In this document: positions 1 to 64,000 of the stretch, piece by piece | How positions within the stretch are numbered: the stretch's first letter is position 1 | How the letters are laid out: each line of letters begins with the position of its first letter | Assembly: GCA_004322425.1 (NCBI GenBank) | Contig: SCVJ01000022.1 | Span: 28,064-92,063, forward strand | Reading direction: 5' to 3' | DNA length: 64,000 nt | From: Chitinophagaceae bacterium | Lineage (GTDB): Bacteria > Bacteroidota > Bacteroidia > Chitinophagales > Chitinophagaceae | The notes under the pieces: model-generated | The model's database searches: none | What the model was told of the DNA's origin: nothing | The model's input: only the letters and a program-made list of their open reading frames with translations | Translations under genes and position numbers: made by a program

Positions 1-875
1 TTAATAATCTGTTTTGCAATTAAATAAGAGAGTGTCGAACCTTTGTAACAAACCACTTGCGGAATACCAAACAATGCTGTTTCTAGTGTTGCCGTTCCCG
101 AAGTAACCAATGCCGCTTTTGCTTGCATTACTAAATTATAAGTTTGATTAGTTACAAAGCTCACATTCGAATAATCCTTCAGCAACACATTATAAAAACT
201 GTCTTCAATGCCCGGGGCTTTTGCCACAATAAATTGATAATCGGGAAATGCTGTACTGGCTTTCAGCATAACCGGAAGTTTTTTTAAAATTTCTTGTTTT
301 CTACTTCCAGGTAGTAATGCAATGATTGGTTTTTGTGATAAGGATACTAAGCTGTTTTGTGCTTTGTAATTTTCAATTACTTCTATCAGTGGATGCCCAA
401 CATACTCAACATTCCAACTCCAATTTTTTTCATAGAATTCTTTTTCAAAAGGTAGAATCACCAGCATTTTATCAATACATTTCTTCATCATCTTTACTCT
501 GTTTTCTTTCCAAGCCCAAACTTGCGGAGAAATATAATAGATAACCTTTATGCCTTTTTGTTTTGCCCATTTGGCAATGCGTAAATTAAAACCGGGATAA
601 TCAATTAATATCAACGCATCGGGATGAACGAGTTCAATATCTTGTTTGCAAAATTTAAGATTGTTTATAATTTTAGACAAATTATGTAACACTTCTACAA
701 AACCCATAAAAGCAATATGGCGATAGTGAATCACCAATTCGCCACCGGCTTGTTGCATTTCATCGCCACCCCAACAACGGATAGTTGCTTTGGGATCCAG
801 CTTTTTTATTTCTTTGATTAAATTGCTTCCGTGCAAATCGCCACTGGCTTCTCCTGCTATGATGTAGTATTTCAT
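1..875 (-). CDS. lpxB: Lipid-A-disaccharide synthase, 3' part beyond window start
   Basis: Open minus-strand frame starting at 875 and running off the left edge: [46 protein letters not shown]...[13 protein letters not shown]...[10 protein letters not shown] (LpxB hallmarks). Absent from the ORF track because it has no stop in the window. Confidence 0.95.
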
Positions 876-1178
876 TTAAAAAATCTTGAGTAACAAAATA
901 CCAATTCCGTAAATAAGTGTAGTAGCAAAAATTCCTTTGGCGGTATTATCGCGATGAGTATTGATATAAATAGTAAATAATACCGCATTGGCCAACAGGC
1001 AAAGTGAACCAATCGAAGTAATCAATGCGTTGGTGTGAATGAATTCATCTAAGAAAGTGCTAAAATTTAGGAAAGAAAATTTAAAAAAATAAATGACGAG
1101 TAACCCGACAATCGGTCCAAACAAACCCAATAACAAACCCATCGTAAGATTATCTTTTTTAAATAAAAACATTACCAA
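876..1178 (-). CDS. Small hypothetical integral membrane protein between surE and lpxB
   Basis: 100 aa with several hydrophobic segments; start overlaps the surE 3' end by 7 bp and its stop abuts the lpxB start. Confidence 0.7.
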   Translation of the reverse strand: MVMFLFKKDNLTMGLLLGLFGPIVGLLVIYFFKFSFLNFSTFLDEFIHTNALITSIGSLCLLANAVLFTIYINTHRDNTAKGIFATTLIYGIGILLLKIF

Positions 1179-1948
1179 GTTTTTTCAAGTTTATTTTTTA
1201 ATTCATAATTCGTCAAATCAAATTGCACAGGGACAACACTTACATAATTATTGGCCAAAGCCCACACGTCGGTATCTTTTCCTTTGTCAAAATTTACAAA
1301 TTCACCGGTCAACCAATAATATTTTTTGCCGTGCGGATCTTGTCGCTCCACAAAATCTTCAACATATTTTGCATACGCTTGTCGGCAAATTTTTATTCCT
1401 TTAATAAGTTCTTGCGGAATAGCCGGAAAATTAACGTTTAAAACCATGTGCTTGTCTAGTTTTGATTGAAGTAATTTTTCAACAATCATTCGAGCATATT
1501 TTTTAGCGCCACTAAAATCAGCATCTAAACTAAAATCTAAAAGTGAAAATCCTACAGACGGAATACTTTCTATAGCGGCTTCTACAGCAGCTGACATGGT
1601 TCCGGAATAAATTACATTAATACTGTGATTGGCACCGTGGTTAATTCCACTAAGGCATAAATCGGGCTTTCTGTGTAATACTTTATCAACAGCCAATTTT
1701 ACACAATCTACCGGCGTACCTGTACAAGAATAAGCATCTTCAATACCGGGTATTTTTACTTTTTGAAGCCGTAATGGAGATCCAATAGTAATAGCGTGCC
1801 CCATTCCCGACTGAGGTTTATCGGGAGCCACTACAATAATTTTTCCTAAATCTTTTACAGCATCAATTAAATTCAAAATTCCTGGTGCTGTAACGCCATC
1901 ATCATTTGTAATAAGTATAACCGGTTTTTCTTTTTTCCTTTTTGCCAT
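1172..1948 (-). CDS. surE: 5'/3'-nucleotidase SurE
   Basis: KPVILITNDDGVTAPGILNL...VVAPDKPQSGMGHAITI...GTPVDCVKLA...SGINHGANHSINVIYSGTMSAAVEA. Start placed at MAKRKKEKPV (1948) rather than the ORF-track start at 2071. Confidence 0.95.
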   Translation of the reverse strand: MAKRKKEKPVILITNDDGVTAPGILNLIDAVKDLGKIIVVAPDKPQSGMGHAITIGSPLRLQKVKIPGIEDAYSCTGTPVDCVKLAVDKVLHRKPDLCLSGINHGANHSINVIYSGTMSAAVEAAIESIPSVGFSLLDFSLDADFSGAKKYARMIVEKLLQSKLDKHMVLNVNFPAIPQELIKGIKICRQAYAKYVEDFVERQDPHGKKYYWLTGEFVNFDKGKDTDVWALANNYVSVVPVQFDLTNYELKNKLEKTW

Positions 1949-2064
1949 AAATTTTTTGCTACAACAAAAATCATTTCTTTTTTCGGGCATTCCAACAGGA
2001 AGTAAAAAAATATTTTTAAAATCTAAAATAATTAGTAATTTGCAGCTAAACGAATTAGTATTAT

Positions 2065-2814
2065 ATGTCATTTGCCAATCAAAACATGAAATATTTGCGC
2101 AAGTTGCGCGGATGGACTCAACAAGAATTTGCCAATAAACTTCGTATTAAGCAATCACTAATTGGAGCGTACGAAGAAGAAAGAGCCAAGCCCCGAATTG
2201 ATATTTTGGAAGCAGTCTGCGACATTTTCAAACTTTCCATGGATGAAATACTTCGTACAGATTTAAGTGACAATAAAGGAAATTATTTGGCAAAACGCAG
2301 AAGTTTGAAATTAGCGGGTGGACGTCCCGACATCCCTTTTGTTCCGGTAAAAGCAGCGGCAGGATATTTAAATGGTTTTGCCGATCCTGATTATATTGAT
2401 GAGTTAAATACGTTTACACTTCCAATGCTTACCGGTGGAAATTATCGAGCCTTTGAAATCATGGGCGATTCTATGTTACCCACTACGAGTGGCTCTATCA
2501 TCGTTTGTGAAAAGTTAGAAAGCATTGAGGATGCAAAAATGAACCATACGTATATTGTTGTTTCTAAGTCAGACGGAATTGTTTATAAGCGAATAGAAAA
2601 AAACAATCGCATTAAAAATAAGTTGTCATTAATTAGCGATAATCCGGCTTATCATACGTACACTATTAACACAGAAGAAGTGATGGAGCTTTGGCAAGCA
2701 GCAGTAGTTATTAGTAGAGCCGGCTCCCAACAAAGATGGGATATCAATCAGTTGGCTAATATTGTAACTAACCTCCATCAGCAAGTAAGTACTATGAAAA
2801 AGAAAATGAATTAA
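2065..2814 (+). CDS. XRE-family transcriptional regulator with S24 (LexA/CI-like) peptidase domain
   Basis: N-terminal HTH (KYLRKLRGWTQQEFANKLRIKQSLIGAYEEERAKP); C-terminal GDSM serine and YKR lysine; Ala-Gly in VKAAAGYLNG. Confidence 0.88.
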   Translation: MSFANQNMKYLRKLRGWTQQEFANKLRIKQSLIGAYEEERAKPRIDILEAVCDIFKLSMDEILRTDLSDNKGNYLAKRRSLKLAGGRPDIPFVPVKAAAGYLNGFADPDYIDELNTFTLPMLTGGNYRAFEIMGDSMLPTTSGSIIVCEKLESIEDAKMNHTYIVVSKSDGIVYKRIEKNNRIKNKLSLISDNPAYHTYTINTEEVMELWQAAVVISRAGSQQRWDINQLANIVTNLHQQVSTMKKKMN

Positions 2815-3992
2815 TAAACGGCATTAATATTTCCATCCTGCCATTTTATAAAATATATTTTCTTGTTTTCAAAATAGTCCAACACTAATGTTTTTCGATT
2901 TACGACAGGATGAATATCGAAATTTGTAAATACATTAAAATTGCTTGTTGTTAAGTGCGAAGAAAGGTCTGTTTTATATTGACGAAGCAAGTAAGCATAC
3001 TTTAACATTACCTCAAAACCACGGAAAATCATATCGCTCGGACGAGCATACATAGAAAGTTGAAACTGATTGGTAATACTTTGAATCAAACTATTTGACT
3101 TATCAAAATAAAATGGTTGCCCATAATAAAGTGTCATTGTTTTGAAACCGGAAGCCACAAATTCTTTGCTGAATGAATGAAAAGTGGGCATCCCAAAAAC
3201 CGTCAATGGATACAAATCACTTATTGAAGCCAATTGAAAAGTAAGATGTTGGCTAAAAAAATCGTCAAGACTAGCAACTAAGCAAATATTTTGTCCATTA
3301 CTATCAAGTTGTTTCGTGATATTTTCAATGGTGTACTTTTCAGATAAATCAACAAATTTAAATTTTAAAATACCATCTGTCTTCAGTTGATTGTAGTTTG
3401 CTAAATAAGAGGAAATCAATTCTTCGGTTTGTCCTTTTTTTCTGAAAACAAGAATTGTTTTAGTTGGAAACTCTTTCTTTATAAAAGTACAAATTCCTTC
3501 CACATGTGTTTTAAGTGAAGGGTTTAAAAGTACGAACCATGGATTATTACTAACATTTGCATCATTCGGAAGGTTGACATTTATAAATGGAATCTGTTTG
3601 CTTTTAGCAACTGTTGCAATTTGTTGGCTTTCCGAAATTGAAGCATGTGCGATTATTAATTGTAAATCTTTTAAAACCGAATTGGTTAATTGTTGTGCAA
3701 TTGTTTTTTGTTTCGATCTTGTATCAAACACAAATACTTCAAACGGAATATTTTCTCTGCTTAACGAATCGATGGCTAGTTGAATTCCTTCGTAAAATTC
3801 AAGTCCGGGGTTAATAAACTTTGGAAAAATACTGTCGTACCGATAATGATCAGATGCGTCAAATGCGGAATCTAAATATAGCGGAACAAAAATGGCAATC
3901 TTTGTTTTTGAAAACGGTTCAATTTTCTGAGCTTGTACTAGTTGATTACAACTAATGAACACAAAGAAAAATAAAATGAAACACTTTTGCAT
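2811..3992 (-). CDS. Periplasmic-binding-protein-like (ABC substrate-binding / receptor ligand-binding fold) exported protein
   Basis: Signal peptide (FILFFFVFISCNQLVQAQ); KIAIFVPLYLDSAF...GIQLAIDSL...FDTRS...LIIAHASISESQQIATVAKSKQIPFINVNLPND resembles type-1 PBP fold. Confidence 0.7.
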   Translation of the reverse strand: MQKCFILFFFVFISCNQLVQAQKIEPFSKTKIAIFVPLYLDSAFDASDHYRYDSIFPKFINPGLEFYEGIQLAIDSLSRENIPFEVFVFDTRSKQKTIAQQLTNSVLKDLQLIIAHASISESQQIATVAKSKQIPFINVNLPNDANVSNNPWFVLLNPSLKTHVEGICTFIKKEFPTKTILVFRKKGQTEELISSYLANYNQLKTDGILKFKFVDLSEKYTIENITKQLDSNGQNICLVASLDDFFSQHLTFQLASISDLYPLTVFGMPTFHSFSKEFVASGFKTMTLYYGQPFYFDKSNSLIQSITNQFQLSMYARPSDMIFRGFEVMLKYAYLLRQYKTDLSSHLTTSNFNVFTNFDIHPVVNRKTLVLDYFENKKIYFIKWQDGNINAVY

Positions 3993-4028
3993 GACGCAAT
4001 TTATTTAAAGTGCAGTTTCAGAAATTAA

Positions 4029-5564
4029 TTATTCCCATTCAATGGTTGCGGGAGGCTTGCTGCTAATATCGTAAACAACTCGATTGATTCCTTTTACCTG
4101 ATTGATGATTTCGTTGGAAACATTGGCTAAAAAATCAAAAGGCACTTGTGCCCAATCTGCCGTCATTCCATCAACGCTGGTTACGGCCCTAAGTGCTAAC
4201 GTAAATTCATAAGTTCTTTCATCGCCCATAACACCCACACTTTTTACTGGTAAAAGAATAGCACCGGCCTGCCAAATTTTTTCGTATAGATTATGTTTCT
4301 TTAGAGCATTAATAAAAATGGCATCAGCCTCTTGCAATAAAATTATTTTTTCTTCATTTATTTCACCCAAAATACGAATGGCTAAACCAGGGCCGGGAAA
4401 GGGATGGCGATTTATAAGTTCGGTAGGAATTCCTAATTCTAATCCCACTTTTCTTACTTCGTCTTTGAATAAATAACGTAATGGCTCTACTAATTCAAGA
4501 TGCATTTGTTCAGGAAGTCCGCCCACATTGTGGTGAGATTTTATAGTAGCAGCGGGCCCATGAACTGAAATACTTTCAATTACATCGGGATAAATAGTTC
4601 CTTGTCCCAATAATTCAATTCCTTCAAATTTTTTAGCTTGTTCCTGAAATACTTCAATAAACAGTCGACCGATTATTTTTCTTTTTTCTTCAGGATCAGA
4701 TTTTCCAGCTAAAGCGGTATAAAATTTTTCTTTGGCATTGATACCGGTTACATTCAATGCTAGTTGATCGTAAGTAGCCAACACTTCTTCAAACTCATTT
4801 TTCCTAAGCAAGCCATTATCTACAAATATTCCGAACAACTGATCTCCGATGGCTCGATGAATTAATGTGGCCGCTACGGTTGAATCAACACCTCCACTCA
4901 AAGCCATAATTACTTTTCTATTGCCAATTTGTTTTTTTAACATCTCTAAGGTGTCGGAAATAAAATGAGCCGGTGTCCAACTTTGTGAACAACCACAAAT
5001 AGCAACTAAAAAATTTTGTATTATTTTTTTACCATCAACACTATGATACACTTCAGGATGAAATTGTAGACCATAAAGAGGGTTTGATTCTTTACCGCAT
5101 TTTTTAAAAGCAGCAATGGGAATATTTTCAGTTGTTGCAAGCAGCTCAAAATCGGGGGGTAATTCTAATACAGAATCTGCGTGACTCATCCACACTTGAG
5201 AATTATTTGATACTCCTTTAAATAATATATCTTCTTTATTTTTTTTGAGAAAAGCTCTTCCATATTCTCGCTTGCTGCTTTTTTCAACTCGACCACCAAA
5301 TTGTTTTGCAGTTAATTGTGCTCCAAAACAAACTCCGAGCACAGGTAAGCGGCTGATCATAAATGCGATATTAACAGCGGGTGCATTTTGATCGTTTACT
5401 GAAAAAGGAGAACCACTGAGTATAATTCCTTTCAACGAAGAATCGTATTCAAAGTTTTTATTATAAGGAACAATTTCACAATACACATTGGCTTCTCGAA
5501 CAACCCGAGCAATGAGTTGAGTATACTGCGAACCAAAATCAAGAATGAGTATTTTTTCTTTCAT
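4029..5564 (-). CDS. guaA: GMP synthase (glutamine-hydrolysing)
   Basis: [61 protein letters not shown]-terminal [10 protein letters not shown]. Confidence 0.99.
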
Positions 5565-5660
5565 GAAAGTGCGAAGTTAAAGAAAACGATTTGGGTAATT
5601 AAGTTATATTGCAGGAAGACTAAAAGCATTGTAAATACTAATTTTTGAAATCAGAAATTA

Positions 5661-6512
5661 ATGCATTCAGAAAAACATATTGCTATTGTTTGTAATAGAT
5701 TGGCTGGCTCCGGTAGGGCGGTTACATTGGCGAATAAAATTTCTGAAGTACTGAATCAAAAAAAAATTATTCATACATTATTCAACGGAGATTGGCCGAA
5801 AACATTTGAAGGAATTACGAATATATTTATCGTTGGTGGCGATGGTACCTTGAATTATTTTGTAAACCAATATTCCAATATTCAATTACCACTGGCTGTT
5901 TTTAACGGAGGCACAGGTAATGATTTCCATTGGCTACTTTATGGAAAGATTAGTTTTGAGGATCAATTGGAATTAGTCTTAAAGGCAACTCCACGAACTA
6001 TTGATGGCGGTAGATGCAACGATAAGTATTTTATCAATGGGGTAGGCATTGGCTTCGAAGGTGCTGTTGCAAAAAGCCTTACGGGTAAAAAAAAATTACC
6101 GGGAAAAACTTCATTCATGTTGGCCATTCTACAGAAAATATTTTTTTATCGATCTCGGACTTATCAGGTTAAAATTGAAAATGAACAATTCGAAAATACC
6201 TATTTTTTAATTAGTGTGATGAATGGAAAAAGAGCAGGTGGCGGCTTTTATATTGCACCAAATGCTACAATAACCGACGGTCTTTTGGAAGTGGTAATCA
6301 TTAAAAAATTGCACCCGCTAAAAAGATTACGTTGGTTGCCCGTTATAGAAAAAGGAAAACATATGCAGCTTTCGATTGTTGAAAGCAGGAAGATTTCAAA
6401 GATTAACATTCAAAGTAATACAATTATCGAAGCGCATTTGGATGGGGAATATTATGAAGCCGATAAACTTGAAATAGAAATATTAGAAGGGAGATATTTG
6501 TTTTGCTATTAA
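5661..6512 (+). CDS. Diacylglycerol kinase / YegS-like lipid kinase
   Basis: IFIVGGDGTLNYFVNQ, FNGGTGNDFHW, NGVGIGFEGAVA: DAGK catalytic motifs. Confidence 0.88.
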   Translation: MHSEKHIAIVCNRLAGSGRAVTLANKISEVLNQKKIIHTLFNGDWPKTFEGITNIFIVGGDGTLNYFVNQYSNIQLPLAVFNGGTGNDFHWLLYGKISFEDQLELVLKATPRTIDGGRCNDKYFINGVGIGFEGAVAKSLTGKKKLPGKTSFMLAILQKIFFYRSRTYQVKIENEQFENTYFLISVMNGKRAGGGFYIAPNATITDGLLEVVIIKKLHPLKRLRWLPVIEKGKHMQLSIVESRKISKINIQSNTIIEAHLDGEYYEADKLEIEILEGRYLFCY

Positions 6513-6516
6513 AGCA

Positions 6517-6545
6517 TAAAAAAAAGTCCGACATTGTCGGACTCC
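6517..6545 (-). terminator. Intrinsic terminator of the RRM protein gene
   Basis: AGTCCGA-cattg-TCGGACT hairpin, A-tract on + strand (U-tract on - strand transcript), just past the minus-strand stop at 6571. Confidence 0.75.
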
Positions 6546-6570
6546 TTCAAAACAGTTGTATTAATAAAAA

Positions 6571-6957
6571 TTAATATCCGCCGCTGTTGTAGCCACCGCG
6601 ATCACGACCACCACCGTAGCCGCCACCGCCGCCTTTGTTGTAGCCGCCTTTTTTAAAGCCGCCACCACCGCTGTTGCCACCGAAGCTGCGTTTTTTAAAG
6701 CCATCACCACCTTCTTCTTTGGGACGACTTTCGTTAACTACGATGTTGCGACCGTCAAGCTCAGTTCCGTTCAAAGCAGCAATTGCTGCGTTAGCTTGTT
6801 CTGCGGTTGCCATTTCAACAAAACCAAACCCTTTGCTGCGGCCTGTGAATTTGTCGGTAACAATTTTGGCTGAAGTTACTTCGCCATGCTGTGCAAATAA
6901 ATTTTGCAAATCCTGATCTTTCAGGTTCCAGCTTAGATTTCCTGCGTAAATGTTCAT
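6571..6957 (-). CDS. RNA-binding protein: single RRM with glycine-rich C-terminal tail
   Basis: MNIYAGNLSWNLKDQDLQNLF...GRSKGFGFVEM (RNP1) and NIYAGNL (RNP2); tail GGGGFKKGGYNKGGGGGYGGGRDRGGYNSGGY. Confidence 0.95.
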   Translation of the reverse strand: MNIYAGNLSWNLKDQDLQNLFAQHGEVTSAKIVTDKFTGRSKGFGFVEMATAEQANAAIAALNGTELDGRNIVVNESRPKEEGGDGFKKRSFGGNSGGGGFKKGGYNKGGGGGYGGGRDRGGYNSGGY

Positions 6958-7076
6958 TGTTGAGAATTTAATAAAACAAAATAAGTGATCGACAGTAGAC
7001 AGTATGCTATGAACATTTACTTAAAAATAAAAAGTCCAAAGATCTTGTGAGACTGTAAAGAGCACCAAATACGATG

Positions 7077-7108
7077 CAAAGCTAAGCATTTTGATGAATT
7101 TAGTCAAA
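7077..7108 (-). promoter_or_regulatory. Bacteroidetes-type promoter for RRM gene
   Basis: On minus strand: TTTG (7108-7105), 20 nt, TAGCTTTG (7084-7077); matches the -33 TTTG / -7 TAnnTTTG consensus. Predicts a 5' UTR of about 110 nt. Confidence 0.6.
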
Positions 7109-7157
7109 AATTTCTACTTGGTATGTAGTTTACAGAATAGTTGTAGTTATTGGAATG

Positions 7158-7187
7158 AAAAAAACCTCTCATTCTTGAGAGGTTTTT
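7158..7187 (-). terminator. Intrinsic terminator downstream of rplI
   Basis: AAAAACCTCTCA-ttct-TGAGAGGTTTTT perfect hairpin with flanking A/T tracts, just past the rplI stop at 7209. Confidence 0.8.
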
Positions 7188-7208
7188 AGCTTAAAAAGTT
7201 GTCGTAAG

Positions 7209-7655
7209 TTATTCGCTTATTACTTCAAAATCAACAGAAGTAGTTTGGTTATTACCAAAATCGATATGAGCTTTATAAGATCCAATTTCTTTCACTTCGT
7301 CTGTGATGGTTATTTTTTTACGATCAATTTGAAATCCTCTTTGTTCGCTAATTGCACGGCTTATTTGTAAAGTTGTTACACTTCCAAAAATTTTACCACT
7401 CGTACCAGATTTTGCATTTATTTTCAGAGGGGATTCAATCAACTTCGCTATTACGCTACTGATTTCGGCCAACATTATTTCTTCTTTTTTCTTAAGCTGT
7501 TTCAATCTTTCTTCTAACTGCTTCAAGTTGCTTTTACTTGCTTCTACGGCAAGTTTTTTAGGAAAAAGAAAGTTGCGAGCATAACCATTTTTTACTTTTA
7601 CAACCTCGTTAATACCACCTAAATTATCTACATCTTTAATTAATATAATTTCCAT
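7209..7655 (-). CDS. rplI: 50S ribosomal protein L9
   Basis: MEIILIKDVDNLGGINEVVKVKNGYARNFLFPKKLAVEAS. Confidence 0.98.
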   Translation of the reverse strand: MEIILIKDVDNLGGINEVVKVKNGYARNFLFPKKLAVEASKSNLKQLEERLKQLKKKEEIMLAEISSVIAKLIESPLKINAKSGTSGKIFGSVTTLQISRAISEQRGFQIDRKKITITDEVKEIGSYKAHIDFGNNQTTSVDFEVISE

Positions 7656-7725
7656 AACTTTTAGTTTTACTGCCCCAGTCGGCTTTGACTGTCACCCGAA
7701 ATTAATTTTCGAGATTAGAGGAGCA

Positions 7726-7992
7726 TTACTTTAATAAATCGGTTACATAAGGCAATAATGCCACTTGACGGGCTTTTTTTACAGCTTCGCTTACTTTTCG
7801 TTGGTATTTTAAAGAATTACCAGAAAGTCGGCGAGGTAATAATTTGCCTTGTTCGTTTAAAAATCTTTTTAGAAACTCCACATCTTTATAATCGATGTAG
7901 CGGATGCCATATTTTTTAAAGCGACAGAACTTCTTAGGTCTCTTTTCGCTTTTAATGGCGGTTAGGTATCTTATTTCATTTGCCTTTGCCAT
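7726..7992 (-). CDS. rpsR: 30S ribosomal protein S18
   Basis: [61 protein letters not shown]. Confidence 0.98.
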
Positions 7993-7996
7993 AATT

Positions 7997-8353
7997 TTAT
8001 GCCTCCATTATTTTTTGAGTTCCTGTTTTAACACCACTTTTCTTTTTAAAATTATACTCGACGGCGTATTTATCGAGTTTGGTTGTCATGTGACGTAGTA
8101 CAGACTCATCACGTAGCAATTGAATTTTTAGCTTTTCATTGAAGTCGGATGGCGCTGTAAATTCCATAACCCAATAAAGTCCAGTTGTCTTTTTTTGGAT
8201 TGGATAGGCCAGTGATTTTAATCCCCAAGGATTATCGTGTACAATTTCGCCTTTTACAGATGTAACTAGCGAAGCGTATTTTTTTTGAGCGGCTAAAAAT
8301 TCTTCATCGCTCAACACGGGGGTAAAAATCACCATTAATTCATAATTGTTCAT
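7997..8353 (-). CDS. rpsF: 30S ribosomal protein S6
   Basis: [19 protein letters not shown]...[42 protein letters not shown]; first gene of rpsF-rpsR-rplI. Confidence 0.97.
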
Positions 8354-8382
8354 TACCCTAGTTTTTAAATTAATAATTCGGT

Positions 8383-8428
8383 TTTCCCAATGGGTCCCGC
8401 AAGCGGGAAATCTGACGAAAACAGATTT
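8383..8428 (-). promoter_or_regulatory. Structured rpsF 5' leader (candidate ribosomal-protein autoregulatory element)
   Basis: AAATCTG-acgaaaa-CAGATTT (8408-8428), CCCG-caag-CGGG (8396-8407), CCC-aat-GGG (8386-8394), plus competing TTTCCC (8383-8388) / GGGAAA (8405-8410). Confidence 0.5.
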
Positions 8429-8435
8429 GGGGCTG

Positions 8436-8443
8436 CAAAGGTA
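8436..8443 (-). promoter_or_regulatory. -7 box of rpsF operon promoter
   Basis: Minus strand TACCTTTG followed by CAGCCCC; matches TAnnTTTG. No well-spaced -33 TTTG seen. Confidence 0.5.
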
Positions 8444-8519
8444 GGGGAATGAGTCTACTTTTTAGAACAATTATTTTATCTTTTTGATGAATTATTCAAT
8501 CCAAAGACCCCTTTTATTT

Positions 8520-11500
8520 TTAGTAAGAAAGCTTAATAAATTTTTTAGTCACTAGTTTTTGATTATTAATCAATTTCAAAATATAAATTCCCTGCAACCA
8601 ATTTTGAAGGCTTATTACTTTAACCTGCAAAACAGAGGCCGTACGATAAGGTTGCATTCGGTGAATTAGTTTTCCGTTTATATCTGATATTTCAATTTGA
8701 ACCGAACCAGCTTCTGGTTTAAAGCTTACCATTAACTCATGAATTGCGGGATTGGGTAATATCTTCAAACTAATATTTTCAGCGTTAATGGGTATCAACC
8801 CTGTTATCCCAGCAGGCATTAATAAACGACTCATTACTGGATAATGATCGGTAGTTGTGCTACCGTAGTTGGGAATCCACGATTCAACTTCTTTTACCAA
8901 TTTGGTAGATCTTAAAATTACATCTTGAGAAACTTCATTCGATATTACAAAATGGTCAATTACTTCTGGATAGCTTATGGTTGATGATAATCCAGCCAAA
9001 CTAATGGGCATCGATAAAGCTTTGTAATGATCTGCATCTGTAGAATCTTTAATTAGATCATCATACGATGAAATTGGAGGAGCTACTCCAACGGCGATTG
9101 TTACATCAATATCGTCATTAAAATCTCCTAAAATCACAACTCGAGAGCTGTTGAATTGCGCATCCAAACTGTCTTTAAGTTCTTTTACTCCATCTTTTCT
9201 TCGTTGATAATCGCTTAAAGTACTTCCAGCTTTTCCATGAAGCATAACGAAATAATATTTTTTTGAAGCAGTTCCATTTACAATGTCTGCTTCCATAAGA
9301 TAGGGAACTCGGCCACTAGCCCAATTGCTGCTGGCTGCAGTGCTGCTTTTTAGTAATCCACGGAATTTTACATTTGAAACAGAAGCAGTTTTGTAAATAA
9401 ATGCAAGTTTTTGTCCATTAGCATAATTACTACTTGAAGGATCGGGGGCATTGGAACAATAATCCGACACTTTATAAGAATATCCACTCAAAGAATTGGT
9501 AAGGTTCATAAGCCTTGTTGTATCTACTATTTCACAAAGGGCATAAATATCTGCTTGAAGGCTATCCATTACTCTTTTAACATTTGCTTGTTGCAAATTA
9601 TTATCTGCTGGCCCGTTTGAAGCACTGCCAAACCATTCAAGATTCCAGTTTACAATATCGATGGTTGATGCTGCAGAATAACTATTGCCAACAACTTCAA
9701 TTTTATTTGTGTTTAATCCGTTTGAACTATTAAAATTTAAATAACCTGTTGTTACTGTATTATTAGCGGTGGGAGTGAATCGAATAAATGCTGTTTTATA
9801 ACCCGCTGATAATTCTGTTGGGTCAAATGAAATACTATTACTGAACGAGATATTATCTTTTGATAACTGAAATGATGTCGGGGCAGTTATTGAAATGTTG
9901 TTTGCAAAATTTATACCTACAAATTGAAATAGCTTTGAAGGAGAAGAATTACCAAACAATATATAGTCCCAATTAAAAATTGGTTGTAATGTCTGTAATG
10001 CAAATAAAGGAGCTGTGGTTGCGTTTCTGATTGCAAAGTCATCAATAGTCCAACGAGCGGCTGCTACAATTGATGAAGTATATTTTATTGCAATATATGT
10101 ATTGGTTGATTTGAAGTTTACAAGATTGATACTATCTACCAAAGTCCAGACATCACTATTTTCAAGCGGTAAAATAATACTAATTGGAGTCCATGTAGCT
10201 GCGCTAGGATTTCCAGTGCCATTGTACGTGGTGGAAGCCAAAAGCTCAATTCTATTTCCTGCGTATTTTGTTCTAGCTCTAAAAGAAAGTATTGGAATAT
10301 TGTAGTTGCTCAAGTTCATGGATGGAGAAATTAACCAATCTTCGTTGATAGCGGGCCCTGATGGATTTACAAATCCACTCATTTGCACGCCATTCGAATT
10401 ATTATATCCGTAAGTAGTGCATTTCCAAATACTATCTCCAGTAAAACTATACTGAGCCCATCCACTTCCAGGAACTCCATAAGAAACACAACTGTCGAAA
10501 TTATAAGAGTAAGGAGTAATGTTATTACCTGTTGTAAACTGCCAAGTAGTATTATCAGTAAATCCAGCAAAATTATTTCCGGCAAGATCTCGAAATGCAC
10601 CGGTAAGAACTTGAACGTAATACAAAGTATTTGGCGACAATCCCGAAACAGGAATTATTCCCTCATTCCCATTGGTGCTTGCACCAGTTTGTGCATTAAT
10701 TGAAAACACAGTTGCATTATCGCTAAATTTTTTTACAATTATCAAATTGTTGCCGGTTTGAACTGGCTCATTAAAAATAATTTTAAGAATTGGAGTCAAG
10801 CTAATATTTGTGGCGCCGGTATTGGGAATAAACCCAGTTGCGCTCGGAGGAGTCACATCGGGTGCTGCAGTTTCAAAATTCCAATTGCCTTCTGTAATGC
10901 CGGCAAAATTATTTCCTGCAACATCTTTAAAAGCACCAACCGGAATAATTACTCGATATTGTTTATTATTTAATAAAGTAGCTGCAATTGTTGCTGAGTC
11001 ATTGATTATAGCTACTGCAGTACTGGCAACATCAATTAGTTGTTGCGTATTGTCGGTCATATTTTTTACAGTAATATTTCCGGTTCCTTTTTGGATAAGT
11101 TCAGAAAATTTAATTTGAAGTGGGAAAAAAATTGAGGCATTTAAAGCATTGTGTACTGGCGATAATGTAACTGCAGTTGGTGGGGTAACATCTGCAAAAC
11201 TTGAATAGTTTAAAGTAAAATCATCTATACTTGAAGAAGGTCTGTTACCACTTCCTGTTGAAGCTGCAAGCGTTACTATTCTTATCCAAACGTTTTGTGA
11301 TTTATTATCAAGGGCTGTACCAAAATTTACTGTTACTGTATTGTTTGTAAAAAGACTATTGCCCGTTACTAATGGAGTTGGTGAACTTGTTACAGCTATA
11401 AAGGTGGAGGGGGAAGTTCCGATGCCATAATCCACAAGCCAAGTAGTGGTTCGTGGAGAAGAATTATCGAGCGATTGAATTTTAAAACTAAGATTGAAGG

Positions 11501-11888
11501 CTTGCAAATTTGTTGTATTCGTTAATTGAAATACAAAGGCTCCGCCCGGATCTCCAATGGATCCTGTTTGTCGAAGTCCAAGAGAGCGGTTTGTGCTGTT
11601 ATTTTGCTCCGTTGCCGTAGAACTGGCGTTTAATCCAGTTGCGGATGCAAAATTTTTAAAAGCACCCGAAGTATTATTCCAAACAATTGCAGCATTGCTA
11701 AAAGTTGCTACTGTTCCAATAACAGTGGCCGTAGCTCCAGTTCTTACAGAAATTCCATTTGGTAAACCTGACGTTCCAATAGTATCAAAATTTTGTGAAT
11801 AAGCAGTACCTGATAAAGTAATTTGCCCAAAAGCTGATGTAAATGAAATGAATATCAAAAAGCTGATGCCTAATATTTTATTTTTCAT
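8520..11888 (-). CDS. Secreted multidomain protein: Ig-like (Big_5) domains, choice-of-anchor domain, endonuclease/exonuclease/phosphatase domain, T9SS type A sorting signal
   Basis: Signal peptide; two DVTPPTAV...FSEL/FNEPVQ modules; NWNLEWFG...DIYALCEIVD...ILGDFNDDID...TDHYPVMS (EEP nuclease motifs); C-terminus LPNPAIHELMVSF...IEISDINGKLIHR...GIYILKLINNQKLVTKKFIKL. Confidence 0.88.
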   Translation of the reverse strand: MKNKILGISFLIFISFTSAFGQITLSGTAYSQNFDTIGTSGLPNGISVRTGATATVIGTVATFSNAAIVWNNTSGAFKNFASATGLNASSTATEQNNSTNRSLGLRQTGSIGDPGGAFVFQLTNTTNLQAFNLSFKIQSLDNSSPRTTTWLVDYGIGTSPSTFIAVTSSPTPLVTGNSLFTNNTVTVNFGTALDNKSQNVWIRIVTLAASTGSGNRPSSSIDDFTLNYSSFADVTPPTAVTLSPVHNALNASIFFPLQIKFSELIQKGTGNITVKNMTDNTQQLIDVASTAVAIINDSATIAATLLNNKQYRVIIPVGAFKDVAGNNFAGITEGNWNFETAAPDVTPPSATGFIPNTGATNISLTPILKIIFNEPVQTGNNLIIVKKFSDNATVFSINAQTGASTNGNEGIIPVSGLSPNTLYYVQVLTGAFRDLAGNNFAGFTDNTTWQFTTGNNITPYSYNFDSCVSYGVPGSGWAQYSFTGDSIWKCTTYGYNNSNGVQMSGFVNPSGPAINEDWLISPSMNLSNYNIPILSFRARTKYAGNRIELLASTTYNGTGNPSAATWTPISIILPLENSDVWTLVDSINLVNFKSTNTYIAIKYTSSIVAAARWTIDDFAIRNATTAPLFALQTLQPIFNWDYILFGNSSPSKLFQFVGINFANNISITAPTSFQLSKDNISFSNSISFDPTELSAGYKTAFIRFTPTANNTVTTGYLNFNSSNGLNTNKIEVVGNSYSAASTIDIVNWNLEWFGSASNGPADNNLQQANVKRVMDSLQADIYALCEIVDTTRLMNLTNSLSGYSYKVSDYCSNAPDPSSSNYANGQKLAFIYKTASVSNVKFRGLLKSSTAASSNWASGRVPYLMEADIVNGTASKKYYFVMLHGKAGSTLSDYQRRKDGVKELKDSLDAQFNSSRVVILGDFNDDIDVTIAVGVAPPISSYDDLIKDSTDADHYKALSMPISLAGLSSTISYPEVIDHFVISNEVSQDVILRSTKLVKEVESWIPNYGSTTTDHYPVMSRLLMPAGITGLIPINAENISLKILPNPAIHELMVSFKPEAGSVQIEISDINGKLIHRMQPYRTASVLQVKVISLQNWLQGIYILKLINNQKLVTKKFIKLSY

Positions 11889-11930
11889 AAGTAGGTTTGA
11901 TTTGTAAAACTAGAGGTTGGTATTTTGAAA

Positions 11931-11961
11931 TCAAGGTAATGAGTATTAACAGTATAACAAA
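11931..11961 (-). promoter_or_regulatory. Probable promoter for the secreted nuclease gene
   Basis: Minus strand TTTG - 19 nt - TACCTTGA (one mismatch to TAnnTTTG) about 45 nt upstream of the ATG. Confidence 0.4.
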
Positions 11962-11977
11962 TTTGGATTACCTGTTT

Positions 11978-13675
11978 TTATTCACACAATCTAAAATCAA
12001 TAACTTTTAGCTGAAGAGATTTGTTTCCATTAAATTCATTCTCTTCAATTTTAAAAACTACATCCACTGGTTTTTTCATTTGTAAAATTGGAAATTTTTC
12101 TGCCAAATGAAAACCAATTCCTGTAAGGGTAACCTGATTTTGTTTTAATGAAAAGCGTATGTGTTCCTCTTTTACAATTTTAGAAAATCCGCTGTCCATA
12201 ACATTTTTTACAATAAAAACAGGACGAAGATTATCCGGCCCAAAGGGTTCCATCTGTTGAATAACATTGTAGAAAGGCCAAGTAATATCACTCAAACTTA
12301 TTTCTGCATCAATAACAATTTCAGGAATTAATAATTCTGGTGTAATAGTGGCGCTAACCACTTCTTCAAATTTATTACTGAAAGCTACAACTTGGTTGAC
12401 ATCCATTGTTAAACCGGCTGCTGCAAAGTGGCCGCCATAATTTACCAAATATTCTTTACAAGCATAAATGGCATTATATAAATTGAAGCCGGGTACACTG
12501 CGTGCGCTGCCGGTTGCAAAATTTCCTGATTGTGTGAGCACAATCGTTGGGCGAAAATAATTTTCTATTAATCGAGATGCTACAATTCCTACAACACCTT
12601 TGTGCCAATGAGGCTGGAATAATACAGTTGAATTTCGAGTAATATAATTTTGATTCTCTTTTATCAATGAAAGTGCTTCATTTGTTATATTTTTTTCTAC
12701 TTCTTTTCTGTCTTTGTTATCGCTATTTAATTGTTCAGCAAAATCGAGAGCTTCTTCATAAGTTTCAGCAATAAAAAGTTGCACTGCTTTTTTCGCATCA
12801 TCCATTCTTCCCGCTGCATTTACTCTTGGCGAAATAATAAATACCAAAGTATTGATGTGCAACTCTTTGGTCACTCCACTTAAAAAATACAATGCTTTAA
12901 TCCCATTGTTTGGATTTTTATTTGCTTTTTGCAAACCGTAAAAAGCCAACACGCGATTTTCGCCACTCATGGAAACAATGTCTGCAGCAATAGCTGTAGC
13001 CAGCAAATCAATATCTTCAAAAAGTTCTTCATCGGTTATTGAAAGGGTATCAGCAAGCGCCGACATCAGTTTGAAAGTAACACCGCAGCCGCATAAATCT
13101 TTAAAAGGGTACGGGCAATCTATTTGTTTTGGATTAAGTATGGCAACTGCCGGTGGTAATTGATCATCCGGCAAATGGTGATCACAAACAATAAAATCAA
13201 TTCCTAATTCTTTGGCATAAGCAATCAATTCAATCGATTTTATTCCACAGTCAAGAGAAATGATTAATGTAAAATTATTGTCTTTTGCAAAATCAATTCC
13301 TGCTTTGCTGATACCGTATCCTTCTCTATAGCGATGAGGAATATAAAAATCAATGTCGGTATAATTTCTTTTAAGAAATCGATAAAGTAATGCTACCGAA
13401 GTAGTTCCATCAACATCATAATCGCCATATATAAGAATTTTTTCATTTTTTTTTATGGCATCTAGAATTCTGTCCACGGCCAACGGCATATCTTTCATCA
13501 ACCAAGGTGAGTGTAGTTCTTGTAGCTGTGGTCTGAAAAATTTTCTTGCTACATCAAAAATTTCAATACCTCGTTGCACTAAAATTTGGCAAATGATGGG
13601 ATGGATTTTCAGAGATTGTTGAAGCGGTTCAATTTTTTTTTTGTCGGCCGATAAAAGTTTCCATCTTTTTTGCAT
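11978..13675 (-). CDS. recJ: Single-stranded-DNA-specific exonuclease RecJ
   Basis: ILIYGDYDVDGTTSVALLYRFL, VCDHHLPDD (DHH), SPRVNAAGRMDDAKKAV, YGGHFAAAGLTM (DHHA1). Confidence 0.97.
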   Translation of the reverse strand: MQKRWKLLSADKKKIEPLQQSLKIHPIICQILVQRGIEIFDVARKFFRPQLQELHSPWLMKDMPLAVDRILDAIKKNEKILIYGDYDVDGTTSVALLYRFLKRNYTDIDFYIPHRYREGYGISKAGIDFAKDNNFTLIISLDCGIKSIELIAYAKELGIDFIVCDHHLPDDQLPPAVAILNPKQIDCPYPFKDLCGCGVTFKLMSALADTLSITDEELFEDIDLLATAIAADIVSMSGENRVLAFYGLQKANKNPNNGIKALYFLSGVTKELHINTLVFIISPRVNAAGRMDDAKKAVQLFIAETYEEALDFAEQLNSDNKDRKEVEKNITNEALSLIKENQNYITRNSTVLFQPHWHKGVVGIVASRLIENYFRPTIVLTQSGNFATGSARSVPGFNLYNAIYACKEYLVNYGGHFAAAGLTMDVNQVVAFSNKFEEVVSATITPELLIPEIVIDAEISLSDITWPFYNVIQQMEPFGPDNLRPVFIVKNVMDSGFSKIVKEEHIRFSLKQNQVTLTGIGFHLAEKFPILQMKKPVDVVFKIEENEFNGNKSLQLKVIDFRLCE

Positions 13676-13704
13676 GATTCAAAATTTCAGTTGAAAAAGA
13701 AAAA

Positions 13705-14667
13705 CTAATATTTTCTATCTTTTACAAAATCAACCAACTCTTCCAATCCTTTACGAATTTCATTGTCGGGGAATTGATGCAGTATTGCCTTTGCGGCCAA
13801 ATAAAATTCATTCATTTTATCCGTTGCATATTGAATGCCTCCTGAAGCAGATACTATTTCCGCAACTTTTTTTACATGTGCGCTGCTGTTGTTTTTATTT
13901 TTAATGATGTTGATGATTTCTCTTTTTTCGGTTTTTGAACAATTTTGTAAAGTATAAATCAGCGGTAAGGTTAATTTTTTTTCTTTGATATCATTACCCG
14001 TTGGTTTCCCAATTTTATTGGAAGCGTAATCGAATAAATCGTCTTTCAGCTGAAAAGCCATTCCGGCATTTTCTCCAAACAAACGAAGTTGCTCTGTTTC
14101 TGCATCATTTTTTCCAGTAGACCAAGCTCCGGCAGCGCAAGCCGAAGCCAGCAATGACGCAGTTTTTGAGCGAATTATTTCATAATAAACAGATTCTTCT
14201 ATATTGAAAGTTCTAGCTTTTTCTAATTGAAGTAATTCTCCTTCACTCATTTTTTTAACCGCATCGGAAAGGATATGTAAAATTTTATAATCATTATTTT
14301 CCAACGATAAAAGAAGTCCTTTTGCTAAAAGAAAATCCCCGATTAATACAGAGGCCTTTGTTTTCCATAATGCGTAAACCGAGAAAAATCCTCTTCGTTC
14401 ATTTGCATCATCTACTACATCATCGTGAACTAAAGTAGCAGTATGTAAAATTTCAACAAGTGTGGCGGCTCGATAGGAACTTTCGTTTAATAATCCACAA
14501 AGTTTTGCAGACAAAAGAACAAACAAAGGACGCAGCTGTTTGCCTTTCCTTTTTACAACATAACGCATGATACGATCAAGCAATGGAGCATTTGTTTTTA
14601 CTGCTTCTTTGAAAAAATGGTCAAAAGTTTGCAGTTCGGTATCGATAATTCCAGTAGGTAGGTTCAT
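13705..14667 (-). CDS. Polyprenyl synthetase family protein
   Basis: GKQLRP, LVHDDVVDDANERRG (first Asp-rich motif), FQLKDDLFDYASNKIGKPTGNDIKEKKLTLPLIY (second Asp-rich motif). Confidence 0.95.
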   Translation of the reverse strand: MNLPTGIIDTELQTFDHFFKEAVKTNAPLLDRIMRYVVKRKGKQLRPLFVLLSAKLCGLLNESSYRAATLVEILHTATLVHDDVVDDANERRGFFSVYALWKTKASVLIGDFLLAKGLLLSLENNDYKILHILSDAVKKMSEGELLQLEKARTFNIEESVYYEIIRSKTASLLASACAAGAWSTGKNDAETEQLRLFGENAGMAFQLKDDLFDYASNKIGKPTGNDIKEKKLTLPLIYTLQNCSKTEKREIINIIKNKNNSSAHVKKVAEIVSASGGIQYATDKMNEFYLAAKAILHQFPDNEIRKGLEELVDFVKDRKY

Positions 14668-14785
14668 AAGTATTGCGAAGCAAGATACGGCACTAAATTT
14701 TTAAACTATTGTAAAAATCCACTTTGTAATGATAGTAAAGCAGCAATTTGAGAATTAGTAGCTGATAAATTAAGGGGGATAAAAA

Positions 14786-14816
14786 TTTGGTTATTAAGCT
14801 TCAACACATAACTTTG
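14786..14816 (+). promoter_or_regulatory. Bacteroidetes-type promoter for the OmpA-family gene
   Basis: TTTG (14786-14789), 19 nt, TAACTTTG (14809-14816): consensus spacing; ATG at 14865. Confidence 0.7.
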
Positions 14817-14864
14817 TTCTCGATTACTATTCATTAAACCCTTATTTAAAATTAAATAAAGATC

Positions 14865-16439
14865 ATGAAAATGAAAAAACAAATAGCTCTATTAGGTATT
14901 TTTTGCCTATTAGTTATTAGCAGTTTTGCCCAAATTGATGTAAAAGACTCTTCAGTTATTGCTTCTAAAAATTTACCGCAGTTCACTCAATTTATGAATG
15001 GAGTGTATAACTATCCGGCAAAACCAAGAGATCAATTTGAAGTTGGTGTTAAGCTTGGCTATTTTAATGTAAATGGTGACGTTGCTTCTTTGCCTTCTTT
15101 TGGTTTTGGAGCGCATATCAGAAAATCATTGGGATATGTTTTTTCAATTCGCGCAAACTATACATACGGCATTGCTAAAGGTTTAGACTGGAAAAATAAA
15201 TTTCGCAACACTTCTAATCCGGCTTGGACTGCTTATCCTGTTGGATACAATATTTTTCATAATTATAAATCACAGTTCAGCGACTTTTCTGTTGATGGAA
15301 TAATTTCATTAAACAATATTCAATTTCACAAACAGAGTTCTAAGTTCAATGCTTATATATTCGGTGGATTTGGTATAACATACTACAGCACAAATGTTGA
15401 TGCTTTAAACGCATCAGGTACTACCTACAATTTTTCAAGCATAACTACGGGAAATGATTATGACAAAAGAAAAGATACCAGAAAAGCGTTAAAGAATCTT
15501 TTGGATGGTAATTATGAAACTCTAGCTGAAGGCCATAAAGATCGTAGTTCTATGACGCCTACAATTCATGTAGGAGCAGGTTTTGCTTATAAAATTAATA
15601 ATAAAATAAATCTTGCTGTTGAAAATAAATTCACAACTACAAACGATGATTTATTAGATGGACAGCGTTGGTACACTTCCAATATTTTAACTGCTGAATT
15701 TGATACTTATAACTTTTTAAGCGTTGGCTTAAATATTAATTTAGGTGCAAAATCAGTTGAACCACTTTGGTGGATTAATCCATTGGATTATGCGTACGGA
15801 GAAATTCGTAACCCTCGTTTGATGCGTTTACCAAAACCTACATTGCCTGATAGCGATGGAGATGGCGTAACTGATCAATTTGATTTAGAGCAAACACCAC
15901 AAGGTTGCCCTGTAGATAGCCATGGTGTAAGCAAGGATACTGACGGAGATGGAGTTCCTGATTGTAAAGACAAAGAACTTATTACTCCTACTTATTGCCA
16001 ACCAGTTGATGCTGATGGCGTTGGTAAATGTCCTTGTATTGAAGGTTGTGCTCCAGTACTTCCTCCTCCTCCAACTTGCGGACAATTATTGGGCGCATTG
16101 CCAAATGTAATGTTTGCCAAAAATTCTTCTAAATTAACTGAAGACGCTACTCGTTTATTAGCTGTTGTTGCAGATCGTATGAGAAATAACCCAAATTGTA
16201 AAGTGGTTATTATTGGCTATTGCGCTGGAAACAAACATGAGCAACAAAGAAGTTGGGATAGAGTAGAATCTATTACAGGTTATTTAGTAGAAAAAGAAGG
16301 TGTAAGTAGAGATCGTATCATCTTCAAATATGGCGAAGAAGGTGGAGATTGCGATACGGTTGATATTCGTTCGGCTAATGATGGAGAAGAAGGCGTAAAT
16401 GCTGTTCCAGCTCCTCATCCTAATTTGAGAAAAAACTAA
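14865..16439 (+). CDS. OmpA-family outer membrane protein with thrombospondin type-3-like Ca-binding repeats and a divergent Cys-rich OmpA domain
   Basis: Signal peptide; beta-barrel-like N half; DSDGDGVTDQFD / DTDGDGVPDCKDKE; OmpA-like C-terminus VMFAKNSSKLTEDATRLLAVVADRMRNNP...RSWDRVESITGYLVEKEGVSRDRI. Confidence 0.85.
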   Translation: MKMKKQIALLGIFCLLVISSFAQIDVKDSSVIASKNLPQFTQFMNGVYNYPAKPRDQFEVGVKLGYFNVNGDVASLPSFGFGAHIRKSLGYVFSIRANYTYGIAKGLDWKNKFRNTSNPAWTAYPVGYNIFHNYKSQFSDFSVDGIISLNNIQFHKQSSKFNAYIFGGFGITYYSTNVDALNASGTTYNFSSITTGNDYDKRKDTRKALKNLLDGNYETLAEGHKDRSSMTPTIHVGAGFAYKINNKINLAVENKFTTTNDDLLDGQRWYTSNILTAEFDTYNFLSVGLNINLGAKSVEPLWWINPLDYAYGEIRNPRLMRLPKPTLPDSDGDGVTDQFDLEQTPQGCPVDSHGVSKDTDGDGVPDCKDKELITPTYCQPVDADGVGKCPCIEGCAPVLPPPPTCGQLLGALPNVMFAKNSSKLTEDATRLLAVVADRMRNNPNCKVVIIGYCAGNKHEQQRSWDRVESITGYLVEKEGVSRDRIIFKYGEEGGDCDTVDIRSANDGEEGVNAVPAPHPNLRKN

Positions 16440-16460
16440 GAAAAATATTTTATAATAAGT

Positions 16461-16487
16461 AAGCCCTCTAAATCAGAGGGCTTTTTT
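16461..16487 (+). terminator. Intrinsic terminator
   Basis: AAGCCCTCT-aaatc-AGAGGGCTT followed by a T run, 22 bp after the OmpA-family stop. Confidence 0.85.
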
Positions 16488-16584
16488 GTTATTTAAACTG
16501 CAAATGAGAAATATACTTTATGGAAATCTTAACCAAAATAAGAAGCAACGGTATTATTTTTAACTCATTTTTGCCGGAATAAAC

Positions 16585-16592
16585 TATCTTTG
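16585..16592 (+). promoter_or_regulatory. -7 box upstream of bamD
   Basis: TATCTTTG, 10 nt before the ATG at 16603. Confidence 0.5.
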
Positions 16593-16602
16593 CTCCCTTT
16601 TT

Positions 16603-17415
16603 ATGCGCAACGTCATTATTCTCCTTTTTGTTATAAGTTTAAGTGGTTGTCATGGATTCAATAAGATATTGAAAAACCCTGATGCTGACTTTAAACTGCG
16701 TAATGCTGAACAGTTTTATGCAAAGAAAAAATATTTGTTAGCCCAACAGCTTTTCGAAGATGTAATTCCTTTTTTTAAAGGGAGGCCTGAGTTTGAAGAT
16801 ATTGCTTACAAATATGCCTATTGTGCATACTTACAGAAAGATTATTTGAGCGCCGAAAGTCTTTTTAAAAGTTATTTAGAAAATTTTCCAAACAGTCCTC
16901 GATCTGAGGAGGTTGATTATATGAGAGCCTATACTTTTTATATGCAATCACCAAAGTTTTCATTAGATCAAGCCAATACTTTAAAAGCAATGGGGATGAT
17001 GCAGAGTTTCATAATTACTCATCCAGGTTCTCCTCGCAATAAAGAAGCTAACTCTTTAATTGATATTTGCCGTGCAAAATTGGAAGAAAAGGATTTTACC
17101 AATGCTCAATTATATTTTGATTTAGGGCAATTTCGGGCCGCGGGTGTAGCTTTTACAAGTTTAATAAATGAGTTTCCTGAATCAGATAAATCCGATGAAT
17201 ATAAATGGATGGTAATAAAATCCTATTATAAATTTGCTGAATTGAGTGTAGAGGAAAAAAAGCTTGAAAGGTTTGAGCAAGTAATTAGTGAATGTAATGA
17301 TTTTAGTGATCGTTTTCCCGATAGCAAATGGATGAAAGAAGTTGAACAATTTTTAAATTTATCTCAAAACAATATTAAAAACATAAGCAATGAGCAAATT
17401 AAGACGCCATCTTAG
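16603..17415 (+). CDS. bamD: Outer membrane protein assembly factor BamD
   Basis: Lipoprotein signal (IISLSGCHGF-like); KNPDADFKLRNAEQFYAKKKYLLAQQLFEDVIPFFKGRPEFEDIAYKYAYC...SPRSEEVDYMRAYTFY (TPR). Confidence 0.9.
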   Translation: MRNVIILLFVISLSGCHGFNKILKNPDADFKLRNAEQFYAKKKYLLAQQLFEDVIPFFKGRPEFEDIAYKYAYCAYLQKDYLSAESLFKSYLENFPNSPRSEEVDYMRAYTFYMQSPKFSLDQANTLKAMGMMQSFIITHPGSPRNKEANSLIDICRAKLEEKDFTNAQLYFDLGQFRAAGVAFTSLINEFPESDKSDEYKWMVIKSYYKFAELSVEEKKLERFEQVISECNDFSDRFPDSKWMKEVEQFLNLSQNNIKNISNEQIKTPS

Positions 17416-17731
17416 TATTGGCACCAGCAACATCGTAGAAACACGCAGTCTGTCTGACCTTAAAGAAAAAACGGGCAATTTGTATGAGTCCATATCTATT
17501 ATTGGAAAAAGGGCGAACCAAATTAATATTTCTATGAAAGAAGAATTACATAGTAAGTTGGAAGAGTTTGCTAGCCATACAGATAGTTTAGAAGAAATTC
17601 ATGAAAACAAAGAGCAGATTGAAATTTCGAAAGCTTATGAAAGAATGCCCAATCCGGCTTTGCTAGCTACACAAGAATTTATGGATGAGCAAGTTTATTT
17701 CCGTAAACGCGAAAATGAAACTTTTAGCTAA
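17390..17731 (+). CDS. rpoZ: DNA-directed RNA polymerase omega-like subunit (Bacteroidetes RpoZ/Rpb6 type)
   Basis: TGNLYESISIIGKRANQINISMKEELHSKLEEF; position right after bamD. Confidence 0.8.
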   Translation: MSKLRRHLSIGTSNIVETRSLSDLKEKTGNLYESISIIGKRANQINISMKEELHSKLEEFASHTDSLEEIHENKEQIEISKAYERMPNPALLATQEFMDEQVYFRKRENETFS

Positions 17732-17759
17732 AATTCATTTCAAAGTAGTATAAAATTTT

Positions 17760-17786
17760 ACGTTCCTTTTTGGAACGTTTTTTTAT
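17760..17786 (+). terminator. Intrinsic terminator downstream of rpoZ
   Basis: ACGTTCC-ttttt-GGAACGT followed by a T run. Confidence 0.8.
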
Positions 17787-17847
17787 GGGTATTTTTGGAT
17801 AAGTTTGAAGAAATAATAAAATTATTTTTTTAATAAGCTAATTAAAC

Positions 17848-18771
17848 ATGCGTAGAAGCGTAGCACTATTATTTTATTTATTCGGTATAATAACTTCAGT
17901 TACAGCACAGGAGCTACAAGCTCGTATTATGGTTGTTGTTAATAAAGACAAAGTGGGAACGCAAGTGGATAGAAAAATTTTTCAAACACTTCAAAACTCA
18001 CTTAACAATTTTATCAATAATCGGAAATGGACAACCGACGTTTTTCAGCCAGCTGAAAAAATACAGTGCAATTTTTTATTAAACATTAATGAAGTTACCG
18101 AACAAAATGTTTATAAAGCTACGTTAACTATACAGGCAGCTCGCCCTGCATTTAATACTACTTATCAATGCCCTCTCATTAATTTTATCGACGACAATGT
18201 TTTTTTTCGTTATCAGGAATTTCAACCCATTGAATTTAATGAAAATAGAATTCAAGGAAACGATCCACTAGCTTCCAATTTATCGGCAATTATGGCGTAC
18301 TGGTCTTATATGATTTTAGGATTTGATTATGCTTCATTGTCTCTTCGTGGTGGAGATCCCTTTTTTGCAAAAGCTAATTTTATTGTCAATAATGCTCCAG
18401 AAAGAAATGGCATTAGCGGATGGAAAAATTATGAAAGTGTACGAAACAGATATTGGTTGTCAGAAAATTTAAGCAATAATCGATTTGCGCTGATTAATGA
18501 TGCTATCTTTTCTTATTACAGAACGGGTATGGATTTGTTTTACGAAAATGAAGAAGAAGGTAGAAATGGAATTTTTAACAGTTTAAGTTTTCTGAGCAGT
18601 TTGGATGTTGCTAATCCCAATTCTATGTTTGTTCAATTCTTTTTTCAAGGGAAAGCTGATGAAATTGTAAAAGTATTTAGCAAAGCAGACAAAGACATGA
18701 AAGACAGAGTGCTTGATTTACTTATGAAACTTGATGTTACCAATGCCAGAATTTACAACGATTTGAAATGA
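17848..18771 (+). CDS. DUF4835 family protein (PorD-type T9SS-associated)
   Basis: Signal peptide; LQARIMVVVNKDKV...FQTLQNSLNNFINNRKWTTDVFQPAEKIQCNFLLNI...DPLASNLSAIMAYWSYMILGFDYASLSLRGGDPFFAKA. Confidence 0.8.
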   Translation: MRRSVALLFYLFGIITSVTAQELQARIMVVVNKDKVGTQVDRKIFQTLQNSLNNFINNRKWTTDVFQPAEKIQCNFLLNINEVTEQNVYKATLTIQAARPAFNTTYQCPLINFIDDNVFFRYQEFQPIEFNENRIQGNDPLASNLSAIMAYWSYMILGFDYASLSLRGGDPFFAKANFIVNNAPERNGISGWKNYESVRNRYWLSENLSNNRFALINDAIFSYYRTGMDLFYENEEEGRNGIFNSLSFLSSLDVANPNSMFVQFFFQGKADEIVKVFSKADKDMKDRVLDLLMKLDVTNARIYNDLK

Positions 18772-19175
18772 AATATTTAGCATACATAATTCTGATTGGT
18801 TCGTTTTTTGCATGTTCTTCAAAAACAAAGGTCCCGAAAAATATTTTATCACAGCAAGAAATGAATCTTGTAATGTGGGATTTGATGCGTGCTGATGAAT
18901 ACACCGAAACGTATATTATGAAAGATAGTTCGCTGAACAAAAAAGCTGAAACTCAAAAATTATACAATCAAATATTTTCTTTACACGGAATTTCAAATGA
19001 AAAATTTCAAACCAGTATTAATTTTTACCAATCTCGCCCCGATTTATTAAAACAAATTATAGACTCACTTAGAAGAAATGAACGCCGAGCTATCGACGAA
19101 AGGATAATAGATGAAAAGACAAGTTCGATTTCAGTAAATGTCAAGAAAAAAATAAAAGCAAAACAAGCAAATTAA
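18768..19175 (+). CDS. DUF4296 lipoprotein
   Basis: Lipobox GSFFACSS; ILSQQEMNLVMWDLMRADEYTE; ATGA overlap with upstream gene. Confidence 0.75.
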   Translation: MKYLAYIILIGSFFACSSKTKVPKNILSQQEMNLVMWDLMRADEYTETYIMKDSSLNKKAETQKLYNQIFSLHGISNEKFQTSINFYQSRPDLLKQIIDSLRRNERRAIDERIIDEKTSSISVNVKKKIKAKQAN

Positions 19176-19204
19176 AATTTTCAGCACCATTAATTAAAAG
19201 AAAT

Positions 19205-19903
19205 ATGAATAAAGTTGTAGTCAGTGCAGTGGAAGCAATTAAAGATATTCAGGATGGTGCTACTATTATGTTGGGCGGATTTGGATTATGTGGGATACCG
19301 GAGAACTGTATCGATGCATTGTTTCAGAAGGGTGTCAAAAATTTAACTTGTATTGCTAATAATGCTGGAGTTGATGGATTTGGTTTGGGCAAGTTGCTCA
19401 AAACTCATCAAATAATAAAAATGATGAGTTCTTATGTTGGCGAAAATGAAGAATTTGAAAGGCAATTATTGCAAGGAGAGTTGGAGGTGGATCTCATTCC
19501 TCAGGGAACATTAGCCACTCGTATTGCCATGGCTGGAATGGGTATTCCTGCATTTTTTACGCCAGCTGGTGTGGGAACTGAAATAGCAATTGGAAAGGAG
19601 CAGCGATTGTTCAACAATAAAATGTATTTAATGGAAGAAGCTCTGCACGCTGATTTTGCAATTGTGAAAGCGTGGAAGGGAGATTGCTATGGTAATCTTG
19701 TTTTTAGAAAAACCAGTCGCAACTTTTCAACTTCAATGGCTAAGGCTGGAAAAATTACAATAGCAGAAGTAGAACAATTAGTTGAACCGGGCCAAATAGA
19801 TCCCGATGATGTTCATGTTGCAGGAATTTATGTACATCGAATATTTCAAGGAACTCAATATGAGAAAAGAATTGAAAAAAGAACTATTCAAATAAAAGAT
19901 TAA
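19205..19903 (+). CDS. scoA: 3-oxoacid/succinyl-CoA CoA-transferase subunit A
   Basis: [62 protein letters not shown]. Confidence 0.92.
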
Positions 19904-19926
19904 GTTATCTAATTCAAATTCAATAC

Positions 19927-20583
19927 ATGGCTTTAAATAAATACGAAATTGCAAAACGAATCGCTCAAGAATTGCGCGATGGGATGTATGTAAATCTTGG
20001 AATTGGAATTCCTACTTTGGTTGCCAATTTTGTTCCTGCTGGTATGCATATTATGTTACAAAGCGAAAATGGAATGTTGGGAATGGGCCCGTATCCATTG
20101 GAAGAAAACATTGATGCCGATTTGATTAATGCCGGAAAAGAAACTGTAACTATATTACCGGGCGGTGCTTTTTTTGATAGTGCAGAAAGTTTTGGAATGA
20201 TTCGTGCTGGTAAAGTTGATCTTACAGTATTGGGAGCCATGGAGGTTAGTGAAACCGGAGATATTGCCAATTGGAAAATACCCGGAAAAATGGTTAAAGG
20301 AATGGGTGGAGCAATGGATCTTGTGGCTAGTGCAAAAAATATTATTGTTGCCATGATGCACACAAATCCCAAAGGAGAATCGAAACTTTTATCAAAATGT
20401 TGCTTGCCATTAACTGGAATAAATTGTGTGAAAAGAATTGTAACTGAACTTGCTGTTTTAGATATAACACCTGATGGATTTAAACTTCTTGAACGGGCTC
20501 CAGGTGTAAGTATTGAAGAAATAAAATCAAAGACTGCCGGGAAACTTTTGATTGAAGGTGATGTTTGCGAAATGACTTTGTAA
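19927..20583 (+). CDS. scoB: 3-oxoacid/succinyl-CoA CoA-transferase subunit B
   Basis: [20 protein letters not shown]...[14 protein letters not shown]...[35 protein letters not shown]. Confidence 0.93.
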
Positions 20584-20602
20584 TCAAAAAATATTTTAGT
20601 TT

Positions 20603-21445
20603 TTACTTTAGTTCGTTTAAAAAAATAGAGGGATTAGAAGCACTATCTTCCAATTTATTTTTCATATAAATTTCTTGTAATTTTAATATTGCATTTCTTC
20701 CTTCTTCTTCTAAAGTGAGTGAATAATTATTTACATATAATTCAATATGCTGACGAATTACATTTTCATTTAAAGATTGGGCTAAATCTTGAACGTATTG
20801 TGGAATAGTCGGATAGTTTTCCCAAGCAAATTCTAAACTTTTTCGAATCAGTGTTTGTATTTTGGAACTAATGAAAGGATCAATAGAACGTTTGATAGCT
20901 ATACCTCCGAGTGGAATTGGCAAATTCATTTTCTGCTCCCAAAGTGCTCCTAAGTCAGCCACTTTTTCAAGTCCCTTTTGATGATACGTAAAACGATTTT
21001 CATGAATGATTACTCCTAATTCAGTTTCTCCATTCAGTACAGCTTCTTCAATTGACGAAAATATTTTTGAAATTTTGAATTTTGTTTTTGGAAATGAAAA
21101 GTCGAGTAAAAGGTTTGCGGTAGTATTTATTCCAGGAATTGTAATGCTGCAAGATTCTATATTGGGTAGCTCAGCGTTTTCTTTTTTTATTAATAAAGGG
21201 CCTACACCTTTTCCAAGAGCGCTACCGCTATTTAATAAAACATAGCTGTCTTTTTTTTTAAAAAAGGAGGGAAAACTAAGTTTGCTAATATCCAATTTGT
21301 CATCTAAGGCCCACTGGTTAAGTGTTTCAATGTCTTCCAATACTATATCAAACTCAAGGCCTTCGGTATCAATTTTTTTATTAACCAAAGCGTCGAAGAT
21401 AAAAGTGTCGTTGGGACAAGTAGAAAAGCCAAGTGTATATCTCAA
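20603..21445 (-). CDS. mqnD: 1,4-dihydroxy-6-naphthoate synthase (futalosine menaquinone pathway)
   Basis: GFSTCPNDTFIFDALVN...DIETLNQWAL...DISKLSFPSF...LNSGSALGKGVGPLL; adjacent to futalosine hydrolase. Confidence 0.92.
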   Translation of the reverse strand: MRYTLGFSTCPNDTFIFDALVNKKIDTEGLEFDIVLEDIETLNQWALDDKLDISKLSFPSFFKKKDSYVLLNSGSALGKGVGPLLIKKENAELPNIESCSITIPGINTTANLLLDFSFPKTKFKISKIFSSIEEAVLNGETELGVIIHENRFTYHQKGLEKVADLGALWEQKMNLPIPLGGIAIKRSIDPFISSKIQTLIRKSLEFAWENYPTIPQYVQDLAQSLNENVIRQHIELYVNNYSLTLEEEGRNAILKLQEIYMKNKLEDSASNPSIFLNELK

Positions 21446-21463
21446 AAAAATAAGTTTAAAATA

Positions 21464-22102
21464 TTATTGAAGCAACTGAGTAAGTTCTTTATTTAAATTT
21501 TCAATTGAAGTTGACATATTCCATTTTTTTTTGTCTCTTTCACCAATGTAGTTGGAAATGCTTCGCAATTGGATAAATGGAATTTTTTCCATTAAACAAA
21601 CAAAATGAAGTGCGGCACCTTCCATACTTTCTACAACGGGATTGAATTTATCAATATAAAAATTTTTCTTTTTCAGATCAGTTGTTATTTCGTTTACAGA
21701 AATTCCTCGTACGGAGGGAATATTTAGTTTTTGAAATATCTGTTTATTTTCATTAATCAACCAACCCTTTTTATAGGGAAATTGATTTTGAGGAATTAGT
21801 TTTAAATCAAAAGTTGTTTTTAATTTTTTCAACTCAACAACACTCAAGTCGGCAATAGCTTCTTGGTTGATTGACATTACTTTTCCAAGTGGTATTTTTT
21901 TGTCGAAACATCCCGCCACTCCAGCTTGAATTACTAAATCATAATTTTTTAGTTGCAATTGCTTAGTTAAATGATAAGCTGTTGATGTAAGTCCAATGCC
22001 TGTAATTAAAATATCAATGGGCACCGTTGGAATGTTTTTTTTGTAAAAGGTAAGAAATGGATTTATTTCTTTAACTGTAGCAGCAAGTAAAAGGTAATTC
22101 AT
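21464..22102 (-). CDS. mqnB: Futalosine hydrolase
   Basis: PIDILITGIGLTSTAYHLTKQL...VIQAGVAGCFD...VESMEGAALHFVCL...IPFIQLRSISNYIGERD (nucleosidase family). Confidence 0.88.
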   Translation of the reverse strand: MNYLLLAATVKEINPFLTFYKKNIPTVPIDILITGIGLTSTAYHLTKQLQLKNYDLVIQAGVAGCFDKKIPLGKVMSINQEAIADLSVVELKKLKTTFDLKLIPQNQFPYKKGWLINENKQIFQKLNIPSVRGISVNEITTDLKKKNFYIDKFNPVVESMEGAALHFVCLMEKIPFIQLRSISNYIGERDKKKWNMSTSIENLNKELTQLLQ

Positions 22103-22143
22103 GAAAGCAAATGTCGGAATTATACTTACATCTTATTTACTAT

Positions 22144-22151
22144 TAACTTTG
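22144..22151 (+). promoter_or_regulatory. -7 box upstream of PTPS-PTPS-folE cluster
   Basis: TAACTTTG, 16 nt before the ATG at 22168. Confidence 0.45.
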
Positions 22152-22167
22152 CGCTTTCTAAAAAAGT

Positions 22168-22578
22168 ATGATTTATCTAACAAGATTGGAACAATTTAAT
22201 GCAGCACATCAACTGTATAATTCAGATTGGAGTGCCGCAAAGAATGAAGAAGTTTTTGGAAAATGTGCCAATAAAAATTGGCATGGGCATAATTATGATC
22301 TTTTTGTTACTATTAAAGGCGACCCTCATCCCGATACCGGATTTGTATTTGATGTAAAAAAACTGAGCAAAATTATTCGGGAGCATATTGTTAGTAAAAT
22401 AGATCATAAAAATTTAAACATGGATGTAGATTTTATGCGCGGGAAATTGTGCAGTACAGAAAATTTGGCCATTGGAATTTGGAATGAGTTGAGCCCGAAT
22501 TTACCAAATGGTGTGCTGTTGCATAGCATAAAATTGTACGAAACTCCAAGAGTATTTGTTGAATATTTTGGAGGGTAA
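22168..22578 (+). CDS. 6-pyruvoyl-tetrahydropterin synthase / 6-carboxytetrahydropterin synthase family, copy 1
   Basis: FNAAHQLYN...NEEVFGKCANKNWHGHNYDLFVTIKGDPHPDTGFVFDVKKL...IDHKNLNMDV...STENLAI...KLYETP. Confidence 0.9.
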   Translation: MIYLTRLEQFNAAHQLYNSDWSAAKNEEVFGKCANKNWHGHNYDLFVTIKGDPHPDTGFVFDVKKLSKIIREHIVSKIDHKNLNMDVDFMRGKLCSTENLAIGIWNELSPNLPNGVLLHSIKLYETPRVFVEYFGG

Positions 22579-22611
22579 ATAGCTGGAGAAGTTAAAATAT
22601 ATTTTATCATC

Positions 22612-23028
22612 ATGAATAATAAAGTAGCTGTAATAAGAAAAGAACATTTCAATGCTGCACATCGGCTATTCAATTCCAATTGGGATGATGCTACTAATGA
22701 AAAAGTTTTTGGCAAATGCTCCTGGCCAAACTATCATGGACATAACTACGAGTTGGAGGTAAAAGTTACTGGAATACCAAATCCGACAACAGGATGCGTT
22801 ATTAATCTAAAAGTGCTTAGTGAATTAGTAAAAAAAGAAATCCATTCTCGATTTGATCACAAAAATTTAAATTTAGATACAGATGAATTCAAAGATTTGA
22901 TTCCTACTGCAGAAAATATTATTTTGGTTATTTATAATTTATTACGACCGCATATTCAGGAAAATATGGATCTTCATCTTCGACTTTATGAAACTTCTAA
23001 AAATTTTGTTGAATATCCTGTTGTTTAA
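22612..23028 (+). CDS. 6-pyruvoyl-tetrahydropterin synthase / 6-carboxytetrahydropterin synthase family, copy 2
   Basis: FNAAHRLFN...NEKVFGKCSWPNYHGHNYELEVKVTGIPNPTTGCVINLKVL...FDHKNLNLDTD...TAENIIL...RLYETS. Confidence 0.9.
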   Translation: MNNKVAVIRKEHFNAAHRLFNSNWDDATNEKVFGKCSWPNYHGHNYELEVKVTGIPNPTTGCVINLKVLSELVKKEIHSRFDHKNLNLDTDEFKDLIPTAENIILVIYNLLRPHIQENMDLHLRLYETSKNFVEYPVV

Positions 23029-23040
23029 TTTTATTTCAAT

Positions 23041-23637
23041 ATGGCATATAATAAAGAAGAAAAATTTGATAAGGAGATTACCGATAAGCTAATGCAGCAT
23101 TACAAAGAAGCCATTAACTTATTAGGCGAAGATGCAAATAGGGAAGGACTTATAAAAACTCCCGAAAGAGTAGCGAAATCTTTGCAGTTTCTTACGCAAG
23201 GTTATAATTTAGATGCAAAAAGCATTATTGAATCTGCAAAATTCAAAGAATCGGTGAGTGAAATGATTGTAGTGAAAAATATTGAACTATACAGTTTATG
23301 CGAACATCATTTACTTCCTTTTTTTGGAAAAGTACATATTGCATATATCCCCAACGGATGGATTACAGGATTGAGTAAGCTTGCCAGAGTAGTAGATGTT
23401 TATGCACGAAGGTTGCAAGTACAAGAGCGATTGACTATTCAAATTAAAGATGCTATTAAAGAAACACTCAATCCGCTTGGAGTAGCCGTGGTTATTGAAG
23501 CACAGCATTTATGTATGATGATGCGTGGCGTGCAAAAACAAAATTCTGTAACTACAACTTCAGCTTTTGATGGAGAATTTCATGAGAACTCTACTCGAAG
23601 CGAATTTTTAAAACTGATCAGCACCGATTTGGGATAG
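23041..23637 (+). CDS. folE: GTP cyclohydrolase I
   Basis: [20 protein letters not shown]...[36 protein letters not shown]...[10 protein letters not shown]. Confidence 0.97.
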
Positions 23638-23663
23638 TAACAATCTTACAAAAAATATACAAC

Positions 23664-24554
23664 ATGAAGCAGGCATATATATTTCCCGGACAAGGTTCAC
23701 AGTTTTCAGGAATGGGAAAATTATATTATGAAAATAGTTTTTTTGCAAAAAAGCTATTTGAACAAGCAAACGAAATTTTAGGATTTCGTATTTCCGATAT
23801 CATGTTTAACGGGAGTGACGACGAATTGAAACAAACTAATGTAACACAACCAGCCATTTTTTTACATTCTGTAATTGCCTATAAAAGTATCGAAAATGCA
23901 AAACCCGATATGGTTGCTGGTCATTCATTAGGCGAATTTTCTGCACTCGTAGCAAATAATGTCCTTCATTTTGAGGATGCCTTGCAATTGGTTTCTGTTC
24001 GCGCTAAAGCAATGCAAAAGGCATGCGAATTAAAGCCGTCTTCAATGGCCGCCGTATTGAATTTGGGAGAGGAACAAGTAGAACAAATTTGTGCAAATAT
24101 TTTGCAAGAAACGAATGAAGTTGTTGTTGCCGCCAATTACAATTGTCCTGGACAATTGGTAATAAGTGGTTCGCTTAAAGGAATTGAAATTGCTTGTGAA
24201 AGAATGAAAGCAGCCGGTGCTAAACGGGCATTGGTTTTACCGGTTGGAGGAGCATTTCATTCGCCATTAATGGATCCGGCAAAAGATGAATTAAAAATTG
24301 CCATTGATGCTACTAAATTCTACGAACCCAGTTGTGCTATTTATCAAAATGTAGTTGCTAAAGCAGTGATGGATAAGGATGAAATGAAAAGTAATTTGGT
24401 AATGCAATTAACTAGTGCTGTAAAATGGACTCAATCTGTTCAAGCTATGATTATAGATGGAGCTTCACAGTTTATTGAGGTTGGACCAGGCAAGGTTTTG
24501 CAGGGCTTGGTAATGAAAATTAATAAAGAAATGCAAGTATCTGGCGTTAGTTAA
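23664..24554 (+). CDS. fabD: Malonyl-CoA:ACP transacylase
   Basis: YIFPGQGSQFSGMGKLYYE...MVAGHSLGEFSALVA (active Ser)...GGAFHSPLM (active His). Confidence 0.96.
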   Translation: MKQAYIFPGQGSQFSGMGKLYYENSFFAKKLFEQANEILGFRISDIMFNGSDDELKQTNVTQPAIFLHSVIAYKSIENAKPDMVAGHSLGEFSALVANNVLHFEDALQLVSVRAKAMQKACELKPSSMAAVLNLGEEQVEQICANILQETNEVVVAANYNCPGQLVISGSLKGIEIACERMKAAGAKRALVLPVGGAFHSPLMDPAKDELKIAIDATKFYEPSCAIYQNVVAKAVMDKDEMKSNLVMQLTSAVKWTQSVQAMIIDGASQFIEVGPGKVLQGLVMKINKEMQVSGVS

Positions 24555-24999
24555 TTTCAATTGCGCAATTCACCCATTCCGCATCGAAATTTGTTTTATA
24601 CTTTTTATAAAAATTTATAGCTGGTTCGTTCCATTCTAGTACTTGCCATACAATAGCGCCGAATTTTTTTTCTTGCGATTCTACTATCAAACGGTCCATT
24701 AATAGTTTGCCGATGCCTTTCCTTCTAGCCGATTCTGTTACAAGAATATCTTCTAAATACATTCGCTGTCCTTTCCAAGTAGAGTAACGAATATAGTACA
24801 GAGCAAAACCAAGAATCAAACCTTCTTCTTCAGCTACAAAAGCCCACCAAACAGGATTATTGCCAAAACCGCTTTCTATAAAATGGGCCAACGTTACAGT
24901 TACTTCATTTGGCGCTCGTTCATAAGTAGCCAGTTCTTGAATCAACTCTAATAATCTTGGGCAATCTTCTTTTGCAGTGCGACGAATATCAATACTCAT
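24547..24999 (-). CDS. GNAT family N-acetyltransferase
   Basis: IRRTAKEDCPRLLELIQELATYERAP...YLEDILVTESARRKGIGKLLMDRLI. Confidence 0.9.
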   Translation of the reverse strand: MSIDIRRTAKEDCPRLLELIQELATYERAPNEVTVTLAHFIESGFGNNPVWWAFVAEEEGLILGFALYYIRYSTWKGQRMYLEDILVTESARRKGIGKLLMDRLIVESQEKKFGAIVWQVLEWNEPAINFYKKYKTNFDAEWVNCAIEIN

Positions 25000-25033
25000 A
25001 ATCTTTTAATCATTTAAAATCAAACTAAATGTA

Positions 25034-26257
25034 TCAGTTAAGTGCTTGCTCCAAATCATTGAGAATATCCTGAATATTTTCAAGGCCAACACTCATTCTA
25101 ATTAATCCATCTGTAATACCATATTTTTCTCTTTCTTCTTTGGGAACACAATAATGCGTCATGGAAGCCGGATGACTTAAAATAGTTTCGGCTGTTCCCA
25201 ATGAAACGGTGCGAATACAGAGGTTTAATTTATTCATAAAATCAATACCACCTTGTTTGCCGTTTTTTAATTCAAAGCTCATCATGGCGCCGGCATGCTT
25301 CATTTGCTTCTTTGCAATAGCATAGTCGTTATGAGAAGTAAGCCCGTTGTAGTTGACTTTCGCAACGGCTTTGTGTGTTTCCAAAAAATGGGCTACTTGT
25401 TGTGCATTAAAGCAGTGTCGTTCCATTCTTAATTCTAATGTTTTTATTCCTTGATTTAATAAAAACGCATCGAAGGGATTACTGTTGCCTCCCAATAAAC
25501 GATAAGTCTTTGTAATACTACCGTTCATTTTATCAATATCTTTTCCGATTAAAATTCCGCCAATCGCAGTTCCGTGGCCGTTTAAAAATTTGGTGGTGCT
25601 GTGAAAAACATAATCTACAGCATAGCGAAACGGTTGTTGCAAATACGGAGTGGCAAATGTATTATCCACTGCTGTCAATAGGTTGTGATTTTTAGCAAGT
25701 TTTGTGAGGGCATCCAAATCAATACACTGAAGAGTGGGATTTGCAGGAGTTTCCAAATACATCAATTTTATTCCGGTATTTTCCTTTATGGCTGCTTCGG
25801 CTTTATTTAAATCACGTAGATCAACAATAATTGGTTCAATACCTAATGGTGGAAGAATTTTTGAAATCAATTCTTCCAATCCACCATAAAGAGAAAAATG
25901 AGTTAGAACTTTATCTCCAGTTTTCAAATTTCCAAACATCAACGTACTTAATGCAGCCATGCCCGAAGAATGTAAAAGTGCTTTTACTTCTAATGGATTA
26001 CCCGTGGCATCAGTAATGCCTAATGTTTCTAAAGCTGAAATTTTCTTTTCTACCTCCGTAAAATTGGGATTTCCCCAACGGCTATAAATATATCCTTCTT
26101 CTTCACCGCTAAAGCGCCGCATTCCTTGTTCTGCATTGTCGTACACAAAAGTAGAGGATGCATAAATGGGTGTAATATGCGCAAACATTGGATCTTGGCT
26201 ATGCCCAGCATGAAGCGCAACCGAGCTAAAGCCCGAAAGTGGATAACTTTTCTTCAT
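25034..26257 (-). CDS. Trans-sulfuration PLP enzyme (cystathionine gamma-synthase / methionine gamma-lyase family)
   Basis: PIYASSTFVYDN...EGYIYSRWGNPN...LHSSGMAALST...VDNTFATPYLQQP...HSTTKFLNGHGTAIGG (PLP Lys)...SVGLENIQDI. Confidence 0.93.
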   Translation of the reverse strand: MKKSYPLSGFSSVALHAGHSQDPMFAHITPIYASSTFVYDNAEQGMRRFSGEEEGYIYSRWGNPNFTEVEKKISALETLGITDATGNPLEVKALLHSSGMAALSTLMFGNLKTGDKVLTHFSLYGGLEELISKILPPLGIEPIIVDLRDLNKAEAAIKENTGIKLMYLETPANPTLQCIDLDALTKLAKNHNLLTAVDNTFATPYLQQPFRYAVDYVFHSTTKFLNGHGTAIGGILIGKDIDKMNGSITKTYRLLGGNSNPFDAFLLNQGIKTLELRMERHCFNAQQVAHFLETHKAVAKVNYNGLTSHNDYAIAKKQMKHAGAMMSFELKNGKQGGIDFMNKLNLCIRTVSLGTAETILSHPASMTHYCVPKEEREKYGITDGLIRMSVGLENIQDILNDLEQALN

Positions 26258-26359
26258 AAAAAAAAATTAAATATTGAAAATTTGTACCAACAAAAAAATC
26301 TAAAATCAAATGTAAATGATTTTATTTTTACCAGCTAACCATTCGTCAATACGAAAATT

Positions 26360-26854
26360 ATGAAAGAGTTATTATTGTCGCTAGCATCTTATAATGTTTG
26401 GGCCAATCAAAAGTTAGCAAATTCTATTTTGTTATTAACGGAAGAAAAACAAAGAGAAGAAATACCCAGTAGTTTTAAAAGTTTATTAGCCACAATTCTG
26501 CACTTGTGGGATGCTGAAAGCATTTGGTGGCAACGAATAAAATTAAATGAGCGTGTAATTATACCTAGCGAAAATTTTAATGGGACAATGGCAGAGGCTG
26601 TAAATGGGTTACTTCATCAATCATTACAATGGCAAGAATGGGTTAACAATGCTTCAGAGCCTGCTTTAAATCATGTAGTTCAATATCATAATTTTAAAAG
26701 CGAACATTACAAACAACCAGTTTATCAAATGCTAATCCATGTTTATAATCATAGCACTTATCATCGGGGACAACTCGTAAATATGTTACGACAATTAGGA
26801 ATACAAAAAATACCTCAAACTGATTTTATTGTTTATTCTCGTTCCAAAAAGTAG
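26360..26854 (+). CDS. DinB family protein
   Basis: LLSLASYNVWANQKLAN...LATILHLWDAESIWWQR...HVYNHSTYHRGQLVNMLRQLG (metal-binding His). Confidence 0.88.
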   Translation: MKELLLSLASYNVWANQKLANSILLLTEEKQREEIPSSFKSLLATILHLWDAESIWWQRIKLNERVIIPSENFNGTMAEAVNGLLHQSLQWQEWVNNASEPALNHVVQYHNFKSEHYKQPVYQMLIHVYNHSTYHRGQLVNMLRQLGIQKIPQTDFIVYSRSKK

Positions 26855-26867
26855 TCTTGTTGACTAA

Positions 26868-27860
26868 TTAATAAGCCCACTTTACCAAAGTAGCTCCCCA
26901 AGTAAATCCACCGCCAAAGGCAGCCAACACGAGGTAATCACCTTTTACTAATTTATTTTCCCAATCCCACAAACAAAGTGGAATGGTACCGGAAGTTGTG
27001 TTTCCATATCGCTGAATATTGAGCATCACTTTATCAGGATTCAACCCCATTCTATTAGCCGTGGCATCAATAATTCTTTTATTTGCTTGATGAGGTACTA
27101 ACCATGCTATATCATCTCCCGTCATTTTATTTTTCTCTAAAAGTTCGGCACTCACATCCGCCATTCCTTTTACAGCAAATTTGAAAACGGGTTGCCCATC
27201 TTGAAAAGCATAATGCTCTTTTGCTAAAACAGTTTCAATGGAAGCAGGTTTTAAAGATCCACCTGCTTTTAAATGAAGATATTTACAACCGCTGCCATCA
27301 CTTTTTAAAAGACTGTCTAAAACACCAAAGCCATTTTCATTGGCTTCCAACAAAACGGCACCGGCACCATCGCCAAAAATGACACAGGTGGCGCGATCAC
27401 TGTAGTCGATAATTGAACTCATTTTATCAGCGCCGCAGACGACAACTTTTTTGTAGCGTCCACTTTCTATTAGCGAAGCACCAAGCGTAAGGGAATAAAG
27501 AAAACCTGAGCAAGCTGCACTAACATCAAAGCCCCATGCATTTGTAGCACCTATTTTATCGCAAACAATAGTAGCGGTTGCCGGAAATACCATATCGGGT
27601 GTAACAGTAGCAACAATTAAACATTCAATTTCATTGGGGTTTATTCCTCTTTTTTCACAGATTTGTTTTACCGCCGGTACTACCATATCGGAAGTTGCTA
27701 ATCCTTCTCCTTTCAAAATTCTTCTTTCTTCAATTCCTGTTCGGGTTTTAATCCACTCATCGTTGGTGTCCACCATTTTTTCTAAGTCAAAATTGGTGAG
27801 TTTGTCTTCTGGTACAAACCCTCCAACAGCAGTAATTGCAGCAGTAATTTTCCCTTTCAT
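26868..27860 (-). CDS. fabH: 3-oxoacyl-ACP synthase III
   Basis: [14 protein letters not shown]...[12 protein letters not shown]...[10 protein letters not shown]...VPHQANKRI...[11 protein letters not shown]...[15 protein letters not shown]. Confidence 0.97.
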
Positions 27861-27957
27861 TTTTCAAAAAATATAGAGGCGAAAATAATAAATTTTATGC
27901 TCTTTTATTTTTTAAAATCAAGCAAGAAGACGTCTTAGAAAGGAGGGCATTTTATCT

Positions 27958-27965
27958 TATATTCG
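27958..27965 (+). promoter_or_regulatory. -7-like box immediately upstream of ruvA
   Basis: TATATTCG (variant TAnnTTCG), 5 nt before the ATG at 27971; no -33 seen. Confidence 0.35.
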
Positions 27966-27970
27966 CAAGC

Positions 27971-28555
27971 ATGATTGCATATCTGAAAGGGAATTATTTT
28001 CATAAAACTCCAGCATCTGTTCAAGTAGAAGTAAACGGAGTGGGCTATGATGTTCAAATTACTCTAAATACGTATTCAAAAATTCAACATCTTGAAAGTG
28101 GAACTCTGCATACCCATTTGCTGATAAGAGAAGATGCACACATACTTTACGGATTTTTTGAACTTGCCGAGAAAGAAATGTTTTTAAATTTAATTAGTGT
28201 TTCGGGCATTGGTTCTTCTACCGCAAGAATTATGCTTTCCTCCATGAAACCCGATGATTTGGTTCGGGCAATTAGTATTGCCGATGTAAAAACCTTGGAA
28301 ACCGTAAAAGGAATTGGTAAAAAAACAGCGGAAAGAATGGTTCTTGAATTACGAGATAAACTAGCCAAACATCCGCTTCAATCAGATATTTCACCACTGA
28401 AACACAATAGCTTACAATCAGATTCGTTAAATGCACTGATGGCTTTGGGTATTGCTCGAAATGCAGCCGATCAAGCGATTCAAAAAGTAATGCACACCAA
28501 TCCTTCTATTGGTTCAATAGAAGAAGTCATCAAACTAGCATTAAAAACAGTTTAG
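27971..28555 (+). CDS. ruvA: Holliday junction branch migration protein RuvA
   Basis: MIAYLKGNYFHKTPASVQVEVNGVGYDVQI...LLIREDAHILYGF...LISVSGIGSSTA...LETVKGIGKKTAERMVLELRDKL. Confidence 0.97.
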   Translation: MIAYLKGNYFHKTPASVQVEVNGVGYDVQITLNTYSKIQHLESGTLHTHLLIREDAHILYGFFELAEKEMFLNLISVSGIGSSTARIMLSSMKPDDLVRAISIADVKTLETVKGIGKKTAERMVLELRDKLAKHPLQSDISPLKHNSLQSDSLNALMALGIARNAADQAIQKVMHTNPSIGSIEEVIKLALKTV

Positions 28556-28595
28556 CCTATTATTGAATTTTACAAAACAAATTTGGTAAGATAGT

Positions 28596-31500
28596 TTGCG
28601 ACTTAAAAGAATTAAAATATTTCTAGCAACAAGTATGTTGTTATTTGGCTTTTTATTGAAGTTGAATGCAACGATTATTGGGGCTTTTACTGTATCCGAA
28701 ATTTATCAACTTTCAGACACAATTCGTTTGCCCATTCGTGATCGTTATGCCGATACTTACACCTATCCTAACCAAAATCCGTGGTTATTAAAAGATACTT
28801 CTTTTATAAAAAAACAAATCGAATACGATCCGGTTTCAAAACAATATTATGTTATCGAAAAAATAGGGAGTCGTTACTATCGAACACCAATGACTTTTTC
28901 GATGAGCGAATTTATTTCACTCAAAGGGAAGGAAGATGAAAAAGAATATTTTAGAAAGAGAGCTGCCATGCTCACTTCGCTCAACCGAAGATTATATAAA
29001 CCTAAATTTAATTTTGTAAATGATTGGGTGAATAGAATTGTTGGTAACGGGAAAATTGATATTCAGCCAAACGGATATGTAGATATCATGGCAGGTTATC
29101 AAGGGCAACAAATTAATAACCCCACTTTGCCAGAAAGATCAAGAAATAACGGAGGTTTTGATTTTAACATGAATAGCCAATTTCAAGTAGATGCTAATAT
29201 TGGCGATAAATTAAAACTTCCTATCAATTATAATACGCTAGCCAATTTTAGTTTTGATAATCAACTCAAACTCGATTATCAAGGAAAAGATGATGAAGTA
29301 TTAAAATTATTGCAAGCCGGTAATACAAATTTTACAACCAAGGGAACGCTGATTCCGGGGGCTCAATCATTATTTGGCATAAAAACTCAGTTACAATTTG
29401 GAAAATTATTCATCACATCTGTTTTAGCAAACCAACGTTCACAACGCCAGTCATTGGGAATTCAAGGGGGTTCATCTACTCAGTTATTTTCATATAAGGC
29501 TGATGAATATGAAGAGAACAGACATTTTCTAATGTCGCAATACTTTAGAAATAATTTTAATAAGGCAATGAAAAATTTGCCTGTTGTAAATTCATTGATA
29601 CAAATACTTCGAGTAGAAGTTTGGATTACAAATAGAACTGGGGCCACCACAGAAACCAGAGATGTTGTGGCATTAATGGATCTTGGAGAAGGACAACCTT
29701 TTGGATTATGGACTGGAATTGGAAATGTGCCTCCACGAAATAGTGCTAATAATCTTTATCCAACACTTATTAATAGCGCCAATGCAAGAAGTTCAACACA
29801 AGTACAAAGTGTATTAACAGGATTGGGATTACAACCGGTTCAAGATTTTGAAAAAACATTTGCCAGAAAATTACATCCATCTGATTATTATTTAAATCCA
29901 CGTGTTGGATTTATTTCGTTGAACCAACAATTGCAACCGGACGAAGTAATGGGAATTGCATTTCAATATACCTATAACGGTAAAGTATATCAAGTGGGAG
30001 AATTTTCTTCAGATATTCCGCCCGATTCAACAGGAACCTCTCAGCCTGTTCTTTTTCTGAAATTATTGAAAGCTACTTCGCAACGAACCAATCTTCCCAT
30101 TTGGGATTTGATGATGAAAAATGTTTATTCAGTGGGAGTTGGGCAATTGGAAAAATCTGATTTTAAATTAGATGTGTTGTACGAAGAGCCCAGCTTTGGT
30201 GAAAAAAGATATATGCCACCAACTCCGGTGAGTGATCCATATAAAGGGCAACCATTGATTTCATTACTTAACTTAGATCGACTCAATAATCAAAACGATC
30301 CGCAACCCGATGGTGTGTTTGATTATTTGGAAGGCTATACAGTAATTGCTTCACAAAGCCGAATCATATTTCCTGTGTTGGAACCTTTTGGGAAAGATCT
30401 GGAATATATTTATAAAGGAACCGATAGTTTGCAACAACGAGCTAAATATTTATTTTATCCTCTGTACGATACGATAAAAGCAATAGCTCAAAACTATTCC
30501 AATCTCAATCGCTTCAAACTAAGTGGAAGAAGTAAATCAGGTTTGGGATCGGCAGAATATCAACTTGGATTTAATATTCCAAAAGGTTCTGTAACCGTTA
30601 CTGCTGGCGGACAGATTTTGAGAGAGAATATTGATTTTGAAATCAATTACGATTTAGGATCTCTAAAAATAATTAATCAGGCTATTATCAATGCGGGATT
30701 ACCCGTCAATGTTCAATATGAAAACAATGCAACCTATGGATTGCAAACAAAAAATTATTTAGCATTACGGCTCGACTATTTAGCTAGTAAAAAATTTACA
30801 GTGGGTGGAACGATGGTAAGATTAGGCGAAAGACCTTTCTTTCCAAAGCAGAGTTATGGCGATGATCCTATTCGAAACACGATGTATGGCGTTGATTTTG
30901 ATTATCGCAACGAAATTCCACGACTTTCAAAATGGTTGGATAAACTTCCTTTTTATTCTACCAAGACAATGTCGAATATCACCGCTTATGGCGAAGCAGC
31001 TTGGTTAAAACCAGGACATGCTCCTCAAATTGGAAAGGGAAATGAAGGAGCTGTTTATATGGACGATTTTGAAGGAACAAGAAGTAGTATTGATTTACGA
31101 TTCCCTTTAATCAGTTGGACACTTGCTTCGGCTCCACAAAAAGCTGTTGATAAAAACAATAATATTCTTTTTCCCGAAGCTGTGCTGAATAATAATTTGG
31201 AGCAAGGTTATAATAGAGCCAAGTTGGCTTGGTATCAAATTGAACAGCAGCTACAAGAAGCAAGAAACGCTAATAATCCATTGCGCAATAATTTGACTGA
31301 ACTTTCAAAACCAGAAACAAGACAAGTTTATCAAAAAGAAATTTTTCCAAATAGAACAACCGATTATGGCCAATCCATTTTACCAACTTTTGATCTTGCT
31401 TTTTATCCGGGAGAAAAAGGCCCTTATAATTTAGAATATAGAAACAGCAGAGTAAATGGTTCGGGTAGATTATTAAATCCCAAACAAACATGGGGTGGCA

Positions 31501-34500
31501 TTATGCGCCATATTGATCAAACAGATTTTGAGACAGGAAATATTGAGTTCATAGAATTTTGGTTACAAGATCCATTTATTAATAAAACAGGAAGTACAGG
31601 AGGCGAATTATATTTTAATTTAGGAAACATCTCTGAAGATATTTTAAAAGATGGAAAACGAATGTTTGAAAATGGATTACCTACTCCGCACAATACTACA
31701 TTGCCCGTAGATAACAGTACAGTTTGGGGAAGAGTACCTTCAAATCCATTGCAAATTACCAATGCCTTTAGTAATAATACTGAAGATCGTCCCTTTCAGG
31801 ATGTTGGTTATGACGGATTAAATGATGATTTAGAAAAAGAAAAGTTTAAAATCTATATCAATAATCTGGCTACAAACTTTGGAATCAATTCTTCTCTTTA
31901 TCAAAAAGCAACCATCGATCCCACGGCAGATAATTTTAAACATTATCGTGATGGTATTTATGATCAACCTTTAGCTGGAATTTTGCAACGATATAAAGAT
32001 GTAAATAATCCCAACGGAAATTCTCCCGTTAATCTTAATAACTCACAACTAAATGCTTTTACAATGTATCCCGATCAAGAAGAAATGAATCGGGATAATA
32101 CATTGAATGAAGTAGAAGAATATTTCCAATATCGAGTAGAATTGAAACCCAATATGTCGGTAGGTTCTAATTTTATTACTGACAAACGAGTTGTTTCGGT
32201 TGAACTTATCGACAGAACAAAACGAGACGAGACTTGGTATTTATTTCGAATTCCTGTTTCGCAGTTTCAAAATAAGATTGGTAATATTCCCGATTTCAAA
32301 TCCATTCGATTTATTCGAATGTTTCTAACTGGTTTTGATGATACTGTTGTTTGTCGATTTGGAAAATTAGAATTGGTGCGTAATCAATGGCGACGCTTTA
32401 CTTATGAAGTGGATACAACGGGTATTTTTAAAACGTTGCCTACAAATGATCCTACAAAGGTTGATGTTTTGGCAGTCAATGTAGAAGAAAATGATCGTCG
32501 ACAACCCATTCGATATGTAGTTCCACCGGGTATTGAGAGACAAAGCCAATTAAGCAATAACAATGTTGCATTATTGGAAAACGAACAATCATTGAGCTTG
32601 CGGTTTCGTGATTTGGCAGAAAATGAAACCAGAGCAGTCTTCAAAACAATGCCTTTTGATCTTCGACAATACGGTCGTCTTTCATTATTTGTTCATGCCG
32701 AAGAAATTTTTCAAAACACATTAAATGATAAAGACCTTAATGCTGTAGTAAGAATTGGAAATGATTTTGTAAGTAATTACTATGAAATAAGAGTGCCCCT
32801 GAAAATAACACGATGGGGTGCTACCGATTCGCTTACAATTTGGCCAATAGAAAATAATCTAGATTTTAATTTACAAGAATTAACAACGCTTAAAGGGAAA
32901 AGAAATAAAGCGGGAATTTCTCCTTCCAATTATTTTAGCGAAACTATTAATGGTAAAAAATTTGCAATCATTGGCAATCCCAATCTCGGCGAAGTAAAAG
33001 GAGTATTGCTTGGAGTGGAAAATGTAAAAGTGGAAAATGCAAATGCCGAAATATGGTTTAATGAACTTCGGTTATCCAGTATGGATGAAGATGGAGGCTG
33101 GGCAGCGGTAGGGCGAATGGATGTTACATTAGCTGATTTAGGTAATGTAAGTGTTTCGGGAAGAGCAAGCAGTAAAGGTTTTGGAACCTTGGAACAAAGA
33201 GTGAATGAAAGAAGTCGCGAAGATTTTTACCAGTTTGATGTTTCCACAAATATTGACGCAGGAAAATTATTACCTAAAAAAGCGAATCTTCAAATTCCTA
33301 TTTATGCGGGCATCAGTCGTACTAGTAGTACACCTGAGTATGATCCATACGATTTGGATATAAAAATGAAAGACAAACTTAGAGAGTCAACAAAAGATAT
33401 TCGCGATTCTATAAGAAATGATGCGTCCGATATTACCACTATTAAAACAGTGGCATTGACCAATGTAAAAATGATTAAAACAGGAAACAGAACTCCACAA
33501 CTTTGGGATATTTCTAACCTTGATTTTAATTATTCAATCTATCAAATGGAGCGCAAAAATCCTTTAATTGAAAGCGAAATGATGAATCGAACAAGAGGAG
33601 CAATTGGTTATAATTTTGCAATTCAGCCTCGCTATTTAGAGCCATTCAAAAAATTAATAGAGTCCAACTCTAAATGGATTTCTTTTATTAAAGATATCAA
33701 CCTCAATTACAAGCCATCGCAAATTTCTGTAAAGGCCGACGTGTTTCGGCAGTTTGGTGCGATGCAACCTAAAAATGTTGGTGGTGGCCCATATAAAGTT
33801 CCTGAATCGTTTGATAAATTTTTTACGTTCGATCGTTATTATGTATTGCGTTGGGATTTGACACGATCTATAAATCTTGATTTTAGTGCAACGAATAATG
33901 CACGAATTGATGAACCTATTGGTAGAATAGATACAAAAGTTAAAAAAGACTCTATTCGTAATAACTTTTTTAAAGGAGGACGAAACACACACTTTCATCA
34001 AGAAGCAACAATGACGTATAATTTTCCAACTAATAAGTTCCCACTTATTGAGTGGACAAAACTGCGTTTCAATTATAAATCGGAATATGATTGGATGGGA
34101 GCGTCGCTATTGGCAAAAAATTTAGGTAATATTTTGTCTAATGGTCAAACAAAAAGTGTAGATGGTGAACTTGATTTTGAACAATTGTATAATAAATCAA
34201 AATTGCTGCGCGCTGTATTTGCAGCACCATCTGCAACTAACGCAGCGCTTCCGATTGCTCCAAAAAATCCTTCATTGGATTCACTAAAAAACATTTCGAA
34301 CTTAGATTCACTTTCAAAAAAACAATTGAGAAAATTACAGAAATTTGAAAGAAAACAAGCAAGGCAATTACGCAAAGAAGGACGAAAAGATCAAATTCCT
34401 GTAATAAATAATGGTGTAAAAACGATTGTTCAAATTGCCACTTCTGTAAAAAGAGTTGGCATACAATTTTCTGAAAATGCCGGAACGAGTTTGCCCGGAT

Positions 34501-35834
34501 ACCTTGACAGTACGCAATTCTTTGGTCAAAACTGGAAAGCCAAGCAGCCCGGCTTCGATTTTATTTTCGGTTACCAACCGGACACAAGTTGGATAAATCG
34601 AAAAGGGATACAACAGCAATTTACAAAGGATGCAATTTTTAATGCACTCATCGAGCAACGTTATGATCAACGGCTTAAAATTACCGCACAGCTAATTCCT
34701 TTTCAAGATTTTAATATTGATATAAATATCGATAAGACTTTTACTAAAAATTATTCCGAGTTGTTTAAAGATACCTCCGGTTTGCCCAATGGATCTTTAG
34801 CAAGATTGAATCCGTATGCGATGGGAAGTTTCAGCATTAGTTACATTTCCTATCAAACTTTGTTTCAAAAATATGATCCGAATATTGTGTCCCTAACATT
34901 TAAAAAGTTTGAGGCCAATAGAATTATTCTTTCTCAAAAATTAGGGAAAGCAAATCCTTATAACGGTGCCAATCCAACTCCTGGAGCCGATGGATATTAT
35001 GCTGGATATGGTCGTTATGCGCAAGATGTATTACTTCCTGCATTTATTGCTGCGTATACAAATCAAGAACCGTTGAGTATTCAATTAGTAAAAAATAATA
35101 ATCCCAATCTTCGCTCCAATCCTTTTAGCGGATTAATGCCGAGGCCCAATTGGAATATTTCTTATAATGGATTAAGTAGAGTGAAAGGGTTGGAAAAAAT
35201 ATTTTCTAATATAGTACTGAGACATGGTTATAGAAGCACACTAAGTATGAATAGTTTTAATTCTGCATTATTTTTTCAAGATCCATTGCGCTATAGTTTT
35301 CCCTCTTTCATCGATACGCTAACTAAAAATTATATTCCTTATTTCTTAGTTCCCAATATTACTATTAGTGAAGAGTTTAGTCCTTTATTTTCAATGGATG
35401 TTAGTTTCACGAATCAGTTAAGTACTCGATTTGAATTTAGAAAAACAAGGCAATTGAGTTTGAGTTTAATTGATTATCAATTGTCAGAAAATAGATCTGC
35501 AGAAATTAGTGTGGGTGCGGATTGGCGTCGACGGGGAGTGCCTATAATAAAAAAGTTAGGGAAGATGAAATTGGATAATGATATTACATTCAAGTTCGAT
35601 TTAAGTATTAGAGATGATGTTACCACCATAAATAAATTGGATCAAAATAGTTCACTAATAACGTCAGGGCAAAAAATTATTCGCATCAATCCATCCATTG
35701 ATTATGTAGTGAATAGTCGAGTTCGAGCTACTTTTTATTTTGAACAAACAAAGAATATTCAAAAAATTTCAGGTAGTGGCGACATTACCAATACAAGAGC
35801 TGGCGTACAACTTAGAATATCGTTAGCGCAATAA
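28596..35834 (+). CDS. sprA: T9SS outer membrane translocon / gliding motility protein SprA (Sov)
   Basis: 2412 aa giant OM protein directly after ruvA; motifs typical of SprA (GNTNFTTKGTLIPGAQSLFGIKTQLQFGKLFITSVLANQRSQRQS; YMDDFEGTRSSIDLR). TTG start. Confidence 0.95.
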   Translation: MRLKRIKIFLATSMLLFGFLLKLNATIIGAFTVSEIYQLSDTIRLPIRDRYADTYTYPNQNPWLLKDTSFIKKQIEYDPVSKQYYVIEKIGSRYYRTPMTFSMSEFISLKGKEDEKEYFRKRAAMLTSLNRRLYKPKFNFVNDWVNRIVGNGKIDIQPNGYVDIMAGYQGQQINNPTLPERSRNNGGFDFNMNSQFQVDANIGDKLKLPINYNTLANFSFDNQLKLDYQGKDDEVLKLLQAGNTNFTTKGTLIPGAQSLFGIKTQLQFGKLFITSVLANQRSQRQSLGIQGGSSTQLFSYKADEYEENRHFLMSQYFRNNFNKAMKNLPVVNSLIQILRVEVWITNRTGATTETRDVVALMDLGEGQPFGLWTGIGNVPPRNSANNLYPTLINSANARSSTQVQSVLTGLGLQPVQDFEKTFARKLHPSDYYLNPRVGFISLNQQLQPDEVMGIAFQYTYNGKVYQVGEFSSDIPPDSTGTSQPVLFLKLLKATSQRTNLPIWDLMMKNVYSVGVGQLEKSDFKLDVLYEEPSFGEKRYMPPTPVSDPYKGQPLISLLNLDRLNNQNDPQPDGVFDYLEGYTVIASQSRIIFPVLEPFGKDLEYIYKGTDSLQQRAKYLFYPLYDTIKAIAQNYSNLNRFKLSGRSKSGLGSAEYQLGFNIPKGSVTVTAGGQILRENIDFEINYDLGSLKIINQAIINAGLPVNVQYENNATYGLQTKNYLALRLDYLASKKFTVGGTMVRLGERPFFPKQSYGDDPIRNTMYGVDFDYRNEIPRLSKWLDKLPFYSTKTMSNITAYGEAAWLKPGHAPQIGKGNEGAVYMDDFEGTRSSIDLRFPLISWTLASAPQKAVDKNNNILFPEAVLNNNLEQGYNRAKLAWYQIEQQLQEARNANNPLRNNLTELSKPETRQVYQKEIFPNRTTDYGQSILPTFDLAFYPGEKGPYNLEYRNSRVNGSGRLLNPKQTWGGIMRHIDQTDFETGNIEFIEFWLQDPFINKTGSTGGELYFNLGNISEDILKDGKRMFENGLPTPHNTTLPVDNSTVWGRVPSNPLQITNAFSNNTEDRPFQDVGYDGLNDDLEKEKFKIYINNLATNFGINSSLYQKATIDPTADNFKHYRDGIYDQPLAGILQRYKDVNNPNGNSPVNLNNSQLNAFTMYPDQEEMNRDNTLNEVEEYFQYRVELKPNMSVGSNFITDKRVVSVELIDRTKRDETWYLFRIPVSQFQNKIGNIPDFKSIRFIRMFLTGFDDTVVCRFGKLELVRNQWRRFTYEVDTTGIFKTLPTNDPTKVDVLAVNVEENDRRQPIRYVVPPGIERQSQLSNNNVALLENEQSLSLRFRDLAENETRAVFKTMPFDLRQYGRLSLFVHAEEIFQNTLNDKDLNAVVRIGNDFVSNYYEIRVPLKITRWGATDSLTIWPIENNLDFNLQELTTLKGKRNKAGISPSNYFSETINGKKFAIIGNPNLGEVKGVLLGVENVKVENANAEIWFNELRLSSMDEDGGWAAVGRMDVTLADLGNVSVSGRASSKGFGTLEQRVNERSREDFYQFDVSTNIDAGKLLPKKANLQIPIYAGISRTSSTPEYDPYDLDIKMKDKLRESTKDIRDSIRNDASDITTIKTVALTNVKMIKTGNRTPQLWDISNLDFNYSIYQMERKNPLIESEMMNRTRGAIGYNFAIQPRYLEPFKKLIESNSKWISFIKDINLNYKPSQISVKADVFRQFGAMQPKNVGGGPYKVPESFDKFFTFDRYYVLRWDLTRSINLDFSATNNARIDEPIGRIDTKVKKDSIRNNFFKGGRNTHFHQEATMTYNFPTNKFPLIEWTKLRFNYKSEYDWMGASLLAKNLGNILSNGQTKSVDGELDFEQLYNKSKLLRAVFAAPSATNAALPIAPKNPSLDSLKNISNLDSLSKKQLRKLQKFERKQARQLRKEGRKDQIPVINNGVKTIVQIATSVKRVGIQFSENAGTSLPGYLDSTQFFGQNWKAKQPGFDFIFGYQPDTSWINRKGIQQQFTKDAIFNALIEQRYDQRLKITAQLIPFQDFNIDINIDKTFTKNYSELFKDTSGLPNGSLARLNPYAMGSFSISYISYQTLFQKYDPNIVSLTFKKFEANRIILSQKLGKANPYNGANPTPGADGYYAGYGRYAQDVLLPAFIAAYTNQEPLSIQLVKNNNPNLRSNPFSGLMPRPNWNISYNGLSRVKGLEKIFSNIVLRHGYRSTLSMNSFNSALFFQDPLRYSFPSFIDTLTKNYIPYFLVPNITISEEFSPLFSMDVSFTNQLSTRFEFRKTRQLSLSLIDYQLSENRSAEISVGADWRRRGVPIIKKLGKMKLDNDITFKFDLSIRDDVTTINKLDQNSSLITSGQKIIRINPSIDYVVNSRVRATFYFEQTKNIQKISGSGDITNTRAGVQLRISLAQ

Positions 35835-35844
35835 AATTTAGAAT

Positions 35845-36600
35845 TTATTTTCTATTGAAGTAAACATTACTGGCTTGCCGCGTGCACGTAATTGTTAGAT
35901 CGTTAATACAAACATGTGCCGGTAAATTGCTGCAATAAAAAACTGTGTCAGCAATATCTTCGGCAGTTAGAGGGATAATTCCATTGTAAATATTTTTGGC
36001 TGTTTCCTTATCACCTTTAAACCGAACTTCTGAAAATTCAGTTACAGCAGCGCCGGGATGTATGGCCGTAACTTTAATATTATGTCGTAATAAATCAATG
36101 CGCATGGCTTGTGAAATAGAATCTACGGCAGCTTTGGTAGCGCAATACACGTTTCCTTTTTCATAAATATCTTTCGCAGCCGTGGAGCCAATATTAATAA
36201 TATGTGCGTGCTCTTTTTTAAGAAATGGTAGTGTTGCTTTTGTTACATAAAGCAACCCTTTTAGATTGGTATCAATCATAGTTTCCCAATCTTCTAATAA
36301 TGCTTCATCAAAATAATCTCTTCCCAATGCAAGCCCAGCATTGTTTACAAGTATATCTATTTGTTGCCAAGCAGTTGGAATGTTTTCAATGGTGGAAAAT
36401 GTTTCTTCTTTTTTTCGTACATCAAAGGGAAGCAACAGCACATTAATTTTATATTTAGTTTCCAGTTCTTCTTGTAGTGCTGTAAGTCGGTCTTCTCTTC
36501 TGCCATTTAAAATAAGATGGTGACCTTTCGATGCAAATTTTTTAGCACAAGCCGCGCCAAAACCAGATGTGGCACCAGTAATAAAAATAATTTTCGACAT
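35845..36600 (-). CDS. Short-chain dehydrogenase/reductase (YdfG-like)
   Basis: IFITGATSGFGAACAKKFA, NNAGLALG, GSTAA, YCATKAAV, HPGAAVTEF. Confidence 0.93.
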   Translation of the reverse strand: MSKIIFITGATSGFGAACAKKFASKGHHLILNGRREDRLTALQEELETKYKINVLLLPFDVRKKEETFSTIENIPTAWQQIDILVNNAGLALGRDYFDEALLEDWETMIDTNLKGLLYVTKATLPFLKKEHAHIINIGSTAAKDIYEKGNVYCATKAAVDSISQAMRIDLLRHNIKVTAIHPGAAVTEFSEVRFKGDKETAKNIYNGIIPLTAEDIADTVFYCSNLPAHVCINDLTITCTRQASNVYFNRK

Positions 36601-36661
36601 GGTGATATTGATAAAAATGAAAAACGAAGATAATGGATAGAATAAATGTTTTAAAAAATGG

Positions 36662-39280
36662 TTATCGAATTAAAGTGGCTGTTCCTTTTTGGAAATATGG
36701 TTTACCGGTATAGTCAATTGCTTTTACCATCCAAACAAAAGTGTTTGAGGTTTGCGCAACACCTTCAATTTTTCCATCCCAACCTTGACCATTAATTGTA
36801 GTACTAAAAACCAATTGACCCCATCGATTGTAAATTTTAAAATATTCAATTCTTTCCATTCCCACAGCTATAGGTTTTAGTATATCGTTGAGAGCATCTC
36901 CATTGGGTGTAAAACCTGAAGGAACAAATATTTGTGGTCCAGTTCGAAAAACTCTTACCAACAAATTTGACGAATCTGAACAGCCCACAATATCACGACC
37001 AACAACTTTGTAACGAATACTATCAAAGTTGCCCGACAAAATGGCTATGGGATTTCCTATTGAAATATTGTTTAATCCAGCAGAAGGAGACCATAAATAA
37101 GTGAATGCGCCTGTTGCATTTAATTGTAAAGGTTGATTGACTACTATTGATGTATCTCTTCCAGCAAATACATTTAGCTTAGGCCGAACATTTACTATCA
37201 CGGTATCAAAACTTGGTTTAGGACAACCCAATGTATCATTTACTTGTAAAATGTATGAAGTAGTTTGTTTGGGTGAAGCAATTGGATTTAAAATAGTAGG
37301 ATTGCTCAAGGATCCTTGCGGTCGCCATAAAAATGAAGAAGCAACCATACTTGCATTCAGTGTTGTGGAAGTTCCAAAACAAATGGTTGCATCGGGGCCT
37401 GCGTTTACAGAAGGATATGGAACAACTCGTACAATAATTGAATCTTTAACATTACACATTCCAAGACTTGAAGTAAGTTGATACAATGTTGTTGTAGTTG
37501 GATAAGCAATGGGTGTACCAATATTAGGATTACTCAAACCAAGAGCAGGAGTCCATAAAAATTGCAATCCATTTGTTTGAATATTTAACTGAACACTATC
37601 GCCTCTACAAATTGTTGTATCGGGTCGAATAGTTAGATTAACGGCAGCAGCTACTCGAACTCTTACAGAGTCTGTGTTTTTACAGCCATTCAAATCTAGC
37701 TCTACGTAATACCACGTTGTTACTTGCGGAAACACAAGAGGATTGTTTGTGTTGGCAAAAAGAATATTGTAGTTGGGAGTCCAACTGAAAACGCCATTGC
37801 CGGATACAGGAATACGAAGTGAATCAACATTACAAATTAGTGTGTCTCGAAAAGCAAGGTTAATGGGAGGCTTGTCTATAATTGTTATGTCTTTTTGAAT
37901 AGTATCGATACATCCTTTGCTGCTCGTAGCAATCAATTGAACATTTTTAACTCCTATGGTTGGATATGTATAAATTGGATTTTGTAGAATTGAAGTATCG
38001 CTTATAATTATTGGTTCTCCAAAATTCCAACGCCAACTATTTATTGTTCCATAATTAGCAGTTGATAGATCAGTAAATAGAACAGGTCTATTGACACAAA
38101 TACCCACGGATGAAAAATTGGAAATAAAATTTGGATAAAGTCCTAATTGCATAGTTGCAGAATCAGAACAAGGATCACCTCTATTGACGACAAGGCTTAC
38201 AGTATAAGTTCCTGTATCTGCATAAGTGTAAGTTGGAGATTGTACATTAGAAGTGTCACTCAAAATAGTGGTTACACCAAAATCCCAAAACCAAGAATAA
38301 ATTAATGTAGAAGGAGAAAGATTTTCGAAAGAAACAGATAAGCTTTCACAAAAGGTAGCTGCAATTGGGAGCTGCGCAGAAACAAAATCGCAGTCTGCTA
38401 CTTTTAATATAAAATCTTTTCTATGAGTATTTATTATTTGACCGTTTCTCCATTCGTTAACACAAACTGCAATTACATACGAACCGGCAGCAGAAGGAGC
38501 AATTCCGGAAATTATTCCTGTGTTTTGATTAATGGTTACGCCTGGTCCCAATGGAGCAATCATTGAAAAACCTGTGCCATACGGAACCCAAGAATAGGGA
38601 GGAGGCAAGGGACTTGTAATTACAGTTTGCGGATACAAATTTCCTTCAAATGCCTCACACAATTCATAAGTAAGACTATCCCCGTCTGCATCAGAAGCAC
38701 TAAAATCAAGTGTGAAATTCCTGTTATGACAAACCAATGCTGTATCTCTTAAATAAAATTTTGGACTTGAATTATGGCCTGTTCCAATTGTAGTTGTTCC
38801 TGCAATACTTCCCAAATAAGTAGCGCCAATATTTAATGCAGGCGCTGTAAGATTGGTAATCCCATCCACTCGGCAACATCGTTGATAGCTAATCCAATAA
38901 CCAGCTTGATTATTGGGGAGTGTTACTACATAAAAATAATATCCAACCTGATATTTTACATCAGGAGCGTTTACGATACAAGGAATGGTGCCAGACCGCT
39001 CCAAAATATCAATATGATCTAATGGAAATGTAAATGGAGAACCTGTAACTGAACTGTTATTCGATTTATCGAAAATGCCAATGTTTGCTGTTGCATCCAA
39101 TGCTGCACCAGCAGAAAAAAAATCTCTAAATAACCGAAGTGTAATTCTATATTGGCTGGTATTTGGTATAGAGCCGGGACCAAGATATTCGTGATAAATT
39201 TCTCCGCCAGTTATATGCCGTGCATTCGCAACATAACTGAAACCTAATAAAATGAGTAAAGTGAAAAATATGTTTTTCAT
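36662..39280 (-). CDS. Giant exported PKD-domain protein with CHU_C (gliding-motility-associated, T9SS type B) C-terminal domain, copy 1
   Basis: Signal peptide; PKD modules (SWFWDFG..., SWRWNFG...); repeated C-G-rich Ig-like modules; C-terminus IFVPSGFTPNGDALNDILKPI...YFKIYNRWGQLVF...GWDGKIEG...TFVWMVKAIDYTGKPYFQKGTATLIR. Confidence 0.9.
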   Translation of the reverse strand: MKNIFFTLLILLGFSYVANARHITGGEIYHEYLGPGSIPNTSQYRITLRLFRDFFSAGAALDATANIGIFDKSNNSSVTGSPFTFPLDHIDILERSGTIPCIVNAPDVKYQVGYYFYVVTLPNNQAGYWISYQRCCRVDGITNLTAPALNIGATYLGSIAGTTTIGTGHNSSPKFYLRDTALVCHNRNFTLDFSASDADGDSLTYELCEAFEGNLYPQTVITSPLPPPYSWVPYGTGFSMIAPLGPGVTINQNTGIISGIAPSAAGSYVIAVCVNEWRNGQIINTHRKDFILKVADCDFVSAQLPIAATFCESLSVSFENLSPSTLIYSWFWDFGVTTILSDTSNVQSPTYTYADTGTYTVSLVVNRGDPCSDSATMQLGLYPNFISNFSSVGICVNRPVLFTDLSTANYGTINSWRWNFGEPIIISDTSILQNPIYTYPTIGVKNVQLIATSSKGCIDTIQKDITIIDKPPINLAFRDTLICNVDSLRIPVSGNGVFSWTPNYNILFANTNNPLVFPQVTTWYYVELDLNGCKNTDSVRVRVAAAVNLTIRPDTTICRGDSVQLNIQTNGLQFLWTPALGLSNPNIGTPIAYPTTTTLYQLTSSLGMCNVKDSIIVRVVPYPSVNAGPDATICFGTSTTLNASMVASSFLWRPQGSLSNPTILNPIASPKQTTSYILQVNDTLGCPKPSFDTVIVNVRPKLNVFAGRDTSIVVNQPLQLNATGAFTYLWSPSAGLNNISIGNPIAILSGNFDSIRYKVVGRDIVGCSDSSNLLVRVFRTGPQIFVPSGFTPNGDALNDILKPIAVGMERIEYFKIYNRWGQLVFSTTINGQGWDGKIEGVAQTSNTFVWMVKAIDYTGKPYFQKGTATLIR

Positions 39281-39372
39281 GCCGCTAAATTCTTTCTCAC
39301 TGTATAAAAATATTTTCCAACTGCGAAGTTTTTATTTTTTTTAAAAGCATTCAATAATAGTACCTAAAATTA

Positions 39373-39400
39373 CATCAATTTTGTGTGAACCAAATTGATG
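39373..39400. repeat. Perfect 9-bp inverted repeat between the two PKD/CHU_C genes
   Basis: CATCAATTT - tgtgtgaacc - AAATTGATG. Confidence 0.6.
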
Positions 39401-39508
39401 GCAATTCTATTCCTGTTTTAAGCACAATTATTTATTACTAAAATCAGAACCAATAGGTAGATTTTGAAAAGAAAGGAAAGTTTAAAAGCAAACTAAAAGG
39501 AAAGTTGA

Positions 39509-42121
39509 TTAGCGCATTAAGAAAACCGTTCCTTTTTTGAAATGTTCCTTGCCGGTAATATCGGTAGCCTTCACCATCCAAACAAAAGTTCCAGCGTTTT
39601 GTTTGATGTCATTAATAGTGCCATCCCAACCACTACCATCCATTTTATTGTTTGTATAAATAAGCTTTCCCCAGCGGTTATAAACGCTAAAGAAATCAAC
39701 TGATTTTATTCCAATATAAATAGGACGGAATACATCATTTTTACCATTGCTATTTGGAGTAAAGCCATTGGGAACATAAATAGTGGGTGGAATTTTTAAT
39801 ACAGTTACATTAATGGAAGCCATATTACTGCAACCGGCAAGATCGCTAACTTGAACTTGATACGTTACTAATGTTGGATTGCCATCTAACAATGCAATTG
39901 GATTATAGATTGCAGGATTATTAAGTCCTGTTGATGGCGTCCATAAATAAGTAGTTCCTCCACTTGCAGCTAATTGTAATGGCATACCCGCCATAATTGT
40001 AGTGTCTCTTCCTGCATTAGCAATTACAGCTGGGGCTACATTTACAGTAACATTATCTGTACTTGGTTTTGGGCACCCCGAAATATTATCGATAACCGTT
40101 AATACATATTGCGTAGTAATAGTTGGTGTTGCAATTGGATTCAAAATAGATGAGTTGTTCAAAGAGCTTGCCGGTGCCCAAGTAAAGGATGTTCCGTTAT
40201 GCTGTCCATTTAATTGCGCCGATGCTCCAAAGCATATTGAAGTGTCTGTTCCGGCATTTAAAGTTGGTCGAGGAACAACTAATACTCGTACACTTTTTGT
40301 TTTTGAACAACCACCAATTATTGAATTAATACTATAAACTGTAGTTGCTGCTGGTGAAGCAATGGGTGTAAGACTAGTGGGGTTGCTTAATGTAGCCGGT
40401 GGACTCCATAAATATTGCAATCCATTTGTGCTCGCATTTAATTGTGCTTGATCGTTTACACAAATTGTGGTGTCGTTTCCAACAATTAATGTTACGGAAT
40501 CAACAACACGGACTTGTACCGAGTCTTCATTTTTACAACCATTATTATTTAATTCTACTTTATACCAAGTTGTTATTTTAGGAAACACAAAGGGTGCTGC
40601 TGATGTTGCACCAATTATATTGTAATTAGGTCGCCATAAAAACGCACCTGTACCCGAAGCTTGTAATTGAACAGTATCAATACTACAAATCAATGAATCT
40701 TTAAATGAAAGAGCAATAGCGGGCTTGTCAATAATTTCAATCGTATTGTAAATAGTGTCGATACAACTTTTAGAACTCCCCACAATAAATTCTATAGTGT
40801 AATTCCCCGTTTGTGTATAAGAATATTGAGGATTTTGTAAAATAGAAGTGTCGTTTGCGAGTGAAGGAACACCAAAATTCCAACGCCAAGAATTAACAGT
40901 TCCATAAGTTGCTGTTGTAAGATCGTTGAATTGAACTACACTGTTTACACAAGAAGAACCAGTGAAATTGAAATTGGGAAAAAATCCAGGAAACACTCTA
41001 ACCTCTGCTGTTGTTGAATCGGAGCAAGGTTGATTTCTATTGGCAACTACTTTTATCACATAAACTCCTGTATCGGGATAAATATAAGTAGGCATTAACA
41101 AATTCGATGTATCGCCCAAGGTTGTTAAATCTCCAAAATCCCAGTAATAGGAATTGATAAAAGAACTGGGTGTTAAATTTTCAAAAGTTACAGAATAGTC
41201 ATTGCAGTTTGTATAACCACCCGGTTGCAATGTAACGGAAGCAATGTCACAGTCGGCAATTTGTATCTGAAGGTCTTTACGTTGTGTAGCAATCAATTCA
41301 CCATTTCTATATTCTCTCACACAAACAGTTACTACATATTTTCCAACAGCCGGGGCAATACCGGTTATTAATCCTGTTTGTGGATTAATAGACACATCAG
41401 GCCCCAAAGGAGAAATTCCTGTAAAGGGTGATATGTAAGGAACTGGTATGTATGGTGGAGGGGAAGGTGGATTGGGAGCAACTGAAGTAGAAGAAGCTCC
41501 GATAAAAGCATCGCAAAAACCATAAACAAGAGAATCATTATCCTCATCCAATGCTGCAAAGCTGTATGAAAACTGATACCCACTACAAGTAACTACAGTA
41601 TCTACTCCAATAAATTTTGCGCTAGTGTTTGTTGGGCCAGATGACATCATGGACATGCCTGGAATTTCAGCCATATAAGTTGCACCAACAGAACCAGAAC
41701 CTGATACATTAGCTAATGTACTTACTCTGCAACAACGCTGATACGATAAAATGTAACCATTTAAACTACCAGCTAAAGTAATATTTATAGTATAAATTCC
41801 AACCTGATAGCTAACTGATGGTGGATTAATAATACAAGGACTTGGAGTAGTAAGTGTAATTGTAGAAATTGAAACCATGGGTGCTGTTACAGATGTTATT
41901 AATGCATTAGTTAATCTATCAAATACACCAATAACCTCACTACCTGCGAGGCCTGCTCCAGAAGTTGGATCTTTAAAAAGTTTTAGAGTAACAGAGTACG
42001 TATAATTATTCCCCGATTGACTGACAAAAGTGTAAAACATCTCACCTCCAGTAATATGAGAAGCCTGTGATGGTAAAATAAAAAAAACGCCAAAAAGAAG
42101 AGTACCAAGAATTTTTTTCAT
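39509..42121 (-). CDS. Giant exported PKD-domain protein with CHU_C C-terminal domain, copy 2 (tandem paralog)
   Basis: Same architecture and near-identical length (870 vs 872 aa); C-terminus IYVPNGFTPNSNGKNDVFRPIYIG...FFSVYNRWGKLIYT...GSGWDGTI...TFVWMVKATDITGKEHFKKGTVFLMR. Confidence 0.9.
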   Translation of the reverse strand: MKKILGTLLFGVFFILPSQASHITGGEMFYTFVSQSGNNYTYSVTLKLFKDPTSGAGLAGSEVIGVFDRLTNALITSVTAPMVSISTITLTTPSPCIINPPSVSYQVGIYTINITLAGSLNGYILSYQRCCRVSTLANVSGSGSVGATYMAEIPGMSMMSSGPTNTSAKFIGVDTVVTCSGYQFSYSFAALDEDNDSLVYGFCDAFIGASSTSVAPNPPSPPPYIPVPYISPFTGISPLGPDVSINPQTGLITGIAPAVGKYVVTVCVREYRNGELIATQRKDLQIQIADCDIASVTLQPGGYTNCNDYSVTFENLTPSSFINSYYWDFGDLTTLGDTSNLLMPTYIYPDTGVYVIKVVANRNQPCSDSTTAEVRVFPGFFPNFNFTGSSCVNSVVQFNDLTTATYGTVNSWRWNFGVPSLANDTSILQNPQYSYTQTGNYTIEFIVGSSKSCIDTIYNTIEIIDKPAIALSFKDSLICSIDTVQLQASGTGAFLWRPNYNIIGATSAAPFVFPKITTWYKVELNNNGCKNEDSVQVRVVDSVTLIVGNDTTICVNDQAQLNASTNGLQYLWSPPATLSNPTSLTPIASPAATTVYSINSIIGGCSKTKSVRVLVVPRPTLNAGTDTSICFGASAQLNGQHNGTSFTWAPASSLNNSSILNPIATPTITTQYVLTVIDNISGCPKPSTDNVTVNVAPAVIANAGRDTTIMAGMPLQLAASGGTTYLWTPSTGLNNPAIYNPIALLDGNPTLVTYQVQVSDLAGCSNMASINVTVLKIPPTIYVPNGFTPNSNGKNDVFRPIYIGIKSVDFFSVYNRWGKLIYTNNKMDGSGWDGTINDIKQNAGTFVWMVKATDITGKEHFKKGTVFLMR

Positions 42122-42266
42122 TTACAATTAGTAGTCTTAAGTCATTAGTTTTTAAACATAAAAAAAGGCGAGTAAAGATAAGATGTTTTGCAAAAAATAA
42201 TTTGCTTTTTATTAACTAATTACAAGTGCTGTAAATGGAATTATTCAAAAAAATGAAATCAAACTA

Positions 42267-43430
42267 TTATACAATTCTCGGTTTCAACAGTTTATACGAT
42301 CGTACAAAAACTATTCCTACCAAAGGCAATAAAGCCGGGTTCATTTGTTGGGGAAGAAAAGCCCAAACTAAGAGTATAATCAAAGTAAAAAAGAAACTGA
42401 ATTTGAAATAGTTTTTCAGTTTTTCTTTTTTTATGATGATAAATATTGGAGCAATAATGTGAGTGGGAATAGCCCAAAGTAAGTTGAAATTATTTTGAAA
42501 CATTGCTTGTTCATTTTGTGCCCACAGAAATACAAGTAAAACACCGAGGATGCCGCAAGTAAAAAAAAGTAAGCAATCGAAAAAAATAAAAAATACACGA
42601 AACGATTTAAAAAAACTTAAAGCAAAAATGATTATTAATAAAGCAGAAAAGACGAGAAAAGGCGAAACGCTTTCTTTTGTAATATACAATGCTGGGAGAA
42701 GAGAATTTATTTCTTTTACTAAGGGTTCATTTTTCAAACTGCTACTATCAACTGCAAACAGTAAATAATCTGGCAAGAACATTGCTTCTCTATTGGATAT
42801 TTTTTTATCCACCGAACTGCCTAGTAAAATATCGATTCCCAATTTGCTCCAATCTCTGTTTCCATTATTCAAACTTTCGTGCAATAGGTTTCTGAAAGTT
42901 GTAGTTGATGTTGGTAAAATGTTTTTTGTTTGAATAGGAGTGGTACTATTTTTCTCCAATAAATCTCGAATGCGGGTTGTGCAATTATCAAAAGTAAAAT
43001 TGTAGCGATAGAATTTATTTTCATCTTTTGCATTCTCGAAAAGTGCCCAAACAATTTTTTCTTTCTCTTCGCAAGTAAGGTTTAAAATTTGCTCTGTAAT
43101 ACCTCGTTGATAATATTGATATTCCCATAAAAAATTGCGCATCGAGTCAACAGAAACGAAGTACAATAATTTACCCTCAATAAATTTTTGATAAAAATCA
43201 GGATCTTCAAAATCGAAGGTGCCGTAATTAAATACTAAGTCGCTTCCAGTTTGTGAATTCAATATTCGAATAGCACTATGACCAAAAGTAGTGTACAGCT
43301 CTTCTCCCGGAGAACAGGTCAACAAGCTAATTTGATAGGAGCAATCGGGTTGATTGATGGAATCAATTTGTGCCGCTGTTTCCAGCGAAAAAAGGATTAA
43401 GAAATAAAAAACAAATTTTTTCAACATCAA
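42267..43430 (-). CDS. DUF4105 (Lnb N-terminal periplasmic domain-like) membrane protein
   Basis: YQISLLTCSPGEELYTTFGHSAIRI...FNYGTFDFEDPDFYQKFIEGKLLYFVSVDSMRNFLWEYQYYQRGITEQILNL...NCTTRIRDLLE; C-terminal TM helices. Confidence 0.85.
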   Translation of the reverse strand: MMLKKFVFYFLILFSLETAAQIDSINQPDCSYQISLLTCSPGEELYTTFGHSAIRILNSQTGSDLVFNYGTFDFEDPDFYQKFIEGKLLYFVSVDSMRNFLWEYQYYQRGITEQILNLTCEEKEKIVWALFENAKDENKFYRYNFTFDNCTTRIRDLLEKNSTTPIQTKNILPTSTTTFRNLLHESLNNGNRDWSKLGIDILLGSSVDKKISNREAMFLPDYLLFAVDSSSLKNEPLVKEINSLLPALYITKESVSPFLVFSALLIIIFALSFFKSFRVFFIFFDCLLFFTCGILGVLLVFLWAQNEQAMFQNNFNLLWAIPTHIIAPIFIIIKKEKLKNYFKFSFFFTLIILLVWAFLPQQMNPALLPLVGIVFVRSYKLLKPRIV

Positions 43431-44927
43431 TTATTTTCTAGTGTAATTGGGTGCTTCGCGAGTAATGTCAATATCATGTGCATGACTTTCTTTCATTCCG
43501 GCGTTAGTAATTTTTATGAAACTTGCTTTTTTAAGTTCCTGAATATTTTTAGCACCGCAATAACCCATACCGGAACGAAGTCCACCGGTAAACTGATACA
43601 CGACTTCTTTTAAAGTTCCTTTATAGGCCACTCTTCCTTCAATTCCTTCGGGAACATATTTTTTTGCATCTACATCAGCATCTTGAAAATAACGATCGCT
43701 ACTACCTGTACTCATTGCACCTAATGAGCCCATTCCCCGATATTCTTTAAATTTTCTTCCTTCGTAAATAATTGTTTCACCGGGACTTTCTTCTGTTCCT
43801 GCAAAAACACTTCCCATCATAATACAATCTGCTCCGGCTGCTAAAGCTTTTACCATATCGCCCGTAAATCGAATTCCTCCATCTGCAATAATCGGAATCT
43901 TTTTTTCTTTTAAAACTGAATAAGCTTCCATAATTGCAGTCAACTGTGGTACTCCTGCACCCGCCACAATTCTTGTAGTACAAATTGATCCAGGTCCAAT
44001 TCCTACTTTGATAGCATCTGCTCCTGCATTTGCAAGTGCAAGTGCTCCTGCGGCTGTTCCCACATTTCCTGTTATTACATTTATTTTTTTAAAATTCTTT
44101 TTAATATCCTTTAATGCACTGATAACTCCTTTGCTATGTCCGTGTGCACTGTCTAAACAAATAATATCCGTACCAACGTGTTGCAACGCAGCAACCCGAT
44201 CTAATAAATTTTTTGTAATTCCTACACCGGCGCCAACTAATAACCTTCCAAAAGAATCTTTTAACGCATTGGGATGACTATAGAGTTGTAATATATCGCG
44301 ATACGTAATTAAGCCAATTAGTTTACCTGCTTTATTAACGATAGGTAATTTTTCAATTTTATACTGCCGTAAAATATTTTCTGCCTTTTTTAGATCAGTT
44401 CCTTCTGGTGCAGTAATGAGATTTTCTTTTGTCATTAATTCACTCACCTTTCTCGATAGTTTTGTTTCAAATCGAAGATCTCTGTTGGTAAGAATGCCCA
44501 CTAATTTCTGATTTTTATCAATGATAGGAATGCCTCCAATTTTGTTTTCTTTCATTATCCGAATTGCATTACCAATGGTTGCATCTTCTAAAAGTGTAAC
44601 AGGATCTAAAATTAATCCGCTCTCGCTTCTTTTTACCTTACGAACTTGTGCTGCTTGATTTTCAATGCTCATGTTTTTATGAAGGATGCCGAGTCCGCCT
44701 TCTCTTGCCAATGCAATTGCAAGAGTGGATTCTGTAACGGTATCCATGGCAGAAGAGAGAATGGGAATATTCAAGGAAATATCTTTAGTGAGCCTAGTTT
44801 TTATTTCAATATCGCGCGGCAATACCTCACTGTAGTTTGGAACTAACAATACATCATCGAAAGTTAAACCCTCTGAAAAATTTGTTTTAGCTGAAGCTTT
44901 AGTGCGGGAAGTATTTCTTGTTGCCAT
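43431..44927 (-). CDS. guaB: Inosine-5'-monophosphate dehydrogenase
   Basis: [18 protein letters not shown]...two CBS domains...[23 protein letters not shown]...[26 protein letters not shown]. Start placed at MATRNTS (44927), not 44948, because a -7 promoter box occupies 44938-44931. Confidence 0.96.
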
Positions 44928-44930
44928 GTG

Positions 44931-44963
44931 CAAAGATAGTTGTGACAAAGAATATGTTCCAAA
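44931..44963 (-). promoter_or_regulatory. guaB promoter
   Basis: Minus strand TTTG (44963-44960), 21 nt, TATCTTTG (44938-44931), then CAC-ATG. Confidence 0.6.
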
Positions 44964-44992
44964 TGAAATTTCTAAGCTAAAAAAATTGATTA

Positions 44993-46117
44993 TTACGCCA
45001 AGGTATAAATTTTTCCCGGTAAGCTGTACACAAGCCCACTAAATTCAAGTTGCAAAATGGCAGCAGCAACAGTACTACTACTCAAATTACTTTTTAAATT
45101 GATTTCATCAATAGAGACAAATTCTTTTTCTTTCAAAATGGTAACTATAATTTTTTCATCTTTATTTAATTCAACAAAAAGTTCCTTTTGCATTTTACTT
45201 TTATTTTTCTTTGTTTCTTCCCACCCCATCACAGCAACAAATTCTTGGGTGCTTGAAAACAAGATTGCTTTATTATTTCTGATTAAATAATTACAACCGG
45301 TACTTTTTTTATCTGTTAATTTTCCAGGAACTGCAAACACATCTCTATTGTATCCATTCGCCAATTCCGCAGTAATCATGCTTCCGCCTTTTATATCAGT
45401 TTCTATAACAATTGTGGCGTCGCTTATTCCGGCAACAATTCTATTTCTAATTGGAAAATTATGTTTATCGGGTTTTACTTTGCTTCTGAATTCCGTCAAT
45501 AAACCGCCATTATTTTTCAGCATTTCTTTAGCTAATATTGAGTGCTCAGCGGGATAAATTTGATCCAATCCGTGCGCTACAATTCCTACGGTTGCTAAAT
45601 TATTTTTCAGTGCGTTTTTGTGAGCAAGCGAATCAACACCCAAAGCCATACCGCTTATAATTAAAATATTTTGGCAGGCAATTTCTGAAAGCAGTTTTTC
45701 TACAACTTGTTTAGCATAAGTAGTATTACTTCTTGTGCCTACTATAGAAATAATTTTTTGGGAATTTAAATCGGCATTGCCTTTGTAAAATAAAAGTGTA
45801 GGTGAGTCGTAGCAATTTAATAAACGCTGCGGATAATTTTTATCGGTAATAAACAGCGGTTTAATTTTATATTTTTCAATAAATTCTATTTCTTCTTCTT
45901 CCTTTTTAAAATCATGAAAGGATTTGATGTTCCTCGCTCTTATTTCACCAATACCCTCAATCTTTTTTAGCTGCGATTCTTTTGCTTTGAAAATGGAAGT
46001 TGCCTCACCAAAATGTTGGATTAAAATTTTTGCTTGTACACAACCAATCTGTGAAACCTCTGAAAGTGCAAGTTGGTAGATCAATTCATCGGACATGGGT
46101 TTAAGAATTAAAGGCAA
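44993..46117 (-). CDS. dprA: DNA-processing protein DprA
   Basis: KNYPQRLLNCYDSPTLLFYKGN...IVGTRSNTTYAKQVVEKL...ISGMALGVDSLAHKNAL...NGGLLTEF...NFPIRNRIVAGISDATIVIE. Confidence 0.95.
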   Translation of the reverse strand: MPLILKPMSDELIYQLALSEVSQIGCVQAKILIQHFGEATSIFKAKESQLKKIEGIGEIRARNIKSFHDFKKEEEEIEFIEKYKIKPLFITDKNYPQRLLNCYDSPTLLFYKGNADLNSQKIISIVGTRSNTTYAKQVVEKLLSEIACQNILIISGMALGVDSLAHKNALKNNLATVGIVAHGLDQIYPAEHSILAKEMLKNNGGLLTEFRSKVKPDKHNFPIRNRIVAGISDATIVIETDIKGGSMITAELANGYNRDVFAVPGKLTDKKSTGCNYLIRNNKAILFSSTQEFVAVMGWEETKKNKSKMQKELFVELNKDEKIIVTILKEKEFVSIDEINLKSNLSSSTVAAAILQLEFSGLVYSLPGKIYTLA

Positions 46118-46152
46118 AACAATTTACAACTTATTTGCTAAAAGCAAAAAGT

Positions 46153-48066
46153 TTAAAAGGAAACTATTTTCATTTCTGTTCTTCTGTTTTGGCTCCTTCC
46201 ATTTTCCGAGTCGTTTGTTGAAATGGGTTGGCTATATCCAAATCCAATTGCTTTTAAGCGATCTGTTGCAATTCCTTTTTGCGTTAAATAATTTACCACT
46301 ACTGTTGCACGATTTTCAGACAGGGTAAGGTTTTCAGCATGGTTTCCAATATTGTCTGTATGCCCACTGATTTGAATTTTCAGGGTTGGATTTTCTTTCA
46401 GCAATTGCACAAGTTTTTCTAATTCAATTTCCGATTCCGGTTTTAAATCAGATTTTGCAAAATCGAAAAAAATATTCTTCAATATTATTGAAACTTCTTT
46501 TTCTATTGGCTGTAACGAAATATTTTTTTCAAACAGGGTGTCGATTTCGTTTTGCTTCAATAAAAAATTATCCGAATAAAAAAGATATCCTTTTCGATTT
46601 ACATTGAATAAGTAATTTTTTCCAACAGGAAGGGTTATTAAGTAATTCCCAGTTTCATCTGTTTGAGTTTTTGAAATTAATCCGTTTGTATTTAAGTCAA
46701 TTAATTCTACAGAAGCTTGTATTCCTTTGTTTGTTTTTTTATCAAAAACAAGTCCTTTTACCCAAAGCGTTTTATGGGGTTGGATGTACTTTGGTAATTC
46801 AAAACTATAAATATCTAATCCGCCACGACTATCCGATTTGTTGCTAGAATAAAATGCTGTTTTTGCATCGGCAGCAATAAACAGTGTTCCTTCTTCATGA
46901 ATGGTATTGATTGGAAATCCTAAATTTTCTGGTACACTCCAACTCGAATCAGGACCTTTTCGAGTTACAAATAAATCACTTTCGCCATAGCCCAGCAAAC
47001 CATTGGACGTAAAATATAATGTTTGATTATCGGCATGAATAAACGGAGAACTTTCATCGCCATTAGAATTTATTTCTACACCTAAATTTTCAGGGCTACT
47101 CCAATTTCCATTTTGCAATAAATGCGAAACATAAATATCGCTGCCACCATAACCACCCCATCTTCGACTGGCGAAATACAAGTCTTTTTTATCGGGCGAT
47201 AAGCAAGGCTGTGAATCCCATTGATCCGAATTTATTTTATCGCCAAAATTGATGGCTTCGCTCCAGCCATCTTTTGTAAAAAATGAAATATAAATATCGC
47301 AACCACCCCAACCGTCTCTTCTGTCGCATCCTGTAAATACTAACCATTGTCCATCTTGCGAAATATTTTGAGCGCCTTCATTCAAAAAAGTATTTACGTT
47401 TCCGGCAAGCGGAGCCGCTTTTGTTCTTTCATGGTTTATTAAATGAGATGAAAAAAAATCTTCATTGGTGTTATTCAGTCTTCTTGTAAACACTAATTCT
47501 TTTCCGTCAATAGTCAATGATGGAAAATATTCCGATTCGGTTGAATTAATACTATCGCCTAAATTTTTTGGAGCAAAAACATATTTTGCCAAAACATTTT
47601 TTTTATGAAATTCTACTGCAAACTCAAAACATTTTTTTCGATAATCACCGGCTTTCCGACTGTTGATACCCAAATTGGGATTAGCTAAATAATTGTTGAC
47701 GGCTTGTAATGCTTTTTCAAATTCTCCGTTGCCAGCAAGGCTTATTGCATAAGGAAGTTGATACAGTTTTGTAGTGGCACTATCTTTTAAAAAAGCAGTT
47801 TCATAAAAATGAGTGGCTTGATTATGGTCTTTAATTTGTCCATAAACTCCTGCAAGAGAAAGAAAAGCAGCTACAAAATTGGTGTCCTTTTCGGTTGCTT
47901 GTCGAAATAATTTGATAGCTTCCTTGTAATCCAACTCCTGTGTTTTTGAAATACCATTATTGTATAATTGTTCTGCTTTTGAATGAATTTTAATCGGCTG
48001 CGCAGTAACTGAATAGTTAAAATACAGACAATTCGAAAGAAAAAATAGGGGTAAAAAAAATTTCAT
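46153..48066 (-). CDS. TPR - WD40-like (PD40) propeller - carboxypeptidase-regulatory-like - OmpA protein (PorE-like architecture)
   Basis: TPR (AEQLYNNGISKTQELDYKEAIKLFRQA); propeller repeats (PCLSPDKKDLYFASRRWGGYGGSDIYVS); CRD (WVKGLVFDKKTNKGIQASVELIDLNTNG); OmpA (IQISGHTDNIGNHAENLTLSENRATVVVNYLTQKGIATDRLKAIGFG...NRRTEMKI). Confidence 0.88.
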   Translation of the reverse strand: MKFFLPLFFLSNCLYFNYSVTAQPIKIHSKAEQLYNNGISKTQELDYKEAIKLFRQATEKDTNFVAAFLSLAGVYGQIKDHNQATHFYETAFLKDSATTKLYQLPYAISLAGNGEFEKALQAVNNYLANPNLGINSRKAGDYRKKCFEFAVEFHKKNVLAKYVFAPKNLGDSINSTESEYFPSLTIDGKELVFTRRLNNTNEDFFSSHLINHERTKAAPLAGNVNTFLNEGAQNISQDGQWLVFTGCDRRDGWGGCDIYISFFTKDGWSEAINFGDKINSDQWDSQPCLSPDKKDLYFASRRWGGYGGSDIYVSHLLQNGNWSSPENLGVEINSNGDESSPFIHADNQTLYFTSNGLLGYGESDLFVTRKGPDSSWSVPENLGFPINTIHEEGTLFIAADAKTAFYSSNKSDSRGGLDIYSFELPKYIQPHKTLWVKGLVFDKKTNKGIQASVELIDLNTNGLISKTQTDETGNYLITLPVGKNYLFNVNRKGYLFYSDNFLLKQNEIDTLFEKNISLQPIEKEVSIILKNIFFDFAKSDLKPESEIELEKLVQLLKENPTLKIQISGHTDNIGNHAENLTLSENRATVVVNYLTQKGIATDRLKAIGFGYSQPISTNDSENGRSQNRRTEMKIVSF

Positions 48067-48111
48067 AGTTGTTGCAGATTACAACTAACGAATCTGATAT
48101 GTATTTATTTT

Positions 48112-48726
48112 CTACGGCACATTAATATACTTATGCAATTGTAAACTTAGCTCCCATTGAGGATGCAATTTTATATAATCAATAATTATTGGCGTTATTG
48201 TTGCTGCTTTATCCCATTCGGGTTGCAAATACAATTTACAATCGGCAGGAACTAAAGCCGCATATTTTTCTGCCCAATCAAAATCGGATGTATTAAAAAC
48301 AACTACTTTCAATTCGTTGGCTTTTGAAAGATTTTCGTCAAGTGGTGCTTTGAATTTTTTGGGCGATAAACAAAACCAATCCCATTTTCCACTAAAAGAA
48401 TGTGCGCCCGAAGTTTCGAGATGAGTTTTTAATCCTGCTTGTTGTAATGCTGAGGTTAAATTATTTAAATCGTGCATCAATGGTTCACCGCCGGTAATGA
48501 CAACAATTTGTGTTGTTGTATTTTTAACTTCCTTCAATAAATCTTTTATTGAAATCAAAGGATGTTTTTCAACATCCCAACTATCTTTTACATCGCACCA
48601 AATACAGCCTACATCACAACCGCCCAAGCGAATAAAATAAGCTGCTTTTCCTTGATGAAATCCTTCACCTTGCAATGTATAAAAATGCTCCATGACGGGA
48701 AGTGCCGTACCGATTTCAGATTTCAT
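48112..48726 (-). CDS. queE: 7-carboxy-7-deazaguanine synthase (radical SAM)
   Basis: HFYTLQGEGFHQGKAAYFIRLGGCDVGCIWCDVKDSWD (CxxxCxxC-type cluster motif), VVITGGEPLMHDL. Confidence 0.93.
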   Translation of the reverse strand: MKSEIGTALPVMEHFYTLQGEGFHQGKAAYFIRLGGCDVGCIWCDVKDSWDVEKHPLISIKDLLKEVKNTTTQIVVITGGEPLMHDLNNLTSALQQAGLKTHLETSGAHSFSGKWDWFCLSPKKFKAPLDENLSKANELKVVVFNTSDFDWAEKYAALVPADCKLYLQPEWDKAATITPIIIDYIKLHPQWELSLQLHKYINVP

Positions 48727-49597
48727 TTTTCTGCTTACAGGATTGAAAAGTATTTTTTAAGAGGGCTGCAATTGTCATAGGTCCTACACCTCCGGGAACG
48801 GGTGTAATCCACGAACAAAGTGAAGACACATTTTCAAAATCAACATCACCCAATAATTTATAACCACTTTTTTTGCTCGCATCTACAACTCGGGTAATGC
48901 CAACATCAACGACTATAGCGCCCTGTTTTACCATATCTGCTTTTACAAAAGCGGGCTTACCCAAAGCAGCAATAATTATATCAGCATCGCGACATAAGTC
49001 AGCCATGTTTTTGGTTTGTGAATGACAAAGAGTTACGGTACAATTGCCGGGATTTTTATTCTCACTCAACAGAATACTAATCGGCCTACCTACAATATTA
49101 CTGCGACCAATTACTACGGCATGTAATCCTTTTGTGTTTATTTTATAATGATCTAACAGTAACATAATTCCATACGGTGTAGCAGGAATAAAAGTTGGAA
49201 CTCCTTGCACCATTTTGCCAACATTCACAGGATGAAATCCATCAACATCTTTTTCGGGATGAATGGCATTGATTATTTTTTCTTCAGAAATATGTTTGGG
49301 TAAAGGAAGTTGAACTAAAATTCCGTGAACGTTGGAGTCATTATTTAAAGTTGTAATTGCAGTTAGAAATTTTTCTTCAGAAACAGTTTCCTCCAACCGA
49401 ATAAGAGTTGAAATAAAACCTGCTTCCTCGCAGGCTTTTACTTTAGCTGCCACATAAGTTTCACTGGCACCATTGTTGCCTACTAAAATTGCAGCAAGAT
49501 GCGGAACTTTTTTACCCTCGGCAATAAGTTGTACTACTGCTAATTTCAATTCATCTTTTATGGCTTGGGCGCATATTTTACCATCTAAAATTTGCAT
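48716..49597 (-). CDS. folD: Bifunctional methylenetetrahydrofolate dehydrogenase/cyclohydrolase
   Basis: GNNGASETYVAAKVKACEEAG...GILVQLPLPKHI...INAIHPEKDVDGFHPVNVGKM...VVIGRSNIVGRPI...DVGITRV...GDVDFENV...TPVPGGVGPMTIAAL. Confidence 0.98.
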   Translation of the reverse strand: MQILDGKICAQAIKDELKLAVVQLIAEGKKVPHLAAILVGNNGASETYVAAKVKACEEAGFISTLIRLEETVSEEKFLTAITTLNNDSNVHGILVQLPLPKHISEEKIINAIHPEKDVDGFHPVNVGKMVQGVPTFIPATPYGIMLLLDHYKINTKGLHAVVIGRSNIVGRPISILLSENKNPGNCTVTLCHSQTKNMADLCRDADIIIAALGKPAFVKADMVKQGAIVVDVGITRVVDASKKSGYKLLGDVDFENVSSLCSWITPVPGGVGPMTIAALLKNTFQSCKQKNEI

Positions 49598-49601
49598 GGC
49601 G

Positions 49602-49609
49602 CAAAGGTA
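49602..49609 (-). promoter_or_regulatory. -7 box immediately upstream of folD
   Basis: Minus strand TACCTTTG followed by CGCC-ATG; no well-spaced -33 found. Confidence 0.4.
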
Positions 49610-49706
49610 TGGTTTAGGGTTAAGAAGGAATACATGTCAATGTAAATTTCAGTGAATATTATTTGTTTTCGTATCTTGTAATTAATCATTACCATTAATT
49701 TATTAG

Positions 49707-50540
49707 ATGAATAGCTTGAAAACAAGCTGTTTCTTTTTGTTGCTGTTTTTGAATTCTAGTGCAACTATTGGTCAGACAATTCGCCGACCAATTACTATTC
49801 CTTTTGTTGGACAATCTACATATAGTAGTAATCAAGTTGATGTTTTTTCGTTTACAAAAAATCAAGCTGCATTAGATCATTTGACAAATACTGCTGCAGG
49901 TATTTATGCTGAAAGAAAATTTTTATTGGAAGAAATGAGTTTGTATCAAGCAGTTTTTGTTATACCTACTTCATCAGGAAATTTTGGACTTAACACAGTT
50001 TATTTTGGGAGTAACATCAATAATGAAACACAGATTGGCATAGCTTATGGAAGAGGTGTTGGAAAAAAAATTAATCTGGGAGTGCAGTTTAATTACAACA
50101 GCTTTAATGTACTTGGTTATGGAAAAACATCAACAATAAATTTTGAAATTGGAACCATTTTTCATCTAACTGAAAATTTTAATATTGGATTACATGTATA
50201 TAATCCTATTGGTGGAAGATTTGGTAAAAATGCTGCTGAGCAATTGGCTTCGGTTTATTCTTTTGGTTTAGGATATGATGTTTCGGATAAATTTTTTGTT
50301 ACTGCCGAAATGGAAAAAGAAGAAAGCCAATCTTTAAATATTAATGCTGGGTTTCAGTATAGATTTTTGAAACAACTGATGGTGAAGGGTGGAGTTTATA
50401 CAAACAATGAAACAATTTATTTTGGTTGCGCCATTTTTCTAAAATCATTTCGAGTGGATGTGGGAGCAAGCTATCATCCGCAATTGGGCATCACACCAGC
50501 ATTGCAATTAATCTATTCGTTTAAAAAAAATGAGCAATGA
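49707..50540 (+). CDS. Exported protein, probable outer-membrane beta-barrel
   Basis: Signal peptide; alternating aromatic/glycine beta-strand pattern (GIAYGRGVGKKINLGVQFNYNSFNV..., VKGGVYTNNETIYFGCAIF...LQLIYSF). Confidence 0.65.
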   Translation: MNSLKTSCFFLLLFLNSSATIGQTIRRPITIPFVGQSTYSSNQVDVFSFTKNQAALDHLTNTAAGIYAERKFLLEEMSLYQAVFVIPTSSGNFGLNTVYFGSNINNETQIGIAYGRGVGKKINLGVQFNYNSFNVLGYGKTSTINFEIGTIFHLTENFNIGLHVYNPIGGRFGKNAAEQLASVYSFGLGYDVSDKFFVTAEMEKEESQSLNINAGFQYRFLKQLMVKGGVYTNNETIYFGCAIFLKSFRVDVGASYHPQLGITPALQLIYSFKKNEQ

Positions 50541-52579
50541 AAAAAGTAGTTATCATATTTTTTTATGTTCAATTTTTTTGTTGCTTTTGTTGTGCACAAG
50601 AAACACCAACATCGGAGGAAGAATTAGAAAATCTTGTGAATAGTACACAGTCAGAAACAGAAGATGATAGTTATACCCAGCAATTAGAATATTATTTTAA
50701 GCATCCGCTTAATTTAAATATTGCTACAGAAAAAAACTTGAAAGAATTTCAACTGCTTTCGGGTTTGCAGATTGCCAATTTTCTTTCGTATCGGAAATTG
50801 CTTGGAAAAATTTCCTCCATTTATGAATTACAAGCCATTCCGGCTTGGGATATTTCAACCATCAACAAAATTTTACCGTTTGTAATAGTTAAAGAAGAGA
50901 ATAAATTTTTTAATAAAAAGGAAAAGCAAATTTTTGAAACGCCGCATTCCATCTTGCTAAGGTTGTCGCAAATTTTGGAAAAGTCAAAAGGGTTTAATTA
51001 TTTTCCAACAACCGGGAAAAAATATTTAGGATCACCACAAAAAATATTTTTGAGATATCGGTTTCAAAATAACAAGGGGATTCAATATGGATTTTCAGGA
51101 GAAAAAGATGCCGGAGAAGAATTTTTTCGAGAAACGCAAAAACAAGGATTCGATTTTTATTCGGCTCATTTGTTTTTGCGAAATGTCAATAATTGGAATG
51201 CTATTGCGATTGGCGATTATACAATTAATATGGGACAAGGATTGATTCAATGGCAAGCATTGTCATTTGGCAAAAGTTCAGAAATTAGTTCCATAAAAAA
51301 ACAATCATCAGTTTTGATGCCGTACAATTCTGCCGGAGAAATTAATTTTCATCGAGGGGTTGGAGCAACATTTAGAAAAAATAAAATAGAAGCAACTGTA
51401 TTTGCATCTATCCGAAAGTTGAGCGCCAATTTTATTTCAGATACGGTGAGAAATGAAGATTATGTTTCTTCTTTTCTTTCATCGGGTTATCATCGTACAG
51501 AAAGTGAAATGGCAGATCGAAATAAATTGAATCAATTGGCAATGGGAGGGAATATTGCGTACCAGTCTGGATTTAATCATATTGGCATTAATGGAGTTGC
51601 GTATCAATTTTCAAATCCTATAAAGAAAAAAGACGAACCGTATAATTTGTACGCAATCAACGGAAAGACTTGGAGCAATTTTAGTGTTGATTACAGTTAT
51701 ACATATAAAAATGCTCATTTTTTTGGTGAAGCTGCTGCTGATAAAAATTTCAATAAAGCTATCTTGAGTGGTCTACTTATTAGTGTTGATAAAAAAGTAG
51801 ATCTCTCTTTTTTGTATCGAAATTTTAGTAAGCAATATCAATCCATTCAGGGAAATGCTTTTTCTGAAAATACATTTCCCACCAATGAAAAAGGATTTAT
51901 GGCGGGTATTCGTATTCGTCCGGTTCCAGCTTGGCAGATTGACGCTTATGTTGATTTGATAAAATTTCCTTGGTTAAAATATAATGTTGATGCGCCTTCA
52001 ACGGCGAAAGATTTTTTACTTCAAGTTAAATTTAATCCCAATAAAAAGTTAGAAATTTATTCCCGTCTCCGAAGTCAATCCAAAGAACAAAATCAGGCAG
52101 GAAATACTTCTGCAACTAATTATTTAGTAAATATTCCGCAACAAAACTGGCGAACACAATGGAGCTACAAGATCAACACAATATGGTCAATAAGAAATAG
52201 GGCAGAGTTACTGTGGTATCAAATAAGGACAAACAATAAGGAATTTGGATTCTCAACTTTTGTTGATTGTATTTATAAGCCGCGGAATAAACCTTGGTCG
52301 GGCAATGCTCGAATTCAGTATTTTAAAACCGATAGTTATAACAGTAGAATATATACTTACGAAAATGATGTATTATATTATTATGGCATTCCGGCTTTTT
52401 TTGATCAGGGGATACGATACTATTTTAATCTAACGTATGATGTTTCCAAAAATATTTCAGTTTGGATGAAATGGTCGCAATGGCACTATCAAAATAAAAC
52501 TACAACCGGGTCCGGTTTGGATGAAATTAATGGTTCAAAAAAGTCAGAATTGAGACTATTAGTTAGAGTAGTTTTTTAA
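50537..52579 (+). CDS. Exported helix-hairpin-helix (ComEA-like) domain protein with probable C-terminal beta-barrel
   Basis: Signal peptide; LNLNIATEKNLKEFQLLSGLQIANFLSYRKLLGKISSIYELQAIPAWDISTINKILPFV (HhH); remainder rich in amphipathic beta strands ending SELRLLVRVVF. ATGA overlap with upstream gene. Confidence 0.78.
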   Translation: MKKVVIIFFYVQFFCCFCCAQETPTSEEELENLVNSTQSETEDDSYTQQLEYYFKHPLNLNIATEKNLKEFQLLSGLQIANFLSYRKLLGKISSIYELQAIPAWDISTINKILPFVIVKEENKFFNKKEKQIFETPHSILLRLSQILEKSKGFNYFPTTGKKYLGSPQKIFLRYRFQNNKGIQYGFSGEKDAGEEFFRETQKQGFDFYSAHLFLRNVNNWNAIAIGDYTINMGQGLIQWQALSFGKSSEISSIKKQSSVLMPYNSAGEINFHRGVGATFRKNKIEATVFASIRKLSANFISDTVRNEDYVSSFLSSGYHRTESEMADRNKLNQLAMGGNIAYQSGFNHIGINGVAYQFSNPIKKKDEPYNLYAINGKTWSNFSVDYSYTYKNAHFFGEAAADKNFNKAILSGLLISVDKKVDLSFLYRNFSKQYQSIQGNAFSENTFPTNEKGFMAGIRIRPVPAWQIDAYVDLIKFPWLKYNVDAPSTAKDFLLQVKFNPNKKLEIYSRLRSQSKEQNQAGNTSATNYLVNIPQQNWRTQWSYKINTIWSIRNRAELLWYQIRTNNKEFGFSTFVDCIYKPRNKPWSGNARIQYFKTDSYNSRIYTYENDVLYYYGIPAFFDQGIRYYFNLTYDVSKNISVWMKWSQWHYQNKTTTGSGLDEINGSKKSELRLLVRVVF

Positions 52580-52734
52580 AGGCGTAGTCTTTAAAAATAT
52601 TTTTTCCCCTCTTGTTTGTAAAAATTATATATCTTGCCGCAGCATTTTTTAAGAAAGCATTGTCTTTTACATAACTTTCTTAGATTATATTTTTTAATTA
52701 ACAAACATTTTTTTTAATCAAAATTGATTTTTAC

Positions 52735-55700
52735 ATGAGAAAAATTGCCGCGCTATTACTGGCAACTGTACTCAGCACAACGCTGGTATTTGCCCAAACC
52801 CGAACTGTTTCGGGAGTAATAACAGATGCAACCGGAAAATCTGTTCCGTTTGCCTCAGTTACCGTAAAAGGCACCAAAAATGGTGTTACTGCTGATGCTG
52901 ATGGTCGCTTTTCAATTAAAGGCGTATCGTCAGGTGCTACACTTTCTGTAACTTCTGCAGGATTTGTAGACAAGGATGTAAGTGTTGGAACTTCTGACAA
53001 CTTAAGTATTTCTGTTGCACCAAGTGGTGCTATGACAGAAGTAGTTGTCACGAGTGCTTTCGGTATTAAAAAAGCACAGCGTACTACGCCTTACAGCTCT
53101 CAGGTTATCAAAAGCGAAAACCTAAACATTACTTCAAACACAAACATTGTGGAAGCCTTGGCTGGTAAAGTTGCCGGTGTGCAAACAAGATCTCAGTCAA
53201 ACGCTAAATTAAACTCAGAAGATTTTCTTCGGGTGCGTGGTGGTTTATCATTAACTGATATGGGCCCCATCTTTGTTGTTGATGGAACGGTTGTAAACTC
53301 TTTTGATATTAACCCCGATGATGTGGAAGATGTGACTATCTTAAAAGGTGCAAACGCAACCGCACTATTCGGAGATAGAGCAACAGCGGGTGCAATTGTA
53401 ATTAACAGTAAAAAAAGAGGATCAAAACAAGGTATTGGTGCTGAGCTAACGCAAAGCGTGATGAGTGATATGGTATATATATTACCTTCTTATCAAAACC
53501 AATATGCGGGTGGTGCTTCTGCCGATTTGATGAAATACACTTGGCAAGCTGGTCAACCAGTAGAGTGGAAAGCACTTGATGGAAAATATTTTCACGATTA
53601 TACCGATGACGCCAGCTGGGGTCCTCGTATGAGTGGTCAGGAGTATATTCCTTGGTATGCTTGGTTTCCTGGTCATAAATACTCTTTGAAAACAGCTCCT
53701 TTGGTGGCTCAACCTAATAATGCACGCGATTTCTTCAATAAAGGGTTAACTACTACTACCAATGCTTCTTTTACTAAATCAGGACCTGGTAGCAACATAA
53801 GAGTTTCTTATACCAATCAAAATATTACTGGTATTATTCCAAGTTCAAGTTCTACTCGTCATACCTTATTTACAACGGCTTCTTTTGACTTAAACGACCA
53901 TATTTCTGCCGGTGTAAATTCTACTTATACTACCCAAAGAATTCGTGGTGAGTTTAGCGACGGATATGCCAACAACTCTTCCGGTTCTTTCACACAATGG
54001 TTTCATCGTAATTTGGATATGAAGATCATGAAAGAATTAAATGGCTATAAAGCTCCAAACGGAACATTGGCTTCCTGGAATCTTTATACCAATCCTGATG
54101 GGGCAACTGGTTATGGTGATGTAATTGGTAACTACTGGTATAATTTTTATGATTATTTCCAAAATCAAAACAACTTACAATCACGCGATCGCATTTACGG
54201 AGATTTTTATCTTCAATACAGAATGAATAAAAATTTCAATGTAAAAGCAACTATTCGTAAGAATCAGATTACAACGTATTACGAGAATATTACTACATCT
54301 ATGCTACAGAAAAGTGCCGGACAATCTGGATACTTAGCAGGATATAGTACTGGTGAAACGTATTACAAAGAATACAACTACGAAGCATTGGCAAATTATA
54401 ACAATAGTTATTTGTCAAACCGTCTTAGTTTGAATGTAAATGCTGGAGCTAACGTATTAGATATTGAATCTAAATCGGCTGCAATGGCTACTTCAAACGG
54501 ATTAAATGTTCCTGATTATTATGCTATCAATAACTCAGTGGCTCAACCCTCTGTTTCAAATGGCAGAAATCAATCAAAAGTGAATTCCTTATTCGTTAAT
54601 GGAGATTTGGAGTGGAATAAATATGCAGCCATCACTTTTGCAGTTCGTAACGACTGGTATTCTGCAAACCCAATTGATCATGTTGATCTTCTTTCTCCAT
54701 CAGTGGGAGCAAGTTTGGTGTTTAGCGAGTTTACAAAAGAAAATCTTCCTTGGTTGAATTTTGGTAAAGTATTTGGTGGTTGGGGTAAAAAACCAAGACC
54801 ATTAGCTACATATCAAAATAATTTCGGTTATTCAACAGGTGCAGTTTTATGGAATGGAAATTTCTTGATGGGGACTCCTAATGGCGCTGTATCACCAGAT
54901 TTAGTAGGTAGTACTGTTTCAAGTTATGAGGCAGGCATTGATCTTCGTTTCTTAAAAGGTCGCTTAGGTGTTAATATAGTTTACTATAATGACGATAATG
55001 ATGGTGAGCCTCTAAACGTTGCTGTAAGTGGCGTGAGTGGATTTACATCTGTAGCACAAAATGCGGTTCATATTCAGCGTCAGGGTCTTGAAGTTCAAGT
55101 GAATGCTTCTCCAGTAAAAGGTAAAGACCTTAATTGGGATATTGCTACAACTTTTGGTTATGCCATTAAGAACCCTGTAGTTGACATCTTTGGTGTACCA
55201 ACCGGAAGAGTATTACTTGCGGGTGGTTCATTTGGTACTCGTTTTGCCCGTGCTTTCCAAGAAAAAGGAAAGGATTGGGGTCAATTAATTGGTGGTGGTA
55301 TCAAACGTAACACTGACGGTAAAATGGTGATCAACCCGGCTTCAGGCGCTTATATAGTTGATGCTGATAAGCATTGGGGATCTGTTCTTCCTAAATATAC
55401 CGGAGGTTTGATCAACACTTTAAATTACAAAAACTTAGTGTTAACAGTTAGCTTCGACTACCAAATAGGGGGTAAATTTTTCTCACTTTCAGAAATGTGG
55501 GGTAATTTCTCAGGCCTTTTGGATGAAACAGCAGCTATCAACGATAAAGGTAAAAATGTTCGTGATGCTGTTGCCGATGGTGGTGGAGTGCACGTAATTG
55601 GTGTAAGTTCAGTAGATGAAAAAACAGTGATTGATAAATATGTAGAAGCACAAGATTATTTCCATCAATTTTATTTTGGAAGAATTGCTGAACCTTTTAT

Positions 55701-55944
55701 ACACGATCTTACTTTCTTAAAAGTAAGAGAGGCAAGCTTAAGCTACCGTATTCCTACAAAGACTTTCGGTAAAATAGGCAAGAGTCTTCAAGGAGCAACT
55801 TTTTCTATTACAGCACGTAACCCTTGGGTAATTTACAGAGAATCTAAAAACTTTGATCCTTCAGAAATTTCTGGTGTTCAAGGTGAAGATGGTCAGTTGC
55901 CAAGTGTACGTTCAATTGGTGCTAGTTTAAAACTATCCTTCTAA
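52735..55944 (+). CDS. SusC/RagA family TonB-linked outer membrane protein
   Basis: Signal peptide; RTVSGVITDATGKSVPFASVTVKGTKNGVTADADGRFSIKGV; plug LAGKVAGVQTRSQS...LRVRGGLSLTDMGPIFVVDGTVV...DDVEDVTILKGANATALFGDRATAGAIVINSKK. Confidence 0.95.
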   Translation: MRKIAALLLATVLSTTLVFAQTRTVSGVITDATGKSVPFASVTVKGTKNGVTADADGRFSIKGVSSGATLSVTSAGFVDKDVSVGTSDNLSISVAPSGAMTEVVVTSAFGIKKAQRTTPYSSQVIKSENLNITSNTNIVEALAGKVAGVQTRSQSNAKLNSEDFLRVRGGLSLTDMGPIFVVDGTVVNSFDINPDDVEDVTILKGANATALFGDRATAGAIVINSKKRGSKQGIGAELTQSVMSDMVYILPSYQNQYAGGASADLMKYTWQAGQPVEWKALDGKYFHDYTDDASWGPRMSGQEYIPWYAWFPGHKYSLKTAPLVAQPNNARDFFNKGLTTTTNASFTKSGPGSNIRVSYTNQNITGIIPSSSSTRHTLFTTASFDLNDHISAGVNSTYTTQRIRGEFSDGYANNSSGSFTQWFHRNLDMKIMKELNGYKAPNGTLASWNLYTNPDGATGYGDVIGNYWYNFYDYFQNQNNLQSRDRIYGDFYLQYRMNKNFNVKATIRKNQITTYYENITTSMLQKSAGQSGYLAGYSTGETYYKEYNYEALANYNNSYLSNRLSLNVNAGANVLDIESKSAAMATSNGLNVPDYYAINNSVAQPSVSNGRNQSKVNSLFVNGDLEWNKYAAITFAVRNDWYSANPIDHVDLLSPSVGASLVFSEFTKENLPWLNFGKVFGGWGKKPRPLATYQNNFGYSTGAVLWNGNFLMGTPNGAVSPDLVGSTVSSYEAGIDLRFLKGRLGVNIVYYNDDNDGEPLNVAVSGVSGFTSVAQNAVHIQRQGLEVQVNASPVKGKDLNWDIATTFGYAIKNPVVDIFGVPTGRVLLAGGSFGTRFARAFQEKGKDWGQLIGGGIKRNTDGKMVINPASGAYIVDADKHWGSVLPKYTGGLINTLNYKNLVLTVSFDYQIGGKFFSLSEMWGNFSGLLDETAAINDKGKNVRDAVADGGGVHVIGVSSVDEKTVIDKYVEAQDYFHQFYFGRIAEPFIHDLTFLKVREASLSYRIPTKTFGKIGKSLQGATFSITARNPWVIYRESKNFDPSEISGVQGEDGQLPSVRSIGASLKLSF

Positions 55945-55973
55945 TAATTTATTTAACTGAAAAAAACATAAAA

Positions 55974-57437
55974 ATGAAACTTATTAAAATAACCTCAATT
56001 GCACTTTTAGCCGGCAGCATGATTGTCGGTACGGGTTGTGTAAGGAAGCTGAATGAGTTCGGAGATATGAACCTGAATCCAGGTATTGTAGCCGAGCCAA
56101 TTACTTCTGCCTTATTTACCAACGTGCTTTCCGGAATGGGTGGCGAAATGTGGTCTACCACACCAGGCTATTACTCCCAGTTATTTTCTGAAACTCAGTA
56201 CACTGAAGCATCTCGTTATGCTACGCAACGTGCCGATTTCAGTGGATATTATTCTGGCGTATTGTACGACTGTCAGAATATTATCAACTTTAACACCAAC
56301 GCGGAAACGGCTCCCAAAGCATTATCGTATGGCTCAAATGCCAACCAAATTGCTACAGCTAGAATTTTAAAGGCTTGGTGGTATTTAAGAGTTACCGATG
56401 CATGGGGTGATGTACCTTATTCACAAGCATTAAAATTTAACGGAATTATTCCTTATGATGCACAATCATCAATTTATGCTGACCTTTTCAAAGAATTGAA
56501 AGAAGCAGTAGCACAATTTGATGCGGGTGCGGCCTTCAAAGGAGATATCTTATTAGGCGGTGATATTACAAAATGGAAAAAATTTGCTAATTCACTTCGC
56601 GTAGTAATGGGTCTTCGCCTTTGCAAAGTAGATGCTGCAAAAGGTAAGGCAGAAGTATTAGATGCACTTGCAAATAGTGCAGGAGTAATTTCTACAAATG
56701 CCGATAACGTTATGATGGCTTACCCTGGAGGTACTTTCAACAATCCAATGTATGCTTATTACAATCTTACACAGCGTCGTGATGTAGCTGTAAGTGCAAC
56801 TGTTACAGACTTTATGAATACAAATGCCGATAAGAGAGTATTTTCTTTTGGCTCTGTTTCTAATAATCCAGCTATCGTAAAAGGATTTCCTTATGGTTTG
56901 GATCGTACAGCTGCTGTAAACTGGTCAAACGCAAATACAGATTGGGCTCGCGTTATCAGTAATGCTATGAGAACAGCTACAATGCCAATGCCAATTCTAA
57001 CTGCTTGTCAAGTTAATCTTGCTCGTGCAGAAGCTGCTCAAAGAGGTTGGACTTCTGAAAATGCAGCAACATTGTATAGCGCAGGAGTTCAATTAGGTTG
57101 GTCTCAGTGGGGTGTATATAATGCAGCTGATTTTAATACTTATATGGCTGATGCCGACATTTCTTTAGCTGGTGGTGGTGAAGTTGCAAAAATTGCAACT
57201 CAACGTTGGTTAGCTGCTTTCCCTGATGGTCAGGAAGCGTGGAATGTTTGGAGAACTACAGGAAGTCCAGCTTTAGCTGTTGCCCCTGGAACTACAGTAG
57301 GTATTCCTCGTCGTTTTGCTATTGCACAAACCCAATACGATTTGAATCCATCTAATACTGCAGCTGTTGGAGCAATTTACACCGTAGGTGGAATTGCTGA
57401 TTCTCAGTACGGTAGAATTTGGTGGGATAAGCAATAA
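55974..57437 (+). CDS. SusD/RagB family nutrient-binding outer membrane lipoprotein
   Basis: Lipobox IVGTGCVRKLNEFGDMNLNP; ARILKAWWYLRVTDAWGDVPYSQAL; immediately downstream of SusC. Confidence 0.92.
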   Translation: MKLIKITSIALLAGSMIVGTGCVRKLNEFGDMNLNPGIVAEPITSALFTNVLSGMGGEMWSTTPGYYSQLFSETQYTEASRYATQRADFSGYYSGVLYDCQNIINFNTNAETAPKALSYGSNANQIATARILKAWWYLRVTDAWGDVPYSQALKFNGIIPYDAQSSIYADLFKELKEAVAQFDAGAAFKGDILLGGDITKWKKFANSLRVVMGLRLCKVDAAKGKAEVLDALANSAGVISTNADNVMMAYPGGTFNNPMYAYYNLTQRRDVAVSATVTDFMNTNADKRVFSFGSVSNNPAIVKGFPYGLDRTAAVNWSNANTDWARVISNAMRTATMPMPILTACQVNLARAEAAQRGWTSENAATLYSAGVQLGWSQWGVYNAADFNTYMADADISLAGGGEVAKIATQRWLAAFPDGQEAWNVWRTTGSPALAVAPGTTVGIPRRFAIAQTQYDLNPSNTAAVGAIYTVGGIADSQYGRIWWDKQ

Positions 57438-57453
57438 GAAAAGATGCTTTAAG

Positions 57454-57485
57454 AAAAAGTGGAATAATTTATTCCACTTTTTTTA
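57454..57485 (+). terminator. Intrinsic terminator after SusD
   Basis: AAAAAGTGGAAT-aattt-ATTCCACTTTTTTT. Confidence 0.75.
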
Positions 57486-57544
57486 TTTTGTAGAAATAAT
57501 CCCTAACTTTATCGGGTATAAGCTAACTGTAAAAATATTTAACC

Positions 57545-58489
57545 ATGAAAAAAGTTTTACAAAAACTTCTTTTTCTTTCTTTAGCCTCTTTTGTGATTAC
57601 TTCTTGCGAAAAAGGTGAGGAAGCATTTCCTGGAACTCCAACAACCGAAAAAACATTAATCAAATTACCTGAAGGTGGTAATGGATTAATTACTATTGCA
57701 TTAGATTTAACACCCGGTGTTGCAGCAATTAATGTGCTTGAAATAAGACGTGAAGCTGTTAGTGCTGCTGCTTTAAATGCTCCACAAGTAGTGAAGATTG
57801 CAAAGAGTAATGCAATACTTTCAGACTTAAGTGGTGCAAGTGTAGCCGAACTTCCTAATACTTTGTACTCTTCTCATCCTGATAATCCTTATGATGGACA
57901 GTATTGGACAGTAACTTTTAAACCCGGAGAGTTTGTAAAGCATTTGAAATTTAATTTAGATCCATCTCTGTTAATTACTGCTGGTAACGTGGGAATGGGA
58001 TTTTTAATTGCAGAAGCACCCGGTTGTCAAATTAGCGATGCAAAAAGCCAGGTGGCTGTTGCCATTAGTGCAAAAAATCAATATGATGGAATTTACAGAG
58101 TATATGGAACTTTCTTTCATCCAACAAATCCAGATATAACTGGAGCGTTTGGAACAGCAACTACCGGAGGTCAATTATTGTGTGAAATGATTACTACCGG
58201 AGCTTCAAGTTTGAATCGTAATTATGGAGGTGTAGTTGGTGAGTCTGTTGTAGTATACAATAATGTGGTAGGCGTGTTTACTTATTTTACGGGAGTAAAA
58301 ATGCGTTTTTCTGTAAATGCAAATAACACAGTAAATGTAATTCCGGTTCCCGGATTCATTGCTGTAGATCCTTCACCTTATAACTGTACTTACAATCCTG
58401 CAACTAGGACATTTACATTAAACTATGGGTGGACATCAGGTGCTCAACGACTAATCACAGAAAATTTGGTTTACGTACGACCTAGATAA
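57545..58489 (+). CDS. SusCD-associated lipoprotein (DUF1735/BT_3987-like N-terminal domain)
   Basis: Lipobox FVITSCEKGEE; EVRR-type N domain (INVLEIRREAVSAAALNAPQVVKI...PGEFVKHLKFNLDPSLL) and C-terminal YDGIYRVYGTF...NPATRTFTLNYGWT. Confidence 0.7.
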   Translation: MKKVLQKLLFLSLASFVITSCEKGEEAFPGTPTTEKTLIKLPEGGNGLITIALDLTPGVAAINVLEIRREAVSAAALNAPQVVKIAKSNAILSDLSGASVAELPNTLYSSHPDNPYDGQYWTVTFKPGEFVKHLKFNLDPSLLITAGNVGMGFLIAEAPGCQISDAKSQVAVAISAKNQYDGIYRVYGTFFHPTNPDITGAFGTATTGGQLLCEMITTGASSLNRNYGGVVGESVVVYNNVVGVFTYFTGVKMRFSVNANNTVNVIPVPGFIAVDPSPYNCTYNPATRTFTLNYGWTSGAQRLITENLVYVRPR

Positions 58490-58509
58490 TAAAATATTTT
58501 TTAAAATAA

Positions 58510-58537
58510 AAGGCTTTGCGATTGCAGAGCCTTTTTT
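58510..58537 (+). terminator. Intrinsic terminator
   Basis: AAGGCTTTGC-gatt-GCAGAGCCTT followed by a T run. Confidence 0.8.
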
Positions 58538-58566
58538 ATTTTATCTTGCAGGCTCAAATAATAGTT

Positions 58567-58875
58567 ATGGAACAAACGCAACAACCCAACCAATTAAATA
58601 TAGAAATTTCTGAAGAAGTAGCAGAAGGAACCTATGCCAATCTTGCTATTATCACACATTCTCATGCTGAGTTTGTAATTGATTTTGTTAATGTGATGCC
58701 GGGTAATCCTAAAAGCAAAGTAAAATCAAGAATCATTTTTACACCGCAACACGCCAAACGATTTATGAAAGCCATGAACGAAAATATTTCACGGTACGAA
58801 GCGGCTAATGGTGCAATTAAAGATCTTGAAAATATTGAGATTCCAATGAGTTTTGGTCCGGCAGCACAAGCCTAA
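58567..58875 (+). CDS. DUF3467 family protein
   Basis: LNIEISEEVAEGTYANLAIITHSHAEFVIDFVNVMPGNPKSKVKSRIIFTPQHAKRFMKAMNENISRYE. Start at MEQTQQPN (58567), not 58516, which lies inside the terminator. Confidence 0.9.
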   Translation: MEQTQQPNQLNIEISEEVAEGTYANLAIITHSHAEFVIDFVNVMPGNPKSKVKSRIIFTPQHAKRFMKAMNENISRYEAANGAIKDLENIEIPMSFGPAAQA

Positions 58876-58892
58876 GCCTAAGCGGTCCATTT

Positions 58893-59591
58893 TTATACAC
58901 CTAAATTTCCGTCATCGGCAAAACTATAGTATCCTTCATCGCTAACTATTAGATGATCTAAAATAGTAATATCGAAATATTTTGCAGCTTCTTTTATTTT
59001 GGTTGTTAATATTTCATCAGCCCTACTCGGTGTCAAATTCCCGGATGGGTGATTATGGCAAAGTATTATACTTACCGCATCTTCTTCCAATGCTTTTTTT
59101 AAAATAATTCTTGGATCAGCCACGGTTCCTGAAATTCCACCTTCGCTGATAATTTCAAAATGATTAATCTTGTTGGCTCGATTTAAAAAAAGAACAGCAA
59201 ATACTTCATGTCTAAAATCTTTCAATTTAATTTGAAGATATTGAGCAATATCATTACTACAGGTAATGATGGGTTTCGTGAGTACAGCATCAGCTTGCCT
59301 TCTGCGTCCCAATTCAAGCGCAGCTGCAATAGTTATGGCTTTTGCTTCGCCAATTCCTTTTATTTTCATGAATGCTTTTATGGAAAGTTTTCCTAAATCG
59401 GTAAGATTGTTTTTTCCCAATTGTAAAATTTCTTTTGCTAAAGCAACAGCCGTTTTTTCTTTCGTGCCATTATGTATTAGTATAGCCAGCAATTCAGAAT
59501 CGCTTAAAGTTTCTGGACCGTTGGTCAATAATTTTTCTCTGGGACGATCGTCTTTAGCCCATTGTTTTATTGTGGTATTTTCATCTTGCAC
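58893..59591 (-). CDS. radC: DNA repair protein RadC family (JAB/MPN)
   Basis: WAKDDRPREKLLTNGPETLSDSELLAILIHNGTK...AVLFLNRANKI...IILCHNHPSGNLTPSRADE...ILDHLIVSDEGYYSFADDG. Confidence 0.95.
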   Translation of the reverse strand: MQDENTTIKQWAKDDRPREKLLTNGPETLSDSELLAILIHNGTKEKTAVALAKEILQLGKNNLTDLGKLSIKAFMKIKGIGEAKAITIAAALELGRRRQADAVLTKPIITCSNDIAQYLQIKLKDFRHEVFAVLFLNRANKINHFEIISEGGISGTVADPRIILKKALEEDAVSIILCHNHPSGNLTPSRADEILTTKIKEAAKYFDITILDHLIVSDEGYYSFADDGNLGV

Positions 59592-59725
59592 AAGCCAAGA
59601 TTAGTATAATATATTGAGTAAAACCGTACTACTTATCGGTACTTTGGAATTATAAAAAAGTTTCATTTTTTTTGTAAAAATAGATTTGAAGTTGAATTGT
59701 TATCTTCGCGGCACATTTTAATACT

Positions 59726-60673
59726 ATGCCTTCTGCCAGAATTTTTGCTGGAAACAGTTCTAAACAATTAGCGGAGCAAATTTGCAAAAGTTACGGATGC
59801 GTTTTAGGTAAAATAAATATTCAAAAATTCAGCGACGGAGAAATATTGCCCACCTTCATTGAGAGTATTCGGGGCGAGTTTGTTTTTCTTATTCAAAGCA
59901 CCAGTTCACCTGCTGATAATTTGATGGAATTATTATTGATGATTGATGCTGCAAAACGAGCCTCGGCCTATAAAGTGATTGCCGTAATTCCTTATTACGG
60001 CTATGCACGGCAAGACAGAAAAGACGGACCTCGTGTATCCATTGGTAGCAAGTTAATTGCTAATATGCTTACAGCAGCCGGTGCTGATAGAGTAATTACA
60101 ATGGATCTTCACGCTCCTCAAATTCAGGGGTACTTTGATATTCCGGTTGATCACCTCGACAGTCATGCTGTTTTTATTCCATATATTGAAAATCTCAAAC
60201 TGGAAAACCTTACCTTTGCGGCCCCCGACGTAGGAAGTGCGAACCGAATCAGGGAAATTTCTACCTATTTTGAAGCCGAAATGGTTATTTGCGATAAACA
60301 CCGCAAAAGGGCCAATGAAATTGCAAGTATGGTGGTAATTGGTGATGTTACAGACAGGGATGTTGTGATAATTGATGATATCTGCGATACTGGCGGAACC
60401 TTGGTAAAAAGTGCGGCTTTATTAAAGGAAAAAGGAGCAAGAACGGTAAGAGCATTAATTACACATCCGGTTTTAAGTGGAAAAGCGTACGAAAATATTG
60501 AGAATAGTGTGTTGGAAGAATTAGTGGTTTGTGATACTATTCCTTTAAAAAGAGAAAGTTCAAAAATAAAAAGTCTTTCGGTATCCCGACTATTTGCCGT
60601 GGCTATCCGAAATGCATTTGAAAATAAAAGTATCACAGGATTATTTGTTCATTCTCAACGAAAGAGCAAATAA
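59726..60673 (+). CDS. prs: Ribose-phosphate pyrophosphokinase
   Basis: IFAGNSSKQLAEQI...KFSDGEILP...YYGYARQDRKDGPRVSIGSKLIANMLTAAGADRVITMDLHAPQIQGYFDIPVDHL...VVIIDDICDTGGTL. Confidence 0.98.
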   Translation: MPSARIFAGNSSKQLAEQICKSYGCVLGKINIQKFSDGEILPTFIESIRGEFVFLIQSTSSPADNLMELLLMIDAAKRASAYKVIAVIPYYGYARQDRKDGPRVSIGSKLIANMLTAAGADRVITMDLHAPQIQGYFDIPVDHLDSHAVFIPYIENLKLENLTFAAPDVGSANRIREISTYFEAEMVICDKHRKRANEIASMVVIGDVTDRDVVIIDDICDTGGTLVKSAALLKEKGARTVRALITHPVLSGKAYENIENSVLEELVVCDTIPLKRESSKIKSLSVSRLFAVAIRNAFENKSITGLFVHSQRKSK

Positions 60674-60704
60674 CAAAAACGTAAACAATAAATCAATATA
60701 AACA

Positions 60705-61349
60705 ATGAAAACGATTACTATCGAAGGACAACTGAGGACCGAAAGCGGAAAAAAAGCCACCCGCCAACTTCGCTCTCAGGATATGGTGCCCGGTGTAATT
60801 TATGGAGGTGCAAAGGTTGTAAGTTTTGCAGCACCAGCCATGGCCCTTACATCATTAGTGTACACACCTAGCTTTCAAAAAGCTGAGGTAAAATTAAATG
60901 GAGAAACTTTTGTATGCATTCTGAAAGATCTTCAGTTTGACAAAGTAACCGACAAGCTCATACACTTGGACTTACTAGAACTTGTAGAGGATAAGAAAGT
61001 TATTGCTACTATTCCGTTACATTTTTCAGGTACTGCTGTTGGTGTTAAAGATGGCGGTAAATTAAACATTCGGATGAAAGCATTGAAAGTAAAAACTTTA
61101 CCAAAATATCTGCAAGAGCAAATTGAAGTGAAGGTTGACAATCTTGAATTGAATGGTAATATTCGTGTAGAGGATGTAAAAGTTGAGCATTATGAAATAC
61201 TTAATCCTCCACGTATTCCAATTGCATCTGTATCTCTAACGAGACAGTTGAAGCAAGAAGAAGCTGCTGCACCTACTACTACAGCTGCACCTGCTGCTGC
61301 GGCTACGCCAGCTGCTGCGCCTGCACCAGCTGCAAAAGGAAAAAAATAA
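60705..61349 (+). CDS. rplY: 50S ribosomal protein L25/general stress protein Ctc
   Basis: KTITIEGQLRTESGKKATRQLRSQDMVPGVIYGG...KDLQFDKVTDKLIHLDLLELVEDKKV; Ala/Pro-rich tail. Confidence 0.95.
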   Translation: MKTITIEGQLRTESGKKATRQLRSQDMVPGVIYGGAKVVSFAAPAMALTSLVYTPSFQKAEVKLNGETFVCILKDLQFDKVTDKLIHLDLLELVEDKKVIATIPLHFSGTAVGVKDGGKLNIRMKALKVKTLPKYLQEQIEVKVDNLELNGNIRVEDVKVEHYEILNPPRIPIASVSLTRQLKQEEAAAPTTTAAPAAAATPAAAPAPAAKGKK

Positions 61350-61369
61350 GAGTTGATAAAATTATTTTC

Positions 61370-61396
61370 AAAACCCCGTTAAAAACGGGGTTTTTT
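61370..61396 (+). terminator. Intrinsic terminator after rplY
   Basis: AAAACCCCGTT-aaa-AACGGGGTTTTTT. Confidence 0.9.
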
Positions 61397-61438
61397 ATTT
61401 GTTGAAAAAATAAACTTTCTTTGGAGCAGCAGAAGTCT

Positions 61439-62014
61439 ATGAAATATTTAATAGTTGGTTTGGGAAATGTTGGAAGCGAGTATGAAAATACGCGTCATAA
61501 TATTGGTTTTGATGTAGTGCATGCTTTCGTACAAAAGCACGGAGGAGGTTTTAAATTAGAACGCTTGGCTTATGTGGCTTCTCTAAAATGGAAAGGGAAA
61601 AATTTGGTTTGCATTTGCCCCACTACATTTATGAACTTAAGTGGAAGTGCTGTAAAATATTGGATGGATAAAGAAAAAATTGGCATAGAAAAAACACTCA
61701 TTATTGTAGATGAATTGGCGTTACCATTATCTAAAATGCGTCTCAAATCTAGTGGTAGCGACGGAGGCCATAATGGTTTGAAAAGTATTGCATCAATTTT
61801 AGAAACAAAAAGCTATCCTCGTTTACGTTTTGGGATTGGCAATCATTATCCCAAAGGAAGACAAGCAGATTTTGTTTTAAGCAAATGGAAAAAAGACGAA
61901 GAGAAATTAGTAAAATATAAAATTGATAAAGCAATCGAATTGATCGAAAGTTTTATTAGTTGTGGCATTGAGCAAACAATGAATGAAGTAAATAATAAAG
62001 AGTATTCAATATAA
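61439..62014 (+). CDS. pth: Peptidyl-tRNA hydrolase
   Basis: MKYLIVGLGNVGSEYENTRHNIGFDVV...KPTTFMNLSGSAV-like...VDELALPLSKMRLKSSGSDGGHNGLKSI. Start at 61439 (MKYLIVGLG) rather than the TTG at 61421. Confidence 0.96.
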   Translation: MKYLIVGLGNVGSEYENTRHNIGFDVVHAFVQKHGGGFKLERLAYVASLKWKGKNLVCICPTTFMNLSGSAVKYWMDKEKIGIEKTLIIVDELALPLSKMRLKSSGSDGGHNGLKSIASILETKSYPRLRFGIGNHYPKGRQADFVLSKWKKDEEKLVKYKIDKAIELIESFISCGIEQTMNEVNNKEYSI

Positions 62015-62042
62015 ATTTTTAAAAAAGAGTAAATAATTAGTA

Positions 62043-62654
62043 ATGAAAATATTTTGTATCGGAAGAAATTATGTAGCACACGCCATTGAACTGAACAATG
62101 AGATACCCGACGAACCAGTTATTTTTATGAAGCCGGAAAGTGCACTGTTGCCGCCCAATGCGTCATTTCATTACCCCGAATTTACCAATGATCTACATTA
62201 TGAATGTGAGTTGGTTTTTCGAATAAGTAAGAATGGAAAAAATATTGCAGCAACTGATGCTTTACTTTATTGTGATGCCATAACCGTTGGTATTGATTTT
62301 ACCGCACGTGATATTCAAAATAAACTGAAGGGCAAGGGACTTCCTTGGGAAAAAGCAAAAGCGTGGGATCATTCGGCTATTATTGGTACTTGGGTTTCTA
62401 TGAATGAAATTAAAAATTTAAAAGATATTAATTTCTGTTTGTATAAAAACAAAGAAATTGTACAACAAGGAAATTCTGGTTTAATGATAAATGATTTAGA
62501 AAATATTATAGCTCATATTTCTATTTATTTTTCTTTGTGCGAAGGCGATTTGATTTTTACGGGAACACCAGCCGGAGTAGGAGTAGTATCAGTTGGAGAT
62601 GATTTGGAATCATTCATTGAGAACGACTCGTTACTTTCCTTGAACATTCAATAG
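62043..62654 (+). CDS. Fumarylacetoacetate hydrolase family protein
   Basis: KIFCIGRNYVAHAIELNNEIPDEPVIFMKPESAL...HYECELVFRI...VGIDFTARDIQNKLKGKGLPWEKAKAWDHSAIIG...IFTGTPAGVG. Confidence 0.93.
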   Translation: MKIFCIGRNYVAHAIELNNEIPDEPVIFMKPESALLPPNASFHYPEFTNDLHYECELVFRISKNGKNIAATDALLYCDAITVGIDFTARDIQNKLKGKGLPWEKAKAWDHSAIIGTWVSMNEIKNLKDINFCLYKNKEIVQQGNSGLMINDLENIIAHISIYFSLCEGDLIFTGTPAGVGVVSVGDDLESFIENDSLLSLNIQ

Positions 62655-62666
62655 TGGTTTATTCAA

Positions 62667-62674
62667 TAGCTTTG
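62667..62674 (+). promoter_or_regulatory. -7 box upstream of E1 gene
   Basis: TAGCTTTG, 44 nt before the ATG at 62719; no ideal -33. Confidence 0.35.
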
Positions 62675-62718
62675 TAACAACTGCATTCCACATATTTTAC
62701 TCACGATACGAATCAAAA

Positions 62719-64000
62719 ATGGTAGAAACTGAAATATTGCTAAGAGCTTATCGACTCATGTGCTTGGCAAAAGCAATGGCTGATATTTTCGAAGCGAATC
62801 GTCAAATTTGTAAATATGTTCACTCTACGTCTCGTGGACACGAAGCCATTCAATTAGCAACAGCATTTCAATTAAAAAATTGCGATTACATCAGCCCATA
62901 CTATCGTGATGAAAGTATTTTGTTGGGGTTAGGTTTTTCTCCATACGAGTTAATGTTGCAATTACTTACGAAAGCTGATGATCCCTTTAGTGGAGGCCGT
63001 TCTTATTATTCGCATCCCAATTCAATTGCAAAGGATAAACCAAAAATTATACATCAAAGCAGTGCTACTGGAATGCAAGCAATTCCAACAACGGGAATAG
63101 CACAGGGCATCAGTTATCTTGAAAAAATCAATTCGTCTCTTTTAAAAAAAGGAGGCAATGGCGAAATGCCGATTGTTATTTGTTCATTAGGTGACGGAAG
63201 TGTTACCGAAGGAGAAGTAAGTGAAGCTTTTCAATTTGCAGTTCTGAAAAAATTACCAATTATTTATTTAGTTCAAGATAACGATTGGGGGATAAGTGCT
63301 GCTGCTGCTGAAACCAGAACGATGAATGCTTATGAATATGCAGATGGATTCAAAGGACTAAATAAAATTCAAGTTGATGGTACTGATTTTGATGAATGCT
63401 ATAAATTAATGGGAAACGTAATTACTGAAGTACGTACAAATGGTGGACCATGGTTGGTACACGCAAAAGTTCCCTTACTCAATCATCACACAAGTGGAGT
63501 TCGTAAAGAATTTTATCGAACAGAAGAGGATTTAATGAAGCATTTGCAAGATGATCCTTTTCCCAAATTAAAAAAAATTCTTACTCAATTAGGAATTGAA
63601 GAACAAGAACTTGAATTAATAGAAAAAGATGCGGTTCATCAAGTTTCTGAAGATTTTGAAAAAGCGGTAAATGCTGCGGAACCCGATCTTGGTGGAATAA
63701 GTGATTTTGTTTTTGTTCCTACTCCAATTACAGAGGAAAGAGGAGAAAGATGTCCTGCGGGAAACGAAAAAATAATGATGGTGGATGCTGCACTGTTTGC
63801 CATAAAAGAGTTAATGGAAGAACATCCAGAATGTATTTTATATGGGCAAGATGTGGGGAAAAGATTAGGAGGTGTATTTCGAGAAGCCGCCACATTAGCC
63901 GAACATTTTGGCGATCATCGAGTTTTCAATACTGCCATACAGGAAGCCTATATTATTGGTTCAACCGTTGGGTTAAGTGCAGTAGGAGTAAAACCAATTG
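62719..64000 (+). CDS. 2-oxoacid (branched-chain/pyruvate) dehydrogenase E1, fused alpha+beta, truncated by window end
   Basis: Continuous open frame not in ORF track: MVETEILLRAYRLMCLAKAMADIFEANRQ...HSTSRGHEAIQLATAF...GDGSVTEGEVSEAFQFAVLKKLPIIYLVQDNDWGIS (TPP motif), then beta half MMVDAALFAIKELMEEHPECILYGQDVGKRLGGVFREAATLAEHFGDHRVFNTAIQEAYIIGSTVGLSAVG. Confidence 0.92.
   Translation, partial: MVETEILLRAYRLMCLAKAMADIFEANRQICKYVHSTSRGHEAIQLATAFQLKNCDYISPYYRDESILLGLGFSPYELMLQLLTKADDPFSGGRSYYSHPNSIAKDKPKIIHQSSATGMQAIPTTGIAQGISYLEKINSSLLKKGGNGEMPIVICSLGDGSVTEGEVSEAFQFAVLKKLPIIYLVQDNDWGISAAAAETRTMNAYEYADGFKGLNKIQVDGTDFDECYKLMGNVITEVRTNGGPWLVHAKVPLLNHHTSGVRKEFYRTEEDLMKHLQDDPFPKLKKILTQLGIEEQELELIEKDAVHQVSEDFEKAVNAAEPDLGGISDFVFVPTPITEERGERCPAGNEKIMMVDAALFAIKELMEEHPECILYGQDVGKRLGGVFREAATLAEHFGDHRVFNTAIQEAYIIGSTVGLSAVGVKPI

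Follow-up and report, generated by a model that had tools for sequence, protein, structure and literature searches.

The window analysed here is a 64,000-nucleotide stretch of contig SCVJ01000022.1 from a Chitinophagaceae bacterium. It contained two adjacent genes for predicted outer-membrane proteins, here called gene 1 and gene 2 (Table 1), and both products had a hydrophobic, signal-peptide-like stretch at the N-terminus. The coordinates, the strand and the ATGA overlap of the two reading frames were the same as in a preliminary description of this DNA, which had proposed that gene 2 carries a ComEA-like helix-hairpin-helix (HhH) domain in front of a barrel and has a role in DNA uptake.

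Table 1. Position of the gene pair, its domains and the neighbouring dprA gene in the window.
Feature	Position	Strand	Basis
dprA, neighbour, left out of the unit	44993..46117	-	Pfam DNA_processg_A, 1.2e-76
Gene 1, 277-aa outer-membrane protein	49707..50540	+	ORF, profile matches in relatives, AlphaFold and Foldseek
ATGA overlap of start and stop codons, which couples the two genes	50537..50540	+	Sequence; most relatives share the -4 gap
Gene 2, outer-membrane protein of 680 aa with signal peptide, acidic linker, HhH domain and large barrel	50537..52579	+	ORF and AlphaFold
HhH domain of gene 2 (residues 56-118), ComEA-like, GxG lacking in both hairpins	50702..50890	+	HHH_3 E 0.019; relatives to 2.4e-12
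Barrel domain of gene 2 (residues 137-679), with ~25 beta-strands predicted and a charged, conserved lumen	50945..52573	+	AlphaFold, Foldseek and face analysis

GTDB species genomes were scanned, 463 relatives were found and 80 loci were retained. In 73 of the 80 loci, gene 1 immediately preceded gene 2, the 4-base overlap being the commonest junction, and the pairing is not due to chance. The gene 2 family was detected in 247 of 297 Bacteroidota genomes (E<=1e-3; some of these matches were weak and may represent the HhH only) and in 70 of 80 genomes of another order, nearly all from different families. The expectation that the pair is conserved across Bacteroidetes was thus borne out.

The dprA gene was separated from the pair by about 4.4 kb and three genes and was located on the opposite strand. 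The preliminary description had given the distance correctly and had used it as an argument for DNA uptake. That argument was rejected, because dprA was found near the pair in only 32 of the 80 loci, all with the Chitinophagaceae-type gene order, as part of a block (guaB, dprA, OmpA/TPR, queE, and folD) that lies on the other strand and is gone elsewhere. In other lineages, the neighbours of the pair were purE/purK, folD/queE, or a divergent porD. On the minus strand of the window, positions 46153-48066 encoded a single protein with TPR, PD40 propeller, carboxypeptidase-regulatory, and OmpA domains, which was a conserved neighbour in 38 of the 80 loci; presumably, this is also the domain order of the type IX protein PorE. 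Directly downstream of gene 2 and on the same strand, a SusC/SusD-like gene pair and a lipoprotein-like ORF of 314 aa occupied positions 52735-58489, and downstream of the pair a SusC-like gene recurred in 48 of the 80 loci and a SusD-like gene in 43. The window also contained sprA/sov (SprA_N, ORF of 2414 aa) at approximately 29052-33380, a position computed from G000:C186:57115-61443.

AlphaFold modelling, with an alignment of relatives as input, showed gene 1 as a 14-strand barrel (pLDDT 88.7), in agreement with the earlier view of it as a probable barrel. Foldseek analysis of this model revealed similarity to FadL (6.3e-9) and to chain 8gl6_F of the type IX translocon complex (2.7e-8), which we take to be PorV. 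The NCBIfam family PorV_fam was matched by 23 of 26 gene 1 relatives (best 2.4e-22), and the window protein was sub-threshold. Against NF033709 (PorV/PorQ, curated cut-off 90), the window protein scored 17.2 bits, below the cut-off, and its homologue in locus L159 scored 53.5 bits. According to the model and the profile matches, gene 1 is a divergent member of the PorV/PorQ-FadL superfamily with a predicted 14-strand FadL-like barrel.

Its place within the PorV/PorQ superfamily is consistent with the pair being an accessory of the type IX system, in which gene 1 would act as the carrier, like PorV, and gene 2 as a smaller second translocon barrel for special cargo, resembling SprA-PorV. The divergent porD gene of several deep lineages (NF052317, 4.9e-68) points in the same direction, as does the finding that PorV of F. 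johnsoniae docks onto SprA at the lateral opening of its barrel (PMC10994853). The DUF4835/PorD-like gene divergent beside gene 1 was located at L143:8896-9771, with equivalents in L144-L147, L167-L170, L172, and L175-L177; the PorD identity was confirmed (NF052317) for L143 and assigned by resemblance for the other deep-lineage equivalents. Like the SprA/Sov-PorV translocon, the pair combines a large barrel with a barrel partner of the PorV superfamily. However, SprA has about 2400 aa, carries SprA_N and forms a barrel of 36 strands, whereas gene 2 has about 680 aa and an HhH and occurs without SprA. No match to SprA_N was found in gene 2 by profile searches with the window protein and its relatives, which speaks against a type IX accessory. 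Gene 2 was also considered as the type IX translocon SprA itself and was rejected, since SprA_N is missing, gene 2 occurs without SprA, and SprA is a separate gene here.

The AlphaFold model of gene 2, with an alignment of relatives as input (pLDDT 83.0, pTM 0.79), had helices at residues 45-115, followed by the strands of the large barrel. Foldseek matched this model to generic large barrels alone (AlgE, OprC, FecA, and the Mtr complex), with chain B of the Mtr complex as the best match (6r2q_B, 3.7e-13). This chain, MtrB, was the nearest fold, but its identity with the gene 2 barrel was about 10% at a TM-score of 0.40, and no gene for a multihaem partner was seen next to the pair. In profile searches with the window protein and its relatives, the barrel region was covered by no Pfam or NCBIfam family, and a sequence search of the PDB with gene 2 gave weak matches to the HhH of a mitochondrial elongation factor alone (best E 0.1). 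Strand-face analysis of the family alignments, a rough sequence-based estimate, pointed to a conserved, charged lumen, the net charges being about +6.6 (gene 2) and -3.2 (gene 1); a positive lumen, alone, is not evidence of DNA transport. Literature searches on a Bacteroidota HhH barrel and on ComEA in Chlorobium yielded no paper about the gene 2 family.

For the HhH of the window protein, Pfam HHH_3 gave 15.5 bits (cut-off 27) and the ComEA family TIGR01259 gave 16.3 bits (cut-off 152.35), both below threshold. HHH_3 was found at E<0.01 in 24 of 28 gene 2 relatives (best 2.4e-12), and hhalign aligned the gene 2 family profile with the third HhH of the ComEA of the same genome (90% probability, E 1.5e-6). 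By profile comparison, the domain is real but divergent and is homologous to the HhH of ComEA, and the proposed architecture of signal peptide, ComEA-like HhH and barrel was supported. It is fair to place the HhH in the periplasm, given the signal peptide and the C-terminal barrel.

The preliminary description had expected DNA-binding hairpins of the GxG type and had named their lack beforehand as a refutation. All 100 close relatives lacked GxG at both hairpins; hairpin 1 was usually L-L-T/S and hairpin 2 P-G-W-D. The loss of GxG in the lineage of the window makes it less likely that DNA is gripped here by the HhH itself. Over 169 gene 2 sequences, GxG occurred in none at hairpin 1 and in seven at hairpin 2, all from deep lineages, which suggests that DNA binding was ancestral and was lost later. 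The deep lineages in which gene 2 retained the hairpin-2 motif included L141, L142, L172, and L176. Residues N61, Q78, G90, E97, L98, Q99, and P114 of the HhH were under strong constraint. A DNA-binding HhH may have been recruited early, the canonical backbone-binding hairpins being lost in the lineage of the window and other residues remaining constrained. The degenerate hairpins would also suit an ordinary outer-membrane pore for a solute or polymer (lipid, polysaccharide, or metal), with the HhH-like domain as a structural plug or protein-binding element; the Foldseek matches of gene 2 to AlgE, OprC, FecA, and the Mtr complex, the resemblance of gene 1 to FadL, and the metabolic genes that are neighbours in most lineages agree with this. 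Such a pore is an unlikely explanation and leaves the ComEA-type ancestry of the HhH unaccounted for.

In family f19, which belongs to the same class, the gene order was gene 1-gene 2-comEC, with junctions that overlapped (e.g., TAATG) or nearly touched, and the identity of comEC in this operon was supported by PF03772 (3.6e-60). Among the 61 f19 genomes scanned (25 genera), gene 2 was found in 48 and ComEC in 55; comEC was the next gene downstream of gene 2, on the same strand, in 45 of the 47 genomes with both. Of all the evidence obtained, this operon carries the most weight, and an ordinary pore leaves its conservation unexplained. It favours gene 2 as an outer-membrane DNA channel that feeds ComEA and ComEC in natural transformation in most Bacteroidota, a role to which we give about an even chance. 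Five of the six ComEC-negative f19 genomes had no gene 2 (Fisher p ~0.001, phylogenetically uncorrected), which favours the same role, with the caveat that one deletion can take out the whole linked operon. In G381 (C5:33089-35124), gene 2 had an in-frame TAG and the adjoining comEC frame was short (570 aa), possibly a joint decay of the two genes. Adjacency of gene 2 and comEC was seen in f19 and in no other lineage examined, and this linkage may go back to one event in one ancestor. Its restriction to one family, with purE/purK, folD/queE, or porD beside the pair elsewhere, counts against the DNA channel.

Among the 297 Bacteroidota genomes, ComEC was missing from eight, and seven of these were all of the f53 genomes. 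Family f53 had no strong gene 2 match and no ComEA match in the five genomes checked, yet these five kept SprA. This pattern favours the DNA channel, and the joint absence with ComEC and ComEA is left unexplained by an ordinary pore. SprA was present in most genomes with gene 2, and gene 1 tended to go missing where SprA was missing, as would be expected of a type IX accessory. However, gene 2 was present and SprA absent in G042, G276, G101, G090, G211, and G113, which included four f33 genomes, and conversely f53 and a Flavobacteriaceae-like family had SprA but no gene 2. Gene 2 is therefore not dependent on the type IX system; a type IX accessory is unlikely, and the retention of gene 2 in the SprA-negative G042, G276, and f33 genomes favours the DNA channel. 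Gene 1 was undetected in G268 and in the SprA-negative G042, G276, G090, G211, and G113, though gene 2 was kept, and the SprA-negative G101 had a single gene 1 match that was not beside gene 2. As gene 1 was undetected in most gene 2 genomes without SprA, it is an accessory.

ComEC without gene 2 was found in many genomes, the largest such group being family f21, which appears to be Flavobacteriaceae from its surE-lpxB-comEC gene order. Gene 2 was found in none of the 81 genera sampled from this Flavobacteriaceae-like family. RA0C_RS04915, an essential outer-membrane transformation protein, has been reported from Flavobacteriaceae alone (PMC8459023). As far as known, the ranges of gene 2 and RA0C_RS04915 are complementary, which favours the DNA channel. 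In the order around G276, three genomes (G467, G499, and G515) had gene 2 with ComEC undetected, and ten had ComEC with gene 2 undetected; these cases count against the DNA channel. G299 likewise had gene 2 with ComEC undetected. With these exceptions, the distribution of gene 2 agreed more closely with that of ComEC/ComEA than with that of the type IX system.

Gene 2 persists in a few genomes where ComEC was undetected and has spread far beyond documented competence, which would be compatible with outer-membrane handling of DNA other than transformation, for instance the secretion of extracellular DNA or the use of DNA as a source of phosphate or nucleosides, with ComEC taking part in some lineages alone. 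This is very improbable; a recurrent nuclease or phosphate-scavenging gene beside the pair would speak for it, and none was seen in the loci compared.

The genome of the window encoded a separate ComEA of 311 aa (L137:2391-3323) with an N-terminal membrane anchor, three HhH above the cut-off, one of them with LPGIG; since this is a canonical ComEA with three HhH, gene 2 is not the ComEA of this genome. An HhH protein, RA0C_RS02645, is essential for the transformation of R. anatipestifer (PMC8459023), and its architecture fits the 311-aa protein. Gene 2 was rejected as the counterpart of RA0C_RS02645, because the HhH of the latter lies at residues 236-301 and fits the separate protein. ComEA (TIGR01259, PF12836; RA0C_RS02645 with its three HhH; PGN_0421 of P. 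gingivalis) and gene 2 share a homologous periplasmic HhH module, but ComEA, whose hairpins have GxG, is small and either anchored or soluble, whereas gene 2 is a 680-aa barrel protein with hairpins that lack GxG. The secretin PilQ of the DNA-uptake systems of Vibrio and Neisseria would share the job proposed for gene 2, namely passage across the outer membrane upstream of ComEA and ComEC; PilQ belongs to a protein family unrelated to gene 2 and needs a type IV pilus. RA0C_RS04915/RA0C_RS04920 of Riemerella anatipestifer (PMC8459023) resemble gene 2 in a proposed role in outer-membrane DNA entry, in the phylum, and in the complementary range; they have been described as carboxypeptidase-regulatory-like and choice-of-anchor J proteins.

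The DNA channel is also favoured by the ComEA-homologous HhH, the hairpin-2 GxG of the seven deep-lineage sequences and the positive lumen. It is disfavoured by the lack of GxG at both hairpins in the lineage of the window, by the PorV-like partner and the divergent porD, which point to the type IX system, and by the likeness of the gene 2 model to generic large barrels. On balance, we consider a DNA channel the single most likely explanation, with roughly equal chances of being right or wrong. The proposal of a role in DNA uptake has in this way kept its ground on evidence independent of the original arguments, namely the f19 comEC operon and a distribution that follows ComEC and ComEA with exceptions, while the arguments from HhH grip and from dprA fell away.

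In such a channel, double-stranded DNA would pass through, or beside, the large barrel of gene 2 into the periplasm, and the ComEA-derived HhH at the periplasmic mouth of the barrel would act as a docking or plug element. The DNA would then be passed on to the separate ComEA with its three HhH and from there to ComEC, and gene 1, as a partner barrel of the PorV/FadL type, may gate or complete the channel. We put forward, more tentatively and at somewhat less than even chances, that gene 1 and gene 2 form the missing outer-membrane DNA translocon of most Bacteroidota, free of pilus and secretin, built from a PorV-type partner and a large barrel to which a ComEA-derived domain is fused, and replaced by an unrelated barrel in Flavobacteriaceae.

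The question at stake is the route by which DNA passes the outer membrane of Bacteroidota. Transformation of P. gingivalis requires ComEA and ComEC, and the DNA entry step has been reported as unclear, no type II or IV secretion having been identified and the conjugation pilus playing no part (PMC11532111); for R. anatipestifer, a unique transformation machinery has been proposed (PMC8459023). The pair described here is a good candidate for the entry route. As a near-universal barrel with a ComEA-derived domain, which lies in a comEC operon in one family, gene 2 with its partner offers one gene pair with which the question can be tested phylum-wide, and the pair would be relevant to gene flow among bacteria of the gut, the mouth and aquatic habitats.
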